Assembly: GCA_028687585.1 (NCBI GenBank) | Contig: JAQTZV010000028.1 | Coordinates: 1 to 64,000 of the forward strand | From: Desulfuromonadaceae bacterium | GTDB taxonomy: Bacteria > Desulfobacterota > Desulfuromonadia > Geobacterales > Pseudopelobacteraceae | Length of the DNA: 64,000 bases | Direction of reading: 5' to 3' | Part shown: piece after piece, positions 1 through 64,000 of the stretch | How positions within the stretch are numbered: position 1 is the first letter of the stretch | How the letters are laid out: every line of letters begins with the position of its first letter | The notes under the pieces: generated by a model | The model's database searches: none | Told to the model about the DNA's origin: nothing | What the model saw: only the letters and a program-made list of their open reading frames with translations | Position numbers and translations under genes: made by a program

Positions 1-38
1 GATAGTCTGGCTGACCAGTCGGGTGAATTATCCGCCAT
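1..38 (-). CDS. Start of an unidentified gene running off the left edge
   Basis: On the minus strand an ATG at 38 is preceded by a strong AGGAGG ribosome-binding site (plus 46-51) and opens a frame without a stop to the window edge. The twelve visible residues read MADNSPDWSARL. That is too short to identify the product. It lies next to a truncated insertion-sequence gene, so a transposase-related gene is possible, but this is inference. Confidence 0.3.
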   Translation of the reverse strand, partial: MADNSPDWSARL

Positions 39-65
39 CTACTGACCTCCTGAGTGAATTGTCAA

Positions 66-389
66 CTACAGGGGCAGCATAGCGGGAAAATCAGTGGGGA
101 GATAGATGGTGCTCGGTTGACGGTTACGAGCATACCGCTTATGGCCAGCAAGAACTGACAGTACAAGAGTTCCCAGAACATCACGGACATTTGGTGCATT
201 CGGGCTTGTATAGCGAAGTGGGCAGTCAGAAACAAAAGATTCGAACAGACCGCTGGCTTTCAAAAACTCGATAAAAAACGGTAACTGACCAAATGGTGTG
301 ACTTCAGCATTGGGGTCCCATTCGACATGAATGCGACCGGCAAAGGTATCAACAGGAATGCGCGAAGCACGATTATTACATTCACCCAT
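66..389 (-). pseudogene. Truncated IS1380-family transposase (N-terminal fragment)
   Basis: The 107-residue frame starts at an ATG at 389 with a good AGGAGG site just upstream. Its first 94 or so residues look like the N-terminus of IS1380-type DDE transposases (RIHVEWDPNAEVTPFGQLPF, then a VRDVLGTLVLSVLAGHKRYA-like stretch). These proteins normally exceed 400 residues. After the GHKRYA motif (about plus 130) the similarity I recognise stops and the frame ends 20 residues later, so the gene is broken and its catalytic core is missing. The break is probably a junction with another element, since a different gene begins just to the left. It is a relic inside the accessory island. Confidence 0.6.
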
Positions 390-857
390 TTGGTGAACCT
401 CCTGATCTATGATTGCAACACAATATCAGGAGGTTGGAACAAAATCAAAGGGTCAACTGCTTTTTATAGGATCAAGGGCTGACATAGAATATAACCAGAA
501 AAAGGCAGGCGAGCTCATGCAGCAACATCAGTAGAGAGTATGTGCGGCAGGTGAAACTCTGGTCGCCCTTCGGGCTCCCTCGTTTCACCTGCCGCACTCA
601 ATAATTAAGAACGGGAATTATAGTTGTCGTTGATCGGGAAAAGTAGTTGACGTTCATCAGTTCCGCCGGTTGTTACTGTCCGGTATACTTTTAATCTGTT
701 GATAATTTAAGCAGTCAATATTCGAAAAGGCTCCAAGTTATTCTAGGCGTTTACTTAATCTGATGAAATTATGAAACCAAAAATAGAAAATTTTTTGTAT
801 CGGTTCTTTCTGCAACAAACTACACACATAGAAAAATAATACGTGAAAAAATAACAC
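390..857. other. Gene-free stretch between IS remnant and toxin-antitoxin operon
   Basis: No convincing coding frame is present. It contains the upstream leader of the truncated transposase, a large perfect hairpin at 542-597, and then AT-rich sequence leading to the xre/res promoter. It probably consists of insertion-sequence remnants, but no terminal inverted repeats of a known family could be identified by eye. Confidence 0.5.
542..597. repeat. Perfect 16-bp inverted repeat with nested hairpin
   Basis: The arm GTGCGGCAGGTGAAAC at 542-557 is exactly complementary to 582-597, with a 24-nt loop. Inside the loop GCCC-TTC-GGGC (565-575) can form a second small stem. There is no T-run directly after either arm, so it is not a standard intrinsic terminator. 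It looks like part of a mobile-element remnant. Confidence 0.7.
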
Positions 858-902
858 TTGACCACTGTCCTATTTGGTACTAAATTTGTACCAAATAGGA
901 CA
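858..902 (+). promoter_or_regulatory. xre-res promoter with palindromic operator
   Basis: A TTGACC -35 element (858-863) and a TAAATT -10-like element (881-886) are separated by 17 bp. A perfect 15-bp inverted repeat, TGTCCTATTTGGTAC at 866-880 and its complement at 888-902 with a 7-bp centre, covers the spacer and -10 region. The placement predicts that the antitoxin downstream represses its own promoter by binding here. The symmetry is seen directly; binding is inferred. Confidence 0.7.
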
Positions 903-920
903 CTTAAAAAAGGGGTCACC

Positions 921-1337
921 ATGAGCAATCTTGCAATCATAAACACTGAAGAAGAACACGCATCTGATCTTGATTTTGATGAAAGTGAACGTTGCGACTT
1001 AGCAAAAGAAGTCACCAGTGTCTTTAAGGCATGGAAGCTTTCTACCGCTGAACAAGCTATGGTGCTTGGCATTACTACTGTTGGGAGGTCTACGATAACC
1101 AGATTTTCTCACGGATACCCTTTACCTCAAAACTATGACATTCTTTGGAGGGTTGGTAACCTGCTGGCGATTTTCTATCTACTCCGGTCTTATAATGTAA
1201 ACAATCCGGATAAAGCTGATAAATGGGTTACTACGCCTAACGTGGCAGTCAATGGGGCTAGACCCGTAGACTTGATGAAAAGCCCAAATGGTGTTGGCTC
1301 GATTCGGGCTTGGCTGGAGGCGTATGGCGCAAGATGA
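921..1337 (+). CDS. Xre/MbcA/ParS-type antitoxin of a RES toxin pair
   Basis: The product is a 138-residue antitoxin-like protein. The ATG at 921 was chosen over an in-frame upstream start at 858 because it follows an AAGGGG ribosome-binding site (about 909-914) and lies downstream of the operator palindrome; the longer start would place the operator inside the gene. The N-terminal half is a helix-turn-helix-like region (AEQAMVLGITTVGRSTITRF). The C-terminal tail (GARPVDLMKSPNGVGSIRAW) has the DUF2384 toxin-binding form of MbcA/ParS antitoxins. It overlaps the downstream RES toxin start by 14 bp, which implies translational coupling. The family neutralises NAD+-degrading RES toxins and represses its own operon. 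Confidence 0.8.
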   Translation: MSNLAIINTEEEHASDLDFDESERCDLAKEVTSVFKAWKLSTAEQAMVLGITTVGRSTITRFSHGYPLPQNYDILWRVGNLLAIFYLLRSYNVNNPDKADKWVTTPNVAVNGARPVDLMKSPNGVGSIRAWLEAYGAR

Positions 1338-1959
1338 CCTGACAAGGTTTGTGTCAAAAAACACGAAATCGCCGAATCCTCTATGGAGAACCCAATCCGC
1401 CTATGAGTCAGATATTCTGCGCTCACAAACAATTGGCGTAAAGCCAACAGCAGCGGGTCTCCGGGCTATGGCGGCCACGGCTCCAGAAAATTATTTCTTT
1501 GGAATTTTCACCAGATTTGGAATGGGCACCTCCAGATGGTCGGACGGAACATTTCCTGTTTGGTACGGAGGGGATTCCGTTGTCACAGCATTACAGGAAT
1601 CGATGTACCATATAGGTAACGCCGCTGGTATACCCACGACTGACGAATATCGCTATTTAATTAACGTCAGTTGTGATTGCGATCTAATAGACACCGTAGG
1701 CTTGGAGAATCGTAACCGCTGGCTGGCATCTAATGACTACTCGGATTGTCAGCGACTTGGCAGGTATATACTACACCGTGATCATAGTGGGATAAGGTAT
1801 CAGTCCGCTAGGTCTAAAGGTGTGTGTGCCGCAATCATGAAGAGAAAAGTGCTTAAAAACCCTCAGATTGTGTCAGTGGTAACGCTCTCCCATAATGGCT
1901 CAATAATAAAGGCTATAAGTCAAGATGGGCAGGTATTAACATCAAGGCCAACTGAGTAA
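1324..1959 (+). CDS. RES-domain toxin
   Basis: A 211-residue protein if translated from the ATG at 1324, which overlaps the antitoxin stop; an in-frame start at 1288 also exists. RES toxins degrade NAD+ (known for the family) and carry conserved Arg, Glu and Ser residues. Here RWSDGTFPVWYGGDSVVTAL followed by QESMYH supplies the Arg and Glu, and GIRYQSARSKG supplies the Ser. The antitoxin-then-toxin order and the overlap are typical of Xre-RES modules. The pair may stabilise the island or act against phage; that role is inferred. Confidence 0.82.
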   Translation: MAQDDLTRFVSKNTKSPNPLWRTQSAYESDILRSQTIGVKPTAAGLRAMAATAPENYFFGIFTRFGMGTSRWSDGTFPVWYGGDSVVTALQESMYHIGNAAGIPTTDEYRYLINVSCDCDLIDTVGLENRNRWLASNDYSDCQRLGRYILHRDHSGIRYQSARSKGVCAAIMKRKVLKNPQIVSVVTLSHNGSIIKAISQDGQVLTSRPTE

Positions 1960-1984
1960 TTTCAGTAGCACTGTTATTCTTTAT

Positions 1985-2003
1985 TTCAACGGTCATTGCC
2001 ATG
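1985..2003. repeat. Left 19-bp direct repeat flanking the Wadjet operon
   Basis: TTCAACGGTCATTGCCATG at this site matches 18 of 19 bases with the copy at 7463-7481, in the same orientation. The two copies bracket the jetABCD operon, 79 bp beyond the jetD stop and 67 bp upstream of the jetA start. They may mark the ends of an exchanged cassette. Confidence 0.65.
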
Positions 2004-2081
2004 GTAAAATTTCCGTTAATGTGGGGTTTTCGGATTTCATGTTCGTCTTTTCCTGTTTGAGGGAAGCTATGCGTATATCAT

Positions 2082-2945
2082 CTAAATTGAAGTATCAATT
2101 AACAACGCCTCCTGTTCCAAGCCAACGCCATATCGATCCATCAACTCCACAACATAACGTATATCACTGTCGACATTTTTCCTCAGCCTCGCTAAAACGG
2201 CACTATTGTCAGACAATAGTTGAGCCTTTCCAAAGCGGATAAAAAGCTTTTCCAAATCAGCAGGACAGAAGAACTTCGCCCTATCCGGACAGGCGCTTTT
2301 GATTCTCAGATACTCATCCATGCCAACGGGGTCATAGTCAGGAAAATGAACCATTTCGGCTTCAATCATATCTGGAGATTTTAGCCAATCAAGGACATCA
2401 GCTCCGATTCTTCCTTCGGCATAGATTGCCAAATCAACGAAAGGGGCTATTTTTTCTATGTGCCAAAATGTTTCCAGGTTTTCCACCGTGCCAATTGTCC
2501 CATTACACTTCCAACCATCCATCGAATCCAGGCAAAGCGAAGCCACCCCGGCAATTCTGGTCCATTCTGCAACGGGTAACAGTGCCTCATTCTTTTCGAA
2601 AATACAGCCATTGAACCCGCGGACCAATACTATTGTCGGGTTCCTCCCAATCGCTTTTTTTGAGTCCCTGCGATCTGCTACAGCTTTACTTCTTGACGGA
2701 AGATCGCCTTTGTATCCTTCCAGTCCCGACGGGTAAAGTGACAGAATAAAAGTATTAAGAGCAGTCTGGTTTCTGACGATAAGGCAACGGCCGGCACCGG
2801 ATTTCACTTCATCGATAACATTGGCATCGAAAAGGCTTTGGAGGCGCCTCCGGTCGGTTGTTGATATACTGCTGGAAGGCAACGAGGACTTTTCCGATAG
2901 GATCGCAAGGTGTTTTGCCAATGAATCAACTGGGGCAGACTTCAT
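2082..2945 (-). CDS. jetD: Wadjet subunit JetD (Toprim nuclease subunit)
   Basis: 287 residues. JetD is the topoisomerase-VI/Spo11-like subunit that cleaves circular plasmid DNA after it is extruded by the JetABC SMC complex (known for Wadjet). The C-terminal half has a recognisable Toprim pattern: TVENLETFW with Glu155 as the likely metal-binding glutamate, a glycine-containing stretch near 177-188, and FPDYDPVGMDEY with Asp203 and Asp205. The N-terminal half would be the DNA-binding region. It is shorter than the roughly 380-residue JetD of better known Wadjet types, matching the small size of its partners. The start overlaps the jetC end by 20 bp. It is the last gene of the operon. Confidence 0.88.
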   Translation of the reverse strand: MKSAPVDSLAKHLAILSEKSSLPSSSISTTDRRRLQSLFDANVIDEVKSGAGRCLIVRNQTALNTFILSLYPSGLEGYKGDLPSRSKAVADRRDSKKAIGRNPTIVLVRGFNGCIFEKNEALLPVAEWTRIAGVASLCLDSMDGWKCNGTIGTVENLETFWHIEKIAPFVDLAIYAEGRIGADVLDWLKSPDMIEAEMVHFPDYDPVGMDEYLRIKSACPDRAKFFCPADLEKLFIRFGKAQLLSDNSAVLARLRKNVDSDIRYVVELMDRYGVGLEQEALLIDTSI

Positions 2946-5640
2946 CGGTCTCCTCCCGATGGATTCTTACCAAAGCACTTGAATCGAGAATGAGCCGACC
3001 GCCATTATCCTTGAGGAAATAGATATTATCGGCGGCGTCCATCGCTTCCGGGCTTGCAAGAACCGGGGTAAAACCCAATTGGAGCGACTGTTGAACGATT
3101 GCTCTGGCGTTGTCCTGGTCAAGACTCGACGCTTCGTCGAGGTAGTAGGGGATACTTACATCTTTCCGTTTGTCCAATAACCCCCGCAATAACATCAGGT
3201 TAATAAGCACCTTGATTGTTATCGTCGTACCGTTCGACTCGATGCTTTCCAGTTTTGGATACTCACGTTCTTTCCCGTCTGCCGTGGTCACGACAAATTT
3301 AAGCTCAAAGAGCTGGCGTAATTCGATACGACCCGATTTTCTCAGGAATTCACCAATAAGCCCGTATGCCTTACTGGTGTCCTGAGTGGATGCAAACAGA
3401 GGCGAATCCTCCTGACGGATGACATTTTTGAGCCATGGGACTAATTGGTCGTTCTCGTCAATCTCCAGACGCAGTCTCTGGAGATTTGAGACAGAAACCT
3501 TGGCCAGTTGGCGGTTAAGATCCTCAACCTTGCCTCTTAACCTATCCAGGTCATCAAGCATATTTTTGATAGAACTCTGCAATACTGCTGCGAGCCCGGA
3601 CCATAGCTTTTCCGCAGCTTCCTCTTTCTGGGCAAGGGCATCCAGTTCCTCCCCAAGAATCCGTATTGTCTCAGCCTCAGTACCGCCTTTACTTCGCCCA
3701 TATGTCCGATTATCGATTACCAGCAATCTGCTTCCCAATTTTCCATCAAGAATCTTCTGCCGATCAAATAAATCGAGATATAGGACATGCATGTCTTCGA
3801 ACAGATCGGGGAATTGAAGAGTCCTGCACAACGGCCATGACTGATCTGGGCTCTGTAAAGAACGGATTTGATCCAGATAGGTTTTTTCCTTCGCGTTGGC
3901 TTGCCCTATACGCACCTGTATCCCGTTACGCTCCTTGATTATTTCACTTTGCATTTGGCGAAGTTGCTCCATACGCTCTAGATGATGGGAACTCTTCTTT
4001 TCCAACTGATCATGTTCTTTCAGCCATTCTCTGGATTTGACCAGATTCTTCTGGTACTCCAGGAAACGGTGGCGGAGCAGTTGGTAACTTTCATGTTCCT
4101 GACTCAACGCCCTTTTTTGCTGAGTTAAAGTTTCAGACTCTTCCGCTGCAAGCAATATCATTTTATCTCGCGACACTGATTCTTCGAGACCCTTTATATT
4201 TTCAGCGATCAATGCCGGATCGGTATACTCATCGAGACACGGCGGGTCGAGCGACGCAAGAGACAATGTTATTGCGTCATCACTGTAAACTCCATCAGAC
4301 ATTTTGTCCGAGATGGCCAGGATTCGAGATTTCAGCTTAAATTCATCTTCAATATGCAAACCTTCATTGTCTAATTGAAGGCCGAGAACCTTGTGGTTCA
4401 GTATCCGGAACGCCTGTTTCAGAGCATCCTCACCGCACAACCCCTTGAGTCTTGTCGCTACAGTCAGCGAGATCCCTTCCAATAGTACCCTCTGTGTTGC
4501 CAGCTCTTTTTCCTGCGTCTTGATACGTGCGGCTACCCTGACAGCCGGTTCTTGCCCTGCAGACTTCAAACGATAATCGATCTCTTCGATTTGCAATCTG
4601 AGTTTAGTGATCTTGGCATCCTCGATGTCTGCAAGATAATCTTGAAATTCTGTCTTTTCCTGTTCAATTTTTGTAAGATCCTGCTTGAGTGCCCCCAATC
4701 GCTGGTCGAGAGACCTCATTAACTGTTCGGTCTCACGGTGCTCTTTCTTCGCTTCACCTTCCTTTTCCATGAGTTGTTCCAGTTGCAGGGTGAGCGTTGC
4801 CCGCGACTGAGCAAGTCCGGCCCGTATCCCATCCCAGGCTCCACTGATAGCGGCAAAGAGGAGCGGCAGATTACCGCGGACATCATTCCGTTCGGCAGCC
4901 AATAAGAGAGCCTGTCTGATGTCGTCAGCCACTGACTGCAGACCGCGTACATCGTCGGCCAGCCGCATCACCTTTTCAAACTGGCTCGAATAGTCAGTTT
5001 CAGGGTCTATGCTCTTCTGCTTGAATTCGGATTCATAGATATCGTAGAGAAAACATTTCAAGTCTTCCTGACTCAGATGAGCCAACCGGAGAAGGTTGCT
5101 GAATACTCGTCGAAACCGGCGATAGGCATCACTATCGCGGGTTGGAACCAAGCCGAGATGAACGCCATTGTTTTCACCGCTGCCGGTCAATGCCGCTTTT
5201 AACTGGTTCGGTTCCAGCTTTCGATAGTCCCTGCCTGCCAGAAGTCCCCGGATATCGTCTTCCTGTCGCATTTTGTCCGATTCATCAAGAAAGTCAGCGA
5301 TGTCGAACTTCCCCTGGTAACTGAAGCGCCTGAATTCGTAGCGTTTAAGCGGACCAAGTCCCTGAACTCCAACCACTCGGTAGCCGGTGGGTGTCAAGCA
5401 TTCGAATAGTATGTAGCTGTTCGGATCGGGAAAATAGTAGCGCCTGGTGGCGTCCATATCCCTGGAGAAGTGCATGTAGCGCTGGTCGTCAATATACAGA
5501 AACTGCAGGGCCGCTATCAGCGAGGTCTTTCCTACGTTGTTAGGCCCAACCAGGTGCAGCGGAAGGACGAGTTCCACTTCGCCGTAATCGTATTTGCCTG
5601 ACTTCAAAAAGATTAATCGAGTAGGCCCCACGACACTCAT
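2926..5640 (-). CDS. jetC: Wadjet subunit JetC (SMC/MukB-like ATPase)
   Basis: 904 residues. This is the SMC motor that extrudes DNA loops. The N-terminal ATPase half carries a Walker A motif GPNNVGKTS at residues 32-40. Two long, charged coiled-coil stretches surround a central hinge-like region (about 270-700). The C-terminal head has a Walker B motif YYLDEASSLD with Asp835 and Glu836. These are the hallmarks of SMC/Rad50/MukB proteins. The start overlaps the jetB stop (ATGA), showing tight coupling. It is smaller than the roughly 1,100-residue JetC of type I; the subtype cannot be assigned with confidence by eye. Confidence 0.9.
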   Translation of the reverse strand: MSVVGPTRLIFLKSGKYDYGEVELVLPLHLVGPNNVGKTSLIAALQFLYIDDQRYMHFSRDMDATRRYYFPDPNSYILFECLTPTGYRVVGVQGLGPLKRYEFRRFSYQGKFDIADFLDESDKMRQEDDIRGLLAGRDYRKLEPNQLKAALTGSGENNGVHLGLVPTRDSDAYRRFRRVFSNLLRLAHLSQEDLKCFLYDIYESEFKQKSIDPETDYSSQFEKVMRLADDVRGLQSVADDIRQALLLAAERNDVRGNLPLLFAAISGAWDGIRAGLAQSRATLTLQLEQLMEKEGEAKKEHRETEQLMRSLDQRLGALKQDLTKIEQEKTEFQDYLADIEDAKITKLRLQIEEIDYRLKSAGQEPAVRVAARIKTQEKELATQRVLLEGISLTVATRLKGLCGEDALKQAFRILNHKVLGLQLDNEGLHIEDEFKLKSRILAISDKMSDGVYSDDAITLSLASLDPPCLDEYTDPALIAENIKGLEESVSRDKMILLAAEESETLTQQKRALSQEHESYQLLRHRFLEYQKNLVKSREWLKEHDQLEKKSSHHLERMEQLRQMQSEIIKERNGIQVRIGQANAKEKTYLDQIRSLQSPDQSWPLCRTLQFPDLFEDMHVLYLDLFDRQKILDGKLGSRLLVIDNRTYGRSKGGTEAETIRILGEELDALAQKEEAAEKLWSGLAAVLQSSIKNMLDDLDRLRGKVEDLNRQLAKVSVSNLQRLRLEIDENDQLVPWLKNVIRQEDSPLFASTQDTSKAYGLIGEFLRKSGRIELRQLFELKFVVTTADGKEREYPKLESIESNGTTITIKVLINLMLLRGLLDKRKDVSIPYYLDEASSLDQDNARAIVQQSLQLGFTPVLASPEAMDAADNIYFLKDNGGRLILDSSALVRIHREETDEVCPS

Positions 5641-6182
5641 AAAGAAACCCCACTTTCCGCCTGTTTCAGGTCCGCTTGAAGGATTGAGTGGCAGATGTCG
5701 AAGAATCGGTACACCGGCGAACGAAACCGGAACGAACCACCTTTGCGCACGGCAAAACCGAATCGCTCCAGATGGTTTACTACCCCTTCAAGGCCGACAT
5801 GGTCTGCAACGCCACTCTCCTTCATGTAGATTCGATATCTCTCGGTAGAAAAGTGCGGCATGTCGGCAATGGTAAATTCCTTGGTGAGGATGCTTTCGGC
5901 AACTGGCTCTCCCTGCCCTTCAAGAAACTCCATCAATATGAAGATGAACAACGCCATCCGGGAGCTGGCGTCACTCAGAGTTTTTTCGCCTCGGAAATAA
6001 TAAAAGTCACGGGGATGCGCTTCAAGCTTGAATCCCAGACTATCAAAAAGCCTCTGGTATAGGTCGAAGTTATCATACATGGCATGATATTGATTGCCAT
6101 CTTCCGCACAGATATGCCTGCCGCGGCAGAGACGCTGGAATATCTCGTCAAGGAAAGGAAGCTCGCATGGGTTTTCAATCAT
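5637..6182 (-). CDS. jetB: Wadjet subunit JetB (MukE/kite-like)
   Basis: 181 residues. In Wadjet, JetB is the small winged-helix (kite) subunit bridging the kleisin JetA and the SMC JetC. The identification rests mainly on position, size and order: it lies between jetA and jetC with four-base ATGA overlaps at both ends. The C-terminal part (HVGLEGVVNHLERFGFAV then a basic strand) looks like a winged-helix module. Sequence alone would be weak, but the operon leaves little doubt. Confidence 0.85.
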   Translation of the reverse strand: MIENPCELPFLDEIFQRLCRGRHICAEDGNQYHAMYDNFDLYQRLFDSLGFKLEAHPRDFYYFRGEKTLSDASSRMALFIFILMEFLEGQGEPVAESILTKEFTIADMPHFSTERYRIYMKESGVADHVGLEGVVNHLERFGFAVRKGGSFRFRSPVYRFFDICHSILQADLKQAESGVSL

Positions 6183-7396
6183 CGAATTGCCTCAACAGCT
6201 AACGGACAGGCAAGAACCGTTATGCCGGGTAATTGGTATTTCTTTTCATCTCTGGAAAATGAAGCCGAGAATGAATCACTGCCGAATATGCGGCCATAAG
6301 CCCGAAGCAGTTCTGGGAACGGATATTCTTCATAGCTATCGAGAATCCATTGCAGAACGTCATTAACGGGGAGCGATTGTAGCAGCTTGTCTGTGAGTTC
6401 GTCAGGTGGGATAAACTGATGAGAAGGTTGTTGCGCTCCAAAGCTGATCACTGGAGGCTCTTGTGGTTGGTAGCCACGGACATTGTGCAGGTAAGCTTCA
6501 ATGTCCGTATTATCGAACAGCCCTTCGCGGAGTCTTCCGGCGTGAATCGCCAGTTCCGACTGCAGATTGAGACTTTTGATCCCTTCCTTGCCGATTCGTT
6601 CCAGTGCACGTGCTACGCCTCTTGCAAGTGAGCTGTCCTGTTTCAGGGAGGCATAGAGAGGCTCCACCTCATGCATGGACTCGTGAAAATCAGCCGTCAT
6701 ATCACGACGCAGCCTGACCAGGCGTACTGAGCATCGGGAAAACTCACGGTGCAATGCACCATCCAGCAGAAATTGCTCCGAACCATGCCTCAACAGCCTC
6801 TCAAGGTTATCAAGCGAGGAATCCATCGTTTTGCGAACATCGATGAGGTCTTTGAGCGGTTCCAGGTAATGCTTCCACAGATGGAGTATTTTTTCGAATC
6901 GCTCTGAAACCGTCCGCTTCTCTCTGTTCGACTTGACGGTCATCACCTCGCAGATGATCGCCTCGCGGTTGGCACGTGAATCCTGGCGAATCCGCTCCAT
7001 CGTTTCCGTTGTCTCGTCAAGCGCCCGTTCGATCATGCTGTGTTTGTCATCGCGAATGGCGAGGTCAAGAGCGGCCTGTGACCGTTCCAGTTCATCAAGG
7101 TATGCCTGTATTACGGCGGTAGAGGTAAGACGCTGTTCCTGGAGCAGGAAGCGAAACAGGATGGCAACCGTCCTGGTCATCTCGTAGCTGGCGGTTGCAT
7201 CGGGGAGTGGTTCGATTATCTTGAGGTTGATGAGCTTTTCAATAAGGGCGGCGGGAGATTCCAAACCTGTGCGGTGCCGCCTGATCAACTCGGTCAGTTC
7301 GGCGTCATTCATCCCGCCGATTCTGCGGAAAATATCGTGCAACAGAGAGTAATTCTGCGCCGCGAAGTTGAAGAAGGATTGTGGATTTATAGCCAT
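6179..7396 (-). CDS. jetA: Wadjet subunit JetA (MukF-like kleisin)
   Basis: 405 residues. JetA is the kleisin that closes the SMC ring and is the first gene of Wadjet operons. The N-terminus is helical and winged-helix-like (ELIRRHRTGLESPAALIEKL). Long amphipathic helices follow at 100-290, then a C-terminal domain (DELTDKLLQSLPVNDVLQWI) likely to contact JetC. Its stop overlaps the jetB start by ATGA. A TATAAT element at plus 7416-7421 lies 20 bp upstream of the ATG and could be the -10 of the operon promoter, although no good -35 is visible. Confidence 0.85.
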   Translation of the reverse strand: MAINPQSFFNFAAQNYSLLHDIFRRIGGMNDAELTELIRRHRTGLESPAALIEKLINLKIIEPLPDATASYEMTRTVAILFRFLLQEQRLTSTAVIQAYLDELERSQAALDLAIRDDKHSMIERALDETTETMERIRQDSRANREAIICEVMTVKSNREKRTVSERFEKILHLWKHYLEPLKDLIDVRKTMDSSLDNLERLLRHGSEQFLLDGALHREFSRCSVRLVRLRRDMTADFHESMHEVEPLYASLKQDSSLARGVARALERIGKEGIKSLNLQSELAIHAGRLREGLFDNTDIEAYLHNVRGYQPQEPPVISFGAQQPSHQFIPPDELTDKLLQSLPVNDVLQWILDSYEEYPFPELLRAYGRIFGSDSFSASFSRDEKKYQLPGITVLACPLAVEAIR

Positions 7397-7415
7397 GGAT
7401 AACCTATTTACGAAA

Positions 7416-7421
7416 ATTATA
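7416..7421 (-). promoter_or_regulatory. Possible -10 element of the jetABCD operon
   Basis: A perfect TATAAT hexamer on the minus strand lies 20 bp before the jetA start. No convincing -35 is present at 16-18 bp, so activity depends on other features or the match is chance. Confidence 0.35.
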
Positions 7422-7462
7422 TTCCCATCTTGTTCTATTTCGGCTTAAGGGTTACCAATATT

Positions 7463-7481
7463 TTCAAAGGTCATTGCCATG
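7463..7481. repeat. Right 19-bp direct repeat flanking the Wadjet operon
   Basis: TTCAAAGGTCATTGCCATG, one mismatch to 1985-2003. It lies between the jetA promoter region and the truncated end of the KAP NTPase gene at 7504, which is consistent with cassette exchange at this point. Confidence 0.65.
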
Positions 7482-7503
7482 AAAACGTTCTATTGTACTT
7501 TTA

Positions 7504-8049
7504 TTAAAATACGACCGCATCACTCCCAGCTAGCCGCTTCTGAATATACTTCTCAGTTGCATCGCCAAGTTTTTCTTCGAGAAGATCAGCCAGCTTATCT
7601 TTTATTTCAGCAAGGTCATTTATGCCTAATACCATTTTTCCAAAAGCATTAGCGGCCATCTTTGCGGCAGCCGGAAGCAATACGGTTCCGGTTTTCACAC
7701 AAGCATCACGAAAACTTACCCAACTCTCGTCGCCTTCGGACTTTTTAACAGCAGACAATATCTCCGCAGAAATCAATAAAAACGGATCATCAGTATAATC
7801 TTGCTCAAAGGCATCGAGAAAAATGGTTTTGTAGCCATTCACTTCCAGCTGTGCAGCCCAGTTGCTCCCGAAATAGGACTTCCCTTCTCCCCATGGTGCG
7901 TCTATAGCCATGACGCATCCGCTATTCAAACGGTCAATATACTGGGTAAGTCGATCTGCAAGTAGCTTACGTTCGAACTTATCATTACTGAACGGCTCAC
8001 CGTCTACGTACGCAGGTGGTCGATGATAGATTTGGTTGTCTTGGGTCAT
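7504..8049 (-). pseudogene. Truncated KAP-family P-loop NTPase
   Basis: 181 residues, where KAP NTPases usually have more than 450. The N-terminal region carries the family start (a FSNDKFERKLLADRLTQYI-like segment) and a Walker A loop in APWGEGKSYF. The rest of the ATPase (Walker B, membrane segments) is missing, and the frame ends abruptly after a short unrelated-looking tail. The ATG overlaps the stop of the upstream AlbA-type gene (ATGA), so the two were once co-translated. Truncation 23 bp from the direct repeat at 7463-7481 suggests that arrival of the Wadjet cassette removed the 3' part. KAP NTPases often occur in phage-defence loci. Confidence 0.7.
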
Positions 8050-9406
8050 TTGACGTCCTGAGTGGTAGTGATGATTTCCCAGTGCCCACCTTTATCAGGC
8101 CCGATACGACGAAGACTGTTAGCACTCTGTAATTGCCGAATGTTTCTTTCAATAGACCGTTCTGTTAAACCAACCAACTTAGCCAACTCTGGAATGGTAA
8201 TCCTGTTGTCACCAGCAATAGCTTCCAGAATTTTCACCGACGTTTTCACCGACGTTTTCACCGACGTTTTGCTAACATCTTCGGTGATTGTTTTCTCTAC
8301 AGATTTTCGTTTGAACGTGACGATGAACTGTACGGTTCCCACTTCCTCGAATTCAGTAGCAGGCTCCCGCTCCAGAATCATCTTGATGCCACGTCCCCAT
8401 TTCTCTGTACGGTGACTGCGCTGAAACAATTCAGCCAGCAGCTCGTTACGACGGGCAGAGACCATCTTCTTTCTGATGCTGTCTATAGTAAGCCCGCCAT
8501 ACAGAAGGCCGGGGCTTCTGATCTCTATCCGATCTTTAAAATAGCGATATTGACGGAATCATACTCCCGATAGTCACGGTGACAGAATGCATTGATAATC
8601 GCTTCACGAAATGCTTCACGGTCTATCTCAGGCACGTCTACCCGCAGCAACCCTTCCAGTCGCATACCAATATTGATATGCTCCAGAACGTATTCCTCTG
8701 CCTTGTTGATCAAAGCAAAGACATCCCCATAGAAATCCTTCATATCAAGGGTAACAGTAGTGTCCAACGTGCCGAATACCGCACAGCGTAACCGGGCGTT
8801 GGGGAAAAACTTCTCGGGTTTGCGGGCAAAACAGAGCACGGCAGCATTCAGCATTTTGCCGTCTCTGATCAGATTCAATTTTTCGAGGGAGTTGGGGACT
8901 GTGTCGAACTTGAGATTGCTGAGCTTGAGGAATGACTTCAACTTGCCTGGCCCAATATCGTCAAATAATGCTTTGTCGCAGACCTCCGTATCCCAACGGA
9001 GCCGGTCACGGTTTTTTGCCAAAATCAGGTTTTCCAGTTCACGGGCACTTAGCTGCCTGTCTTCGTCCCCAACCCTGATATATGCCCGACCATAGGCATA
9101 GTACGGGTGATCCTTGCCAACGACCTGCACCTTGACACACTGCTTGGTATCAACCGACACCTGTTCGATAATTGGAAATATTTTGGGCTCAATATTATCG
9201 GCAATAGTCTTGGAAATATCCCGGATAGTTTTATCGGAGATCTGCTGACCCGCGACCGTACCATCGTTCTTAACGCCGAACCAGACTTCACCCCGCTGGT
9301 GTTTGTTCAGCATCGCCACAATAGAGATCACCGCCTCCTTCAACTCGGAGGTGGATTTTTTCAGTTCAGTGGTTTCGGTTTCTTGAAATATGGTCATTAT
9401 TTTCAC
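8046..9406 (-). pseudogene. Frameshifted AlbA_2/Schlafen-type ATP-binding (RecG-like) protein
   Basis: Two frames make one gene. Residues encoded at 9406-8525 (GTG at 9406, or ATG at 9397) carry the AlbA_2 domain (FQETETTELKKSTSELKEAV) and part of a GHKL-like ATP-binding domain ending FREAIINAFCHRDYREYDSV. A stop then appears at 8525-8527. Reading on in the -1 frame from about 8540 gives FKDRIEIRSPGLLYGGLTID followed by the C-terminal region found at 8465-8046 (RTEKWGRGI and a winged helix). This is the expected family continuation, so one base appears lost at the A-run 8538-8541. The full product would have about 450 residues. The C-terminal linker contains three TSVK repeats. The gene is disrupted unless rescued by recoding or a sequencing error is responsible. 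Confidence 0.75.
8231..8270. repeat. Three 12-bp tandem repeats inside the AlbA-type gene
   Basis: TTTTCACCGACG occurs three times in tandem, followed by a partial TTTT. In the minus-strand frame it encodes TSVK units in the linker before the winged helix. The 12-bp unit keeps the frame, so copy-number changes would alter only linker length. Confidence 0.8.
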
Positions 9407-9522
9407 TGGTTATCAGGATTTTTAATTTAAGTTTCCATATCAGAATTAAGCTTAAATAGCCACCGGAAAGCCTCTTCATTAAAGCAATTACTTGGCATTA
9501 TGTCATCGGAGGTGCTGAGACT

Positions 9523-10689
9523 ATGAACAGACTAGAAGTTAAGTTTACTCGGGAAAGACTCTATGAGGAGGTGTGGAGCAAGACAATGATGTCCCTTGCC
9601 AAGGAGTACGGACTTTCAGATACCGGCTTACGAAAAATATGTAAATATCTCCAAATTCCGCTTCCACCACAGGGATATTTTCTGCGAAAAAGAAGGGGCA
9701 CTCCTCCTCCATTACCACCCGCGACCAAAAGCACTCCCACAAAGTATGTTTGCTACTACTGCCACCCGCCAGCACATCTTCAGGATACTGTTCCTGAAGA
9801 ACCAGTCGTTCCCGAGATTGCCTTTGAAGATGACCCTGCAAACCGGGTCACCGTCCCTCCAACACTCGAATCGCCCCACCCTCTAACAAAGAAGACCGCG
9901 CAGGTGTTTAGTAAAGCCAAACTAGATGATGATGGCAGGCTGAATGGCCGGCATCGAGACGGTTTGAATATCACTGTTTACCCTGAGAGCGTCAACCGTG
10001 CCCTACTGCTCATGGACACAATCATCAAAGCTATGAATAATCGTGGTTTTACAGTCGCAATTGATTCCGGAAACAGGGTCACCACAGTGACTATTCTCGA
10101 CGAAGTAATCGAAATATGCCTGGAGGAACGAGGCCAAAGGGTTGACTACGAGCCAACTCCGAAAGAGCTGAGGAGAGCTGAACGTCTCAAACACCGCACC
10201 TATCCACTTTACAAATATGTTTCTTCAGGTCGGTTGGTTATCAAAGCAACGACTCGTATCGATCCATGGGAGTTGGTCTCATCCGATAAGAAAAAAACAC
10301 GGATTGAGATGAATCTCAATGAGACTATTGCCAGACTAATTAAATACGCTCTGAGTGTTAAGGAGCGACGCTTGCGTCGCGAACAGGAGGAGCGCGAGCG
10401 ACGGGAACGTGAGGAACATCGACAGGAGATGCGGCGACTCATAGAGCTGGAGAGGGTGAAACTCAAGGAACTGGGCGAAGAGGTAGATGCTTGGCACAAA
10501 AGCCAGCGCATCAGAACATATGCGGACGCAGCGAGGCAGATTGCAATAGCACAGCATGGACGAATAAATCCTGGCAGTGAAATGGATGAATGGTTGATCT
10601 GGGCTGAGAAACAGGCTGATCGACTCGACCCATTGGTTAAAAGCCCCTATTCGGTTCTCGATGATGAGGCCAAGTACCGGGGCTGGTAA
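9523..10689 (+). CDS. Uncharacterised protein with N-terminal HTH-like region and charged coiled coil
   Basis: 388 residues, with an ATG preceded by GGAGG (9508-9512). I do not recognise the family. The N-terminus (RLYEEVWSKTMMSLAKEYGL then SDTGLRKICKYLQIP) reads like a helix-turn-helix. A proline-rich linker with a Cys-rich patch YVCYYCHPP follows (about 60-90). A mixed alpha/beta middle region spans roughly 140-270. The C-terminus contains a highly charged Arg/Glu coiled coil (about 285-330). It forms a probable two-gene operon with the gene at 10720. It lies near the putative Tn7-like right end, where transposition genes would be expected, but nothing links it clearly to TnsA-E. Confidence 0.6.
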   Translation: MNRLEVKFTRERLYEEVWSKTMMSLAKEYGLSDTGLRKICKYLQIPLPPQGYFLRKRRGTPPPLPPATKSTPTKYVCYYCHPPAHLQDTVPEEPVVPEIAFEDDPANRVTVPPTLESPHPLTKKTAQVFSKAKLDDDGRLNGRHRDGLNITVYPESVNRALLLMDTIIKAMNNRGFTVAIDSGNRVTTVTILDEVIEICLEERGQRVDYEPTPKELRRAERLKHRTYPLYKYVSSGRLVIKATTRIDPWELVSSDKKKTRIEMNLNETIARLIKYALSVKERRLRREQEERERREREEHRQEMRRLIELERVKLKELGEEVDAWHKSQRIRTYADAARQIAIAQHGRINPGSEMDEWLIWAEKQADRLDPLVKSPYSVLDDEAKYRGW

Positions 10690-10719
10690 TAAAGGCCGCT
10701 CATACGAAAGGAGATCAGT

Positions 10720-11223
10720 ATGAAAACTCAGGCGCCTCAGGCAAAGAAACAAACAGTAAAAAAAACCCGACCGAAAAAACCAAAAGAGGATTACTGCACT
10801 TTTGTAGTAGAAGTTATTGATTGGGAATTAACATATCTGTTTTCTATAAACCATGATCAAAAATATCGCCCAACCCCATATGAAGAATATCTGCATCTGG
10901 AAATTAAAGGCATACTACGCGAACCTAAGAAATTTGATGGGAAGGAAATCGACGTCACATTCATGGGAGACCGAAATATGATACCTGACATAAACAATCC
11001 AGCTTCTACTATCAAACCAATAAGCCTTGGTTTTCTTAAAATCCGAGGCGACCATCGACAGTTTATCGGTTCAATCCCGCAAGATTCACTTCCGCTCATT
11101 GCACCTATGCTGGAATCGAAACGCATCCGGTTTTTTCATCTGCACGGTTCAAGCCTTCATCACTGCACTGCGTCAATTAAATCCATTCATTTTTTCAATG
11201 ATTTTGACCCGGAAGAATGGTAG
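10720..11223 (+). CDS. Uncharacterised 167-residue protein
   Basis: The start follows an AAAGGAG ribosome-binding site, 30 bp after the preceding gene. The first 25 residues are very Lys-rich (KKQTVKKTRPKKPK), as in nucleic-acid-binding tails. The remainder is a compact beta-rich domain (EYLHLEIKGILREPKKFDGK, then a HLHGSSLHHC patch). I do not recognise the family. It ends 80 bp from the first transposon-end repeat, so it is the glmS-proximal gene of the island. Confidence 0.6.
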   Translation: MKTQAPQAKKQTVKKTRPKKPKEDYCTFVVEVIDWELTYLFSINHDQKYRPTPYEEYLHLEIKGILREPKKFDGKEIDVTFMGDRNMIPDINNPASTIKPISLGFLKIRGDHRQFIGSIPQDSLPLIAPMLESKRIRFFHLHGSSLHHCTASIKSIHFFNDFDPEEW

Positions 11224-11302
11224 TCGGCAATACGTTGTGTGCCGATGTCTGACCACCACTATGACCCACACAAAAAACTGATTCATTCTGCTTTGGCACT
11301 TG

Positions 11303-11380
11303 GTAAACAACTTTATTTTTGAGTAAACAACTTTATTTTTCAGTAAACGACTATATTTTCCAGTAAACAACTTTATTTTG
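11303..11380. repeat. Four 20-bp direct repeats, putative TnsB-binding sites
   Basis: Copies begin at 11303, 11323, 11343 and 11363 with core GTAAACAACTTTATTTTT; the third copy has three changes. Read from the glmS side, the outermost copy CAAAATAAAGTTGTTTACT resembles the Tn7 end-repeat pattern (as I remember it, CAAAATAGTTGGGAACT). Exact 20-bp periodicity without unique spacers rules out a CRISPR array. Confidence 0.75.
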
Positions 11381-11412
11381 GTTGAACAGGTTTCATAGAG
11401 CAGTATTTTTAC

Positions 11413-13242
11413 TCACTCCACCGTCACGCTTTTAGCGAGATTCCTCGGCTGGTCAACATCAGTTCCCTTTAATACGGCAATATGATAGGCAAGAAGCTGC
11501 AACGGCACAGAGAGCAGCAACGGATCAAGATCTTCATCAAGATGCGGAATTTCGATGGTTGTCTCCACCCGGCCATGCATCTCTTCGTCACCGGCAGAAC
11601 AGATGGCAATCACCCGGCCGCTCCGGGCGATAACCTCCTCCATATTCGAAAGTGTTTTTTCGTAGGTACTCCCTTTGGGCACCAGAACAACGACCGGCAC
11701 ATCTTCATCAATCAAGGCAATTGGGCCATGCTTCATTTCTCCTGCGGGGTAACCTTCTGCATGGATGTAGGAAATTTCCTTCAGCTTGAGCGCACCTTCG
11801 AGGGCTATCGGGAAATTTTTGCCACGGCCGAGATAAAGAAAATCACGGGCATTCATATATTTTTTTGCCACTTTTTCAGTATATTCGTTCAGCTCCAGCG
11901 CCTCTTCCAGCAGTCCCGGCACTTTTTTTAGCGCCGCGATCATCCGCTGACCATGAGCAATATCAATCGAACAGTTAGCGCGCCCCAATCGAATGGTAAA
12001 TAGATACAGGGCGGTCAACTGGGTAACAAACGCCTTGGTTGAAGCAACACCGATTTCCGGACCGGCATGGGTATAAATTACCCCGGATGACTCCCGGGCA
12101 ATTGATGAATCAACTACGTTGCAGATGGCAATATTCATGGCACCGCGAGATTTTGCTTCGCGCAGGGCAGCGAGAGTATCGGCAGTTTCACCCGATTGCG
12201 ATATAACAATCGCCAGCGTGCTGTCATCAATTACCGGGTTTCGGTAGCGGAACTCTGACGCTATATCAACCTCAACCGGAATGCGGCAGAGCCCCTCGAT
12301 ATAGAATTTGCCAACCAGAGCAGCATGCCAGGAGGTGCCACAGGCTATGATGACAATTCGCTTTACAGCGGCCAGTTGCCGGTCACTGAACTGAAGATCT
12401 TCAAGGTAGACGTCCCCTTCTCCCTCCAGCAGTCGGCCGGCAATCGTGTCCCGTACCGCACGCGGCTGTTCATGAATTTCCTTCAGCATGAAATGCCGGT
12501 ACCCCCCTTTTTCAGCCATCATGGGTGACCAATCGATACGACGAGCCTTTTTATCAAGTGCGCCGCCTGCAATCGTGGAAAAACGAGCTTCCCCTCCCCG
12601 GAAAACCACCATCTCACCATCCTCCATGAATACCATTTCGCGGGTATAGGCCAAAATGGGAGGAATATCGGATGCAACGAAAAACTCATCTTGGCCAAGA
12701 CCAACTACCATCGGAGAACCCAGTTTGGCAGCAATTAAACATTCAGGGTCTTTTTCGTTGAGAATACAAACTGCATAGGCACCGCGTAATTGGGCCAACG
12801 CCGTCCTGACCGCCTTTTCAAAAAGGGGCTCCGTCTTGAATGCCTCTTCGATAAGGTGCGAAATAACTTCAGTGTCTGTTTCGCTCTTAAAAGTATGCCC
12901 GGCTTTCTTCATAAGCTCTTTTAGCTGCAGATAATTTTCTATGATGCCGTTATGTACAACAATAATCGACCCGGCTTTGTGCGGGTGGGCATTAATTTCC
13001 GAAGGCCTGCCATGCGTTGCCCAGCGGGTATGGCCGATACCGACTGTTCCGGTAAGCGGCTCATCCCTGAGAATTTTTTCAAGATTAACCAGCTTCCCCT
13101 GACTTCTGCGGATTGCTGACTCGTTATTTGACAACGTGGCTATTCCGGCTGAGTCATAGCCTCGATACTCAAGTTTTTTAAGACCTTCAAGAATAATCGC
13201 GGTTGCCTGCTGCCCACCAATGTATCCAACGATGCCGCACAT
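11413..13242 (-). CDS. glmS: Glutamine--fructose-6-phosphate aminotransferase
   Basis: 609 residues from the ATG at 13242. That start places Cys2 at the N-terminus ([10 protein letters not shown]), as needed for the glutaminase nucleophile, and has GAGGAG upstream; the longer frame to 13317 is not used. It converts fructose-6-phosphate and glutamine to glucosamine-6-phosphate, the first step toward UDP-GlcNAc. Domains are glutamine amidotransferase class II (1-220) and two SIS isomerase domains ([18 protein letters not shown]). The C-terminus LAKSVTVE is intact. In Tn7 biology the end of this gene is the TnsD target, so it forms the attTn7 site for the neighbouring island. glmU, the later step, lies at 35.7 kb. 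Confidence 0.97.
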
Positions 13243-13470
13243 ATACATCTCCTCAAGAACGGAAATTAAAAAACTTGACTCATGGACGTAGTACCATAAT
13301 CCACGGATTATTAGCACATTTTTTTAATCCTGATATCAATACTGTCATGTTCCTCTACGTATTCCCAAACCCGAATATGTTTGAATTCCTGAAATGATAT
13401 GCTATTTTGCCGCAACCGGAACGCAAAGGCGGCAGTATTCCCATTCAGATATTCAGGAAGGTTTGTACCA

Positions 13471-15861
13471 ATGGAAAGAAAGATGCCCTCTCGCACAACA
13501 AACAACAGCATTTGGTCGACGGTACTTCTATTTACGGTGACTCTTGCCGTTGTTGCTCTCCTTGGTATTTCCGGTTACGTGTTTTACTTGATGGCTAAAC
13601 TTCCCCGGGTTGATCGACTGACGGATTATAAGCCACCCATTGTCTCACAGGTTTTTGGAGATGACGGCACGCTGGTTGGCGAGTTTTATCTGGAACGCCG
13701 CATCGTAGTGCCGGTCAACAAGATGCCACGCAAATTGATTCAGGCTTTCGTCTCGGCGGAAGATTCCAATTTCTACTCCCATAAAGGGATTGATTATCTT
13801 GGCATTATTCGGGCAGCCGGTAAAAACATAATTTCCATGAGCAAAAAAGAGGGTGCTTCCACGATCACACAGCAGGTTGCCAAATCAATGCTGCTGACAC
13901 CGGAGAAAAAATTTTCCCGCAAAATCAAGGAGGCCATCCTTGCCAAAAGGATGGAAGAACGACTCTCTAAAGACGAAATTCTCTATCTGTATCTGAACCA
14001 GATATATCTCGGAAGCGGTTCATATGGCGTTCAGGCGGCAGCAGAAAACTATTTCGGCAAAAATGTTGAGCAGCTCAATCTGGCAGAAATGTCCATGCTT
14101 GCCGGCCTGCCGAAAGCACCCAACTCATATTCCCCGATCAAGCATCTCGACAAGGCCCGTGATCGCCAGGCATACGTCCTTGAACGCATGATCTCGGAAG
14201 GCTACATAACGGCGGTTGAGGCCGATCATGCCAAAAAAAACCCCATTGTTCTGCAACCGATGAAAAAAGTAAATAATGAGCAATCCGCTTATTTTCTCGA
14301 GTACCTGCGGATTCATCTGGAGCAGAAATACGGAGAAGATCAACTCTACAAAGGTGGTCTGAAAATCTACACCACTATGAATGCCGCTATGCAACGCGCG
14401 GCCTATGACTCTCTCCGCAAGGGACTGAAAGAGGTAGACAAGCGCCAGGGTTTCCGCGGACCGATAAAATATTTAAATGAAACAGACGTAGAAAGTTTCT
14501 GCAGCAAGATCGAGGATTCAATTGATTCCGCCACACTTAAAACCGGTGAAACCTACCAAGGTGTAGTGGTCGGCTTTAACCCCGGCAGGGGTGACGCGCT
14601 CGTGAGAGTAGGAGAACGTAACGGCGTCCTCTCCCGTAAAAACATGGCATGGGCAGGCAAAGTCGGCATGATCAACCATTACGGAAAACCGGATAAAGGC
14701 CACAAGGGACGGGGACTTACACTCGGCTCTGTCATTGAAGTATCGGTAGTTTCCCCCGAAACCGACAAGGAAGGGGCCCAGTTTGCCCTTGATCAAACAC
14801 CGGAGGTACAAGCGGCTCTGGTCTCCATAGATCCTCGCAGCGGCGGCATAAAGGCAATGGTTGGAGGATACGACTTTAAAAAGAGCCAGTTCAATCGTGC
14901 CATTCAGGCAAAACGTAATGCCGGTTCAGCTTTCAAGCCGATAATTTATGCCGCTGCTCTTGACAAGGGCTTGACACCGGCAACGATCATCGAGGATGCA
15001 CCGGTCGAATACCCGGACGGAGCCGGCGGGTTATGGAAACCGCAAAACTATGACCATGAATTCCGCGGCCCGGTGACCATGCGTGAGGCACTGACCTATT
15101 CCATAAATATTGTCAGCGTGAAGATAATGGAACAGATTGGCGCGCCGTACACGGCAGAATACGCAAAAAAACTTGGGTTCACCTCACCAATACCGGCCAA
15201 CCTAGCTTTGGCGCTCGGAGCAGCGTCAGTATCCCCGTTTGAGTTGACATCTGCATATGCTGTTTTTGCAAACAATGGGATATTGACCCCACCGTATTAT
15301 ATTACGAGAGTAACTGACAATGAGGGAAATTCTCTCGAGACAACCCCACCACCCGTGCCGGTCCCGGTCATTTCTCCGGAAACCGCATACGTAATAACAA
15401 ATCTCATGCAGAGTGTTGTATCGAGCGGCACAGGACATCGCGCATCCATTATCGACAGACCAGTAGCTGGGAAGACCGGCACAACCAACGGTGCAAAGGA
15501 TGCCTGGTTTGTCGGCTATATTCCGCAATTAGTAACAGGAGTATGGGTCGGTTACGATCAGGAGCGGTCGTTGGGGGCAGGCGGAAGCGGAGGACAGGCT
15601 GCAGCGCCGATCTGGGGTGATTTCATGCAGCAAGCGGTTTTATCTCTGCCTGCGGAAGATTTCACGGCACCGGAAAATGTTTCCTTTGTCCTGATAAATC
15701 CGCGCACCGGCAAGCTTGCAAAAGAGGGAACCGTCGGAGCGGTTACGGAATGCTTTATAAAGGGGACGGAGCCGACATCGTACGATTACCTACTGAATAG
15801 CACGGATCTTCCGCTCGGGCTTAAACCAGTTATTCCCGGAGCGATTCTGAATAAAAACTGA
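13471..15861 (+). CDS. mrcA: Class A penicillin-binding protein 1A
   Basis: 796 residues; the ATG at 13471 has AGGAAGG nine bases upstream, whereas the frame from 13399 lacks support. It is a bifunctional peptidoglycan synthase anchored in the inner membrane by a single segment (14-41). The glycosyltransferase domain has EDSNFYSHKG with catalytic Glu97, GASTITQQ, and LYLNQIYLGSGSYGVQ. An OB-like insert follows in the middle. The transpeptidase domain carries SAFK (Ser486, Lys489), a YSIN motif, and KTG at 668-670. It is divergent from glmS, so cell-wall precursor synthesis and assembly are adjacent. Confidence 0.94.
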   Translation: MERKMPSRTTNNSIWSTVLLFTVTLAVVALLGISGYVFYLMAKLPRVDRLTDYKPPIVSQVFGDDGTLVGEFYLERRIVVPVNKMPRKLIQAFVSAEDSNFYSHKGIDYLGIIRAAGKNIISMSKKEGASTITQQVAKSMLLTPEKKFSRKIKEAILAKRMEERLSKDEILYLYLNQIYLGSGSYGVQAAAENYFGKNVEQLNLAEMSMLAGLPKAPNSYSPIKHLDKARDRQAYVLERMISEGYITAVEADHAKKNPIVLQPMKKVNNEQSAYFLEYLRIHLEQKYGEDQLYKGGLKIYTTMNAAMQRAAYDSLRKGLKEVDKRQGFRGPIKYLNETDVESFCSKIEDSIDSATLKTGETYQGVVVGFNPGRGDALVRVGERNGVLSRKNMAWAGKVGMINHYGKPDKGHKGRGLTLGSVIEVSVVSPETDKEGAQFALDQTPEVQAALVSIDPRSGGIKAMVGGYDFKKSQFNRAIQAKRNAGSAFKPIIYAAALDKGLTPATIIEDAPVEYPDGAGGLWKPQNYDHEFRGPVTMREALTYSINIVSVKIMEQIGAPYTAEYAKKLGFTSPIPANLALALGAASVSPFELTSAYAVFANNGILTPPYYITRVTDNEGNSLETTPPPVPVPVISPETAYVITNLMQSVVSSGTGHRASIIDRPVAGKTGTTNGAKDAWFVGYIPQLVTGVWVGYDQERSLGAGGSGGQAAAPIWGDFMQQAVLSLPAEDFTAPENVSFVLINPRTGKLAKEGTVGAVTECFIKGTEPTSYDYLLNSTDLPLGLKPVIPGAILNKN

Positions 15862-15901
15862 ATCGTTTTTTGGCTAAACCCAGTTTTTACAGCTTTTCCT
15901 T

Positions 15902-15929
15902 GCGCCTTTGCAAATTCGCTTGAAGGCGC
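15902..15929 (+). terminator. Possible intrinsic terminator after the PBP1A gene
   Basis: GCGCCTT at 15902-15908 pairs with AAGGCGC at 15923-15929 across a 14-nt loop, followed by a short TGCTTTTGG. The T-run is weak. It lies between two convergent genes. Confidence 0.35.
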
Positions 15930-16015
15930 CTGCTTTTGGTGCACCCATTGCGTTAATGCTCTTTACTTCATGTTGTTTTTCATAGCAGAAGAAGAGTGCC
16001 CATCAGAAAGAACCG

Positions 16016-17230
16016 TTACAGCGAAATATCCTCGGCAATTCCCCTCTTCTGCTGCACTACCGATTTGAGTTTCCCCCAGTCCACCAGCGCTGAAAGCTTC
16101 TGCTTCTCTACCAATTTACGAGCTTCTTCGACAAGACCGGCACTCTTTTTATAGACATCCTTATGCACCTCCAGATAAACCCGCCCATTATTTGTCACTG
16201 CCAGTTTGACCGGCTTATAGACAATCTCTCCTCTGGTGTTCACCTTTATCTGTGGATAAATCCCCTCCATCTGGTCCGGGGAAAGCCTGATACAGCCATG
16301 ACTGGAAAAACTGTAAATTGACGACGGCTTGGTTGTGCTATGAATCAAAATCCCGGGAATTGAGGTTTTGATGGCATATTTGCCAAGCGGATTCTCAGGC
16401 CCGGGGGGGACAGTGGTAACAACCTCCTTACCTTTTTCTTCCATTTCTGTCTGAATAGAGGGAGGGACTGTCCAGGTTGGATCTTTTACTTTACCGGTAA
16501 TTTTGAATTTTCCGACCGGTGTCTGCCATACGTATTTTTCATTTTTTACCACTGACCCCAGTGCCACGGGAAGGGCCGTTACGAGAGCGCCATGCTGAAA
16601 ATAATAGAGCGTGCGGTCCGGAATGTTGATGATAATGCCATTCTTAAGCTGCTGCGGGATAATTTTGCGGTTGTTGTAAGCAAGCTTTTGCCCAACTTTA
16701 AGGTGCGCCTTGACGTCCAGACTGTTCTGGCTGCGCAGATGCTGCTGCGTTACCCCCAGTTTTGCTGAAACAAGGCGGAGAGTGTCTGCCTTCACAACCG
16801 TATAGACACCCTTTGAACCGACGATCCTATCCGAACCTGATTCCGCATCGCGCGCCGCAACCTGTTCTTTTCCCGGCGATTCATTCGACACTCCCGGGAC
16901 AGGCTGCACATCTTCGACATCAGGAAGGAGAGGAGAGTTGGATGTCTTGAGCATTGATTCAATAATCTGGGACTTCTGAAGCGCCAACAGGTAAAACTTG
17001 TCAGCAGCTTCCCAGTCACCTTTTGAATAATAGCGGCGGGCAACTTCGAAAACAAGCTCAAGGCTTTTCATATCATCAGAAAGTTTTTGCGCATCACCAT
17101 TCTGGTGGAGAGTTGCAACCGCAAACTCGGCATCTTCCCTAAAATCGGCACACGCAGAGGTTGCATACAACAGTACGGAAGCGAGGAGACAAAAAGGCAC
17201 GAATATACATTGTTTAGCCAAAGTTTTCAT
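16016..17230 (-). CDS. LysM and L,D-transpeptidase (YkuD) domain protein
   Basis: 404 residues from the ATG at 17230, which gives a clean signal peptide (MKTLAKQCIFVPFCLLASVL to about residue 29); an upstream in-frame ATG at 17287 would spoil it. After a helical region comes a LysM domain (VVKADTLRLVSAKLGVTQQH) that binds peptidoglycan. A YkuD catalytic domain follows, with ILIHST and SHGCIRLS supplying the His and the catalytic Cys. Such enzymes form 3-3 cross-links or attach proteins to peptidoglycan in the periplasm. It converges with the PBP1A gene. Confidence 0.9.
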   Translation of the reverse strand: MKTLAKQCIFVPFCLLASVLLYATSACADFREDAEFAVATLHQNGDAQKLSDDMKSLELVFEVARRYYSKGDWEAADKFYLLALQKSQIIESMLKTSNSPLLPDVEDVQPVPGVSNESPGKEQVAARDAESGSDRIVGSKGVYTVVKADTLRLVSAKLGVTQQHLRSQNSLDVKAHLKVGQKLAYNNRKIIPQQLKNGIIINIPDRTLYYFQHGALVTALPVALGSVVKNEKYVWQTPVGKFKITGKVKDPTWTVPPSIQTEMEEKGKEVVTTVPPGPENPLGKYAIKTSIPGILIHSTTKPSSIYSFSSHGCIRLSPDQMEGIYPQIKVNTRGEIVYKPVKLAVTNNGRVYLEVHKDVYKKSAGLVEEARKLVEKQKLSALVDWGKLKSVVQQKRGIAEDISL

Positions 17231-17308
17231 AAGCCTATTTCTGTACAGTATCACAGGGTGGAAAAGCAAACATATTCTAACTTTCATTGGGATGGTACGG
17301 CATTAAAG

Positions 17309-17337
17309 CGCCCCCGCCGGAATATCCAACGGGGGCG
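17309..17337 (-). terminator. Hairpin downstream of hcp
   Basis: CGCCCCCG (17309-17316) pairs with CGGGGGCG (17330-17337) across a 13-nt loop, 28 bp beyond the hcp stop. The following minus-strand sequence has only a short T stretch, so it may act as a weak terminator or stabilise the 3' end. Confidence 0.5.
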
Positions 17338-17365
17338 ATGAAAACGTTTTATGCGTACGTTGTTA

Positions 17366-18967
17366 CTACCCGAGAATTGCCTTCATATCAGCTTCAACAG
17401 TGGTTATCGGAGCGATGTTGAAGTTCTCAACCAGGAAGTTGAGAACATTGGGGGTGATGAAAGCCGGCAGTGACGGCCCGAGCTTGATGTTCTTGATGCC
17501 GAGGTGGAGCAGAGTCAACAGGATGACCACCGCCTTCTGCTCGTACCAGGAGAGAATCATCGAGAGGGGGAGGTCGTTGACGCCGCACTCGAAGGCACCC
17601 GCCAGTGCTACTGCGATCTGAATGGCAGAATAGGCATCGTTGCACTGACCAACGTCAAGCAGACGCGGAATGCCGCCGATATCGCCGAAATCAAGCTTAT
17701 TGAAGCGGTACTTGCCGCAGGCGAGTGTCAGAATGACGGTATCCTTGGGGAGTTTCTCGGCAAATTCGGTGTAATAGTTACGGCCCGATTTAGCACCGTC
17801 ACAGCCGCCGATCAAAAAGAAGTGTTTGATGTCGCCGGACTTGACGGCAGCAATTACTTTATCAGCGACACCCAACACCGCGTTGTGGCCAAAGCCGGTC
17901 AGAATTTCCTGGCCGGGGTTTTCAGGCAGGCCTGGCAGCTCAAGAGCCTTATTGATGACCGCAGAGAAATCCCAACCGTCAACGTGTTTTACGTCCGGCC
18001 ATGCAACAAGTCCCCAGGTGTAGAGGCGATCTTTGTAGCTGTCCGACGGCTTTTGAATGCAGTTGGTGTTGAAGATGATTGCGCCGGGGAAGTGCAGGAA
18101 TTCTTTCGCCTGGTCCTGCCAAGCGCCACCAAAATTACCGACCAGATGCGAGTATTTTTTCAGGCCGGGATAACCGTGAGCCGGCAGCATTTCACCATGG
18201 GTGTAGATGTTGATCCCTTTACCCTCGGTCTGCTTGAGCAGCTCTTCGAGCATCTTCAGGTCGTGGCCGGTAACGAGGATGGCCTTGCCTGCCTTGGTGC
18301 CAAGCTGAACTGCGGTCGGAACCGGGTGACCATACGCATCGGTGTTGGCGGCATTGAGCAGCCCCATAACGGTCAGGTTATGCTTGCCGCACTCCATGGA
18401 AAGACCGACGTAATCCATCAAGCCAAGGTTTGTATCAGTCGTAGCTGCCAGCGCCTTCTGGAAAAACGCCATGACTTCATCGTCACTTCTGCCATGAATC
18501 ATGGCATGATCCATATAGGCGGCCATTCCTTTAAGCCCCAGGAGCAGTATTTCTATGATGGAACGGATATCTTCATTGACATGCAGTGTGCTAAGGCCGT
18601 GAGTTTCTCCCTGTGCAGACATACCGGCCAGATCACCAGCCGGTTTCCAGTCGGCAACCGGACCGGAGACAGTAACACCGGCAGCAGCCCTGGCCTTCTC
18701 TTTCAGCTCGTAGCACTGTGTAATCATGCCTCCGATACGGGCTGCGTCAAAATCCACGTTGGTGACAGTGGAAAAAAGTCCCTCAATGGTAAAGCGGTCA
18801 ATCTCAGCGTTGCGCCCCAGTTTGTCAGCGTACAGCGCCAGGCTTTTCAGGCCGTACATCAGGTGATCCTGCAGCGCTGATACTTCGGGGTTTTTACCGC
18901 ACACTCCTACAATATTACAACCGGTACCGTTTGCTGCCTGCTCGCATTGGTTACAAAACATGCTCAT
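17366..18967 (-). CDS. hcp: Hybrid cluster protein / hydroxylamine reductase
   Basis: 533 residues. The ATG at 18967 follows a GGGAGG site. Hcp contains a cubane cluster and a hybrid Fe-S-O cluster and acts in nitrosative-stress defence (NO or hydroxylamine reduction). The N-terminal cysteine motif CNQCEQAANGTGCNIVGVCG holds the first cluster. Later Cys-containing stretches (FNTNCIQ, LIGGCDGAK, TLACGKYRFN, VGQCNDAYS) correspond to hybrid-cluster ligands. Length and motif set are typical. Upstream sites at 19061-19076 indicate control by a Crp/FNR-family regulator. Confidence 0.96.
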   Translation of the reverse strand: MSMFCNQCEQAANGTGCNIVGVCGKNPEVSALQDHLMYGLKSLALYADKLGRNAEIDRFTIEGLFSTVTNVDFDAARIGGMITQCYELKEKARAAAGVTVSGPVADWKPAGDLAGMSAQGETHGLSTLHVNEDIRSIIEILLLGLKGMAAYMDHAMIHGRSDDEVMAFFQKALAATTDTNLGLMDYVGLSMECGKHNLTVMGLLNAANTDAYGHPVPTAVQLGTKAGKAILVTGHDLKMLEELLKQTEGKGINIYTHGEMLPAHGYPGLKKYSHLVGNFGGAWQDQAKEFLHFPGAIIFNTNCIQKPSDSYKDRLYTWGLVAWPDVKHVDGWDFSAVINKALELPGLPENPGQEILTGFGHNAVLGVADKVIAAVKSGDIKHFFLIGGCDGAKSGRNYYTEFAEKLPKDTVILTLACGKYRFNKLDFGDIGGIPRLLDVGQCNDAYSAIQIAVALAGAFECGVNDLPLSMILSWYEQKAVVILLTLLHLGIKNIKLGPSLPAFITPNVLNFLVENFNIAPITTVEADMKAILG

Positions 18968-18991
18968 TGTGTATCCTCCCTCTGGTTAGTG

Positions 18992-19007
18992 TTCGAGTGA
19001 ACTCGAA
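18992..19007. promoter_or_regulatory. Palindrome in the hcp leader
   Basis: TTCGAGT and ACTCGAA form a perfect 7-bp inverted repeat with a 2-bp centre, about 25 bp upstream of the hcp start and downstream of the predicted transcription start. It may be a repressor operator or an mRNA hairpin close to the ribosome-binding site. No specific regulator is assigned. Confidence 0.45.
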
Positions 19008-19035
19008 TGTATTTTTGTTTAATTGGTACGTGGAC

Positions 19036-19076
19036 AGTATACCATCTATTTGGGATATAATTTGACGATGGTCAAA
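19036..19076 (-). promoter_or_regulatory. hcp promoter with HcpR-type site
   Basis: TTTGAC-GATG-GTCAAA at 19061-19076 is a perfect inverted repeat of the TTGAC-N4-GTCAA form that I recall for HcpR (Crp/FNR family) upstream of hcp in deltaproteobacteria. A TATACT -10 element lies at 19036-19041 on the minus strand. This puts the site near -41 from the expected start, the class II activator position. The motif and geometry are seen directly; the regulator is inferred. Confidence 0.6.
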
Positions 19077-19221
19077 AATAGTCATTTCAGTTACAAAATG
19101 AAACGGTAACCGCCGAAAGGGTAATTTTCCCGCTTTGCTCATGACGAAAACCAATTTGTCATTGTCTTTGAATTACTGGCGTTATATGTTTGGGCAATAA
19201 ATAAAATGACGAGGGAAACAC

Positions 19222-20109
19222 GTGCGAAATACCGCAAATCTTGACTATGAAGGCGCCATTTATCGCCCCCCGAGCGAAGCCCGTTCGATTATCCTGCAAG
19301 CCACGGTAGGCTGCGCCCATAACAAGTGCACCTTCTGCGTCAGCTACAAAGACCGGAAATTCAGGATCAAGAACCGCGCCATTATCGAGGCGGATCTGCA
19401 AAAGGCTGCCCGTCTTTATCCCGGAGTCAAGCGGCTTTTCGTCGCCGACGGCGACGCCCTGATTATGCCGATGACCGAGTGGCGCTGGCTTATGCCCGCC
19501 ATCAATGAATATCTGCCATGGGTTGAGCGTGTGGGGGTCTATGCAACCGGCTTGGCCATCCGCAAAAAAACTCCTGAAGAGCTGAAGTGGCTGCACGACC
19601 ACCGGCTCGGCATCATCTATCTGGGGGTTGAAAGCGGCGATCCGCAGACTCTGGTCTCTGTTCAGAAGGACTCCACGGCAGAGCAACTGATCGAGGCGGG
19701 ACAAAAGGTCAAAACAGCCGGAATCGAGCTGTCCGTTACCGTTCTGCTCGGAATCGCGCCCCCTGGACGCAGCCATGACCATGGGCAGCAAACCGGACGC
19801 CTGCTCACGACCATGGATCCCGACTACGTAGGGGCTCTTTCGGTAATTTTCTGCGCGGGGACCGAACTGGAAGAGCGGGTAAGCAGGGGAGAACACCAGG
19901 TGCCAACGCCGGTGGATCTTCTCAAGGAACTGCGGGAAATGCTTGCCAACACCGAATTGTCGCACGGTTTGTTCATGGCTAACCACGCCTCCAACTATCT
20001 GCCTATCAAAGTGGAGATGCCACAGGGCAAAGCCGAGGCAATTGCTCTGCTCGATGCCGCAATCCGTGGGCAGGTAAAACTGCGTCCCGAATCCTTTCGG
20101 GCATTATAA
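19222..20109 (+). CDS. Radical SAM protein
   Basis: 295 residues from a GTG preceded by a GAGG site. The motif CAHNKCTFC (spacing C-X4-C-X2-C) would bind the 4Fe-4S cluster that cleaves S-adenosylmethionine. The core looks like the Elp3/B12-type radical SAM barrel (VGVYATGLAIRKKTPEELKW; YLGVESGDPQTLVSVQK). There is no cobalamin-binding or methylthiotransferase accessory domain, so the substrate is unknown. It is divergent from hcp and precedes a metallo-beta-lactamase-fold gene by 19 bp, suggesting a small operon. Confidence 0.85.
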   Translation: MRNTANLDYEGAIYRPPSEARSIILQATVGCAHNKCTFCVSYKDRKFRIKNRAIIEADLQKAARLYPGVKRLFVADGDALIMPMTEWRWLMPAINEYLPWVERVGVYATGLAIRKKTPEELKWLHDHRLGIIYLGVESGDPQTLVSVQKDSTAEQLIEAGQKVKTAGIELSVTVLLGIAPPGRSHDHGQQTGRLLTTMDPDYVGALSVIFCAGTELEERVSRGEHQVPTPVDLLKELREMLANTELSHGLFMANHASNYLPIKVEMPQGKAEAIALLDAAIRGQVKLRPESFRAL

Positions 20110-20128
20110 ATCAAAAGGAGGCATTATT

Positions 20129-20863
20129 ATGAAAACGGCATTGATTTTTCTGTTCCTGGGCATATGCAGCATCAACCTGGCTGGCGCGGCGGAACCGTTC
20201 GAGAAGGATGTCATCAAGACAACGGCAGGTAATCTGGAAATATCCTTCATCGGCCATGGTTCTTTGATGGTGAAATTCGGCAGTAAGATCATCTATATCG
20301 ATCCGTACAGCAAACTGGCCGATTATGGTCAGCTCCCCAAGGCTGACGTTATCTTTGTTACCCATGAACATCAGGATCATCTCGACCAGGTTGCGTTGCA
20401 GCATGTCAGGACCGCGAAAACGGTAGTGGTGCTCACCGAAACATGTGCTGAGAAGGTGCCGGGGGGCATCATCATGAAAAATGGGGACATCCGTAAAGTC
20501 GAGGGGATCACCGTTGAGGCCGTGTCGGCATATAACATCGTGCACAAGCGCGACAGCGGCCAGCCGTTTCATCCCAGGGGGGCAGGCAACGGCTACGTGC
20601 TGACATTTGCCGACAAACGGCTCTATATCGCCGGAGACACCGAAAACATTCCGGAGATGAGTCAACTGAAACAGATCGACATCGCCTTTCTGCCGATGAA
20701 TCTTCCCTATACGATGACACCGGAAATGGCAGCCGCTGCGGCCAGCTCTTTCAAACCCAAGGTTCTCTATCCCTATCATTACGGGGAGACCGACCCTACC
20801 CGGCTTGTCACTTTGCTCAAGGATAATCCCGACATTGAAGTGCGGATTCGGCGGATGAAGTAA
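20129..20863 (+). CDS. Exported metallo-beta-lactamase-fold hydrolase
   Basis: 244 residues with a signal peptide (first 20 residues, ending at LAGAAEP) and an AAAGGAGG-like site upstream. THEHQDHLD is the metal-binding HxHxDH motif, and a later GDTENI and PYHYGETD supply the further ligands. It resembles the UlaG/YtnP-like metal-dependent hydrolase group; the substrate is unknown. The signal peptide places it in the periplasm, which is less usual for this group. Confidence 0.85.
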   Translation: MKTALIFLFLGICSINLAGAAEPFEKDVIKTTAGNLEISFIGHGSLMVKFGSKIIYIDPYSKLADYGQLPKADVIFVTHEHQDHLDQVALQHVRTAKTVVVLTETCAEKVPGGIIMKNGDIRKVEGITVEAVSAYNIVHKRDSGQPFHPRGAGNGYVLTFADKRLYIAGDTENIPEMSQLKQIDIAFLPMNLPYTMTPEMAAAAASSFKPKVLYPYHYGETDPTRLVTLLKDNPDIEVRIRRMK

Positions 20864-20955
20864 AAGCAGCCAATCCAAGGAGACCCTGCCCTGCATGGAT
20901 TTCTTTGCCCGTGACTTGCGAAAAACAAGATATATTTTGAGGCGTTGGAGCCCCC

Positions 20956-21321
20956 ATGCCTGAGCCACCACCCCGCAAGACAACAAACTCCGACACCTAC
21001 CTCGCCATCTACGCAGTTGTCGGCTGTATCCCCGAGGGGAGGGTGGCAACATACGGACAGGTCGCCAACCTGGCGGGGATTCCGGGGCGGGCGCGCCTTG
21101 TGGGGTACGCACTGAGCGCTCTTGCAGGCAGGTCAAGCATCCCCTGGCACCGGGTCGTCAATGTCCAGGGGCGCATCAGCCTCCGCTCCTACGGCAGCGA
21201 CGCTGATATGGAACAACGATTGCGGCTCGAACACGAGGGGGTACGCGTTGATACCAGTGGCCGCATCCCCCTTGATCGGTTCCTGTGGCGGCCTCAGCTT
21301 ACCGGGCTGGGAGTACTGTAA
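20956..21321 (+). CDS. Alkyltransferase-like (MGMT family) protein Atl
   Basis: 121 residues, matching the C-terminal DNA-binding domain of O6-methylguanine methyltransferases (GRVATYGQVANLAGIPGRAR). The active-site Cys of the PCHR motif is replaced: here it reads PWHRVV. Proteins with this change cannot transfer alkyl groups. They bind O6-alkylguanine and hand it to nucleotide excision repair (family knowledge), which fits the presence of uvrA and mfd in the same region. It ends 4 bp before pcnB, so the two are probably co-transcribed. Confidence 0.88.
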   Translation: MPEPPPRKTTNSDTYLAIYAVVGCIPEGRVATYGQVANLAGIPGRARLVGYALSALAGRSSIPWHRVVNVQGRISLRSYGSDADMEQRLRLEHEGVRVDTSGRIPLDRFLWRPQLTGLGVL

Positions 21322-21325
21322 CCGC

Positions 21326-22708
21326 ATGAAAACGAGAATAAACCCCGAAAAGAGCGGCCGGGTAACCATCACGCGGCAGGAACACGGGATCTCCCGCACG
21401 CTTATGAGCCCGAATGCCCTGCGCGTTCTCTACCGTCTGAAGGATAACGGCTTTGTCGCGTATCTCGTCGGTGGCTGTGTTCGCGACCTCCTGCTCGGAC
21501 GAGAGCCGAAAGATTTTGACGTCGTGACCAACGCCACCCCCGGCGAGGTAAAGCGGATGTTCAGCAACTGCCGTCTTATCGGACGCCGCTTCCGCCTTGC
21601 ACACATTCATTTCAAGGTAGAACTCATTGAGGTAGCAACCTTCCGTTCCCAGGCAGCGGATGAGCCGGAACCTGGGGCGGTGGAAACGCGCAGGGGGGAG
21701 CAGCGACAGCGGCGCCCGCAGATACTGAAAGATGACGAAGGGATGATCCTACGTGACAACGTCTTCGGCACTCCCGAAGAAGACGCCCTGCGCCGCGACT
21801 TCACCGTCAATGCGCTGGCCTACGATATTGCCGATTTCTCGATCATCGACTTCGCCGGCGGCCTTGCCGATCTGGACGCCGGTATCATCCGCACCATCGG
21901 TGATCCGAATGTCCGTTTTCAGGAAGACCCGGTGCGGATGTTGCGGGCGGTACGATTTGCCGCCCTGCTCGGTTTTTCGATGGCAGAAGAGACCCGTAAT
22001 GCGCTGGTCACCGCCGCCGGCACCATCGTCAGAGCCTCGCCACCGCGCCTCTATGAAGAGATGCTCAAAATCCTTCTCTCGGGGGAAGGGGCGAAGTGCT
22101 GTGACCTCCTTCACCAGACCGGCCTCTTCACGGCGCTTTTCCCGTTTTTCTCTGCCTGGCTTAATGCCGAAAGCGGGGGCTTTCCCCACACCCGTTTCGG
22201 CGAGATGCTCACCTGCGTCGATTCCCGCATCCAACAGGGAGACACAATCTCCCCGCAACTCCTCCTGGCACTGCTTTTCGGTGAGTATCTTGATGAGAAG
22301 GCAGAGAACTTCCGCGCCAGAGGAATGCCGTGGCAGCAGAGTGTCGACGCCGCTACAGCGGAGTTTCTGGGAGAAGTCTGCCCGTTCGTTCAGATCACGA
22401 GCCGTGTCGGATCCGCACTCCGCGACATAATTGCCCAGCAGACGCGCCTTACGCATATCCCGGGTCGCCGCCCGCAGCTATTCATCGCCCGTACGGACTT
22501 CACCGACATCATCGCATACAGCCGGATAGTCCACGGCAATAAGAAGGATGTTGCCAGTCGATTGCAGTGGTGGCGGGTTCAGGCGGAACAGATGGAGCAG
22601 GAACCGCTGCCGTTGCTGTCCAAAAGCACTGAAGCGGCCGGGGCCGCACCGCGCAAGAAAAGACGCCGCCGGCGAAAACCGCATGGTTTGCAGCGGGCGA
22701 CACAATGA
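21326..22708 (+). CDS. pcnB: Poly(A) polymerase I
   Basis: 460 residues; the ATG at 21326 lies 4 bp after the Atl stop. The frame extends further upstream but overlaps Atl. The nucleotidyltransferase signature is clear: LVGGCVRDLLLGREPKDFDV with Asp63 and Asp65 as metal ligands, then RRDFTVNALAYD. The C-terminus is strongly basic (RKKRRRRRKP), typical of bacterial PcnB and unlike CCA-adding enzymes. It adds 3' poly(A) tails that mark RNA for decay. Confidence 0.93.
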   Translation: MKTRINPEKSGRVTITRQEHGISRTLMSPNALRVLYRLKDNGFVAYLVGGCVRDLLLGREPKDFDVVTNATPGEVKRMFSNCRLIGRRFRLAHIHFKVELIEVATFRSQAADEPEPGAVETRRGEQRQRRPQILKDDEGMILRDNVFGTPEEDALRRDFTVNALAYDIADFSIIDFAGGLADLDAGIIRTIGDPNVRFQEDPVRMLRAVRFAALLGFSMAEETRNALVTAAGTIVRASPPRLYEEMLKILLSGEGAKCCDLLHQTGLFTALFPFFSAWLNAESGGFPHTRFGEMLTCVDSRIQQGDTISPQLLLALLFGEYLDEKAENFRARGMPWQQSVDAATAEFLGEVCPFVQITSRVGSALRDIIAQQTRLTHIPGRRPQLFIARTDFTDIIAYSRIVHGNKKDVASRLQWWRVQAEQMEQEPLPLLSKSTEAAGAAPRKKRRRRRKPHGLQRATQ

Positions 22709-22965
22709 TTCAGCGTTGTTTGGCCCGCAGGATCAATATTCAGTAACGACCGGCTTATCAGGCTCCGGTTAATCGCACGGCCGTGAAGAGTATCCGAGTG
22801 TGGACGCATTAAGACATCGGAAGCCGCACGAGCAAAGCCGAAGATTGACGCCTCCAGCGGGGAAAAGCCTCCCTCTCGGACGGAAATATCTAGTTCTTGC
22901 CAGCAAACTATCAAGCAGGTATTCTGTCACTGTTTTAGAGAACAACGCACTGAATAGGGGGAAAC

Positions 22966-24069
22966 ATGAGCAAGGTCTATTTCACCGATATGCGGACCAA
23001 CAGCAGAGAAAATCTGTTTGACAAAATCGCAAAACTACTGGCCTTGGCCGGGCTTGCGCAGACGGTTGCCAAGGGGGATCTGACTGCAGTCAAAATCCAT
23101 TTCGGGGAAAAGGGAAATCACGGTTACCTCCGGCCTGTCTTTGCAAGGCGGGTCGTTGAGGAGATCAAAAAGCTGGGTGCGCTCCCCTTTCTGACCGATT
23201 CCTCCACGCTCTATCCCGGTCAACGCAAAGAAGCGGTTTCAGCTCTTACCTGCGGCATCGAGAACGGCTTCGGCTATGCGTGCGTCGGCGCACCGCTGAT
23301 CATCAGCGACGGTCTTCGCGGCGTTACCGAAACCGAGGTTGCCATAGAAGGTGATCTGCTGACGCACACCTACATCGGTACCGAGATAATCGAGGCCGAT
23401 TCGATTGTCGCCATGACCCATTTCAAATGCCACGACCTGACCGGATTCGGCGGTGCTCTCAAGAACATGGGGATGGGGTGCGCCAGTCGCCGGGGAAAAC
23501 TGGTGCAGCATTCGACAATTGCCCCCCGGATATCGCAGCAAACCTGCACCGGCTGCGGCATCTGCCTCAAATCATGCGCTCATGATGCCATTGTTATCAC
23601 AAACGGCACGGCGGTGATTGTCCCGGAGAAATGCGCCGGCTGCTCGCGCTGCATTACGGTCTGTCCGGTTTTAGCGATCAATGTGCAGTGGAATCAGGCT
23701 GCGGAACCTGCCATGCGCAAAATGGCAGAATATGTCAAAGGTGCCCTGACCGGCAAGGAGGGCAAGGCCATCTTCATCAACTTCATCACCCAGGTGTCAC
23801 CTGCCTGTGACTGCTATGGCCACTCCGACGCCCCGATCGTCAACGACATCGGTATCTGTGCCTCAACCGACCCGGTGGCGATCGATCAGGCTTGCGCCGA
23901 CCTGGTAAACGGAGCTCGCGGCAACGAAGGTTCGGCGCTGAAGAGCGGCCATGAACCGGGCGGCGACAAATTTCGCGGCGTTTCGCCGGAGATACCGTGG
24001 GAGGTGCAGTTGGAGCACGGAGAGAAGATCGGCCTGGGGAACAGGGCGTATGAGCTGGTGAGGGTGTAA
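22966..24069 (+). CDS. DUF362 protein with two 4Fe-4S ferredoxin motifs
   Basis: 367 residues. The N-terminal and C-terminal parts form the DUF362 domain (TAVKIHFGEKGNHGYLRPVF; FKCHDLTGFGGALKNMGMGC). In between are two ferredoxin cysteine sets, CTGCGICLKSCAHD and CAGCSRCITVCPV, about residues 190-235. DUF362 proteins are thought to be cytoplasmic iron-sulfur proteins of anaerobes with no firm function. The 257-bp region upstream has no gene. Confidence 0.88.
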   Translation: MSKVYFTDMRTNSRENLFDKIAKLLALAGLAQTVAKGDLTAVKIHFGEKGNHGYLRPVFARRVVEEIKKLGALPFLTDSSTLYPGQRKEAVSALTCGIENGFGYACVGAPLIISDGLRGVTETEVAIEGDLLTHTYIGTEIIEADSIVAMTHFKCHDLTGFGGALKNMGMGCASRRGKLVQHSTIAPRISQQTCTGCGICLKSCAHDAIVITNGTAVIVPEKCAGCSRCITVCPVLAINVQWNQAAEPAMRKMAEYVKGALTGKEGKAIFINFITQVSPACDCYGHSDAPIVNDIGICASTDPVAIDQACADLVNGARGNEGSALKSGHEPGGDKFRGVSPEIPWEVQLEHGEKIGLGNRAYELVRV

Positions 24070-24108
24070 TTCTGATTATTACGAGAGGGGCACAGTAAAG
24101 GAGTACCC

Positions 24109-24849
24109 ATGAAACTGATAATCTCACTTGCACTACTTATGCTGACATGCGGGGTTGTCTGCGGAGCCGAGACTTACCCACTCACGTTTCTGACAGAGGA
24201 GAACCCGCCATTCAACTACTCGGAGAAGGGGATTCCGGGCGGAATGGCTGTAGAGGTACTGCAGCGTATATGGGAAAAAACGGGAGAACCGCAGAGGATG
24301 ATCACAGTTGTGCCCTGGGCACGTGGATACGAAGCGGCTCAGAACAGGCCCGGCACCGTACTGTTTGTCACTGCCCGGCTCCCGGCCCGGGAGAAGCTTT
24401 TTAAGTGGGTCGGCCCGATTACAATGACGCGGCTGATCTTATTAACCACTCGCGGCAGCACCGTCACCTTGCATTCTGAAGAAGACATCAAAAAGTATCG
24501 GATCGGCGTGCTTGGTAACGATTATTCCGAGATTCTCATGCGGGGAATAGGAGTCCCTGAAGAGCGTCTTGATGTCTCGCCCGATTACAAGTCCAGTGTT
24601 CTCAAGCTTATTGCGGGGCGTATCGATATGATGGTGAAAGGGGAAAAATCGCTGCCTGAATTTCTCAAGAGCATTAACCAAAACCCGGAAAATTTCAAAG
24701 TCATCCGCAGAATTGCCGGCGCTCAGGTCTGTTTCGCCTTTCACAAAGAGACCCCGGACAGTATCATAAAGCAGTACCAGGAAGCACTGAATGCACTTAA
24801 AGCAGATGGGACGCTAAACAAAATCGTCAAGCGGTATCAACCGGACTAA
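24109..24849 (+). CDS. Periplasmic solute-binding protein, family 3 type
   Basis: 246 residues with a signal peptide ending near VVCGAE. The mature protein begins TYPLTFLTEENPPFNYSEKG, the usual start of SBP_bac_3 periplasmic binding proteins. No permease or ATPase genes are adjacent. The next gene, 39 bp on, is a sensor kinase, so this protein may sense a ligand for signalling or be an orphan. Confidence 0.85.
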   Translation: MKLIISLALLMLTCGVVCGAETYPLTFLTEENPPFNYSEKGIPGGMAVEVLQRIWEKTGEPQRMITVVPWARGYEAAQNRPGTVLFVTARLPAREKLFKWVGPITMTRLILLTTRGSTVTLHSEEDIKKYRIGVLGNDYSEILMRGIGVPEERLDVSPDYKSSVLKLIAGRIDMMVKGEKSLPEFLKSINQNPENFKVIRRIAGAQVCFAFHKETPDSIIKQYQEALNALKADGTLNKIVKRYQPD

Positions 24850-24888
24850 GTATGCTGGAACATCTGCAATAAACAGACAGGGGCTTTT

Positions 24889-26943
24889 ATGCAATCCATT
24901 TCCAGACAGATACTTACGACACTCCTGCTTACCATTGTAATTGTTCTTGGCGGCTGGAGCGCCGTTGAGATCCTTACTGTGCAGCATACGGAAGCGGTGA
25001 AACTTGCCGGTGAAGCACAGCTGGCCTCGGAACGCCTTGCGCATAACCTGGTCTATCCGCTCTGGAATATGAATCAAGTGGAAGTTGAAAAAGATATCCT
25101 GTTTGAGACCAGGGCCACTATAATTACCGCCGTAATTGTTCTGGATGAGGCCGGAAACATCTATGCCGGAAAAATTGCAACGCCGGACGGCAGCGTCGAA
25201 AGCTGGAACCGGAACAATCCATCCCACCGTAACGTGGTTGAATCCGGCGCAAAGAAAATCAGTACAAACATAGTGCACAACGGCAAAACCATCGGCACGG
25301 TTGTCCTTTACACAAATGGCCAATACCTCAAAGGACTGCTGCGCACGCAGATAACTCTCATTATCATCAAGCTGATGGTTCTTGCCGGTATTCTTTTTGG
25401 AGTGACGTATACCAGCCTGCGGCGTTTAGTGGCAAAACCACTGACCATCCTGAAAGATTGGGCTGCAACCGCAACAGCGGACAACAGAACGGTAGCACCG
25501 GAGATGAGGCAGTCGGTAGAAATCGCCGCACTGACCTCTGCCATTAACCGCATGAACCACGATCTGCTTCAATCGTATAACCATCTCCACGAACAGGCCG
25601 CACTCCTTGGGACCGAGATGGCTGAGAAACAGATTGTTAATGAAGAGCTACAGGAAAAGACTGCCGAACTGGAAGAGGAAATTGAAGAGCGTCGGGCTGT
25701 CCAGCAAAGCCTTGAAGAGCAGGCCGGCATACTGGAGAAGGAAATTTCCGAACGCGTAAGAATTCAGGGAGAACACGACCTCCTTGGAGAACAGCTGCGG
25801 CAGTCTCAGAAAATGGAGGCTATAGGGCTCCTTGCAGGTGGCGTTGCCCATGATTTTAACAATATTCTTTCGGTCATAATGGGGTATGGAGGGCTGATCA
25901 TGGCCCAGCTTTCCCCGGGCAGCAAGGCATATGACAATGCCACCCAGATTTTGAAAGCATCGGAACGGGCAGCAGAACTGACCAAAGGACTGCTTGCGTT
26001 CAGCCGCAAGCAAAACTTTAATCTGGAACTGACTGATATCAATCAGCTTGCAACTGAAAGCAGCACGTTTCTGAAGCGGGTAATCGGCGAAGATATTGAG
26101 CTCATCACGTCATATAATCCCTCACCGCTCTACATGCTGCTTGACCGCTCACAGATCCAGCAGGTTCTTATGAATCTTGCCACCAACGCACGCGATGCCA
26201 TGCCAACCGGAGGAACAATGTCAATCGACATCGCTTCAACTGTGCTGGACGACGGCTTTGTCAATCACTATGGTTACGGAAGTCCCGGAGATTACGCTTT
26301 GATCCGGGTAAGCGACAGTGGAGAAGGGATGGGGAAGGAAACGGCTCTGCGAATTTTTGAACCGTTCTTTACCACCAAGGAAAAGGGGAAGGGGACAGGC
26401 CTCGGCCTTTCCATAATCCACGGCATTGTCGCCCAACACAAAGGCTTTATCCAGTGCGACAGCGAACCGGGAGAAGGGACATCGTTCTCCATTTATCTGC
26501 CATTATGTAAGGAAGCGGAATGTATGGTTGCTCCGATGGCAGAGAGTGAAGAGATATCCCCCCGTGGCACTGAAACCATCCTGTTGGCGGAAGACGATGG
26601 CATGCTCATGGAAATAACCGCCAATCACCTTGAATCAAGTGGCTACAAGGTTCTTAAGGCCTTCAACGGAGCTGAAGCGGTAGAAATGTTCAATAACCAC
26701 CTTGAGGAGATTGATCTGGTCATGCTGGATGCCATCATGCCGAGGATGACGGGAAAACAGGCCTGGGATGAGATCCAAGAATTGCGTCCCGGAATTAAGG
26801 CTTGTTTTATCAGCGGCTATACGCACGACATCATAGGCGGAAAGATTGCCGTCGATTTCAGCCTCCCTTTTATCAGTAAACCGGTCATGCCTGCGACGCT
26901 TTTGAAGAGAGTACGTGAAATCCTGGATGGAGTATCACCATAA
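24889..26943 (+). CDS. Hybrid sensor histidine kinase with receiver domain
   Basis: 684 residues. A membrane segment at about 7-27 is followed by a periplasmic sensor region and a second segment around 155-177, then a HAMP-like linker and a long coiled coil (210-300). The dimerisation/phosphoacceptor motif is GGVAHDFNN with His321. The ATPase domain has NLATNARDAM and GKGTGLGLSI. A C-terminal receiver domain has the phosphoacceptor Asp614 in MLDAIMP. With no output domain, it probably signals through another protein. It forms a likely pair with the upstream binding protein. Confidence 0.9.
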   Translation: MQSISRQILTTLLLTIVIVLGGWSAVEILTVQHTEAVKLAGEAQLASERLAHNLVYPLWNMNQVEVEKDILFETRATIITAVIVLDEAGNIYAGKIATPDGSVESWNRNNPSHRNVVESGAKKISTNIVHNGKTIGTVVLYTNGQYLKGLLRTQITLIIIKLMVLAGILFGVTYTSLRRLVAKPLTILKDWAATATADNRTVAPEMRQSVEIAALTSAINRMNHDLLQSYNHLHEQAALLGTEMAEKQIVNEELQEKTAELEEEIEERRAVQQSLEEQAGILEKEISERVRIQGEHDLLGEQLRQSQKMEAIGLLAGGVAHDFNNILSVIMGYGGLIMAQLSPGSKAYDNATQILKASERAAELTKGLLAFSRKQNFNLELTDINQLATESSTFLKRVIGEDIELITSYNPSPLYMLLDRSQIQQVLMNLATNARDAMPTGGTMSIDIASTVLDDGFVNHYGYGSPGDYALIRVSDSGEGMGKETALRIFEPFFTTKEKGKGTGLGLSIIHGIVAQHKGFIQCDSEPGEGTSFSIYLPLCKEAECMVAPMAESEEISPRGTETILLAEDDGMLMEITANHLESSGYKVLKAFNGAEAVEMFNNHLEEIDLVMLDAIMPRMTGKQAWDEIQELRPGIKACFISGYTHDIIGGKIAVDFSLPFISKPVMPATLLKRVREILDGVSP

Positions 26944-26949
26944 CGAGGT

Positions 26950-27073
26950 AATTCCAATTTCAAATCAAAGATGCCATCAAGGCAGCGAGGAATGAGGCGA
27001 CGAAGGCATACAAACAGTATGCTGAGGAGTTAATGACGAGCCAACGAGGGTGGGGCTTTGATCTGGAATAGGT
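26950..27073. repeat. 124-bp dispersed palindromic element, copy 1
   Basis: This stretch is closely similar to 48252-48375. The ends are related as inverted repeats (AATTCCAATTTCAAATCAAAG versus the complement of CTTTGATCTGGAAT). The core reads GATGCCATCAAGGC and GCATACAAACAGTATGC. It lies just after the hybrid kinase gene and before dtd. It looks like a non-autonomous mobile or REP-type element. Confidence 0.75.
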
Positions 27074-27092
27074 ATATAAGAGGACTGAGAAC

Positions 27093-27530
27093 GTGAAAGC
27101 TGTCATCCAACGTGTTACATCGGCCTCAGTGGCTGTCGGGGAGAACATTGTCGGCCGGATCGGCCGGGGGATCATGATTCTGCTTGGCATAGAAAAAGGT
27201 GATGCTGAGGCAGAGGCCGATTGGCTGGTGGACAAGATCTCCGGTCTGCGCATCTTTTCTGACGAGGAGGGCAAGATGAACCGGTCTGTCATTGATATTG
27301 GCGGCGCCCTGCTGGTGGTCTCCCAGTTTACCCTGGCCGGCAACTGTGCAAAAGGGAGGCGCCCCTCATTTGACACCGCAGCCCCCGCTGATGAGGGAAA
27401 GCGGCTCTACGAATATTTCGTCTCTGCCGTCGTACGGAGCGGCATTCCGGTAGAAACCGGCATCTTTCAGGCCGATATGCAGGTGTCGCTGGTCAATGAC
27501 GGACCGGTGACCTTCATTCTTGAACGGTAA
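27093..27530 (+). CDS. dtd: D-aminoacyl-tRNA deacylase
   Basis: 145 residues from a GTG preceded by GAGGACTGAG. The enzyme removes D-amino acids from mischarged tRNAs. The start ([15 protein letters not shown]), the SQFTLAG motif near the middle and the C-terminal [14 protein letters not shown] are all diagnostic, the last containing the Gly-cisPro-like element. Length is normal. It is followed by mqnD with a 28-bp gap. Confidence 0.96.
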
Positions 27531-27558
27531 AATTTTTCGTAATGGAAATGGTGATACG

Positions 27559-28398
27559 ATGGCCAACGAACTAACCCTCGGTTTCTCTCCCTGCCCCAAT
27601 GACACCTTCATGTTCTACCCTTTGGTACACGGGCTGGTTGAAACCGGCGGGTTGCACTACCGTGAGCAACTGGAAGATGTCGAAACCCTCAATCAACTGG
27701 CACTCGCCGGCAGGCTGGATATTAGCAAGGTTTCTTACCACGCGCTGGGACATATCCGTGACGATTATGCCCTGCTTCGTTCCGGCAGTGCTCTGGGTCG
27801 CGGCTGTGGGCCACTGCTGGTGGCCTCGGAAAAATGTGATCTGTGCGAACTGCGCGGCAAGACCATTGCCGTCCCCGGTCGCTTTACCACGGCAAAACTG
27901 CTGCTGCGTCTGTTTGATCCGGCATTGGATAATTTTATCATCATGCCCTTTAATGAAATCATGGACGCGGTACTGTGCGGCAACGTTGATGCCGGTCTGA
28001 TCATCCACGAGTCGCGTTTCACCTACCAGGGTTTCGGTCTGCACAAACTGCTCGATCTGGGAGAGTGGTGGGAGGGGGAGACCGGCCTGCCGATACCGCT
28101 TGGCGGCATTGTGGCCCGGCGGACACTGGGGGTTGAAACGATTGCCGCAGTTGAGCAGGCACTGAAGGCTGGAGTCGAATACGCCCGATCTCACCCCGAT
28201 GAAGCGGGTCGCTATATCGGCGAGCACGCCCAGGAGATGAGTCCGGAGGTCTGCGCCGCCCATATCGGTCTTTATGTCAATGATTTTTCGACCGAACTGG
28301 GCGATGAAGGCGTTCGTGCCATCACCTGTCTGCTGCAGCGGGCCGAGCAGGCGGGAATCATTCCGGCGTCAGAAGCGCCGCTTTTTATGACACCATAA
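27559..28398 (+). CDS. mqnD: 1,4-dihydroxy-6-naphthoate synthase (menaquinone, futalosine pathway)
   Basis: 279 residues. The ATG at 27559 gives the family's standard N-terminus (LTLGFSPCPNDTFMFYPLVH). MqnD converts cyclic dehypoxanthine futalosine to 1,4-dihydroxy-6-naphthoate in the alternative menaquinone route. Other family features are ISKVSYHALGHI and IHESRFTY. No other mqn genes are in the window, so the pathway is scattered. Its stop codon directly abuts the stop of the convergent M48 protease gene. Confidence 0.93.
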   Translation: MANELTLGFSPCPNDTFMFYPLVHGLVETGGLHYREQLEDVETLNQLALAGRLDISKVSYHALGHIRDDYALLRSGSALGRGCGPLLVASEKCDLCELRGKTIAVPGRFTTAKLLLRLFDPALDNFIIMPFNEIMDAVLCGNVDAGLIIHESRFTYQGFGLHKLLDLGEWWEGETGLPIPLGGIVARRTLGVETIAAVEQALKAGVEYARSHPDEAGRYIGEHAQEMSPEVCAAHIGLYVNDFSTELGDEGVRAITCLLQRAEQAGIIPASEAPLFMTP

Positions 28399-29193
28399 TC
28401 ACTTCCGGTATTTTGCAAGGACCTCCGGAATCAGCCGTTTGATATTGGCAATCCGCGTGGCGTCTGCGGGGTGAGTACTAAGAAATTCGGGCGGTGCCTG
28501 TCCCCCCTTTTGCGCGGCCATCCGCTCCCAGAACGCAACGGCAGCATTCGGGTCATAACCGGCCATCGTCATAAAGACCAGTCCGAGATGATCAGCCTCG
28601 CTTTCCTGCATCCGACCGTACGGCATCAATGCTCCATACTGGGCACCCACACCGTAGACGGACATCCAGAGTTGCCGCGTAGTATCCGGTTGTGTGGAAA
28701 GAGCCGTTGCAAGTGCCGTCCCGCCCAACTGGGCAAGCAGCCCCTGACTCATCCGTTCATTGCCATGTTCGGCAATCGCATGGGCAATCTCGTGCCCCAT
28801 CACCACCGCCAACCCGGTGTCATCTTTGGCAACCGGCAGGATGCCGGTGTACACCACCACTTTCCCACCCGGCATACACCAGGCGTTGACCTGCTTGTCC
28901 TCCACCAAATTGAATTCCCATTTATATTTATTCAGATAATCCTGCAGGCCGCTTGAAGCAAAATAACGCTCTACGGCATCCTGAATCCGGGAGCCAACCC
29001 GCTTGACGGTGGCTGTCTGCTGCTGATTCTGGCTCAGCTTGTTTTCCTTCAGAAAGGTCCCGTACTGCTGGGCGCTCATGGATAGCATTGACGAACCTGG
29101 AATCAGGTTGAGCTGCGAGCGTCCGGTAACCGGAACGGTGCTGCAGGAGGTGAGAATAATACATCCTAAAAGAACGGCAATTAAACGGGGCAT
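28399..29193 (-). CDS. M48-family metalloprotease lipoprotein
   Basis: 264 residues. The signal peptide ends in a lipobox LTSC, with Cys17 as the lipidated residue. The zinc site HEIAH is at residues 134-138 and the third ligand lies in ESEAD (197-201). This resembles the BepA/LoiP/HtpX-like periplasmic proteases that deal with outer-membrane protein quality control. No TPR domain is present. The cysteine is followed by STVPVTGR, as in outer-membrane-directed lipoproteins. Confidence 0.92.
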   Translation of the reverse strand: MPRLIAVLLGCIILTSCSTVPVTGRSQLNLIPGSSMLSMSAQQYGTFLKENKLSQNQQQTATVKRVGSRIQDAVERYFASSGLQDYLNKYKWEFNLVEDKQVNAWCMPGGKVVVYTGILPVAKDDTGLAVVMGHEIAHAIAEHGNERMSQGLLAQLGGTALATALSTQPDTTRQLWMSVYGVGAQYGALMPYGRMQESEADHLGLVFMTMAGYDPNAAVAFWERMAAQKGGQAPPEFLSTHPADATRIANIKRLIPEVLAKYRK

Positions 29194-29443
29194 AAATGGC
29201 TCCTTATCAGATCATGAAAATACAACTATAATACACAGTCGTAATTGTAGCACCACACAGTTTTTTTTCATATTGTTGAGCAAGAAGAGACGTACTACAT
29301 TCCAGAATATCTGTGAAGCCAGATAACATGCGATGTTGCCGCAGGAGTGTTGACCATAGCATATTTGAATGATATTCAGGAAAGCGATGAAGTCAACTTC
29401 GAGAAAAGCATATAAGAACGATTTTTCCGAAAGGAGTGACAGT

Positions 29444-30112
29444 ATGGCACACGAAAAAAGCCTGAATGCAGCTGCAATGCTATTTGATTTTGAGGGAACC
29501 TTGGTCGACTTTCAGTGGCAGCTTTCTGCCGCGATTGAAGAGACTCTGGAAATACTCCGGGAAATGGGTTTTCCACCAAAGCGGATTCAGAGCAGAAAAT
29601 ATTCAACGATAATGTCAGAAGCAATGCAGGCAGCGACTGAGATAGGATTATCACCGGATCAGGTGCGTGAAAGAATCGGTACGGTATATGACCGATATGA
29701 TGAGGATGCGCTGACACGGTGGACTCTGCGACCGTTTGTACTCGATTCCCTTGCTGCCATCAGGGCGAAAGGAATCCGCACCGCTCTTGTCAGCAATCTG
29801 GGAGGTAAAACCCTTACGGCAGCTTTGTCAAAATTCTGCCTGACTGACTACTTTGATATCGTCCTTAGTCGCTACGATGTCAAACATCTGAAACCAAGCC
29901 CTGAAGGATTACATCTTGCGCTCGAGAAATTGGGAGTAAACAAGGAAACCTGTATTTTTGTGGGCGACAGCCTGGACGATGTCAACGCTGCAAAAAATGC
30001 CGGCATCAGGATAATGATTATAACAGCAGGCGAAAATGCCGCTGAAGATATTCTGGCGGCAGAGCCGGATCACGTGATTCAATGTTACAAAGAGCTTCTT
30101 CTTCTCCTCTAA
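29444..30112 (+). CDS. HAD-family hydrolase
   Basis: 222 residues from the ATG at 29444, which has AAGGAG upstream; the frame from 29369 lacks this. It is a phosphoglycolate-phosphatase-like HAD protein: motif I FDFEGTLVDF, motif II LVSNLGG, Lys in KHLKPSPEG, and motif IV FVGDSLDDVNAAKNAG. Motif I has Glu17 where the second Asp of DxD is normally found, so the general acid is changed. It may still act as a phosphatase or be altered in specificity. Substrate unknown. Confidence 0.87.
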   Translation: MAHEKSLNAAAMLFDFEGTLVDFQWQLSAAIEETLEILREMGFPPKRIQSRKYSTIMSEAMQAATEIGLSPDQVRERIGTVYDRYDEDALTRWTLRPFVLDSLAAIRAKGIRTALVSNLGGKTLTAALSKFCLTDYFDIVLSRYDVKHLKPSPEGLHLALEKLGVNKETCIFVGDSLDDVNAAKNAGIRIMIITAGENAAEDILAAEPDHVIQCYKELLLLL

Positions 30113-30133
30113 TGCGTGATAACTTCAGCATTA

Positions 30134-31297
30134 TTATGCCTGCATCTCCCCAGCTTCGTGACGAAGCGGCACCCTGATGAACTGGGCCAGGATCAGGGAA
30201 ACCACTCCCAGGGCAGCTCCCATGATGAAAGGAAGTTGGTAATTCCGCATCCAGAGGTAGCCGCCAAGGGCCGGAAGGAAGACCGCCGCGATATGATTGA
30301 TGGTAAATCCCACCGCCGTTGTCGGAGCAATGTCCTCCGGATCGGCGATCTTCTGGAAATACGTACGGATTGCCACGGCAAAGTTGAACAGAATATAGTC
30401 AAGGATATACATCCCCGCCACCACCCATTTGGAGGATGCGTAGGCGTACGTCAAAAAGACCATGATTACTCCGGCGTACTCGATCGTACACAAGGTCCGC
30501 TCCCCAAAGGCGTTAATAGCCCGGCCTATCATCGGATTAATGATCCAGTTGATGATGTTGTTGACAATAAAGAGCACCGTTATTGTCTGTACCGAAAAGT
30601 GAAACACCTTTACCATCAGGAACATGGAAAAAACCATGTAGATCTGACGCCTGGCTCCGGACATGAAGGTGAGCATATAATAGAGCCAGTACCGCCTCTT
30701 CAGAAACATTCGCAGTTTCTGCCGCGGAACATCTGCATGGGTAGGATCACGAAAACATGCCCAGATGCCTGCCAGAAAAACGGCACTCCCAATCACCATA
30801 AACATCGCTTTATATCCCATAAAAAATCCCATACACCAGATGATGGCCGCTGAGACAATGCTGGCGATTGCCGCCAGACTACGAAGCTTTCCCATCACCA
30901 GCGGGGACTGGTGAATTGAGAAGTACTGGAGGGTTAATGATTGATTGGCGGTCTCATAGTAGTGAAATCCGACACTCATGATCACCGTGGTAACAGCGAC
31001 ACCGCCAAAAGTAGGGAAAAAGCCGGTCAAGGCGACACCAAAACCAAGAAGAGATATGGAGAGCGCCGCCAGTCGATGCTCCCGGATAACCATCATGACG
31101 TAGATCGCCGTGAGCGCAAAAAAACCGGGAATCTCGCGCACCGACTGGATAAGGCCGATATGTATCCCTTCAAGGTGGATGGTCTCTACGGCGTAGTTGT
31201 TGAACAGAATGGAGTAGCCCTGCATTGCGGCCATGGAGGCAGCGGTGAGGACGGCAAGATAGCGGAACATTGCCTTATTGGCAGCGGTAAACATCAT
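30134..31297 (-). CDS. Major facilitator superfamily transporter
   Basis: 387 residues, almost entirely hydrophobic, with about 11-12 membrane segments and a basic loop near the middle (DVPRQKLRMFLKRRYWLYYM). The overall layout fits an MFS permease; no substrate motif is recognised. An AGGTGAAA site precedes the start. It converges with the HAD hydrolase with a 21-bp gap. Confidence 0.8.
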   Translation of the reverse strand: MMFTAANKAMFRYLAVLTAASMAAMQGYSILFNNYAVETIHLEGIHIGLIQSVREIPGFFALTAIYVMMVIREHRLAALSISLLGFGVALTGFFPTFGGVAVTTVIMSVGFHYYETANQSLTLQYFSIHQSPLVMGKLRSLAAIASIVSAAIIWCMGFFMGYKAMFMVIGSAVFLAGIWACFRDPTHADVPRQKLRMFLKRRYWLYYMLTFMSGARRQIYMVFSMFLMVKVFHFSVQTITVLFIVNNIINWIINPMIGRAINAFGERTLCTIEYAGVIMVFLTYAYASSKWVVAGMYILDYILFNFAVAIRTYFQKIADPEDIAPTTAVGFTINHIAAVFLPALGGYLWMRNYQLPFIMGAALGVVSLILAQFIRVPLRHEAGEMQA

Positions 31298-31423
31298 AAT
31301 TTCACCTAATTAGCACCAATATTCTACTAAATCTTAAGCCGATTTTACGTGCGTGCGTGAACCGGCAATCCACTAAACGGATCATGTATCCGTAGAATTT
31401 CTGCATAGCGCAGGAAACGGTAT

Positions 31424-34400
31424 CTACGAACTTGGCAGCAACCGCTGCAGCACACTCTTCGCCATTTCAAGAATACCCTCGAACGAGGTATCCTTTAACG
31501 TGCAGACAAGCTTGTAATCAGGTGTGAACTGGTATTTTTTCGGTTCACTGCGCATCATGCCGATAATGGTGTCAGGCGGGGCCGGGGTGCGGGGGTGGAA
31601 GGAAATGATCACTGCTTTACCGTCGAAATCGATCTGGCGGACGATCAGCTTTTTGAGCAGTACCCGCAGTTTCATGACCTCGAACAGATATGAGGTCGCA
31701 AGCGGATATTTACCGAAGCGGTCAAGCACTTCGTTCTGCACATCCAGCACATCCTCTTCGCTCTCGGCCTGGGTCAGCTTCTTGTAAATCACCAACCGCT
31801 GCCCGGCATCCTTGACGTACGCCTCGGGGATGAATGCCGGTACTTTGAGGTTAATCTCCGGTTCGACCCGCTCTACAGACTCTTCTCCCCGCATGCGGGC
31901 AATCGTCTCTTCCAGCATCTGGTTGTAGAGTTCGAAACCGATTTCAGTCACCGTCCCCGATTGGCGGTTGCCAAGCATATCTCCCGCGCCGCGAATCTCC
32001 ATGTCATGGGTGGCGATGCGGAAACCGGCCCCGAGTTCGGAGATCTCCTGCAGTACCCGGAGCCGTTCCCGGGCATCGGAGCTGATCGCCGCCTCACCGG
32101 GAATCAGCAGATAGGCGTAGCCGCGCTGGGTGGAGCGTCCCACCCTCCCCCGCAGCTGATAGAGCTGAGAAAGTCCGAATTTGTCAGCATGATCGACGAT
32201 CAGGGTATTGGCGTTGGGAATATCAAGTCCGGACTCGATGATGGTGGTACAGAGGAGCAGATTGGTTTCACCATGCATGAACCCGAGCATGATTTTTTCC
32301 AGTTCATGTTCCCCCATTTGACCATGCCCGACCGCTATTTTTGCTTCCGGCACCAGTTGCGCGAGAAGTTCCGCCCGCTTGGCAATGGTCTGAACACGAT
32401 TATGCACGAAGAAAATCTGCCCGCCGCGCCGGAGCTCCCGCAGCACCGCTTCACGGATCAGCTCTTCGGAAAATCGGGAGACGATGGTTTTCACCGCTAA
32501 CCGGTCGACCGGGGGGGTATCGATAATCGAGAGATCACGGATGCCCATCATCGACATATAGAGTGTACGCGGAATCGGCGTAGCGGTAAGGGTCATGACA
32601 TCCACCACCGCCCGGAAGCTTTTCAGCCGTTCCTTGTCCTTGACGCCGAAACGCTGCTCTTCGTCAATGATCAGCAGGCCGAGATCTTTGAAGGCAACAT
32701 CCTTCTGCAGCAGACGGTGGGTACCGATAATGATATCGACGTTCCCCTTTTTGAGCCGTTCAAGCGTTTCCTTCTGCTCTTTGGCCGTGCGAAAACGGGA
32801 AAGCACCTCGACGGTAACCGGATAATCCTTCAGCCGTTCGCGGAACGTTTCATAATGCTGCTGGGCCAGAATGGTGGTCGGCACGAGGATGCCGACCTGT
32901 TTGCCGTCGAGCGCCGACTTGAAAGCCCCCCGCAGCGCGACCTCGGTTTTGCCATAACCGACATCGCCGCAGACGAGCCGGTCCATCGGTTTGGAATGCT
33001 GCATATCGGCCAGCACATCCTGAATTGCGGAGAGCTGGTCAGGCGTTTCCTCCCAGGCAAACGACGCTTCGAACTCCCGGTACATCTCATCGGGGGGAGA
33101 AAAGGAGAAACCTTCGGAGAGTTGGCGACGGGCATAAATCTCCAGCAGCTCACCGGCAAGTTCTTCAATATTCTTGCGCGCCTTACCCTTGGACTTCTCC
33201 CAGGATACCCCACCCAGCTTGTCAAGCGCCGGATGACTCCCCTCCGGGCCGACATAGCGCTGCACCAGACCGAGACGGTCCACTGGAAGAAACAGCTTGT
33301 CTGAGCCGGCATACTCCAACAGCAGGAAATCGCCGCCGGTGCTCCCGACGCTGATATGCTGCAGACCACGGTACAGACCGATGCCGTGGTCAATATGCAC
33401 CATATAATCACCCGGTTTCAGTTCGGCCAGAGAAGCGAGAAGCTGTTTCTTGCGAACCTCGGACACACCGCGTCGCCTGACCCGTTTGCCGAACAGCTCT
33501 TCCTCGGCAATCAGGATCAGGTGAGAATCGGGGAGACGGAAACCACGGGAAATATCGCCGATGAGGATGGTAATAAACGGTTGAGACGCACGATTTTGCG
33601 TCCCGGCGCCCACCGCATCCTGAAACCCCGCCTCACTGATGGAGCAGGGAAGTTTATACGGGATCAGAAGTTCTTTAAGTCGTTCAGCCTGCGGCGGCTG
33701 ATGACACGCGATTGCAATCATCTGACCGTCATCAAGCCATCCGCGCAGCGTAGCAGCCAGCGGCGCCAGAGCGTTGCTGCTCTCCTTCGAGACACTCACC
33801 CGCAGGTCGCTGTTATCCTGACAGGGAATTGTGATGGTCGTGATCTGTTCAGGGGCATCAAGAAGCAGGCCGGGAAGTTCGATTACGCGGCGATCGGCCA
33901 TGAGGGTGCTCAGTGCAGGTTCGTCCAGGAACAGTTCAACCGCCGGAGAGTGTGCCGATCCGGCAGCGGCCGCCTTGACTATTCCTGCGGCAACTTCTTC
34001 ACAGACGCTGATGCAGGCATAACCGATCGCGTCGGGATCGAGCAGAATCAGCGGCGCATTCGCGGGGATGTAGTCAAAAACAGTTTCAAGGCCGGGATGC
34101 AGGAGCGGCTGCAGAAAATCAATGCCCTGAAAATAGACCGCATTGTGCAGGTCTTCCAATATCAGACGACGGCGGTTGGCCGGTATGTCGAGATCGTCAC
34201 AAAGTTGCTTCAGTCGCGGGGCAATATCAGCTAAAACCTCGTCCGACAGCAGCAGTTCCCGGGAAGGGAGCAGTACCAGCTCTTCAATCGGCTGCAGGGA
34301 TCGCTGCGTCAGGGGATCAAACGCACGTATGGTTTCGGCCGTATCGCCAAAGAACTCGATTCGGACCGGCGCCCTAAGGTTCGGCGGAAAAATGTCGAGA

Positions 34401-34933
34401 ATACCTCCCCGCACAGCAAAAGTACCGCGATCCTCCACCAGCGGCACATTGGCGTAGCCCATACGGATAAGCCGTGCCAACAGATCGTCCCGCTCAAACT
34501 CTTCCCCGACGAGAAGATAACAGGACGCATCGTTGAGGGTTTTTCGAGGAAGTACCCGCTGCAGCGCAGCCGCCACAGGCATAACGGTTATCCGGGAGAG
34601 ATTGTTTTGCCATCGGAAGAGCGTGTCCAGTCGGGCGCCGGTCACATCGGGGTGCGGAGAAGAGGCTGAAAACGGCACAGCATCCCAGGCAGGAAAGAGT
34701 GCCGCGTGCAGATCACCGGTGGAGAAGAACGCCAGTTCGCGGCAGAATTCCTCGGCCGCTTCCTGGGTCGGCGTGATCACCATCGGATTGTCAAGCCCGG
34801 CGCGAACCAACTCGGCAACATACAAAGCCGGGGAGGAACCTTTCAGGCCCGGCACCACGACCCGCCGTTCGCCGTGACGGAGTGCAGCAAGAGATGCTAT
34901 TGTTTGGGGAAAATGAGTGGTCATAGAGATCAT
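31424..34933 (-). CDS. mfd: Transcription-repair coupling factor
   Basis: 1169 residues, a normal length. Mfd removes stalled RNA polymerase and recruits UvrA to the lesion. An N-terminal UvrB-like region is followed by the CarD-like RNA-polymerase-interacting domain (LKPGDYMVHIDHGIGLYRGL). Next come the SF2 motor, with Walker A GDVGYGKTEVA and a DEEQ box in LIIDEEQRFGVKDKERLK, and the C-terminal TRCF domain. The start could be ATG 34933 or 34924; neither has a strong ribosome-binding site. Confidence 0.97.
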   Translation of the reverse strand: MISMTTHFPQTIASLAALRHGERRVVVPGLKGSSPALYVAELVRAGLDNPMVITPTQEAAEEFCRELAFFSTGDLHAALFPAWDAVPFSASSPHPDVTGARLDTLFRWQNNLSRITVMPVAAALQRVLPRKTLNDASCYLLVGEEFERDDLLARLIRMGYANVPLVEDRGTFAVRGGILDIFPPNLRAPVRIEFFGDTAETIRAFDPLTQRSLQPIEELVLLPSRELLLSDEVLADIAPRLKQLCDDLDIPANRRRLILEDLHNAVYFQGIDFLQPLLHPGLETVFDYIPANAPLILLDPDAIGYACISVCEEVAAGIVKAAAAGSAHSPAVELFLDEPALSTLMADRRVIELPGLLLDAPEQITTITIPCQDNSDLRVSVSKESSNALAPLAATLRGWLDDGQMIAIACHQPPQAERLKELLIPYKLPCSISEAGFQDAVGAGTQNRASQPFITILIGDISRGFRLPDSHLILIAEEELFGKRVRRRGVSEVRKKQLLASLAELKPGDYMVHIDHGIGLYRGLQHISVGSTGGDFLLLEYAGSDKLFLPVDRLGLVQRYVGPEGSHPALDKLGGVSWEKSKGKARKNIEELAGELLEIYARRQLSEGFSFSPPDEMYREFEASFAWEETPDQLSAIQDVLADMQHSKPMDRLVCGDVGYGKTEVALRGAFKSALDGKQVGILVPTTILAQQHYETFRERLKDYPVTVEVLSRFRTAKEQKETLERLKKGNVDIIIGTHRLLQKDVAFKDLGLLIIDEEQRFGVKDKERLKSFRAVVDVMTLTATPIPRTLYMSMMGIRDLSIIDTPPVDRLAVKTIVSRFSEELIREAVLRELRRGGQIFFVHNRVQTIAKRAELLAQLVPEAKIAVGHGQMGEHELEKIMLGFMHGETNLLLCTTIIESGLDIPNANTLIVDHADKFGLSQLYQLRGRVGRSTQRGYAYLLIPGEAAISSDARERLRVLQEISELGAGFRIATHDMEIRGAGDMLGNRQSGTVTEIGFELYNQMLEETIARMRGEESVERVEPEINLKVPAFIPEAYVKDAGQRLVIYKKLTQAESEEDVLDVQNEVLDRFGKYPLATSYLFEVMKLRVLLKKLIVRQIDFDGKAVIISFHPRTPAPPDTIIGMMRSEPKKYQFTPDYKLVCTLKDTSFEGILEMAKSVLQRLLPSS

Positions 34934-34950
34934 CGGTGTGGCGTCGTGTG

Positions 34951-35511
34951 TTAATGCTTGCGAAGTCCGGCTTTCAACTTTACCTTGCCATCTTCGATCA
35001 CAACCCTGAAAGCAAAATGTTCGGTGCCAAGCTTGGCAATCAGAGCCGGTTTCTGTTTTTCAATATTCGCGGCAATCAGTTCCCGTGTGATTGTATGCAC
35101 CGACAGATTACAGGCTTTGCGTGCTTCACGGAATTCATGAACGAGACGGTCAAGATCGGATTCAGTTGACGGGTTTGGCACCTCAGCCTGCTTCCTGTCG
35201 GGAGTCTGCTTCTGCCGCATATGCAGATCGCTGATAAAACGGTCCCGGGAATAACGCCCCTCTTCCATCAGCTTCAGAACCCTGTTCCAGTGTTCCCGAT
35301 AGGTATTGAGGCGCGCCACCAGTGAGGTAAAGCGATATTTGTACATGGTGTTGTTAATCGGCATGCCGGTGTAGCGACGCACCAGCTTCTCAACCTCTCC
35401 CAATAATGTCAGCGGCTCCCGCTTTTCCAGGCCGATAAAATACTGCTCATACTTGATGATGAGTTCGCTTAATTTTTTATCAAGGAGTATGACATCATCG
35501 GCAATTGCCAT
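34951..35511 (-). CDS. Hypothetical protein upstream of mfd (MXAN_5187-like)
   Basis: 186 residues. The N-terminal half is helical (LDKKLSELIIKYEQYFIGLE) with an aromatic-rich MYKYRFTSLVARLNTYREHW stretch. The C-terminal domain ends in a small beta unit (FRVVIEDGKVKLKAG). I associate this pattern with the MXAN_5187 C-terminal family of Myxococcota and Desulfuromonadota, but only from memory. It is 17 bp upstream of mfd and is likely co-transcribed. No function is assigned. Confidence 0.7.
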   Translation of the reverse strand: MAIADDVILLDKKLSELIIKYEQYFIGLEKREPLTLLGEVEKLVRRYTGMPINNTMYKYRFTSLVARLNTYREHWNRVLKLMEEGRYSRDRFISDLHMRQKQTPDRKQAEVPNPSTESDLDRLVHEFREARKACNLSVHTITRELIAANIEKQKPALIAKLGTEHFAFRVVIEDGKVKLKAGLRKH

Positions 35512-35618
35512 CGGTAGCCCTTTGAGAAAATCAATAAAGAAGCGTAGAGCACTATAGCCAAACCGGCAGATAAGTAAAGATTAAAGAGCAATCACGGCTA
35601 CGCAACTGCGCTAATCTC

Positions 35619-35646
35619 TTGACGCTTTGACCGACATTCGCATAAA
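35619..35646 (+). promoter_or_regulatory. Possible glmU promoter
   Basis: TTGACG at 35619-35624 and CATAAA at 35641-35646 are separated by 16 bp, upstream of the glmU start. This resembles a housekeeping sigma promoter. Confidence 0.4.
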
Positions 35647-35694
35647 GTGTCCGGACAAATTTCACCCTCATTTTGTCCAATGGAGTTAATCGCT

Positions 35695-37071
35695 ATGGAA
35701 TCTCTTGCCTCAGTAGTGCTTGCCGCCGGAAAAGGTACCCGCATGAAGTCCGGCTTGATCAAGGTTCTTCACCCGATAGCCGGCTTGCCCATGATTGCCT
35801 GGCCGGTCGCGGCCGCCCGGGAAGCCGGTTCAGATCCGATTGTGCTGGTAATTGGTCATCAGGCATCTGCGGTACAGGGTGCGTTTCGCGGCGCAACGGA
35901 TATTCGCTGTGCCATGCAGGAAGAACAGCTGGGAACCGGTCATGCGGTTGCCTGCGCACTCGACGCACTGGCCGGTTTTCGCGGCACCGTGTTGATCCTG
36001 TGTGGAGACACTCCGATGCTGCGCGCTGAAACCCTGAAAAACATGCTGGCGTACCACCTGGACAATCAGGCCGCCATCACCGTGTTGACCGCACTGATGG
36101 AAGATCCGTACGGGTACGGCCGTGTCGTACGGAATGCTGCCGGTCACGTCACCCGCATCGTCGAGCAGAAGGATGCCGATCCGGAAGAGCAGGCAATTCG
36201 CGAGATCAACAGCGGTATTTACTGCATGGATTCCGAATTCCTGTTCAATAACATCAGGGGCATCGGTAACAACAATGCCCAAGGCGAATATTACCTGACC
36301 GACCTGCTGGCGATTGCCGTCAACAAGGGGCTCACCTGTCTTGCGCTTCCTGCCGCCGATGCGGACGAAATCATGGGGGTCAACGACCGCGTTCAGCTTG
36401 CGGAAGCCGGCCGAATCCTGCGTCGCCGCATCAACCGTGACCATATGCTGAACGGCGTCTCCATCATTGACCCCGACACCACCTACATCGATCACGGTGT
36501 CACTATCGGTGCTGATACGACCATTCATCCCGGCTGCCGCATTGGCAGTGGTACGATCATCGGCAGCGGGTGCGAAATTGAAGGGGCGGCCAGCATCTCC
36601 GACTGCCGGATTGGTGATGATTGCCACATCAAGGCTGCGTCCGTACTGGAGAGTTCCGAGTTGGGCGAGGATGTGGCGATCGGGCCGATGGCGCATCTGC
36701 GCCCCGGTACGGTACTTGGCAAAAAAGTGAAGATCGGCAACTTCGTCGAAACCAAGAAAATTGTCATGGGGGAAGGTTCCAAAGCATCGCACCTGACCTA
36801 TCTCGGCGACGCCGAAATCGGCCGCGATGTCAATATCGGCTGCGGCACAATTACCTGCAACTACGACGGCGTCAACAAGCATCGCACGGTGATCGGCGAT
36901 GATGTCTTTATCGGCAGTGACGTGCAGCTGGTGGCGCCGGTCACGGTTGGCCGCAACTCACTGGTGGCGGCGGGAACGACGGTCACGATAGATGTGCCGC
37001 CTGATTCGCTGGCGCTCTCACGGGTTCCGCAGGTTAATAAGGAAGGGTGGCGGCTCAAGAAGAAACCGTAA
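35695..37071 (+). CDS. glmU: Bifunctional GlcNAc-1-P uridyltransferase / glucosamine-1-P acetyltransferase
   Basis: 458 residues from the ATG at 35695, which has GGAG nine bases upstream. The N-terminal pyrophosphorylase has the LAAGKGTRMKS loop. The C-terminal half is a left-handed beta-helix of hexapeptide repeats (IGADTTIHPGCRIGSGTIIG and following) with the acetyltransferase site around SKASHLTYLGDAEIG. It makes UDP-GlcNAc from glucosamine-1-phosphate. It works downstream of GlmS, encoded 22 kb away. Confidence 0.97.
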   Translation: MESLASVVLAAGKGTRMKSGLIKVLHPIAGLPMIAWPVAAAREAGSDPIVLVIGHQASAVQGAFRGATDIRCAMQEEQLGTGHAVACALDALAGFRGTVLILCGDTPMLRAETLKNMLAYHLDNQAAITVLTALMEDPYGYGRVVRNAAGHVTRIVEQKDADPEEQAIREINSGIYCMDSEFLFNNIRGIGNNNAQGEYYLTDLLAIAVNKGLTCLALPAADADEIMGVNDRVQLAEAGRILRRRINRDHMLNGVSIIDPDTTYIDHGVTIGADTTIHPGCRIGSGTIIGSGCEIEGAASISDCRIGDDCHIKAASVLESSELGEDVAIGPMAHLRPGTVLGKKVKIGNFVETKKIVMGEGSKASHLTYLGDAEIGRDVNIGCGTITCNYDGVNKHRTVIGDDVFIGSDVQLVAPVTVGRNSLVAAGTTVTIDVPPDSLALSRVPQVNKEGWRLKKKP

Positions 37072-37094
37072 AGAAAATCACCGGTGATCGACGA

Positions 37095-37520
37095 TCAAAA
37101 TGCAGGAGCCTCGAGTTTCGGGAACAGTCGTTTCCGCCCTTCAAGGTCGACAGCCACATAGGTGTATGACGCCTCCGTAACCTTGGAAAGAGCCGTTTCA
37201 TGACCAATTTCCGTTTCCCGAAAACCCGGCTTCACCCAGACCTCCAGCCTGATGGTGATAGAGGTATTTCCAATCCTCGCCACGGCACCGTAGCAGCAGA
37301 CGACATCACCCACCTTTACCGGCTTGATGAATTTCATGGCGTCAACCGCAATGGTAACTGCGCGGCCGCCGCTGATTTCGATTGCCATCATGCCCCCGGC
37401 AATGTCCATTTGCGACATGATCCATCCGCCGAAAATATCGCCGTTCGCATTTGTATCACTCGGCATCGGAGAGGTACGAAGCAGCAGTTCCCCTTCCGGA
37501 TAGGCGCTTTTATTGGTCAC
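37095..37520 (-). CDS. Hotdog-fold acyl-CoA thioesterase (YciA-like)
   Basis: 141 residues. The motif NANGDIFGGWIMSQMD contains the catalytic Asp of the YciA/acyl-CoA thioester hydrolase family. Length and single-domain form are typical. It hydrolyses acyl-CoA to free acid; substrate range is not predictable. It converges with glmU. Confidence 0.9.
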   Translation of the reverse strand: MTNKSAYPEGELLLRTSPMPSDTNANGDIFGGWIMSQMDIAGGMMAIEISGGRAVTIAVDAMKFIKPVKVGDVVCCYGAVARIGNTSITIRLEVWVKPGFRETEIGHETALSKVTEASYTYVAVDLEGRKRLFPKLEAPAF

Positions 37521-37729
37521 GGTACTCTCCTTATTCTGTTTTGAAGTGATATTTAATAGACATTGCGGGGGTATAGCACAGAGGCGCCGTAAAGGAAATT
37601 GTTATTGAGCTTCGCCACTAACATAGCGGCCAGATTACCGTTGCAATCACTCCCCGTTTGCAAAGTCACTTCAAACTGCACGCAACATGTGCTACTGTTC
37701 TACGTCATGTTCACGACCGAAGGAACACT

Positions 37730-40645
37730 ATGGCCCACACCAGCATAATCGTCAAAGGCGCGTGCGAACACAACCTCAAGTGCATCGACGTTGAAATTCC
37801 CCGCGATCAACTGGTCGTAATCACCGGCCTCTCCGGCTCCGGCAAATCCACCCTGGCGTTTGATACAATTTATGCGGAGGGGCAACGGCGTTATGTCGAA
37901 TCGCTCTCTTCCTATGCCCGCCAATTCCTTGAGCAGATGGAAAAACCTGATGTAGAGTCGATTGAGGGGCTTTCGCCCGCCATCTCCATCGAGCAGAAGA
38001 CCACCAGCAAGAACCCCCGCTCCACCGTTGGCACTGTCACCGAGGTTTATGACTATCTGCGCCTTCTCTTTGCCCGCATCGGTCATCCGCACTGCACCTC
38101 CTGCAACAAGGAGATAACATCGCAGACCGTTTCCCAGATGGTGGATCAGATCATGACCCTGCCGGCCGGGAGCAAGCTGACCCTGCTTGCCCCGATGATC
38201 CGGGGCCGCAAGGGTGAATACAAAAAAGAGCTCAATCAGTTGCGCAAAGAAGGCTTTACCCGCGTCGTACTTGACGGAACGGTTCGCGATTTGGCTGATG
38301 ACATCGAGATGGACAAGAAGAAAAAACATGATATTGACATCGTCGTGGATCGGATTGTCGTCAAGGAGGGCGTACAACGGCGCCTGGCCGATTCGCTGGA
38401 GACTGCCCTGCATCACGCCGAAGGAGTCGTGAAGGTTGAGGTTGTCGCACCGGTTGATGTTGTAGGGGCGAATCTTGTATTCGCCCCAGATGACGAAAAA
38501 CCACCACAAAAAGGGCGATCACCGAAAAACGGGCGATCACAAGGCTCGCCCCTACAAACCCTCCTCTTCTCCGAAAAACTTGCCTGCGTTGACTGCGGGT
38601 TATCATACCAGGAAATTACCCCGCGGCTGTTCTCATTCAACAATCCGCATGGCGCATGCCCCGACTGTACCGGACTCGGTACCCGGATGTATTTTGATGC
38701 CGAGCGGGTCATCCCCAACCCTGAACTGTCGCTGCGTGAGGGCGCTATTGCCCCGTGGGAAAAGCGCCTCTCCGGTTGGTTCCATCTGATTCTGGACGCA
38801 CTTGCCAAAGCATATTCGTTTGATATCCGTACCCCGTACAAAGAGCTGCCCGATCATGTTCGTGACGTTATTCTGAACGGTTCCAAGGGCGAGAAGATCG
38901 AGTTTTGGTGGGAGGAGGACGGTGATCGCCGCCATACGTATCAGAAAGAATTTGAGGGGGTTCTGAATAATCTGCAACGCCGCTGGCGTGAAACCGAATC
39001 GGATGCAGCACGGGAAGATCTTGAAAAATATATGGACATCATGCCCTGCCCCACCTGTCAGGGCGCCCGTCTCCGGCCTGAAGCGCTGCATGTGCTGGTG
39101 GGGGGAAGTACCATCAGGGATGTGACGGCATTATCAATCCGTGACTGCCTCCGCTTCTTTGAAGCGTTGACGCTGACTGACAAGGAGCAGGAAATCGCCC
39201 GGCGGATCCTCAAGGAAATCCGTGAACGACTCTCCTTTCTTGTCAACGTCGGCCTCGACTACCTCTCACTCGACCGCACCTCAGGAACCCTCTCGGGTGG
39301 CGAGGGGCAGCGCATTCGTCTGGCGACCCAGATCGGCTCAAGCCTGGTCGGCGTTCTCTATATTCTTGATGAACCCTCTATCGGGCTCCATCAGCGTGAC
39401 AACGCCCGGCTGCTTGGCACACTCAAACGCCTCCGCGATCTGGGTAATACCGTACTGGTCGTGGAACATGACGAAGAAACAATTTTAGAAGCCGATCACC
39501 TGATCGATATGGGACCGGGCGCCGGGGTGCATGGCGGCGAAGTAGTGGCCCAGGGGACCCCGGCTGAAGTCATGAAAAATCCTGCATCGCTGACGGGACA
39601 GTATCTTTCCGGCGAACTCTCCATTGCTGTGCCAAAAAAACGTCGTAACGCTGATAAGTCCCTACAGATTATCGGCGCCTCAGAAAACAATTTGAAAAAT
39701 GTCAGCGTCGAAATCCCGCTCGGCGTTATGACCTGTGTTACCGGCGTTTCCGGTTCCGGCAAGTCTACACTGGTGATTGACACTCTGCACAAAGTGCTGG
39801 GGCAACGCCTGTACCGCAGTCGCGAGAAAGCAGGAGCAGTTCAGGATGTCCTGGGGCTGGAGCATCTCGACAAGGTCATTAACATCGATCAGTCACCGAT
39901 CGGGCGCACGCCACGTTCAAATCCGGCCACGTACACCGCCGTTTTCAGTGATATCCGCGATCTGTTCTCTCATCTCCCCGAATCAAAACTGCGCGGGTAC
40001 AAACCGGGACGCTACTCATTCAATGTTAAAGGAGGACGCTGTGAGGCATGCTCCGGTGACGGCATCATCAAAATCGAGATGCATTTTCTGCCGGATGTCT
40101 ATGTGGAGTGCGAAGTATGTAAAGGAGCGCGCTACAATCGCGAAACGCTGGAAGTGCATTTCAAGGGTAAATCGATTGCTGATGTACTCGACATGACCGT
40201 GTCGCAGGCGCTGGAATTTATGGGTGCCATCCCGCGCATCAGGAACAAGCTGGCTACTCTTGATGAAGTCGGTCTCGGCTACATCAAGCTGGGACAGGCG
40301 GCAACAACGCTTTCGGGAGGAGAGGCGCAGCGGGTCAAGCTCGCCAAAGAGTTGTCAAAGCGCGCCACCGGTCGGACGATTTACATCCTGGATGAACCGA
40401 CTACCGGTCTACATTTTCATGATATTGCCAAGCTGCTTGAGGTAATCCAGCGGCTCATCCATGCTGGGAACACAGTCGTTATCATTGAGCACAATCTGGA
40501 TGTAATCAAAACAGCCGACTGGATTATAGATCTTGGTCCGGAAGGGGGCGACCGCGGTGGCGAGATAGTTGCCGTTGGGACACCGGAGCAGGTTGCCCGG
40601 GTTACCCGTTCATACACGGGACAATATTTGAGGAAAATGTTATGA
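37730..40645 (+). CDS. uvrA: Excinuclease ABC subunit A
   Basis: 971 residues. The ATG at 37730 follows an AAGGA site and gives the standard N-terminus. UvrA scans DNA for damage in nucleotide excision repair. Two ABC ATPase modules are present: Walker [10 protein letters not shown] and GVSGSGKST, signatures LSGGEGQR and LSGGEAQR. Zinc-finger cysteines are at CVDCG, CPDC, CPTC, CEAC and CEVC. Unusually, a 96-bp palindromic repeat (38461-38556) is inserted in frame just before the [11 protein letters not shown] segment. It adds about 32 residues in a variable loop. The enzyme is probably still functional. Confidence 0.95.
38461..38556. repeat. REP-like palindromic element inserted in frame in uvrA
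   Basis: The ends TGTAGGGGCG and CGCCCCTACA are perfect inverted repeats. Inside are two hairpins: GGGGCGAA/TTCGCCCC (38465-38487) and GGGCGA/TCGCCC (38531-38551). The length is 96 bp, a multiple of three, and the uvrA frame passes through without a stop. Confidence 0.8.
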
Positions 40646-40723
40646 ATCGTTCAATAAACGGGGAATTCAGTCCTGTGAGATATATGCGCCGCCTCTGACC
40701 ATAAAAAAATTCCGTGATCAGAA

Positions 40724-41308
40724 TCAGAGCCCTTTGGTAAAAAGATCCATGTAGTGCCGAATTAATTCCTCATCCCTCTCCGGTGAGTGGTTTATAAACT
40801 TCTGAGTTGCCAACGTACTGAGGAAATAATAATTTACCATTCCCGCCATTGCCAGTGCAGTATCCTCCGGATTCAAATCTTCTCTGAACTGTTTATTTTC
40901 AACTCCTTCCTTAATTATTTCGATTAATATGTGCAGAGCCTTTTCTAGAGCCGGCTGGACAATTATGCTGAAATAACGGGTCGGATTAGTAAGTTCACTG
41001 GTGTAATAGCGCAGAAGATACGGGTAGTCCCGATTGCGCTGGATAGACCAGCGAACGTACTCCTCGATCTTTTCAAGTGGACCGGAGGCTCTCTCTTTAA
41101 TCGATTCCATGTATCTAAAACAGGAAAATTGATCCAGCAGCACCGCTGAATACAGTCCTTCCTTACCGTCAAAATAATATGAAATCATTGAAATGCTCAC
41201 GCCGGCGGCAGTCGAGAGCTCCCGTATGCTGACACCATTCAGCCCCCGCTCGGCAAAAAGGCGAGTGGCAGTTGCAATCAAGGCGGTCTTGTAATCTTTT
41301 TTTTCCAT
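40724..41308 (-). CDS. TetR/AcrR-family transcriptional regulator
   Basis: 194 residues. The N-terminal helix-turn-helix (GVSIRELSTAAGVSISMISY YFDGKEGLY region) is typical of TetR repressors; the C-terminal helical ligand domain is not specific. No obvious target operon adjoins it: uvrA converges and nfo-moeA ends toward it. The target is unknown. Confidence 0.9.
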   Translation of the reverse strand: MEKKDYKTALIATATRLFAERGLNGVSIRELSTAAGVSISMISYYFDGKEGLYSAVLLDQFSCFRYMESIKERASGPLEKIEEYVRWSIQRNRDYPYLLRYYTSELTNPTRYFSIIVQPALEKALHILIEIIKEGVENKQFREDLNPEDTALAMAGMVNYYFLSTLATQKFINHSPERDEELIRHYMDLFTKGL

Positions 41309-41456
41309 CCTGCGTCCTGTTAAACAGTTATCCGGGTATCATACATTCAGAAGATAACATCATATGCTTGAAAAAATGGTTGATTTTTTATCCGCACGCA
41401 CCGAATGTGTTGAGTGTGATGATTACAATCTGGCCTATGCCGGCAATTGACCAGAG

Positions 41457-42332
41457 TTAAGCAATTACGGGTATTTCCTGATGTGTAACTAATCCCCTGA
41501 GCAGGGCAAGATTCACCGAATCCATTTCATCGGCATCCCCTTTCGGAGTCTCCAGGATTTTTGGGACCGTAGTAAAACGGGGATCATTGAGAATGAAGCG
41601 AAACGGGTTCAGTCCGAGAGCACCCTGACCGATATGATCGTGTCGGTCGACCCGTGAACCAAGTCCTTTTTTTGAGTCATTGAAGTGAAAACATTCCAGC
41701 CTGTTCAGGCCGATCAGAAAGTCAAACTGCGTCATCGTGTCGCAGTACCCCTCATAGCTGGCGGTGTCGTAGCCGGCGGCAAAGGTGTGGCAGGTATCAA
41801 AGCAGACCCCAAACTTCCCGGGGAAACGTGAGCCTTTGATAATCGCCCCCAGTTCATCAAAGGTCCTTCCCAGGTTGCTCCCTTGACCTGCGGTCGTCTC
41901 GATCAGCACCCGTCCCTCAAACTGCGGCACCTCGGCGAACAGTTGATCAAACGCCTCGATTACCCGCCTCAGACCGGCCTGGGGCGAGTCCGCCAGGTGC
42001 GAACCGGGATGCATGACTACCTTGTTGATTCCGAGACGCGCACATGTTTCCAGTTCATCACGGAAGGCCGCCAAACTCTTGTCACGCATTTCACCCGGCG
42101 GGGACGCCAGATTGATCAGATAAATATCGTGAGAAATGACCTCATGCAAGCCAGAAGCAGCAAACTTAGCCCGAAACAGAGCAGCATCAGCATCGCTGAT
42201 CGGCTTTCCTTTCCATTGATTAGAATTCCGGGTAAAAATCTGCAGCACTGAGCAACCAGCGCTCACTGCCCGGTCAATAGCCAAGTGAAGCCCGCCCGAG
42301 ATGGACATGTGAGCACCGAGATAGTCGTTCAT
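41457..42332 (-). CDS. nfo: Deoxyribonuclease IV (AP endonuclease)
   Basis: 291 residues. Endonuclease IV cleaves at abasic sites in base excision repair and uses three zinc ions. Family motifs are seen: GVCFDTCHTFAAGYD and HFNDSKKGLGSRVDRHDHIG, with a TIM-barrel start GAHMSISGGLHLAID. The start overlaps the moeA stop (ATGA), so it follows moeA in an operon. Confidence 0.95.
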   Translation of the reverse strand: MNDYLGAHMSISGGLHLAIDRAVSAGCSVLQIFTRNSNQWKGKPISDADAALFRAKFAASGLHEVISHDIYLINLASPPGEMRDKSLAAFRDELETCARLGINKVVMHPGSHLADSPQAGLRRVIEAFDQLFAEVPQFEGRVLIETTAGQGSNLGRTFDELGAIIKGSRFPGKFGVCFDTCHTFAAGYDTASYEGYCDTMTQFDFLIGLNRLECFHFNDSKKGLGSRVDRHDHIGQGALGLNPFRFILNDPRFTTVPKILETPKGDADEMDSVNLALLRGLVTHQEIPVIA

Positions 42333-43549
42333 GGTGACTCCAGTTCGATATAGTTGCCGTAAAAGTGGACGTCTACTTCGTCACCGGCGGCAAAACTGGT
42401 ACTCTCGGCCGGCAGCACGGCAATCGCCTGGGCATCGATCATGGTCTTCAAAATGGCGGTCTGCTGGTTTCCGGCAGAGCTGGCAAACCAGCGCCCATGC
42501 TCTTTCTCCAGACGCAGCCGTACCATCTGTACTTTACCCGTTTTTTTCCAGAGCGGGTCGCGCAGTACTGCCTTGAATAACGGCTTAAACACCCGTTGAT
42601 GCCCCTGCATTCTGAGTAGCGCCGGGCGGACAAACTCCTCAAAAGTTATCATGGTTGAAACAGGATTTCCCGGAAGGGAGAAAACCGGCGTCGAACCGTG
42701 CATCGCAAACGCAGTCGGCCCCCCCGGCTTAATACCGACTTTCCAGAACATCTGCTTCGCCCCCAGCTCCTCCAGAACATCCCGCACCAGATCACAGTCA
42801 CCTGCCGACACACCTGCTGAGGTGATCAGAACATCCGCCTGTAATCCCTCGCCGAGTTTTTCCACATGACTCTCCCGATTATCACGGGCAATACCGATTA
42901 TTCGGGGAATACAGCCGGTCTCTTGTACAGCGGCTGCCAATGAAAGCGTATTGCTGTTGATAATTTCCCCTGGGCCAGGTGTTCGCCCTAACTCCACCAG
43001 TTCATCTCCCGTGGAGAGGATCGCCACAATCGGCCTGCGGAAAACCGGCACCAGCGCCATACCGAATCCGGCCAGCATGTTGATTTCCGGCGGCCGGATA
43101 CGCGTCCCGCTTCTGACAAAAATGACGCCGGCAGTCACGTCTTCCGCACGAAAACGGATATGCTGCCCTTTTTGTGGCGGTTCCCGCAAAGTTACCTTCT
43201 GCTGGCCGTCATCGGCCTCCTCCACCGGAACAACGGCATCGCAACCGTCAGGAATCGGTGCGCCGGTCATAATACGCACTGCGCATCCGGTCTCAACGGT
43301 AATCCCGTCAGCTTTGGCACCTGCCGGCAAAAAGCCGGTCACGCGCAACGTGCACGGCATGTTCGTACAATCCTGCCAACGCACGGCATAGCCGTCCATG
43401 GCCGAATTATCCCATAACGGCATATCCCAGGGAGCCGATAGGTCTTCCGCCAGAATTCTGCCAGCGGCTGCCAGCAGATGAACCCGTTCTATACCGACAG
43501 GCCGCATACATTCAAGAATGCTCGTGCGCGCCTCTTCAAATGAAATCAT
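42329..43549 (-). CDS. moeA: Molybdopterin molybdenumtransferase
   Basis: 406 residues. MoeA inserts molybdate into adenylylated molybdopterin to make Moco. Motifs include the active-site stretch GDELVELGRTPGPGEIINSN, the GVSAGDCDLV loop, and KPGGPTAFA followed by SLPGNPVS. It is the first gene of the moeA-nfo pair. A 313-bp AT-rich region separates it from the divergent HDOD gene. Confidence 0.95.
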   Translation of the reverse strand: MISFEEARTSILECMRPVGIERVHLLAAAGRILAEDLSAPWDMPLWDNSAMDGYAVRWQDCTNMPCTLRVTGFLPAGAKADGITVETGCAVRIMTGAPIPDGCDAVVPVEEADDGQQKVTLREPPQKGQHIRFRAEDVTAGVIFVRSGTRIRPPEINMLAGFGMALVPVFRRPIVAILSTGDELVELGRTPGPGEIINSNTLSLAAAVQETGCIPRIIGIARDNRESHVEKLGEGLQADVLITSAGVSAGDCDLVRDVLEELGAKQMFWKVGIKPGGPTAFAMHGSTPVFSLPGNPVSTMITFEEFVRPALLRMQGHQRVFKPLFKAVLRDPLWKKTGKVQMVRLRLEKEHGRWFASSAGNQQTAILKTMIDAQAIAVLPAESTSFAAGDEVDVHFYGNYIELESP

Positions 43550-43862
43550 ACGGTCCCTCCTGAATTATATTTATTGCACAATAGCGGGAAGCGCTCAAAA
43601 ACACAATACGCTTGCCACTTCCATGGAGAAGATTGGTAAATATATGTTTTAAATTTACTAATAAATAGGCACTAATCATGTGGATATATCCTAAAATATC
43701 TTGGTATATGTAAAAAATAATATATTACTTGATCATCGTCGCTTCGCATGTTAATGATGTAATTTGGTAAACAATTATGAAAATAAAATGCCATTATATA
43801 CGTAAGTAAGCAGGTGCAAAAATACCGTTGGCCGGTAGCACAAATTTAATTACGAGGCCTCA
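43550..43862. other. AT-rich divergent intergenic region
   Basis: No open frame or RNA gene is recognised. The sequence is strongly AT-rich and should hold the promoters of moeA (left) and the HDOD/kinase gene (right). A small TAATATATTA palindrome lies near 43720. No specific operator can be named. Confidence 0.4.
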
Positions 43863-46040
43863 GTGTTGCAAATCCCCTTAGCGGTACTCAACTCTATTGA
43901 ATCCTTGCAACTGCAAGCAAGACCACAGATTTTATTGCGGTTTTTACACCTTGCAGAACAAGAGCGCACCACTATGAACGAACTGGCGGCTCTTGTTTCT
44001 CAGGACCCCGCATTGAGCGCGCGCATTCTCACCGTTGCCAATTCTCCCGCGCTGCTCAACGGGGCCTCAACGAAAAGTCTCACCCATTGCCTGATCAATA
44101 TCGGTACACGGCTCGTACGATCTCTCGCATCCTGTCTTATTGTGCAGTCCGTTTTTTCTCCTGCGGTAAATAAGCGTAAATATGATTTGTCCGGTTTTTG
44201 GAGTCATTCCCTGCTTGTTGCCGAAGTGGCCCGTGAGATTGCTACTGCAGTGAATTATTCTGACCCGGAAGAAGTATATCTTTCCGGACTTCTTCACGAT
44301 ATTGGTCAACTGCTTCTGCTTGGAGGAATGGAAGAGTGCTATGGCAGGGTACTTGAAGCCAGTATTGACGAAGCTGATTTACTTAATGCCGAAGCAATAC
44401 TGCTCGGCACAAACCATACAGCCGTCGGCGCCTGGCTGGCGGATCAGTGGAAACTCTCCTCCTTCATGGCAGACGCAATCCTGTTCCACCACAAAACGGC
44501 CGAAGAGATCGCTTGTGCTGACCGGTTAAGCCAGATAATCTGGTCTTCCCACGTTCTGTGTGATCAAATCATACTTCAGGATCATGCCCAAAATACTGAG
44601 ACTTCAGACCTGAAATCGGTAACACTTTTGCTTGGAATTGACGCTCATAGCACTGCCGTTATTCACAGGGATTGTGTAGAGCGCGTTGCGGTTCTTGAAG
44701 AAGGGCTCGGCATCTGCAAAGCTTCAGCAACAAAAACGTTCCCGCAGCCGACGACCCAATTGCATGACTATCTTCATACGAAATCAGCTGAAGTCGATAG
44801 CACTGATTCCTGCCTACATGAAGCAGTGCGTGAAATGGCACTGCTTCAACCTCTGCAGCACGGCTTATCATCACTTTCCAGTGAAACCGAGATCCTGCAC
44901 GGCATACGTGAATCGGCCATTCTGCTCTTTGGTCCCGGGCAGATCGCCTTTCTTCTGGCTCGCCCTGATACGGCGATCATGACTGGCGCCGACATATCTG
45001 CACAACCGGAGATTTTGAAGCGGCTCGAAATTCCGCTGATTGCGGCACACAGCCTGGCCGCCGACGCTGCTTTAGGAAACCAGCCCCGATCAACGTTCGA
45101 AGCGGGAATATCCGTGTCAAAACAACTGGTTGACACCCAGATAGCCCGTGCCCTGGGCAGTGAAGGCGTGGTGTATCTCCCGCTGACCGGCAGAACAACA
45201 TGTATCGGTGTCATCGCTTTCGGCATAAGTTCGGCTCACTACCTTCGCATTCACAACCAACTGTCGTTGATGACGAGCTTTTCACGGGTCGCCGCAAACA
45301 GCATTGAAATGTGGCGTGATATGCAAGAGCGGGAACATTTGGCCGAAGAGGGCTTGGCCAGACATTTCGAACAGCAGACCCGTAAAGTGATACATGAAGC
45401 GGGAAACCCGCTCGGGATTATCAATAACTATCTCAGCATCATCAGAACCAAGCTCCCTGATACAAATAACCTGCATCAGGAACTGGACATTCTCAGCGAG
45501 GAAATCAATCGCGTCACCAAGATCCTGCGACAGATGAACCGCCTTCCGGAACGGTCAGCGGCAGTCGATGTTCTCAACATAAATACCCTGATCGAAAACA
45601 TGCTCGTGCTGTATGGCACATCGCTTTTTACAAGTCGCGGCATCACCGTGACAAAGTCACTTGATCCACTCTTGCTGCCGGCATCGTGCAATAGAGACAG
45701 CCTCAAACAGGTGCTGCTAAACCTCTGGAATAATGCATCAGATGCGATGTCGACAGGCGGCTGTTTTACCGTTTCAACTCAAGGAAGTGTTAATCAGGGT
45801 GGACGTTCATACGTAGAAATTCGCCTGGATGACACGGGGCCAGGAATCCCCCCGGATGTCATACAGCGCCTCTTCCACCCCCTCGAACCTGACAGGCGAC
45901 CGGGTCATTCAGGCATCGGTCTTTCCATTGTCGCAAGCCTGCTACAACAGCTTGAAGGATCCATTACCTGCCGGAGCAAAGCCGGCCAAGGAACAAGTTT
46001 TTCAATTTTACTCCCCCAATCAACGGTGACCGAGCCATGA
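43863..46040 (+). CDS. HDOD domain / GAF-like / histidine kinase fusion
   Basis: 725 residues from a GTG with GAGG upstream. Residues about 10-200 form an HDOD domain (VSQDPALSARILTVANSPAL; LSGLLHDIGQLLLLGG). A GAF-like sensor region follows (about 320-480). The kinase core has a candidate phosphoacceptor His511 in VIHEAGNPLGIINNYL, an N-box NLWNNASDAM, and DTGPGIP and GIGLSIV. No membrane segment is seen, so it is cytoplasmic. The end overlaps the next gene (ATGA), which has the receiver domain that likely accepts its phosphate. Confidence 0.88.
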   Translation: MLQIPLAVLNSIESLQLQARPQILLRFLHLAEQERTTMNELAALVSQDPALSARILTVANSPALLNGASTKSLTHCLINIGTRLVRSLASCLIVQSVFSPAVNKRKYDLSGFWSHSLLVAEVAREIATAVNYSDPEEVYLSGLLHDIGQLLLLGGMEECYGRVLEASIDEADLLNAEAILLGTNHTAVGAWLADQWKLSSFMADAILFHHKTAEEIACADRLSQIIWSSHVLCDQIILQDHAQNTETSDLKSVTLLLGIDAHSTAVIHRDCVERVAVLEEGLGICKASATKTFPQPTTQLHDYLHTKSAEVDSTDSCLHEAVREMALLQPLQHGLSSLSSETEILHGIRESAILLFGPGQIAFLLARPDTAIMTGADISAQPEILKRLEIPLIAAHSLAADAALGNQPRSTFEAGISVSKQLVDTQIARALGSEGVVYLPLTGRTTCIGVIAFGISSAHYLRIHNQLSLMTSFSRVAANSIEMWRDMQEREHLAEEGLARHFEQQTRKVIHEAGNPLGIINNYLSIIRTKLPDTNNLHQELDILSEEINRVTKILRQMNRLPERSAAVDVLNINTLIENMLVLYGTSLFTSRGITVTKSLDPLLLPASCNRDSLKQVLLNLWNNASDAMSTGGCFTVSTQGSVNQGGRSYVEIRLDDTGPGIPPDVIQRLFHPLEPDRRPGHSGIGLSIVASLLQQLEGSITCRSKAGQGTSFSILLPQSTVTEP

Positions 46041-48241
46041 ACCGGCTGAATATCTCCCACACTGCCGCCTTGTCGGAGGCGCTCAGCAAGCCACAGAGAC
46101 TGATGATAGTTGATGATGAGCCGCTCATACGCTCAAGCATTCGCCATCAGCTTGAAGGCATCGGGCTTGAAATAATTGAATGCGGCACCGGTTGCAGCGC
46201 AATTGCAGCGCTAGAATCCGGGGCATTTGACCTTGTTCTGCTGGACATTGGTCTCCCGGATATTTCCGGCCTGGAAGTTATGGAATGGATCTCCACAAAT
46301 AACATTCATACAAGCGTAATTTTCGTCAGTGCCAGCGACAACATCGATTCCGCCATTCTCGCTCTGCGCAAAGGTGCAGTAGAATTTGTCCGCAAACCGG
46401 AAGAGCTGCCCACCCTTAAACACAAGGTAGACAGTGCCTTGTACCGGTGCCGCCTGGAACGCAGCAACGCCCTGATGTCAGCGCGACTGGAACACTCTGA
46501 ACTCATTCATCGTTTTCTCGTAGATAACTCCCCGGACCTCATCTACATCCTTGACGACAACGCCCGCTTCACATACATCAATAACCGCTTTGAATCACTG
46601 CTCGGCTATTCTCTTGATGAGCTTATCGGCCGTGATTACAGCACTATCGTATATGAAGATGATGTGGAAAAAGCGCTGTATGCTTTTTCTGAGCGCCGCA
46701 GAGATGGTCGGGCAACCGCCAATCTTGAAGTACGTTTGAAATGCAAGAATAGCCGTCATTATCATTTTGAAAACAATTTAATGGTCTCGATGTTGAGCGC
46801 CACCGCTATCTATAGCGACATGCAGGGGGAAACCCCTCTGGCGCAGAAACAGTATCTGGGTACCTATGGCGTGGCACACAACATAAATGAGCGCAAGCTT
46901 GCCGAAGAAGCAATAGCCTACCAGGCCTTTCACGACCAGCTCACCTCTCTGCCCAACCAGAGACTGTTTAAAGACCGCCTTGAAATGGCAATTATCCATG
47001 CAAAACGATTTGGTTGCATGGTGGGTATCATGTTTATTGACCTTGACCGCTTCAAGCTGGTCAATGACACCTACGGACATGCTGCGGGAGATGAGTTGCT
47101 GAAGAGTGTAGCGCATCGTCTGCGCCTCTGCATGCGAGCCGGTGACACACTCGCGCGCAAGGGGGGCGACGAATTTACCGCGTTGCTGCCGGATATGGTG
47201 AAGGCGGAAGATGCTGCCGTTATCGCAGAAAAAATTATCAACGAGCTCAATGCCCCTTTTGAGGTTGGCGGCCAGAACATGTATATTACCGCCAGCATCG
47301 GCATTGCCGTATTGCCTCGTGATGGCGATAACGTTGATGCTCTGTTGAAAAATGCCGATATCGCCATGTACAAAGTAAAAGCGAGCGGAAAAAACGGATT
47401 TAAATATTTCATTCCGGATATGAATGTTTCAAAACATGAGCGAATCACTCTTGAGAACGATCTGCGTCTTGCTATTCGCAGGAAGGAATTTGAATTACAT
47501 TATCAACCGCAATTCAATATAAGTAAAAAAGTGATCGTTGGTGTAGAAGCGCTTATTCGCTGGAATCACCCGACTCAAGGCTTGCTTGGTCCGTATGTTT
47601 TTATTAATTTAGCAGAAGAGACCGGCCTGATCAGTGAAATTACCGACTGGGTACTGGAAACTGCGTGTAAACAGTTGTCTGCGTGGCGGACCAGTGGATT
47701 TGAAAACCTCCGTATGTCCGCGAATGTTTCTCCACAAGAGTTTGAAAATGAAGACATCGTAGGACGAATCCTGCCCCTCATAACCCGCTATAACCTTCCG
47801 GCAGATTCCCTGGAAATAGAAATCACCGAAAACATCCTGATGCACGACGCGCCAAGCATCATCGCCAAAATGAAAACGTTACGCAGTCACGGCATCCGGA
47901 TTGCGATCGACGACTTTGGAACCTGTTATTCCTCCCTCAACTATCTGCGCATGTTTCCCATCAATACGATTAAAATAGACCAGTCATTTGTTCGCGATCT
48001 CTTTAATGAGCATAGTGCATCACCGATAATTCAGGCGATTATCGGCATTGCCAATGGCTATGGCCTGCATTTACTTGCAGAGGGCGTTGAATCCGCCGAA
48101 CAGGCAAAAGCGCTCAAAGATATCGGTTGTTATGAGATGCAGGGGTATTTCTTCAGTGAACCGATGCGAGCAGAAGAGATTGAATGCCTGTTGCACAATT
48201 TTTCCGGCATTACTTCGATTTTTCCGGCTAACATCGCGTAG
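46037..48241 (+). CDS. Response regulator with PAS, GGDEF and EAL domains
   Basis: 734 residues. An N-terminal receiver domain (LMIVDDEPLIRSS) has phosphoacceptor Asp70. A PAS domain follows (about 155-285). The GGDEF motif is intact at 376-380, with an RAGD inhibitory-site motif just upstream. The EAL domain is intact at 504-506, with DDFGTCYSS further on. Both synthesis and hydrolysis of c-di-GMP are therefore possible. Coupling to the upstream kinase suggests phosphorylation controls the balance. Confidence 0.93.
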   Translation: MNRLNISHTAALSEALSKPQRLMIVDDEPLIRSSIRHQLEGIGLEIIECGTGCSAIAALESGAFDLVLLDIGLPDISGLEVMEWISTNNIHTSVIFVSASDNIDSAILALRKGAVEFVRKPEELPTLKHKVDSALYRCRLERSNALMSARLEHSELIHRFLVDNSPDLIYILDDNARFTYINNRFESLLGYSLDELIGRDYSTIVYEDDVEKALYAFSERRRDGRATANLEVRLKCKNSRHYHFENNLMVSMLSATAIYSDMQGETPLAQKQYLGTYGVAHNINERKLAEEAIAYQAFHDQLTSLPNQRLFKDRLEMAIIHAKRFGCMVGIMFIDLDRFKLVNDTYGHAAGDELLKSVAHRLRLCMRAGDTLARKGGDEFTALLPDMVKAEDAAVIAEKIINELNAPFEVGGQNMYITASIGIAVLPRDGDNVDALLKNADIAMYKVKASGKNGFKYFIPDMNVSKHERITLENDLRLAIRRKEFELHYQPQFNISKKVIVGVEALIRWNHPTQGLLGPYVFINLAEETGLISEITDWVLETACKQLSAWRTSGFENLRMSANVSPQEFENEDIVGRILPLITRYNLPADSLEIEITENILMHDAPSIIAKMKTLRSHGIRIAIDDFGTCYSSLNYLRMFPINTIKIDQSFVRDLFNEHSASPIIQAIIGIANGYGLHLLAEGVESAEQAKALKDIGCYEMQGYFFSEPMRAEEIECLLHNFSGITSIFPANIA

Positions 48242-48251
48242 TTGTCAAACA

Positions 48252-48375
48252 AATTCCAATTTCAAATCAAAGATGCCATCAAGGCGGCGAGGATTGAGGC
48301 GCCGAAAGCATACAAAAGTATGCTGAGGAGCCGAAGACGAGCCAACGAAGAGGGGGCTTTGATCTGGAATTGGTA
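48252..48375. repeat. 124-bp dispersed palindromic element, copy 2
   Basis: This copy matches 26950-27073 closely; both lie right after the 3' end of a signalling gene. The centre GCATAC-AAAA-GTATGC forms a perfect 6-bp stem. It occupies most of the gap between the convergent GGDEF-EAL and mtnP genes, so it may also act as a terminator. Confidence 0.75.
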
Positions 48376-48381
48376 AAAGAG

Positions 48382-49245
48382 CTACAGATACCTGCCGACA
48401 ATCGGCATCAATTTCTGTCTCGTTGTTTCAGGTATCATGGCTCGATCGGTAATAACGGCATACTGCATGGCGCTACCGCACGAGCAGCTGCGGTCGGCTC
48501 CGATTTCCGCCACTGCATGACGGATGATGTTTTTAGCCATCGCCACATTCTGGTGAATGATCTTGATAATCGCTTCTACCGTTACATCCTCGTGCGATTC
48601 GTGCCAGCAGTCGTAATCTGTTGAAAGCGCTATGATGCCGTAGCAGATCTCGGCTTCACGAGCCAGCTTGGCTTCGGTCAGATTGGTCATGCCGATTACG
48701 GAAGCCCCCAGTGCAAGATAGGATAATGACTCGGCCCGGGTTGAAAAGGCCGGGCCTTCCATACAGATGTATGTACCACCTGTGTGGGTAGTTGCACCGG
48801 CTTTTTGAGCAGCGATATAGAGAGTGTGAGAAAGGTCGCCACAGACCGGATCGGCAAAACCAACGTGGGCAACAACCCCGTCACCGAAAAAAGTATCTTT
48901 CCTGACTCCTTTGGTGCGATCGTAAAATTGGTTTGGAATCACGATATGCCCGGGGGCAATTGCATCTTTCAGACTTCCCACTGCTGAGACGGAGATAATC
49001 CGTTCCACACCGAGCGTCTTCATGCCGTAGATATTGGCGCGATAGTTGACCTCAGATGGAAGCAGGCGGTGACCTCGCCCATGACGGGGAAGAAACACCA
49101 TTTTGACCCCGTTCAGTGTGCCGGTGACATATTCATCGGACGGGTTACCAAAGGGGGTTTCTATCCTGATACGCTCAATCTGCTCCAGTCCTTCCATGTC
49201 ATACAGTCCGCTGCCGCCGATTACACCGATAGTTGTTTCACTCAT
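48382..49245 (-). CDS. mtnP: S-methyl-5'-thioadenosine phosphorylase
   Basis: 287 residues from the ATG at 49245, preceded by AAAGGA. It cleaves methylthioadenosine to adenine and methylthioribose-1-phosphate in methionine salvage. Motifs: GGSGLYDMEGL, YICMEGPAFSTRAES, and STDYDCWHE, where the Asp and Trp distinguish it from purine nucleoside phosphorylase. Length is normal. Confidence 0.93.
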   Translation of the reverse strand: MSETTIGVIGGSGLYDMEGLEQIERIRIETPFGNPSDEYVTGTLNGVKMVFLPRHGRGHRLLPSEVNYRANIYGMKTLGVERIISVSAVGSLKDAIAPGHIVIPNQFYDRTKGVRKDTFFGDGVVAHVGFADPVCGDLSHTLYIAAQKAGATTHTGGTYICMEGPAFSTRAESLSYLALGASVIGMTNLTEAKLAREAEICYGIIALSTDYDCWHESHEDVTVEAIIKIIHQNVAMAKNIIRHAVAEIGADRSCSCGSAMQYAVITDRAMIPETTRQKLMPIVGRYL

Positions 49246-49372
49246 GCTATTTTTTCCTTTCGAATTCAATTCATTCCACCCGCTTTATACCAGAGATGAA
49301 CCTGCTCGTGAAGTCTATTAAATTGACAAAACGGACGCCAAAATCGTATTGTTGCCGGTAACCGGGGCCGCC

Positions 49373-49855
49373 ATGATAAACATCAATAAACTCAAGCAGC
49401 AATTTAAAAAGATACTTTCCCTCGATGCCCACCCCGGGCACATTTCCACCGGGTTTGCTGTGGGTGTTTTTGTCAGCTTCACCCCCTTCTTCGGCCTGCA
49501 CACCCCCCTCGCAATTACACTGGCATTCATCTTCCGTCTCAACAAAGTAGCCTGCATTACCGGTGCCTGGCTCAACACGCCACTTACGGTTGTGCCGATC
49601 CTGGTGGTCAGCTACAAGTTGGGAGGAGCTCTTCTAGGAAAACCGGTTGCGGAACTTAGTTTCACAAACCTTGATTGGCACAGCCTCCAACCGTACGCTG
49701 CATCAATTCTCTTCGGAAGCTCCATTATCGGATTCGCAGCTGCGATGGCATCTTACTTCATCTGTTACTGGCTGGTGACTTTTTTCAGGCGCAAGGATGC
49801 CGCGCTGAAAGAAATTGCGCGGGAGATGGAAGTAGTGGGGGAGGAACTGGAATAG
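49373..49855 (+). CDS. DUF2062 membrane protein
   Basis: 160 residues from the ATG at 49373; an upstream in-frame start at 49349 has no better support. The pattern DAHPGHISTGFAVGVFVSFT followed by LHTPLAITLAFIFRLNKVA is the DUF2062 signature, with three or so membrane segments. Function unknown. A terminator follows directly. Confidence 0.85.
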   Translation: MININKLKQQFKKILSLDAHPGHISTGFAVGVFVSFTPFFGLHTPLAITLAFIFRLNKVACITGAWLNTPLTVVPILVVSYKLGGALLGKPVAELSFTNLDWHSLQPYAASILFGSSIIGFAAAMASYFICYWLVTFFRRKDAALKEIAREMEVVGEELE

Positions 49856-49864
49856 AAAAATAAA

Positions 49865-49891
49865 AAGCCCACCATGTCGTTCGGTGGGCTT
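49865..49891. terminator. Bidirectional intrinsic terminator
   Basis: AAGCCCACC (49865-49873) pairs perfectly with GGTGGGCTT (49883-49891) across a 9-nt loop. On the minus strand it is followed by a strong T-rich run (complement of 49856-49866), and on the plus strand by a weaker CTCTTCTC. It serves the DUF2062 gene and possibly the minus-strand lipoprotein gene. Confidence 0.8.
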
Positions 49892-50180
49892 CTCTTCTCA
49901 ACATATTCTGATTACCTTTTAGGTTTTAATCCGATATTTCACATCAATCGGAATACTCTTGCTTCCTATGTCTGGTAATACTCTGGCGGAGTCTCTTTCA
50001 TAGATAGTAAGCCCTCCTTCTTATTAAGTCTATACCGCTTTCCATCTGGTTCTACTATATCACTGAAAATTTAAAAAAACAGTCTGTTAATATTATTTTT
50101 TTGAGAGTATGCTGGCGCAGTTGAATCCCATCCTTTGTCACACATATGCAGCGCTGTGCCAGCCGATGAGGTTTGACAAC
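49892..50180. other. Gene-free AT-rich stretch
   Basis: Between the terminator and the lipoprotein gene no coding frame or RNA is recognised. It is AT-rich with a T-run near 50097. It may be a remnant or simply the long 3' region of the minus-strand operon. Confidence 0.4.
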
Positions 50181-51020
50181 TCACCGCATCATCCCGCCTG
50201 CTCCTGTTCCACTCATCAATCCTCCACGGAATGCTGTCGACATGTTTTGAAATGATTGCCCGGAATTCATCATCGGCATGTTAGTCAACAATACCGTCAT
50301 CTCACCCATGAGATTCGTCATTGCCGTTTGGGCATTTTGCCCCTTGATCGAGGACATGTTGCTGAAGATCGTACCCATCATCTCTCGGTATCGATTAACA
50401 TCAACGGTGGCTGTCGAGCCGGTCGTATGAAACACCTGTGGCATCTGGCTCCCCATCAGGCTCGCCATGTTCTGAGCAGCAGTGTGCATTGCAACGTTAT
50501 TGGCAACCATGTAGTCACTCAGCATATCAATGCCTGGCATGCCGAGTTGCGTCAGCAGGGCATCCATTGCATCTTGCATGGTAGCGTATTTGCCTGTTGC
50601 CATCATCTCACGCAGTTGTGACGACATCGGGCTGATGAAATTACTGTTTGCGGAGCCGGAAACGGCTAATGCAGGCATGCTGAGCATATAGCTATTCGTC
50701 ACCGCTGTTCCGGTGTCCTTGTCGATAGTCACACCCTTGGTGGCAATGGCAACAATCGGGTACTTGCCAACATCAGCAGGATCCATCGTCAAGGTATATG
50801 CCCCGTTCTGGTCGGTGGTAGCAGAGGACTCACCTGAATCCATCAGATAATTGCCATTTTTATCCAGAAATACGGTTGCGCCAACCAGATAACCATCGGC
50901 TACTTTTCCGGTAATCGAGGTGGTGGGAGAGCTTGCGGGAGTGCTCGTACCACCTCCGCCACAGCCGGCGATAATGCCGGCCGCCATAATCGTAAGTATC
51001 GCTAAAAGCTTTGTTTTCAT
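50181..51020 (-). CDS. Met-rich putative lipoprotein
   Basis: 279 residues. The signal peptide ends in IAGC (Cys20), followed by a Gly/Ser/Thr linker. Residues 35-95 form a carboxypeptidase-regulatory/SdrD-like beta domain (GATVFLDKNGNYLMDSGESS). The C-terminal half is helical and strikingly methionine-rich (MLSDYMVANNVAMHTAAQNM and following). I do not recognise the family. As the last gene of a copper-efflux cluster, the Met content suggests Cu(I)/Ag(I) binding, which is inference. Confidence 0.7.
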   Translation of the reverse strand: MKTKLLAILTIMAAGIIAGCGGGGTSTPASSPTTSITGKVADGYLVGATVFLDKNGNYLMDSGESSATTDQNGAYTLTMDPADVGKYPIVAIATKGVTIDKDTGTAVTNSYMLSMPALAVSGSANSNFISPMSSQLREMMATGKYATMQDAMDALLTQLGMPGIDMLSDYMVANNVAMHTAAQNMASLMGSQMPQVFHTTGSTATVDVNRYREMMGTIFSNMSSIKGQNAQTAMTNLMGEMTVLLTNMPMMNSGQSFQNMSTAFRGGLMSGTGAGGMMR

Positions 51021-51054
51021 GGTGGTTTATCCTTTATCTGACGGCTGGTAATAC

Positions 51055-51492
51055 TCAGTCACGGAATTTGGCATGACATGCCGCACATGCTCCTTCAACT
51101 TTTTTGTACGCGGCTTTTGCCTCGACAAGAGCTCCCTTTTTTGCCAGCTCTACGGTCGTATTTACCGCTTTTTCAAGATTTGACGCGTGAGTCACAAAGG
51201 TGCTCTGCTGTTTGATATTTTTATGCGGCTTAGTTTTTTTCAAATCGGGAATAGCAGCGGTAATTTTTCCAGCCTCAGATTCAATGCGTGCAATTTCACC
51301 TTTTTCCAAGGCAGAGACCATATTATCACACGCCAGCGAAAACATGGGCATTATGGCATGTAACTTTTTCATCTGAGAATCCATTGGCATCATGTTGCCA
51401 TGCTTTTCAGTTCCGTGACCAAAAGCAATTCCATGTGAAGTAATCAAGCCCATCATCATACTTACTGCTGTTACCATGCTTCTTTTACTCAT
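51055..51492 (-). CDS. Small cytochrome-c-like periplasmic protein
   Basis: 145 residues with a signal peptide (to about residue 25), a His/Met-rich start (GHGTEKHGNMMPMDSQM) and a four-helix body. It ends in one haem motif CAACH (Cys136, Cys139, His140) near the C-terminus, as in cytochrome c' proteins. Haem attachment and a role in the adjoining metal-efflux cluster are inferred. It is followed 34 bp later by the Met-rich lipoprotein gene. Confidence 0.78.
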   Translation of the reverse strand: MSKRSMVTAVSMMMGLITSHGIAFGHGTEKHGNMMPMDSQMKKLHAIMPMFSLACDNMVSALEKGEIARIESEAGKITAAIPDLKKTKPHKNIKQQSTFVTHASNLEKAVNTTVELAKKGALVEAKAAYKKVEGACAACHAKFRD

Positions 51493-51527
51493 GACACCTC
51501 CCGAACAATGTTACTTTCCGGTAAAAT

Positions 51528-51562
51528 TAACCGAGGCGGGCCCATTAGGCCCGCCTCGGTTA
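51528..51562 (-). terminator. 15-bp perfect hairpin terminator
   Basis: TAACCGAGGCGGGCC (51528-51542) is exactly complementary to 51548-51562 with a 5-nt loop. In the minus direction it is followed by TTTTACC, so it should stop or attenuate transcription after the Met/His-rich protein gene and before the cytochrome gene. Confidence 0.8.
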
Positions 51563-51656
51563 GTTACAGCTATAATGAGTTCGGTTTGCAGTCCGGCTTT
51601 ATCAAAGACTTTAACTCATCATTGGCCTCTTTCAGTTTTTGTCTGGTTTTATTTCC

Positions 51657-52136
51657 TTATTTGACCGTGTACCAGAATTTAGCGCTGCGGGTTTTACCGT
51701 CTTTCAACTGGAACTTGCACATCACGCCATATTTACCTTTCGCTGGCATGGTAACATCGGAACCGAAGCCGCCTTCCATGCCCATCAAATCTTTTGTCTG
51801 TTCAGATTTATCAGGTGCAATGATTTTTAACTTCGCCTCACCACCTCCCAACATTTTTTTCGTCTTGGCATCGGTGAACATCACCATGATGTGGTGAGTT
51901 TCCTTCATCCCCATCTCTTTCATCTTTTTCTGGATGTCGAGAACCTCGAAACTCGCCTTGACACCATCTACGACCTCCTCATGGGCCATCTTACCCATGG
52001 ACGCCATACTTCCATGATCCATCTTCATGGCACCATCGCCATGGTCCATCGGCATAGAACCATGATCCGTTGCCGCAAAAGCTGCGGGTGCAGCAAATGC
52101 GAGCAGTGCAGCAGCTAACAGTGTTGTTTTTTTCAT
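51657..52136 (-). CDS. Met/His-rich periplasmic protein (YtkA/FixH-like)
   Basis: 159 residues from the ATG at 52136, with AAAGGAG upstream and a signal peptide ending AAFAATD. The mature N-terminus carries repeated His-Gly-Ser-Met / Met-Asp-His units (about 23-48), a typical copper-binding composition. The rest is a beta-sandwich (HHIMVMFTDAKTKKMLGGGE; KGKYGVMCKFQLKDGKTRSA) like YtkA/FixH domains. Downstream of cusA, it probably binds periplasmic Cu(I)/Ag(I). Confidence 0.78.
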   Translation of the reverse strand: MKKTTLLAAALLAFAAPAAFAATDHGSMPMDHGDGAMKMDHGSMASMGKMAHEEVVDGVKASFEVLDIQKKMKEMGMKETHHIMVMFTDAKTKKMLGGGEAKLKIIAPDKSEQTKDLMGMEGGFGSDVTMPAKGKYGVMCKFQLKDGKTRSAKFWYTVK

Positions 52137-52290
52137 ACAATAAGTTCTCCTTTGAGTAATATTTATAAACTGTACACTAAGTAAAGCATGCATCATGCCA
52201 ACACGTATCTATCTGTAAATGTTACACATTAAGTTTACTGCGTCTTAACAGTGAAGATTATTCCACATTCAGGTGTAGCATTTTCATCAC

Positions 52291-55200
52291 TCAATGCTTC
52301 ATCCCTGAATATTTAAGCCGCCCCTTTTTCAGATCCCGCTTCTTCATCAGCACGAATATTACCGGCGTCATAATGAGCACGTGGACCGCCGAGGAGATCA
52401 TCCCGCCGATCATCGGTGCGGCGATCGGTTTCATGACATCGGCGCCGGTACCGCTTGACCACATGATCGGAATCAGACCGAGGAGAGCCACTGCAACCGT
52501 CATCAGCTTGGGCCGCAGACGCAGCACCGCTCCTTCGAAGGTCGCATCGTAGATATCCTGTTCGGTGCAAGGCCCGTTGATCAGCTTCTTGTCCAGCGCC
52601 TCATGCAGGTAGATGACCATGACCACCCCGGTCTCCACGGCGATGCCGTAGAGGGCAATGAAGCCGACCCAGACAGCTACTGACAGGTTATACCCCAATG
52701 CCGAGACCAGATAGACGCCGCCGACCAGAGCAAACGGTACCGAAAGCATGACCATGCTCGCCTCCAAGGCAGAGTGAAAGGTAAAATAGAGCAGGATGAA
52801 GATGATCACAATGCCGATCGGCACCAGCATCTGCAGGCGGGCCTTGGCCCGGATCTGGTTCTCCCACTGCCCTGACCAGGCAACGTAGTAGCCGGCGGGC
52901 AGCTTGAGGTTCTTTTCCAGGGTCTGTTTGGCTTCGTTCACAAAACCGCCCATGTCGCGACCGCGCACGTTGAGGAACACCAGAGAACGCAACAGCCCGC
53001 CTTCGCTGTTGATCTCCGGCGCTCCGGTGGAGACTTTAAGTCTGGTTACCAGTGAAAGCGGCACCTGGGCACCCTCAGCGCCTGCCACCAGGATGCGCCG
53101 GATAGCAGGAATATTATCGCGGTAATCACGCAGGTAGCGGATGCGGACCGGGAAACGGTTGCGCCCCTCTACGGTGGTGGTAAGCATCTCGCCCCCAAGG
53201 GCGGTTTCAATGACATCCTGAATGTCGCTTACATTGACACCGTAACGGGCCGCCGCTTCGCGATCTATGTCTATGTCGATGTAATTGCCGCCGGTGACCC
53301 GTTCGGCCACCACGTCGGCCGCTCCGTTGATCGGCTTGAGAATAGCTTCGGCCTGTATGGCCAGATCCTTCAGTACGTTCAGGTCATTGCCGAAGATCTT
53401 GACCCCCAGGTCGGTACGCACTCCGGTGGAGAGCATATTAATGCGATTGATAATCGGTTGGGTCCAGCCGTTGCGCACGCCGATCTGCTGCAGCTTGCTG
53501 TCCAGTTCGGCAACGATGTCGGCCTTTTTCATCCCCGCACGCCACTTGTCCTTGGGTTTGAGGATGATGATACTTTCAAACATGGAAACCGGCGCCGGGT
53601 CGGTAGAGGTCTCGGCCCGTCCGACTTTGCCCAGTACATGCTCCACTTCGGGCACGCTCATGATGATGGTATCCTGGACCTGAATCAACCGTTTCGCTTC
53701 GGTGATGGAGACATTGGGGAGCGTAACCGGCATGTAGAGCAGAGACCCCTCATCCAGTGGGGGCATGAACTCAGATCCCAGATTCATGAACAGCGGTATG
53801 GCAATCAGCAGGGCCACGACATTCAGAGCAATGGTGGTCTTCTTCCAGACCAGTACCCAGCGGATGACCGGTGAATAGAGCTTAATAAAGAAGGTCGAAA
53901 CCGGATTGGAACTCTCCGGCGGCATTTTGCCGCGCATGAAGTAGTACATCAGCACCGGCACCAGAGTGATGGCGATCATGGCCGAGCCCATCATGGAGAA
54001 GGTCTTGGTAAAGGCCAGCGGATGGAACAGTTTCCCCTCCTGGCCCTCCAGCAGAAAGACCGGTACAAACGAGAGCACAATGATCGCCAGGGAGAAGAAG
54101 ATTGCACGACCAACCTGCTTGGCCGAAGCGATGACGACTTCCAATCTTTTGCCCGCACGCTCTTCGGGAGGCATTTCGGAAAGATGGCGGTAGCAGTTCT
54201 CCACCATGATCACTCCGGCGTCCACCAGCACGCCAATGGCAATGGCAATACCGCCGAGAGACATGATGTTGGAGGTAACCCCCATCAGTTTCATAGTGAT
54301 GAAGGCGATCAGGACCGAGATCGGCAGGGTCAGGACGATCACCAGTGCACTCTGAAAATGGAGCAGGAAGACCAGGATGACCAGCGAGACGACGATCGAT
54401 TCCTCCAGGAGATTTTTCTTGAGGGTGTCGATGGCACGCTGGATCAGGTCGGAGCGGTCGTAGGAGACCATGATCTTGACCCCTGGCGGCAGGCCTTTTT
54501 CCAGATCCTTGATTTTGAGTTTGACCCGGTCGATGACATCCTTGGCGTTTTCGCCGTAGCGCATGACCACAATGCCGCCCACTGCCTCACCTTTGCCGTT
54601 CATTTCCAGCATGCCGCGCCGGATGGCGCCCCCCATCTGTACGGTGCCGAGGTTCTTGACGTAGATCGGTGTGCCGCGCATGTCGGCACCGATAACAATA
54701 TTCTCCAGGTCCTCCTTTGACTGGACATAGCCGCGTCCACGGATCAGGTACTCGGAGTCCGCCTGCTCAACCAGGCGGCCGCCCACATCCTTGTTGGATG
54801 ATTTGACCGCTTCAATGACCTTTTCGAGTTTGATTTTGTAGGCAAACAGTTTATTCGGGTCCAGGTCGATCTGGTATTCGCGTACATAGCCACCAATGGA
54901 GGCGACTTCGGCCACACCCTGGACGGTGTTGAGCTGATAGCGTACAAACCAGTCCTGCAGGGTGCGCAGCTGTTCCAGATCATACCCCTTGCCTTCGATG
55001 GTGTACCAGAAGACGTGACCGACGCCGGTACCATCCGGGCCAAGCGTCGGGACAACACCGGGAGGAAGGAGGGACGCAGCATAATTCAACCGTTCAAGCA
55101 CCCTGGTCCTGGCCCAGTAGATATCGGCCTTGTCCTCGAAGATGACGTAGATCATGGAGAAACCGAAGGCGCTGGAGGCACGCACAGCACGTACCTGGGG

Positions 55201-55428
55201 CAGTCCCTGCAGGTTGACCGCGAGTGGATAGGTGACTTGATCCTCCACAACCTGGGGTGAGCGGCCGGGATATTCAGTGAAGACGATCACCTGGTTGTCG
55301 GAGAGATCCGGAATGGCATCTACCGGTGTCTTGTAGACCGACCAACTCCCCCAGGCGATGATCAGCCCGAATACCATCAGCACTATGACCCGGTTGCGGG
55401 CGGAATATTCGATGATTTTTTCTATCAT
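52291..55428 (-). CDS. cusA: Copper/silver RND efflux pump CusA
   Basis: 1045 residues from the ATG at 55428. This is the inner-membrane proton-driven pump of a heavy-metal efflux RND system. It has twelve membrane segments in two sets and the family start IEKIIEYSARNRVIVLMVFG. Substrate assignment to Cu(I)/Ag(I) rather than Co/Zn/Cd rests on CusA-type stretches: MPPLDEGSLLYMPVTLPNVS, SVPEVEHVLGKVGRAETSTD and RINMLSTGV. Methionines corresponding to the CusA metal path (LLYMP, VSMFES, RINML) are retained. It follows cusC and cusB. Confidence 0.93.
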   Translation of the reverse strand: MIEKIIEYSARNRVIVLMVFGLIIAWGSWSVYKTPVDAIPDLSDNQVIVFTEYPGRSPQVVEDQVTYPLAVNLQGLPQVRAVRASSAFGFSMIYVIFEDKADIYWARTRVLERLNYAASLLPPGVVPTLGPDGTGVGHVFWYTIEGKGYDLEQLRTLQDWFVRYQLNTVQGVAEVASIGGYVREYQIDLDPNKLFAYKIKLEKVIEAVKSSNKDVGGRLVEQADSEYLIRGRGYVQSKEDLENIVIGADMRGTPIYVKNLGTVQMGGAIRRGMLEMNGKGEAVGGIVVMRYGENAKDVIDRVKLKIKDLEKGLPPGVKIMVSYDRSDLIQRAIDTLKKNLLEESIVVSLVILVFLLHFQSALVIVLTLPISVLIAFITMKLMGVTSNIMSLGGIAIAIGVLVDAGVIMVENCYRHLSEMPPEERAGKRLEVVIASAKQVGRAIFFSLAIIVLSFVPVFLLEGQEGKLFHPLAFTKTFSMMGSAMIAITLVPVLMYYFMRGKMPPESSNPVSTFFIKLYSPVIRWVLVWKKTTIALNVVALLIAIPLFMNLGSEFMPPLDEGSLLYMPVTLPNVSITEAKRLIQVQDTIIMSVPEVEHVLGKVGRAETSTDPAPVSMFESIIILKPKDKWRAGMKKADIVAELDSKLQQIGVRNGWTQPIINRINMLSTGVRTDLGVKIFGNDLNVLKDLAIQAEAILKPINGAADVVAERVTGGNYIDIDIDREAAARYGVNVSDIQDVIETALGGEMLTTTVEGRNRFPVRIRYLRDYRDNIPAIRRILVAGAEGAQVPLSLVTRLKVSTGAPEINSEGGLLRSLVFLNVRGRDMGGFVNEAKQTLEKNLKLPAGYYVAWSGQWENQIRAKARLQMLVPIGIVIIFILLYFTFHSALEASMVMLSVPFALVGGVYLVSALGYNLSVAVWVGFIALYGIAVETGVVMVIYLHEALDKKLINGPCTEQDIYDATFEGAVLRLRPKLMTVAVALLGLIPIMWSSGTGADVMKPIAAPMIGGMISSAVHVLIMTPVIFVLMKKRDLKKGRLKYSGMKH

Positions 55429-55451
55429 AATAAGACCTTTAGAAGCCGTTA

Positions 55452-55548
55452 CCACGAAGGCACTAAGCTCACGAAGATTTGATGTAATTAGTCATTTAAT
55501 AGGTACTGAATCCTGCTATACTTCTGTGTGCCCTTCGTGTCTTCGTGG
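55452..55548. repeat. Inverted CCACGAAG repeats between cusB and cusA
   Basis: CCACGAAG at 55452-55459 and CTTCGTGG at 55541-55548 are exact inverted copies, each followed inward by further CACGAAG-like units. I recall similar CCACGAAGACACGAAG repeats being common in Geobacter-type genomes. The element fills most of the 132-bp gap. Confidence 0.55.
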
Positions 55549-55560
55549 CGAGGATTATGT

Positions 55561-56937
55561 TTACATTTTCATATCATCCATCTTCAAGTTCCCCTTTTTT
55601 TCCGGGGCAGCCGCTGGTTTCGCGCCTTTCGGTTCATCCATCTTCATGCCGGGCATGGCCGCTCCGCTACCCTTCAACTGCGATTCGGAGTCGATCAGGT
55701 AGCCACCGGAGACCGCCACCTTATCGCCCGGTTTGATTCCGGACAGTATCTGTACCTTGTCTTCGACCCGCTCGCCCACCCGCACATCACGCGGCTCGAA
55801 CATCCCCGGTGAACCTTCCACCCAGACCACCTGGCGCTTGCCGGTATCGATAACCGCCGTAACCGGGATAACGATGCCCTTGACCAACGGAATCCTGATG
55901 ATGGCATTGACAAACATGTCAGGTTTCAAGCGATGCCCGGGGTTGGGCATTTCAACCCGGGCCTTGACCGTGTGGGTCTTCGGATCATGAAACGGATACA
56001 CGAAGCTGATCCTGCCATTGAATGCCGCACCATGCTCAATTGCCGAGCGTATTTCCACCTGCTGACCGACACGCACATAGGGGACTTCATTTTCGAAGAC
56101 ATCTATCTCTACCCATACTTTCGAAAGATCGGCAATGTTGAAAAGCACTTCGCCGACATTTACGTATTGTCCCTGCTGCACCATCTTGTCAATGACGACG
56201 CCGGAGAGCGGTGTGTAGATCGGCAGACGGATGTTCGGCGTGCCTGATTTCTCAAGTTCGGCGATCTGACTCTCTTTGACCCCGAACAGCATCAGGCGCT
56301 GCTTGGCCGAAGAGACCAGGCCGGCGCCGTTTTGGGAGATGGAAGGAATCGGTGAGTTTTTTAGCTGGTCGCGACTCTTGATCGCCAGCAGATATTCCTG
56401 CTGTGTCGCAACAAGATCAGGAGAGTAAATCTCCGCTACTGGTTTGCCGGTGCTGACGTAGGCTCCGACAGTGTCAACATTCAGTTTGTCGATCCGGCCG
56501 GCAATCCAGGCAGTAACCTTGGCCTGCCGCGACTGATCGTACTGCACGATGCCGACGCCGTTTATCTCCTTGTTCAGGGTGCCGTTTTTAGCCTCGATAG
56601 TGGCAACATTAGCCATGACTTGCTGGACCGTGGACATTGACACATGCCCCAGCATATCAGCCTGCTGTTTCTGCTCCGGCGTCATGGCGGTGCCATCGGC
56701 AGGCGCATTGTCTATCTTCTTGATCAGCTCCATGCCGCAGATCGGACAGGTGCCGGGTTTATCCTTGATGATGAACGGGTGCATGGAACAGGTCCAGAGC
56801 TGCACCTTATGTTCCAGCTTGGAATGCCCGCCGCCGTCGTCCTTGAACCACCCATTTTGGTAGAGCCAACCGGCAGCGACGGCAGCAATAACAATAACGA
56901 GCATCAGGGGAATTGCGATTTTCTTGTTCAGGGCCAT
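55561..56937 (-). CDS. cusB: RND periplasmic adaptor CusB
   Basis: 458 residues. An N-terminal membrane anchor (residues 8-27) is followed by a heavy-metal-binding domain of the MHP...C-P-I-C-G-M type (TCSMHP at about 49 and GTCPICGMELI at about 61). The hairpin, lipoyl and beta-barrel domains of a membrane-fusion protein follow (KVTAWIAGRIDKLNVDTVGA; VWVEIDVFENEVPYVRVGQQ). The C-terminus is Met/Lys-rich. It bridges CusA and CusC. Confidence 0.92.
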   Translation of the reverse strand: MALNKKIAIPLMLVIVIAAVAAGWLYQNGWFKDDGGGHSKLEHKVQLWTCSMHPFIIKDKPGTCPICGMELIKKIDNAPADGTAMTPEQKQQADMLGHVSMSTVQQVMANVATIEAKNGTLNKEINGVGIVQYDQSRQAKVTAWIAGRIDKLNVDTVGAYVSTGKPVAEIYSPDLVATQQEYLLAIKSRDQLKNSPIPSISQNGAGLVSSAKQRLMLFGVKESQIAELEKSGTPNIRLPIYTPLSGVVIDKMVQQGQYVNVGEVLFNIADLSKVWVEIDVFENEVPYVRVGQQVEIRSAIEHGAAFNGRISFVYPFHDPKTHTVKARVEMPNPGHRLKPDMFVNAIIRIPLVKGIVIPVTAVIDTGKRQVVWVEGSPGMFEPRDVRVGERVEDKVQILSGIKPGDKVAVSGGYLIDSESQLKGSGAAMPGMKMDEPKGAKPAAAPEKKGNLKMDDMKM

Positions 56938-56961
56938 GGCTGTACCTCGATATGATGAATT

Positions 56962-58335
56962 TTAATGATGTTGAGAGTGTTCGGAAGCGGATGCAGCCGG
57001 TGTAACGGGAAGCAGCTCCGGTTTGTCCGCCGGGAGCACTGTCGTCTGCACCGCCGCCGCTGCAACGGGATCGGTTCCCACGGTCGCTTCAAGCCGCGCC
57101 AACCCCATCATATACTCTGCCTGCGATTCGTAGAGTTCCCGCTCGTAGTTGAACAGGGTAATCCGGCTGTCAAGCAGGGACAGAAAATCCACCTTGTTGA
57201 CCCGGTAACCGATGACTGCCGATTCAAGGGATTGTTCCGCCTGGGGGATGATGCCGCTTTTGTAGAGCGACACCAGCTTTTCTCTTCTTTCCAACGTGGC
57301 AAGCAGGTCGGCGACGCTGGAAGCGATACCGTTTCTGAGGCTGTCCAGCTCATCTGCCGCCATGCGAATTTCCGAATCCGATTCAGCAACCATGGCATGA
57401 CGTCGTTCCCGCTGCAGCGGCAGGTTAAAGGTAACACCCAGACTATACGTGTCCAGCCCTTCATTACCCATCGCCGGATCACGTTGCATGTATTCGAGAG
57501 AGACATTAAAATCGGGATAAAAGTCTTTTCTGGCCAGTTTGTGCGCCGCTTCCCCCTTATCGATAAGGGCTTGAAGGCTTTTTATGGCGGGACGTTTTTC
57601 AAAGGCGGTTGTTCTCAACTTTTCAAACGACAACTGGAGCGGTTTGATCTCGAAGTCGCCAATCCTGCCTACCGCTGTTTCGGGAGAACGGGAAAGCAGG
57701 GCATTCAAGGACGCTTCAAGACTCTTGCGCCGCTGCTCCAGAGAAATTTTCATATCGAGCATTTTCGAGCGTTCAACCTGGGACTTGAAGAGGTCCTGCT
57801 GCGCCCCCTGCCCGACGGAGTACTTTGTCTCGGCAAGAGTAATGAAATCGTCTATAATTCTGATGTTTTTAGCAACGATCCCCAGTGATTTATCAGTATA
57901 GTAAATCTGGTAGTATGTCTCTTTTACCATCCTGACCAGTTCGAGTTTACGCTCCTCGACCTGCCACTTGTACGATTCGGCGCTTTTCTCGGCTATCTCC
58001 TGCTTAAGACCCCGCTTGCCCCAGAACGGGAGTTGTTGGGAAATACCGATCACCTTTCCGGTCATGGATTCCTTATGAAAATTGAACGGATCCTGGACAA
58101 CTCCATTCTGAATCTTCAACATCAGCATTGGATCTTCCAAGGATCCGGCCTGGACAATTCGGTTTTTGAACATCTGCCAGCGGGCTTCCGTAGACTTCAA
58201 CTCAGGATTGCCGGCAAGCGCTGTTTCAACAAGACGCGCCAACTCTTCAGCAGGCAATTTCGGCTCTTCCGCCCATGCTGTGACAGATGAAAGAGAAAAC
58301 AGCATTAGTAAAGCAAGGGTACGAAGGATTTTCAT
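56962..58335 (-). CDS. cusC: Outer-membrane efflux protein (CusC/TolC family)
   Basis: 457 residues with a signal peptide ending VTAWAEE. Two outer-membrane-efflux-protein repeats are visible (helical hairpins with ESYKWQVEERKLELVRMVKE and ESAVIGYRVNKVDFLSLLDS). It would form the channel for CusBA. The C-terminus is His-rich (HSQHH). It ends 24 bp before cusB. Confidence 0.88.
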   Translation of the reverse strand: MKILRTLALLMLFSLSSVTAWAEEPKLPAEELARLVETALAGNPELKSTEARWQMFKNRIVQAGSLEDPMLMLKIQNGVVQDPFNFHKESMTGKVIGISQQLPFWGKRGLKQEIAEKSAESYKWQVEERKLELVRMVKETYYQIYYTDKSLGIVAKNIRIIDDFITLAETKYSVGQGAQQDLFKSQVERSKMLDMKISLEQRRKSLEASLNALLSRSPETAVGRIGDFEIKPLQLSFEKLRTTAFEKRPAIKSLQALIDKGEAAHKLARKDFYPDFNVSLEYMQRDPAMGNEGLDTYSLGVTFNLPLQRERRHAMVAESDSEIRMAADELDSLRNGIASSVADLLATLERREKLVSLYKSGIIPQAEQSLESAVIGYRVNKVDFLSLLDSRITLFNYERELYESQAEYMMGLARLEATVGTDPVAAAAVQTTVLPADKPELLPVTPAASASEHSQHH

Positions 58336-58419
58336 GTGAACTCCTGACGGCTGGTTGTCGATGAAAAAATATTAAACTCACTGACAATACATATATCACT
58401 TTTACCGGAATTTTCTCTT

Positions 58420-59085
58420 TCACATCACCATGCCGTCCCTCAAACGGATGGTTCTGTCGGAGTAGGCTCCGTTCTCCGGATTATGGGTTACCATGACAAC
58501 GGTCTGACCGGCATCGTTCAGTTCCCGGAAAAGCGCCATGACCTCTTCGCTGGTTTTTGAATCCAGATTTCCGGTCGGTTCATCAGCGAGGAGTATATGC
58601 GGGTTATTGACAATTGCCCGCGCGATTGCGACCCGCTCCTGCTCGCCGCCGGAGAGCTGATTGGGCAGACGGTCAAGTTTTCCACCCAGCCCGACCCGTT
58701 CAAGGGCAGTACGTGCCGCACTCTTTTTTGCCGCTGTACCCATCTTGACGATGGCCAAAGGCAACATGACATTCTCGACGGCGGTCAGATAGGAAATAAG
58801 ATTGAATGACTGAAAGACAAATCCCAGATTCTGCGCCCGGAAGTCTGCCAGTTTTTCGCCGGGGAGTTTATACAGCGTTATGCCGGCCATCTCGACCTCA
58901 CCGGAGGTCGGATGATTCATGCCTCCCAGAACAGACAACAGCGTACTCTTGCCGGAACCGGACTGTCCCATGATGGTGATGAATTCACCGGCCTCAATAC
59001 TTATGTCAACGCCTCGCAGGGCTTCGACAACATCGTCACCACTGGTATATTGTTTTTTTACGTTTTTTATTTCAATGAGTGCCAT
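58420..59085 (-). CDS. ABC transporter ATP-binding protein (MacB/LolD type)
   Basis: 221 residues with Walker [10 protein letters not shown], signature [15 protein letters not shown], and Walker [12 protein letters not shown]. The sequence is typical of the ATPase of MacB/LolD/FtsE-type transporters. It pairs with the upstream FtsX-like permease gene. Its position between metal-binding proteins and the Cus genes suggests a part in metal handling. Confidence 0.93.
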
Positions 59086-59124
59086 AATTACCTCGGTTTG
59101 ATCCCCCCCTTTTCAAGGGGCACG

Positions 59125-60285
59125 TTATAATGCCCGCAACGCCTCAGTCGGGTCCATCTTGCTTGCATGCAGTGCCGGATAGATACTTGCCAACACCCCC
59201 AGGAGCAATGCCAAACTTATCGAGCCTCCAGCGATCCAGCCGTCCCAGATCAGGTGGACGTTTTTGCTCTCAGCCATAAACGGCAGTGCCAGTTTGGCGC
59301 CCCCCATGCCGGCTGCATACCCGAGAAAACCGGCCAACAGGCTGACCAGTGCGGCTTCCAGCAGTATAATCTGCATGATATGACTCTTTCTAAAACCAAT
59401 AGCCCGAAATATGCCGATCTCAGTGGTTCGCTCGTTTACGCTGCCCATCATGGTAACAAAAACGATCAGTGAGCCGATAAAGACCACTACTCCGGCCATG
59501 GCATAGGAAAAGCGCTTGAACTGATCCAATGCTTTGAGCCGTCCTTCAACTACCTGTTGAATCGCCGATACCTTGGCGTCCGGTATTTTCTCGGCAATCT
59601 GGGTTACCATATCGCCAATCGGGCAGCCGGAACAGAGTGCCGCTACCTCAGCCATGCTGATTTTACCCTCCTTGTCCAAAAGCTTCTGGGCTTTTTTCAG
59701 CGAGGCAAACACCAATGCATCATCCTGTGAGCCGGTCTGGTCGAGTACTCCAGCGACCTTGAAGGACTCTCCCTTTATAGTGAGAGTGTCGCCCGGAGAG
59801 ACATTGAGCACCTTGGATGCATCAGAGCCGAGCAACAGGTCGTGTTCAGATTTCGGATCATTGCCGAAAATCTTCCACCATTGCTTCATCTTCAGTTCGC
59901 TCTCGAAGTTGACACCAACCAGCAATACGTCATGGTTATTAATGGTGATGCCGCCAAGCACCTTGGGGCTGATAACCGAGATGTTCTTGTGGTTGGTGAT
60001 GGTCCTGATCTTCGCCAGATCCTCCTCACGAATCTCTCGCTGATCAAAGGTTACCCCTCCAAGACTGATGCCGCCGTAATTCATGGCAAGCCCATTGTTC
60101 TGCGGGGTTATAAGTATATTCGCGCCAAACTCATCCATCTTCCGCTCAATATCACTGGACATCGAGCGAGTCAGAGTTACCAGAGTGACAATGGTGGCAA
60201 TGCCGACCATCAGACCGACCGTCAAAAATGCCATCTTGGCCTTACGGCGCTTCAGATTGTTAATGGAAATAGTGTGCAGTTTCAT
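59125..60285 (-). CDS. FtsX/MacB-type ABC transporter permease
   Basis: 386 residues. An N-terminal membrane segment (about 18-38) is followed by a large periplasmic domain (MacB_PCD-like) holding a CSGCPIG motif, then three C-terminal membrane segments ending ALHASKMDPTEALRAL, the FtsX hallmark. The start overlaps the stop of the DUF2318 gene by one base (TGATG). Such transporters move no substrate through the membrane themselves but do mechanical work (family knowledge). Confidence 0.9.
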   Translation of the reverse strand: MKLHTISINNLKRRKAKMAFLTVGLMVGIATIVTLVTLTRSMSSDIERKMDEFGANILITPQNNGLAMNYGGISLGGVTFDQREIREEDLAKIRTITNHKNISVISPKVLGGITINNHDVLLVGVNFESELKMKQWWKIFGNDPKSEHDLLLGSDASKVLNVSPGDTLTIKGESFKVAGVLDQTGSQDDALVFASLKKAQKLLDKEGKISMAEVAALCSGCPIGDMVTQIAEKIPDAKVSAIQQVVEGRLKALDQFKRFSYAMAGVVVFIGSLIVFVTMMGSVNERTTEIGIFRAIGFRKSHIMQIILLEAALVSLLAGFLGYAAGMGGAKLALPFMAESKNVHLIWDGWIAGGSISLALLLGVLASIYPALHASKMDPTEALRAL

Positions 60286-60749
60286 CAGAAATATCTCGCT
60301 CCGCCCTTGAGGTCGTTGACTGAAATGGTAACCGTGTCACCGTTCAACTGGTGTGGCAGATAGCCGGGGTTGCAACCGCCGGTGGCGTTAGGTCCGAGAC
60401 GATTGATGGCAAATTTCTGGTTGCAGTTTTTGCAGTTCATCTTGTCGCCCTGTTGTTCATACCCCTTTTTTGATTTGTAGCAGGAGTCACAGGCATCAAA
60501 AGCGGTCTTAATACTGCCGTCTGCCGCTTTGGCCGCGAAGAAGGTAATCTCCTTGCCGCCATCTTCAAATTTGTAGAAGTGAGCCTTGCCGTCAGCCAGT
60601 TTGGCAGCAGGAATCATTGCGACCCCGCCACTTACTTTTACTTTTTCGTACTTGCCCAGCGAGAAGGCAAATACAGTGACAGCCCCGACCAACAACGCCA
60701 ACGTTACCATGCCTGCCCATACAACCGAATTCCTGTTAATTGTTGCCAT
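60285..60749 (-). CDS. DUF2318 protein with cysteine clusters
   Basis: 154 residues with an N-terminal membrane anchor (11-31). The conserved region has CDSC (87, 90), CKNC (106, 109) and Cys126, matching the DUF2318 pattern. The family often accompanies iron or metal uptake genes and FtsX-like ABC transporters. Its cysteines probably bind a metal; biochemical function is unknown. Confidence 0.87.
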   Translation of the reverse strand: MATINRNSVVWAGMVTLALLVGAVTVFAFSLGKYEKVKVSGGVAMIPAAKLADGKAHFYKFEDGGKEITFFAAKAADGSIKTAFDACDSCYKSKKGYEQQGDKMNCKNCNQKFAINRLGPNATGGCNPGYLPHQLNGDTVTISVNDLKGGARYF

Positions 60750-60841
60750 TTTGATCTCCTTTAGTACGTTAAAATATATGTGCTGCGTTTGTTACGGGAA
60801 ATAATCTCGTTGCTGCGTGTTTCGCGTTTGTTCGGGTTATC

Positions 60842-61276
60842 TCAGCTTTTTTTGTTTGTTGATCCACACCCTCCGCCTTTACCGCCGCAGCATCCGGAAG
60901 ACGGGATCGCTTTTGCGCCGATATCCCTGCCGGTAGCCTGCTTGAACTGTTCCGGTGTCAGCACCTTGTACACATTACTGCCAAAGCCGCTGCTGATGAC
61001 CTGCGCTGCCAGCGCCTCAGGCTTGACACTCTTTGTGTCATAGCCAACAACTACCCAGCCACCCTCTACATCGACTTCAGTAACGGCAACACCCTTCAAA
61101 GATTCAAGCGCCTTGGTGATTTTGCTGGAGCAACTGCCGCACGTCATGCCGGTTGTCCGCAAGACCGCGACCGAATCAGCAGTAGCCCTGGCCGTAACAT
61201 AGAAACCAAGCAGTGAAAGGATTGTGATCGTTACAACAATTATGACTGCATTGACTAGCATTCTCTTGCGCTTCAT
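60842..61276 (-). CDS. Membrane-anchored heavy-metal-associated (HMA) protein
   Basis: 144 residues. An N-terminal membrane anchor (8-28) is followed by an HMA domain with GMTCGSC (Cys46, Cys49), the Cu(I)/Hg(II)-binding motif. A Cys/Gly-rich tail (SGCCGGKGGGCGS) could bind a further metal. It resembles a periplasmic or membrane metallochaperone and starts the efflux cluster. Confidence 0.87.
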   Translation of the reverse strand: MKRKRMLVNAVIIVVTITILSLLGFYVTARATADSVAVLRTTGMTCGSCSSKITKALESLKGVAVTEVDVEGGWVVVGYDTKSVKPEALAAQVISSGFGSNVYKVLTPEQFKQATGRDIGAKAIPSSGCCGGKGGGCGSTNKKS

Positions 61277-61704
61277 CGGCAGCTCTCCTTGGAGGAATTG
61301 TTCATATTCCGTAGTAATTCAAGGAGCGTGCCATTCGTGAAATGTGTCATAACATGCAGATATTGTTTCACAATACAGTTTTACCAACTATTCACACATT
61401 ATCCACACGGAGAATATTCTACAGCGATGGGGAGTATTCAGCAGTTAGCATACGTGAATACGGTACGTTATCAATTAGAAGGAGAATGGTCACTCATCGA
61501 AATAACTCATCCATGACCGGTTGCATTCTGCGACATTAGAGATATATTTCTATACAATAACAGCAATGCGCATAGTTATGGCGCTGTAAGCAAAAAACCA
61601 CATAGAATCATCACGTTCTATACACTACTTCCACAGCCGTCTATACCACATTTACGGTAAGCCGGTTATTTCGAGTTGCACGTAAACAGAGGGGGAGCAG
61701 CACC
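61277..61704. other. Divergent intergenic region between efflux cluster and corrinoid module
   Basis: No gene is supported in 428 bp. The left part should hold the promoter of the metal-efflux operon; no clear CueR or CusR box was found. A perfect DnaA-box sequence TTATCCACA lies at 61399-61407 but is alone. The right part leads to the corrinoid-protein gene, with GAGGGGGAG as its ribosome-binding site. Confidence 0.5.
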
Positions 61705-62373
61705 ATGAATCCTCATGAGTTAAGTGAAAAGCTGCTGGCCGCAATGATCAATGCCGATCGCACTGCTGCTGCGGCGCTGATTGAACAGGCACTTGCCGGC
61801 GGAATCGGGCACGGGCAGGTGATTACCGACGTTCTTGATCCGGCCATAGTCCGGCTGGGACGCTTGTGGGAGGACCAGGAGATGTCTCTGGCACAGAACT
61901 TTGTGGCCTCTAAAATAGCTGAAGACACCCTTTTGCGCTGCATACCCGACAAGGCAGAAAATTCCCACACGAAAGGTGCAGTCGTGATTGGCAATATCGA
62001 GGATGATTTTCACAGTCTCGGGCGAAAGACCGTGGGGCTGTTTCTTTCAGCCGCAGGATGGGATGTCCACGATTTAGGTAATGATGTGACGGCGGAAGAA
62101 CTCCTGAAAAAGGCAGTGGAGGTCGACGCCTGTGTAATCGGCGCCTCGGCAATGATGCAGACTACCGCACTGAACATCCGTAAACTGCGGCAGCTGATTG
62201 ACGAGCGCGGTCTCACGGACCGGATCAAACTGGCCGTTGGTGGCGCCGTATTCAACTGGCGTCCGGATCTGGTGGCCGAAGTTGGCGGTGACGGCTCCGC
62301 CCGCAATGCGATCGAGGCGGATGGCTTATTCATGCGGTTGCAGACAGAGGTACGCGGGGAGGTGCCGACTTGA
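61705..62373 (+). CDS. Corrinoid (B12-binding) methyltransfer protein, MtaC/MtbC-like
   Basis: 222 residues. The N-terminal helical cap (LDPAIVRLGRLWEDQEMSLA) is followed by the Rossmann-like B12 domain with DxHxxG (Asp101-Phe-His103-Ser-Leu-Gly106), ASAMM near 147 and VGG near 178. His103 would be the lower axial cobalt ligand. Such proteins carry methyl groups between a substrate methyltransferase and an acceptor enzyme. The stop overlaps the next gene's TTG start. Confidence 0.92.
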   Translation: MNPHELSEKLLAAMINADRTAAAALIEQALAGGIGHGQVITDVLDPAIVRLGRLWEDQEMSLAQNFVASKIAEDTLLRCIPDKAENSHTKGAVVIGNIEDDFHSLGRKTVGLFLSAAGWDVHDLGNDVTAEELLKKAVEVDACVIGASAMMQTTALNIRKLRQLIDERGLTDRIKLAVGGAVFNWRPDLVAEVGGDGSARNAIEADGLFMRLQTEVRGEVPT

Positions 62374-63404
62374 ATTCGTATCAACGGGTAATGGGTACCC
62401 TGTCGGGGCAGCCGGTGGATAAACTGCCGGTATTTGCGGTTTTGGGAGCTTATGGCGGAAAGCTGACCCATACTGATCTGCGCACCCTCTTTAGTGATGC
62501 ATCAGCCTACGTGGCCGGTCAACAGGCTCTGCAGCGGGAATTCGGTTTTGATCTGGTTATGACGCCATTTGTGTACACTGCCATTTCGGAAGCATTTGGC
62601 GGAGAAACCGCCTGGAGTGATACTCAGGCGCCCAACATGAAACGTCCGGGGGTACGCACCGCTGAGGAAGTACTTTCTGCGCCGTTACCGGACCCGCAGA
62701 AGTCCGGTTTACTTCCGGTCGTTCTCGATGCGACCCGGCGCCTGGCCGGCCTTTACAAGGAGCAGGTGCCGATTATCGGCGTTCTTCCCGGCCCCGCTGT
62801 CATGCCATCCCTGATCATCGGTATGGAGCAGTGGCTGGAGACCGTCCTGTTTGATGAAGTACTTGCACGGAAGCTGCTCGACCATACCGCACCGTTTTTT
62901 GTCTCGTGGGCCAATGCTCTGCTGGATGCCGGAGCCGACTGCCTGGTTATCACTGAAGGAATGGCAGCGGCAGAGATCGCTCCGCGAGCACTGTTTTCCG
63001 AGCGATTCCTGCCCTGTATAACTGCATCATTCGCACAGATTAACGGTCCCAAGGTGCTACATCATACCGGGGGGTGCATCAACCATATCCTTGATCTGCT
63101 TCCCGGCCTTCCAGGACTGGTCGGGGTCGCAGTCGGTTCCCGGGATGATCTTGCCGAAGCACGGCGGTTGATCGGACCCGATGTAACTCTTATCGGCAAT
63201 CTGGATAATCTGAGCTTTCCATCAGCCTCAGCCGACAAAATGTCTGAGTTGAGCCGGTCCTGTTTGCAGACAGCAGCACCCTCCGGCCATTACATCCTGG
63301 CCAATTCCGGCGCTGATATACCGCTGACGACACCCCCTGAAAACCTGCGTGCCATGTTGGCCGCCGCTGCAGCCTATTCAAAGGAGAGAGGAAGTATCGT
63401 ATGA
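62370..63404 (+). CDS. UroD-fold corrinoid methyltransferase-like protein
   Basis: 344 residues from a TTG start that overlaps the corrinoid gene (TTGA) and follows GGGGAGG. It belongs to the uroporphyrinogen decarboxylase/MtaA-MtbA fold (SYQRVMGTLSGQPVDKLPVF; ILANSGADIPLTTPPENLRA). In MtaA/MtbA, zinc is held by an H-x-C pair and a later Cys. Here these positions read His231-His-Thr233 and Ala315, so the cysteines are absent. It may use a different acceptor or mechanism. It is coupled to the DUF1638 gene (ATGA). Confidence 0.85.
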   Translation: MNSYQRVMGTLSGQPVDKLPVFAVLGAYGGKLTHTDLRTLFSDASAYVAGQQALQREFGFDLVMTPFVYTAISEAFGGETAWSDTQAPNMKRPGVRTAEEVLSAPLPDPQKSGLLPVVLDATRRLAGLYKEQVPIIGVLPGPAVMPSLIIGMEQWLETVLFDEVLARKLLDHTAPFFVSWANALLDAGADCLVITEGMAAAEIAPRALFSERFLPCITASFAQINGPKVLHHTGGCINHILDLLPGLPGLVGVAVGSRDDLAEARRLIGPDVTLIGNLDNLSFPSASADKMSELSRSCLQTAAPSGHYILANSGADIPLTTPPENLRAMLAAAAAYSKERGSIV

Positions 63405-64000
63405 CACCATCCACTATCTGGCTCTGTTGCGGTGTCGTCCGTGCCGAAATGGAGGAAGTGCAGCGCCGTGGCCTCATCGAGGGAGAACTTCTGTTCCTCG
63501 ATTCCATGCTGCATATGGATCCGCCACTGCTGGAAGCAACGCTGACTGCCGCGTTAGAAGAGAATCCTGACCAGCCCCACTGCCTGGTGTTGGTCTATGG
63601 CGACTGCTCAGCACACATGCTGGACTTGGTGCGACGCTTCCATGTCGGCCGGGTTGCCGTCATCAACTGCGCCCAACTGATGCTCGGCCGTGCGCGCTAT
63701 CGCCAGCTGATGCGTGAGGAAGCGTTTCTGGTTCTCCCCGAATGGGCCCGGCGCTGGGAACATATCATGAAAAGCGAACTGGGCCTGAACGAAGAGGTAG
63801 CGCACGGGCTGATGGGGGAAAACCGAGGGGTGCTGGTCTATCTCGACAGCGGCCTGGTTCCGGTGCCAGAGAGCCAACTGGAGGAGTTTTCGGCGTATAG
63901 CGGACTTCCCTGGCGGGTCGAAGCGGTGACACTGGATTGCATGTTGTCGTCGCTGCTCGATGCGCAGGTGAAGGCAAAAGCATCCCTTCCCTTGGTAGGT
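63401..64000 (+). CDS. DUF1638 protein (partial, cut by the window edge)
   Basis: An open frame of 200 residues begins at the ATG at 63401 (overlapping the previous stop) after AAGGAGAGAGG and runs without stop to the edge. The stretch LVYGDCSAHMLDLVRRFHVG and later residues fit DUF1638, a family seen with corrinoid methyltransferases. Biochemical role unknown. Confidence 0.75.
   Translation, partial: MTPSTIWLCCGVVRAEMEEVQRRGLIEGELLFLDSMLHMDPPLLEATLTAALEENPDQPHCLVLVYGDCSAHMLDLVRRFHVGRVAVINCAQLMLGRARYRQLMREEAFLVLPEWARRWEHIMKSELGLNEEVAHGLMGENRGVLVYLDSGLVPVPESQLEEFSAYSGLPWRVEAVTLDCMLSSLLDAQVKAKASLPLVG

Follow-up and report, generated by a model that had tools for sequence, protein, structure and literature searches.

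The four direct repeats found 3' of glmS are very probably an array of TnsB-binding sites at the right end of a Tn7-like element that had inserted into attTn7. The window, that is the whole stretch of DNA that was analysed, comprises bases 1-64000 of contig C56 (66,555 bases) and belongs to genome G000, a 5.47-Mb assembly of 60 contigs. Arrays at both ends of the element, their geometry, the terminal sequence, the flank, an uninterrupted junction in a relative and a remnant of tnsD can be read directly from the assemblies; binding of TnsB to the array sites and the insertion events themselves are what these sequences suggest. As neither transposase genes nor a full-length tnsD were found, with a gap remaining in the assembly, we call the island a disabled or transposase-less Tn7-like derivative and not a full element. 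The right end defines one border of this island, which carries defence-type genes, and accounts for its position beside glmS.

The right end is made up of four 18-nt repeats on the minus strand, 3' of glmS, with a spacing of exactly 20 bp. The earlier note, which had pointed to these repeats and to a TGT terminus at 11388 (minus strand), 24 bp past the glmS stop, was right on their coordinates and spacing as well as on the terminus. The stop codon occupies 11415-11413, from where 24 bp lead to the TGT at 11388-11386, and this insertion distance is within the range of about 20-25 bp of the Tn7/TnsD pathway. The following features make up the right end and its target:

11301..11318, minus strand: putative TnsB site R4
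11321..11338, minus strand: putative TnsB site R3
11341..11358, minus strand: putative TnsB site R2
11361..11378, minus strand: putative TnsB site R1, which reads AAATAAAGTTGTTTACTG
11386..11388, minus strand: right-end TGT terminus, at +25 from the glmS stop, with the first site 10 nt further in
11389..11393: GGTTT, target duplication at the right end (its counterpart at the left end, on C48, is the GGTT before TGT)
11389..11412: attTn7 spacer of 24 bp between the glmS stop and the element
11413..13317, minus strand: glmS, the target gene (longest frame; the true start is probably further in)

A search with AAAATAAAGTTGTTTACT at <=3 mismatches returned four matches in the window, all of them in the glmS-side array, as compared to a mean of 0.02 in shuffled windows, where four matches were reached in 0 of 100 shuffles. 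Across the whole assembly (5.47 Mb), the same threshold gave 14 matches versus 12 for a reversed-pattern control. Seven of these have <=2 mismatches and fall into two clusters only, the glmS-side array and C48:673-803; the other seven are scattered, each with 3 mismatches. A chance origin of the array was rejected on the basis of the shuffles, the clustering of the matches with <=2 mismatches and control windows drawn from the same glmS loci as the tally described below, which contained sites in 0 of 420 cases.

A matching inverted end with TGT had been expected further left. Such an end is present, but on contig C48, and not further left in the window, where the contig starts at base 1. Contig C48 (4,697 bases, L017) has a left terminus, TGTTCACCCAAAATAAAGTTGTTTACTGG, at C48:664, which agrees with the right terminus at 28 of 29 nt and is accompanied by three inward-facing sites with offsets 0/68/113. 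The array sites are inverted between the ends, with four R sites in the window and three L sites on C48, and the termini have the form TGT...ACA (TGTTCAACC at the right and TGTTCACCC at the left end). The predicted GGTTT target duplication was recovered in part: GGTT is present at both ends, and the outer flanks, GGTT at the left and GGTTT at the right, are identical over 4 bp and over 5 bp only with a one-base slip. Positions 1-116 of C48 contain the 5' end of a minus-strand 16S rRNA gene (Rfam RF00177, 92 bits). As the two ends sit on different contigs, their linkage is indirect, and we infer that C48 and C56 hold one element. The terminal bases of C48 recur at five other G000 contig ends and the first bases of C56 at three; since both contigs end in multi-copy IS sequence, the sequence between them is unassembled.

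The glmS site of a relative, a comparison proposed in the earlier note, agrees with this arrangement. Of the genomes searched, G008 has the GlmS closest to that of G000 (96% over the C-terminal 199 residues); its glmS continues into a similar rRNA leader without repeats in between, and the joined G000 flanks align on both sides. The distance from the end of glmS to the common leader is about 350 bp in G000 and about 35 in G008; as about 300 bp of the G000 flank are missing there, G008 represents an uninterrupted junction and not an exact empty copy. The G008 leader was recognised by 78% identity over 125 nt to C48, and the contig edge precedes any 16S match. A single-copy gene would have been a more specific left flank than an rRNA leader, which is usually multi-copy, and this weakens the G008 comparison.

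Directly inside the left end on C48 lies the 3' part of tnsD, a 297-aa frame that matches PF15978 with 200.9 bits over profile positions 142-354 of 355. The gene is interrupted at C48:1968 by an IS21-family element. The insertion was placed at this base because the first 21 residues of the tnsD fragment are the end of the IS21-family element; a query with the fragment against the genome contigs found two loci only, both of which match these 21 residues. From base 1968 on, C48 is 100% identical to L021 over 92 nt and 94% identical to L020 over 908 nt; istB comes next in the IS21-family element, and its largest istA-like frame extends from 2481 to 3557. The 5' part of tnsD was not found in the G000 genome, where the single tnsD match covers profile positions 142-354. 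The Tn7-like family proposed in the earlier note is hence supported by the left end on C48, its flank, the tnsD fragment and the G008 junction. Of the tns genes expected there, the assembly yielded the tnsD fragment inside the left end, but no tnsA, no tnsB and no TniQ domain. TnsA and TnsB protein queries from G046 had no match in the G000 assembly and were found in 10 and 15 of 98 genomes, respectively. Pfam searches of the G000 assembly with the TnsA and TniQ families gave no match, with the controls silent too, which is why the TnsA protein query with its positive relatives was used. The TniB family, with a cut-off of 22.4 bits, matched two G000 frames, one of 868 aa (26.4 bits) and one of 1328 aa (24.9 bits), though this model also matches 13 of 14 control genomes, and neither place had a tblastn match to the G046 TnsC at E<=0.001.

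We propose that TnsC and the TnsAB transposase were recruited by a TnsD protein that had bound glmS at its 3' end. The right end with its TGT would then have been joined 24 bp past the stop, with about 5 bp (GGTT(T)) being duplicated, and the left end with its three sites would have come to lie between the island and the rRNA gene, making the DNA between the ends cargo. With tnsD cut by the IS21-family element and tnsA and tnsB not found in the assembly, the G000 copy is presumably immobile by itself now. Due to the tnsD remnant, a loss of the transposition genes after insertion explains the G000 island well. The part of the island within the window contains the following features:

1..475: fragment of a multi-copy IS, located at the contig edge (1-127 recurs at three and 349-475 at six other G000 contig ends)
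612..659: end of an IS21-family element inside the island (612-666 and the L020 IS end share 80% identity over 55 nt)
858..1337, plus strand: cargo, Xre/MbcA/ParS-type antitoxin (PF09722, 27.8 bits)
1288..1959, plus strand: cargo, RES-domain toxin (PF08808, 74.1 bits)
2082..2945, minus strand: cargo, JetD-like protein of a Mks/Wadjet-like set (PADLOC JetD, 24.3 bits; PF09983, 20.1 bits, below the cut-off)
2926..5640, minus strand: cargo, SMC-like subunit (NCBIfam MksF, 223.9 bits; equivalog cut-off of 1900 not reached)
5637..6182, minus strand: cargo, MksE subunit (PF21980, 103.3 bits, above the cut-off)
6179..7396, minus strand: cargo, MksB-like subunit (NCBIfam, 63.7 bits, equivalog cut-off of 750 not reached; no Pfam match)
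7504..8049, minus strand: cargo, KAP P-loop NTPase, N-terminal part only (PF07693, 32.9 bits; PADLOC PDC-S20, 110.8 bits, positions 12-165 of 464)
8046..9406, minus strand: cargo, Schlafen/AlbA_2 ATP-binding protein (ORFs 8525-9406 and 8046-8465; PF04326, PF13749)
9523..10689, plus strand: cargo, 388-aa protein (Pfam, PADLOC and NCBIfam all without a match at E<=0.001)
10720..11223, plus strand: cargo, 167-aa protein (Pfam, PADLOC and NCBIfam all without a match at E<=0.001)

The multi-copy IS piece at the contig edge accounts for the break of the assembly at base 1 of C56. The L020 IS end that resembles window positions 612-666 is the counterpart of the IS end that cuts tnsD on C48. The IS21-family ends at window position 659 and at C48:1968 are inverted and their flanks do not match by eye, so that we do not claim that they belong to one element; two separate copies are possible, as is one element with an adjacent deletion. 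Within the Mks/Wadjet-like set (2082-7396), PADLOC JetA, JetB and JetC gave no match at E<=0.001, and as JetD was the sole PADLOC Wadjet match at this threshold, the set looks divergent. The two Schlafen/AlbA_2 ORFs are probably one broken gene. Two broken genes together with the IS insertions point to decay of the island. The 388-aa and 167-aa proteins adjoin the right end and are possibly cargo of an unknown kind.

Similar ends are found in several relatives. The left-end layout of G000 recurs within 2 nt in five of them, with offsets of 0/68/113 in G020 and G001, 0/67/113 in G063, 0/69/113 in G045 and 0/68/111 in G046. A search with the exact pattern gave 18 places in 10 of 98 genomes, compared to eight for the reversed pattern, and 17 of the 18 are in end-like contexts, the exception being in G058. 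In G046, which belongs to the same genus, contig C417 contains tnsA, tnsB, tnsC and a partial tnsD, and a four-site right end lies just outside tnsA. Like the G000 island, this element has four right sites at 20 bp, three left sites and TGT ends; unlike it, the transposition genes are present, with tnsD cut by the contig edge, and the sites read GGTAACTG where those of G000 read TTTACTG. glmS is not on this 10.8-kb contig. At 5855-6086 (L070), only 5 bp (ATCGT) separate a right end from a left end, which suggests tandem copies or an adjacent second element.

G045 has a tnsABC element at glmS (L138, contig C4, 5565-15214) with TAAAT at both ends and no tnsD match. One of its termini is TGA instead of TGT, and its left end is proximal to glmS, opposite to the orientation of Tn7, whose right end faces glmS. 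The element abuts a second right-type end, the first 28 nt of which equal the G000 left end; a left end belonging to it was not seen in the rest of the contig. In both G046 and G045, the array borders tnsA, and in G012 a 42-residue TnsA match lies about 4.8 kb inside the right end. In G076, a left end with offsets 0/68 and only a weak third site at 133 is located about 1.5 kb from glmS (L142, contig C59, 9547-11059), with an ATPase-like frame in between by eye; no right end was recognisable at this locus. A supposed left end in G014 was counted as doubtful, having sites at 0/46 inside a reading frame and lacking TGT.

How often such sites occur at glmS was tallied in 32 genomes. The GlmS C-terminus was matched in 35 of 39 genomes searched, G000 included; the four genomes without a match and G033, where the match was partial, were left out of this examination. 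All rates refer to the 30 genomes (G000 and 29 others) that came from the GlmS search, leaving out G045 and G074, which had been added because of their tns genes. Sites within the first 150 nt 3' of glmS were present in 10 of the 30 genomes (12 of 32 with G045 and G074), as arrays in G000, G014, G010, G012, G020 and G029 and as single sites in G004, G036, G034 and G026. A TGT at +23 to +27 was found in 11 of the 12 site-bearing genomes and was exactly 10 nt ahead of the first site in eight of them, counts that have no control for TGT. By the tally criterion, 20 of the 29 relatives are without sites, including G008; G003, with one 3-mismatch site at +33, was scored as having none. Among the genomes scanned outside the tally (G025, G027, G028 and G031), a single site, with 2 mismatches, was seen about 48 nt beyond glmS in G027; the other three have none near the gene.

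According to the earlier note, the same repeats downstream of glmS in relatives without an island would speak against a transposon end, and this was seen in part: G029, G036, G034 and G026 have one to three sites with no second end recognised (about 20 kb each), and in G004 the 3.4 kb up to the contig edge contain another isolated site but no recognised second end. As 20 of the 29 relatives, G008 among them, have no sites, we read sites without a second end as scars of older insertions. In G029, G036 and G026 (L083, L084 and L086), three, one and one R-type sites, respectively, are followed by similar terminator-like hairpins by eye; it is possible that these are old Tn7-like insertion scars that are now perhaps part of the glmS 3' region.

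One alternative to a derivative that lost its own genes is that the island is a transposase-less satellite, which moves or moved by means of the TnsABCD proteins of a related element in the same cell, with the tnsD remnant being incidental. We consider this possible, though rather doubtful. tnsA and tnsB were not found in G000, as such a satellite would predict, and G020 provides a clean example of a similar kind. There, a 10,425-bp element (L082, contig C18, 137-10561) is bordered by glmS and an aconitase gene, with TCAGG flanking it at each end, and its joined flanks align through the junction with the empty sites of G009 (77.6% over 840) and G006 (84.1% over 850). Inside this element, nothing matched a tns gene at E below 0.1, and the G020 genome had no match at E<=0.001 for the three proteins queried, TnsD, TnsB and TnsA; as this assembly is 94% complete with 9% contamination, tns genes may be missing from it. 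The G020 island resembles that of G000 in having its right end at glmS, a left end of 0/68/113 and no tnsA or tnsB found, and differs from it in having no tnsD remnant, two recognised right sites in place of four, other cargo and an exact duplication. It fits either loss after insertion or movement in trans. In the unbiased set, a TnsB match was found in only one of the 10 genomes with sites at glmS (G026, on contigs other than its glmS contig), but TnsB was equally rare in site-free genomes (one of 20, G032), so that its rarity alone says little. Furthermore, the tnsD fragment in G000 says that tns genes of its own were present in the ancestor, the same facts would be explained by an internal deletion that followed insertion, the site triplets differ between islands and no matching helper was identified.

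Another alternative is that the element is an autonomous Tn7-like transposon with tnsABC located in the unassembled gap between C48 and C56. The multi-copy IS sequence at the ends of both contigs leaves room for this, and the 3' part of tnsD is at the place expected for the end of a tnsABCD operon. We nevertheless regard it as improbable, given that the searches for TnsA and TnsB, positive in other genomes, had no match anywhere in the assembly, and that tnsD is interrupted, with its 5' part not found. The missing middle of the island was also sought in 17 other G000 contigs (four whole, the first 20 kb of 13), which yielded nothing beyond contig-end IS pieces and a 30% IstB match on C40.

It is highly unlikely that the array is a host terminator or regulatory repeat of glmS and not a transposon end. 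Such a function might be suggested by the sites 3' of glmS in the 10 of 30 genomes, some of them single and beside a terminator-like hairpin (by eye). However, by the tally criterion, two thirds of these genomes (20/30), including the one with the most similar GlmS, do without sites, inverted copies of the sites are present at a distant end, such sites border the tnsABCD genes in G046, and elements in G020 and G045 are flanked by exact 5-bp target duplications; the host-regulatory reading was rejected on the inverted distant copies, the tns-gene borders and these duplications. The repeats are even less likely to be the terminal repeats of an IS21-family element: IS21-family genes are present on C48 and IS21-family elements also have repeated ends, but the IS21-family end starts elsewhere, at C48:1968 inside tnsD, with a different repeat sequence, and tnsA adjoins the array in G046 and G045, for which reasons this reading was rejected.

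Returning to the Tn7-like derivative, transposase-less Tn7-ended islands may be common in these relatives. We tentatively put forward, as a speculation more apt to fail than to hold, that attTn7 in this lineage is mainly filled by natural islands of this type, which would be trans-moving satellites of rarer tnsABCD elements and would require only the 0/68/113 left and 20-bp right geometry, the island in the window having lost or shed its own machinery. A literature search (titles and abstract openings) returned no paper on natural transposase-less Tn7-like islands, from which we do not claim their absence from print. With islands like that of G020, whose ends are intact and for which no transposase was found, mobilisation of natural Tn7-like islands in trans can be tested directly. 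A related but different idea is that some Tn7-like elements recruit target selectors in trans, as suggested in the part of PMC10293859 considered here.

The yardstick for our comparison with E. coli Tn7 was the Tn7 copy in plasmid R721 (NC_002525). Both elements have four right and three left sites and a TGT terminus, and AATAAAG begins at nt 12 of the right end in both. The likeness of the repeats to the Tn7 end, noticed earlier from the sequence, holds, with the first R site being identical at 13 of 17 nt, a value that was reached by four of 200,000 random 17-mer draws from the window. The right-end spacing is 20/21/20 in Tn7 of R721 and 20 bp throughout in G000, and the left-end offsets differ (0/64/120 versus 0/68/113). 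G000 is also unlike Tn7 in that tnsA and tnsB were not found, tnsD is interrupted by an IS and the cargo is different. Two E. coli plasmid stretches, L179 and L181, gave no clear arrays as Tn7 yardsticks. A cyanobacterial tnsABCD element on a Tolypothrix plasmid (L180, 7715-7855) has weak L sites (4-5 mismatches) at 0/68/123, near 0/68/113, and the plasmid stretch compared shows no clear right array. For Tn7 itself, the excerpted account in PMC2918618 names the final 36 bp of glmS as the stretch bound by TnsD and places the insertion about 20-25 bp further on with a 5-bp duplication, and the excerpts of PMC8649781 give three left and four right TnsB sites. The same excerpts of this survey of Tn7-like transposons describe arrays of TnsB sites at both ends and IS and defence genes as cargo, and list 34 cases of Wadjet (JetD), which is thus already known as Tn7-like cargo. 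As the survey, according to these excerpts, started from tnsB genes, it would miss islands without tnsB, and an island seemingly lacking tnsB such as that of G000 would be absent from it. With its end arrays and its IS and defence-type cargo, the G000 island resembles the Tn7-like transposons described in these parts of PMC8649781, and it illustrates that Tn7-like islands can be detected by their end arrays where no tnsB is seen.
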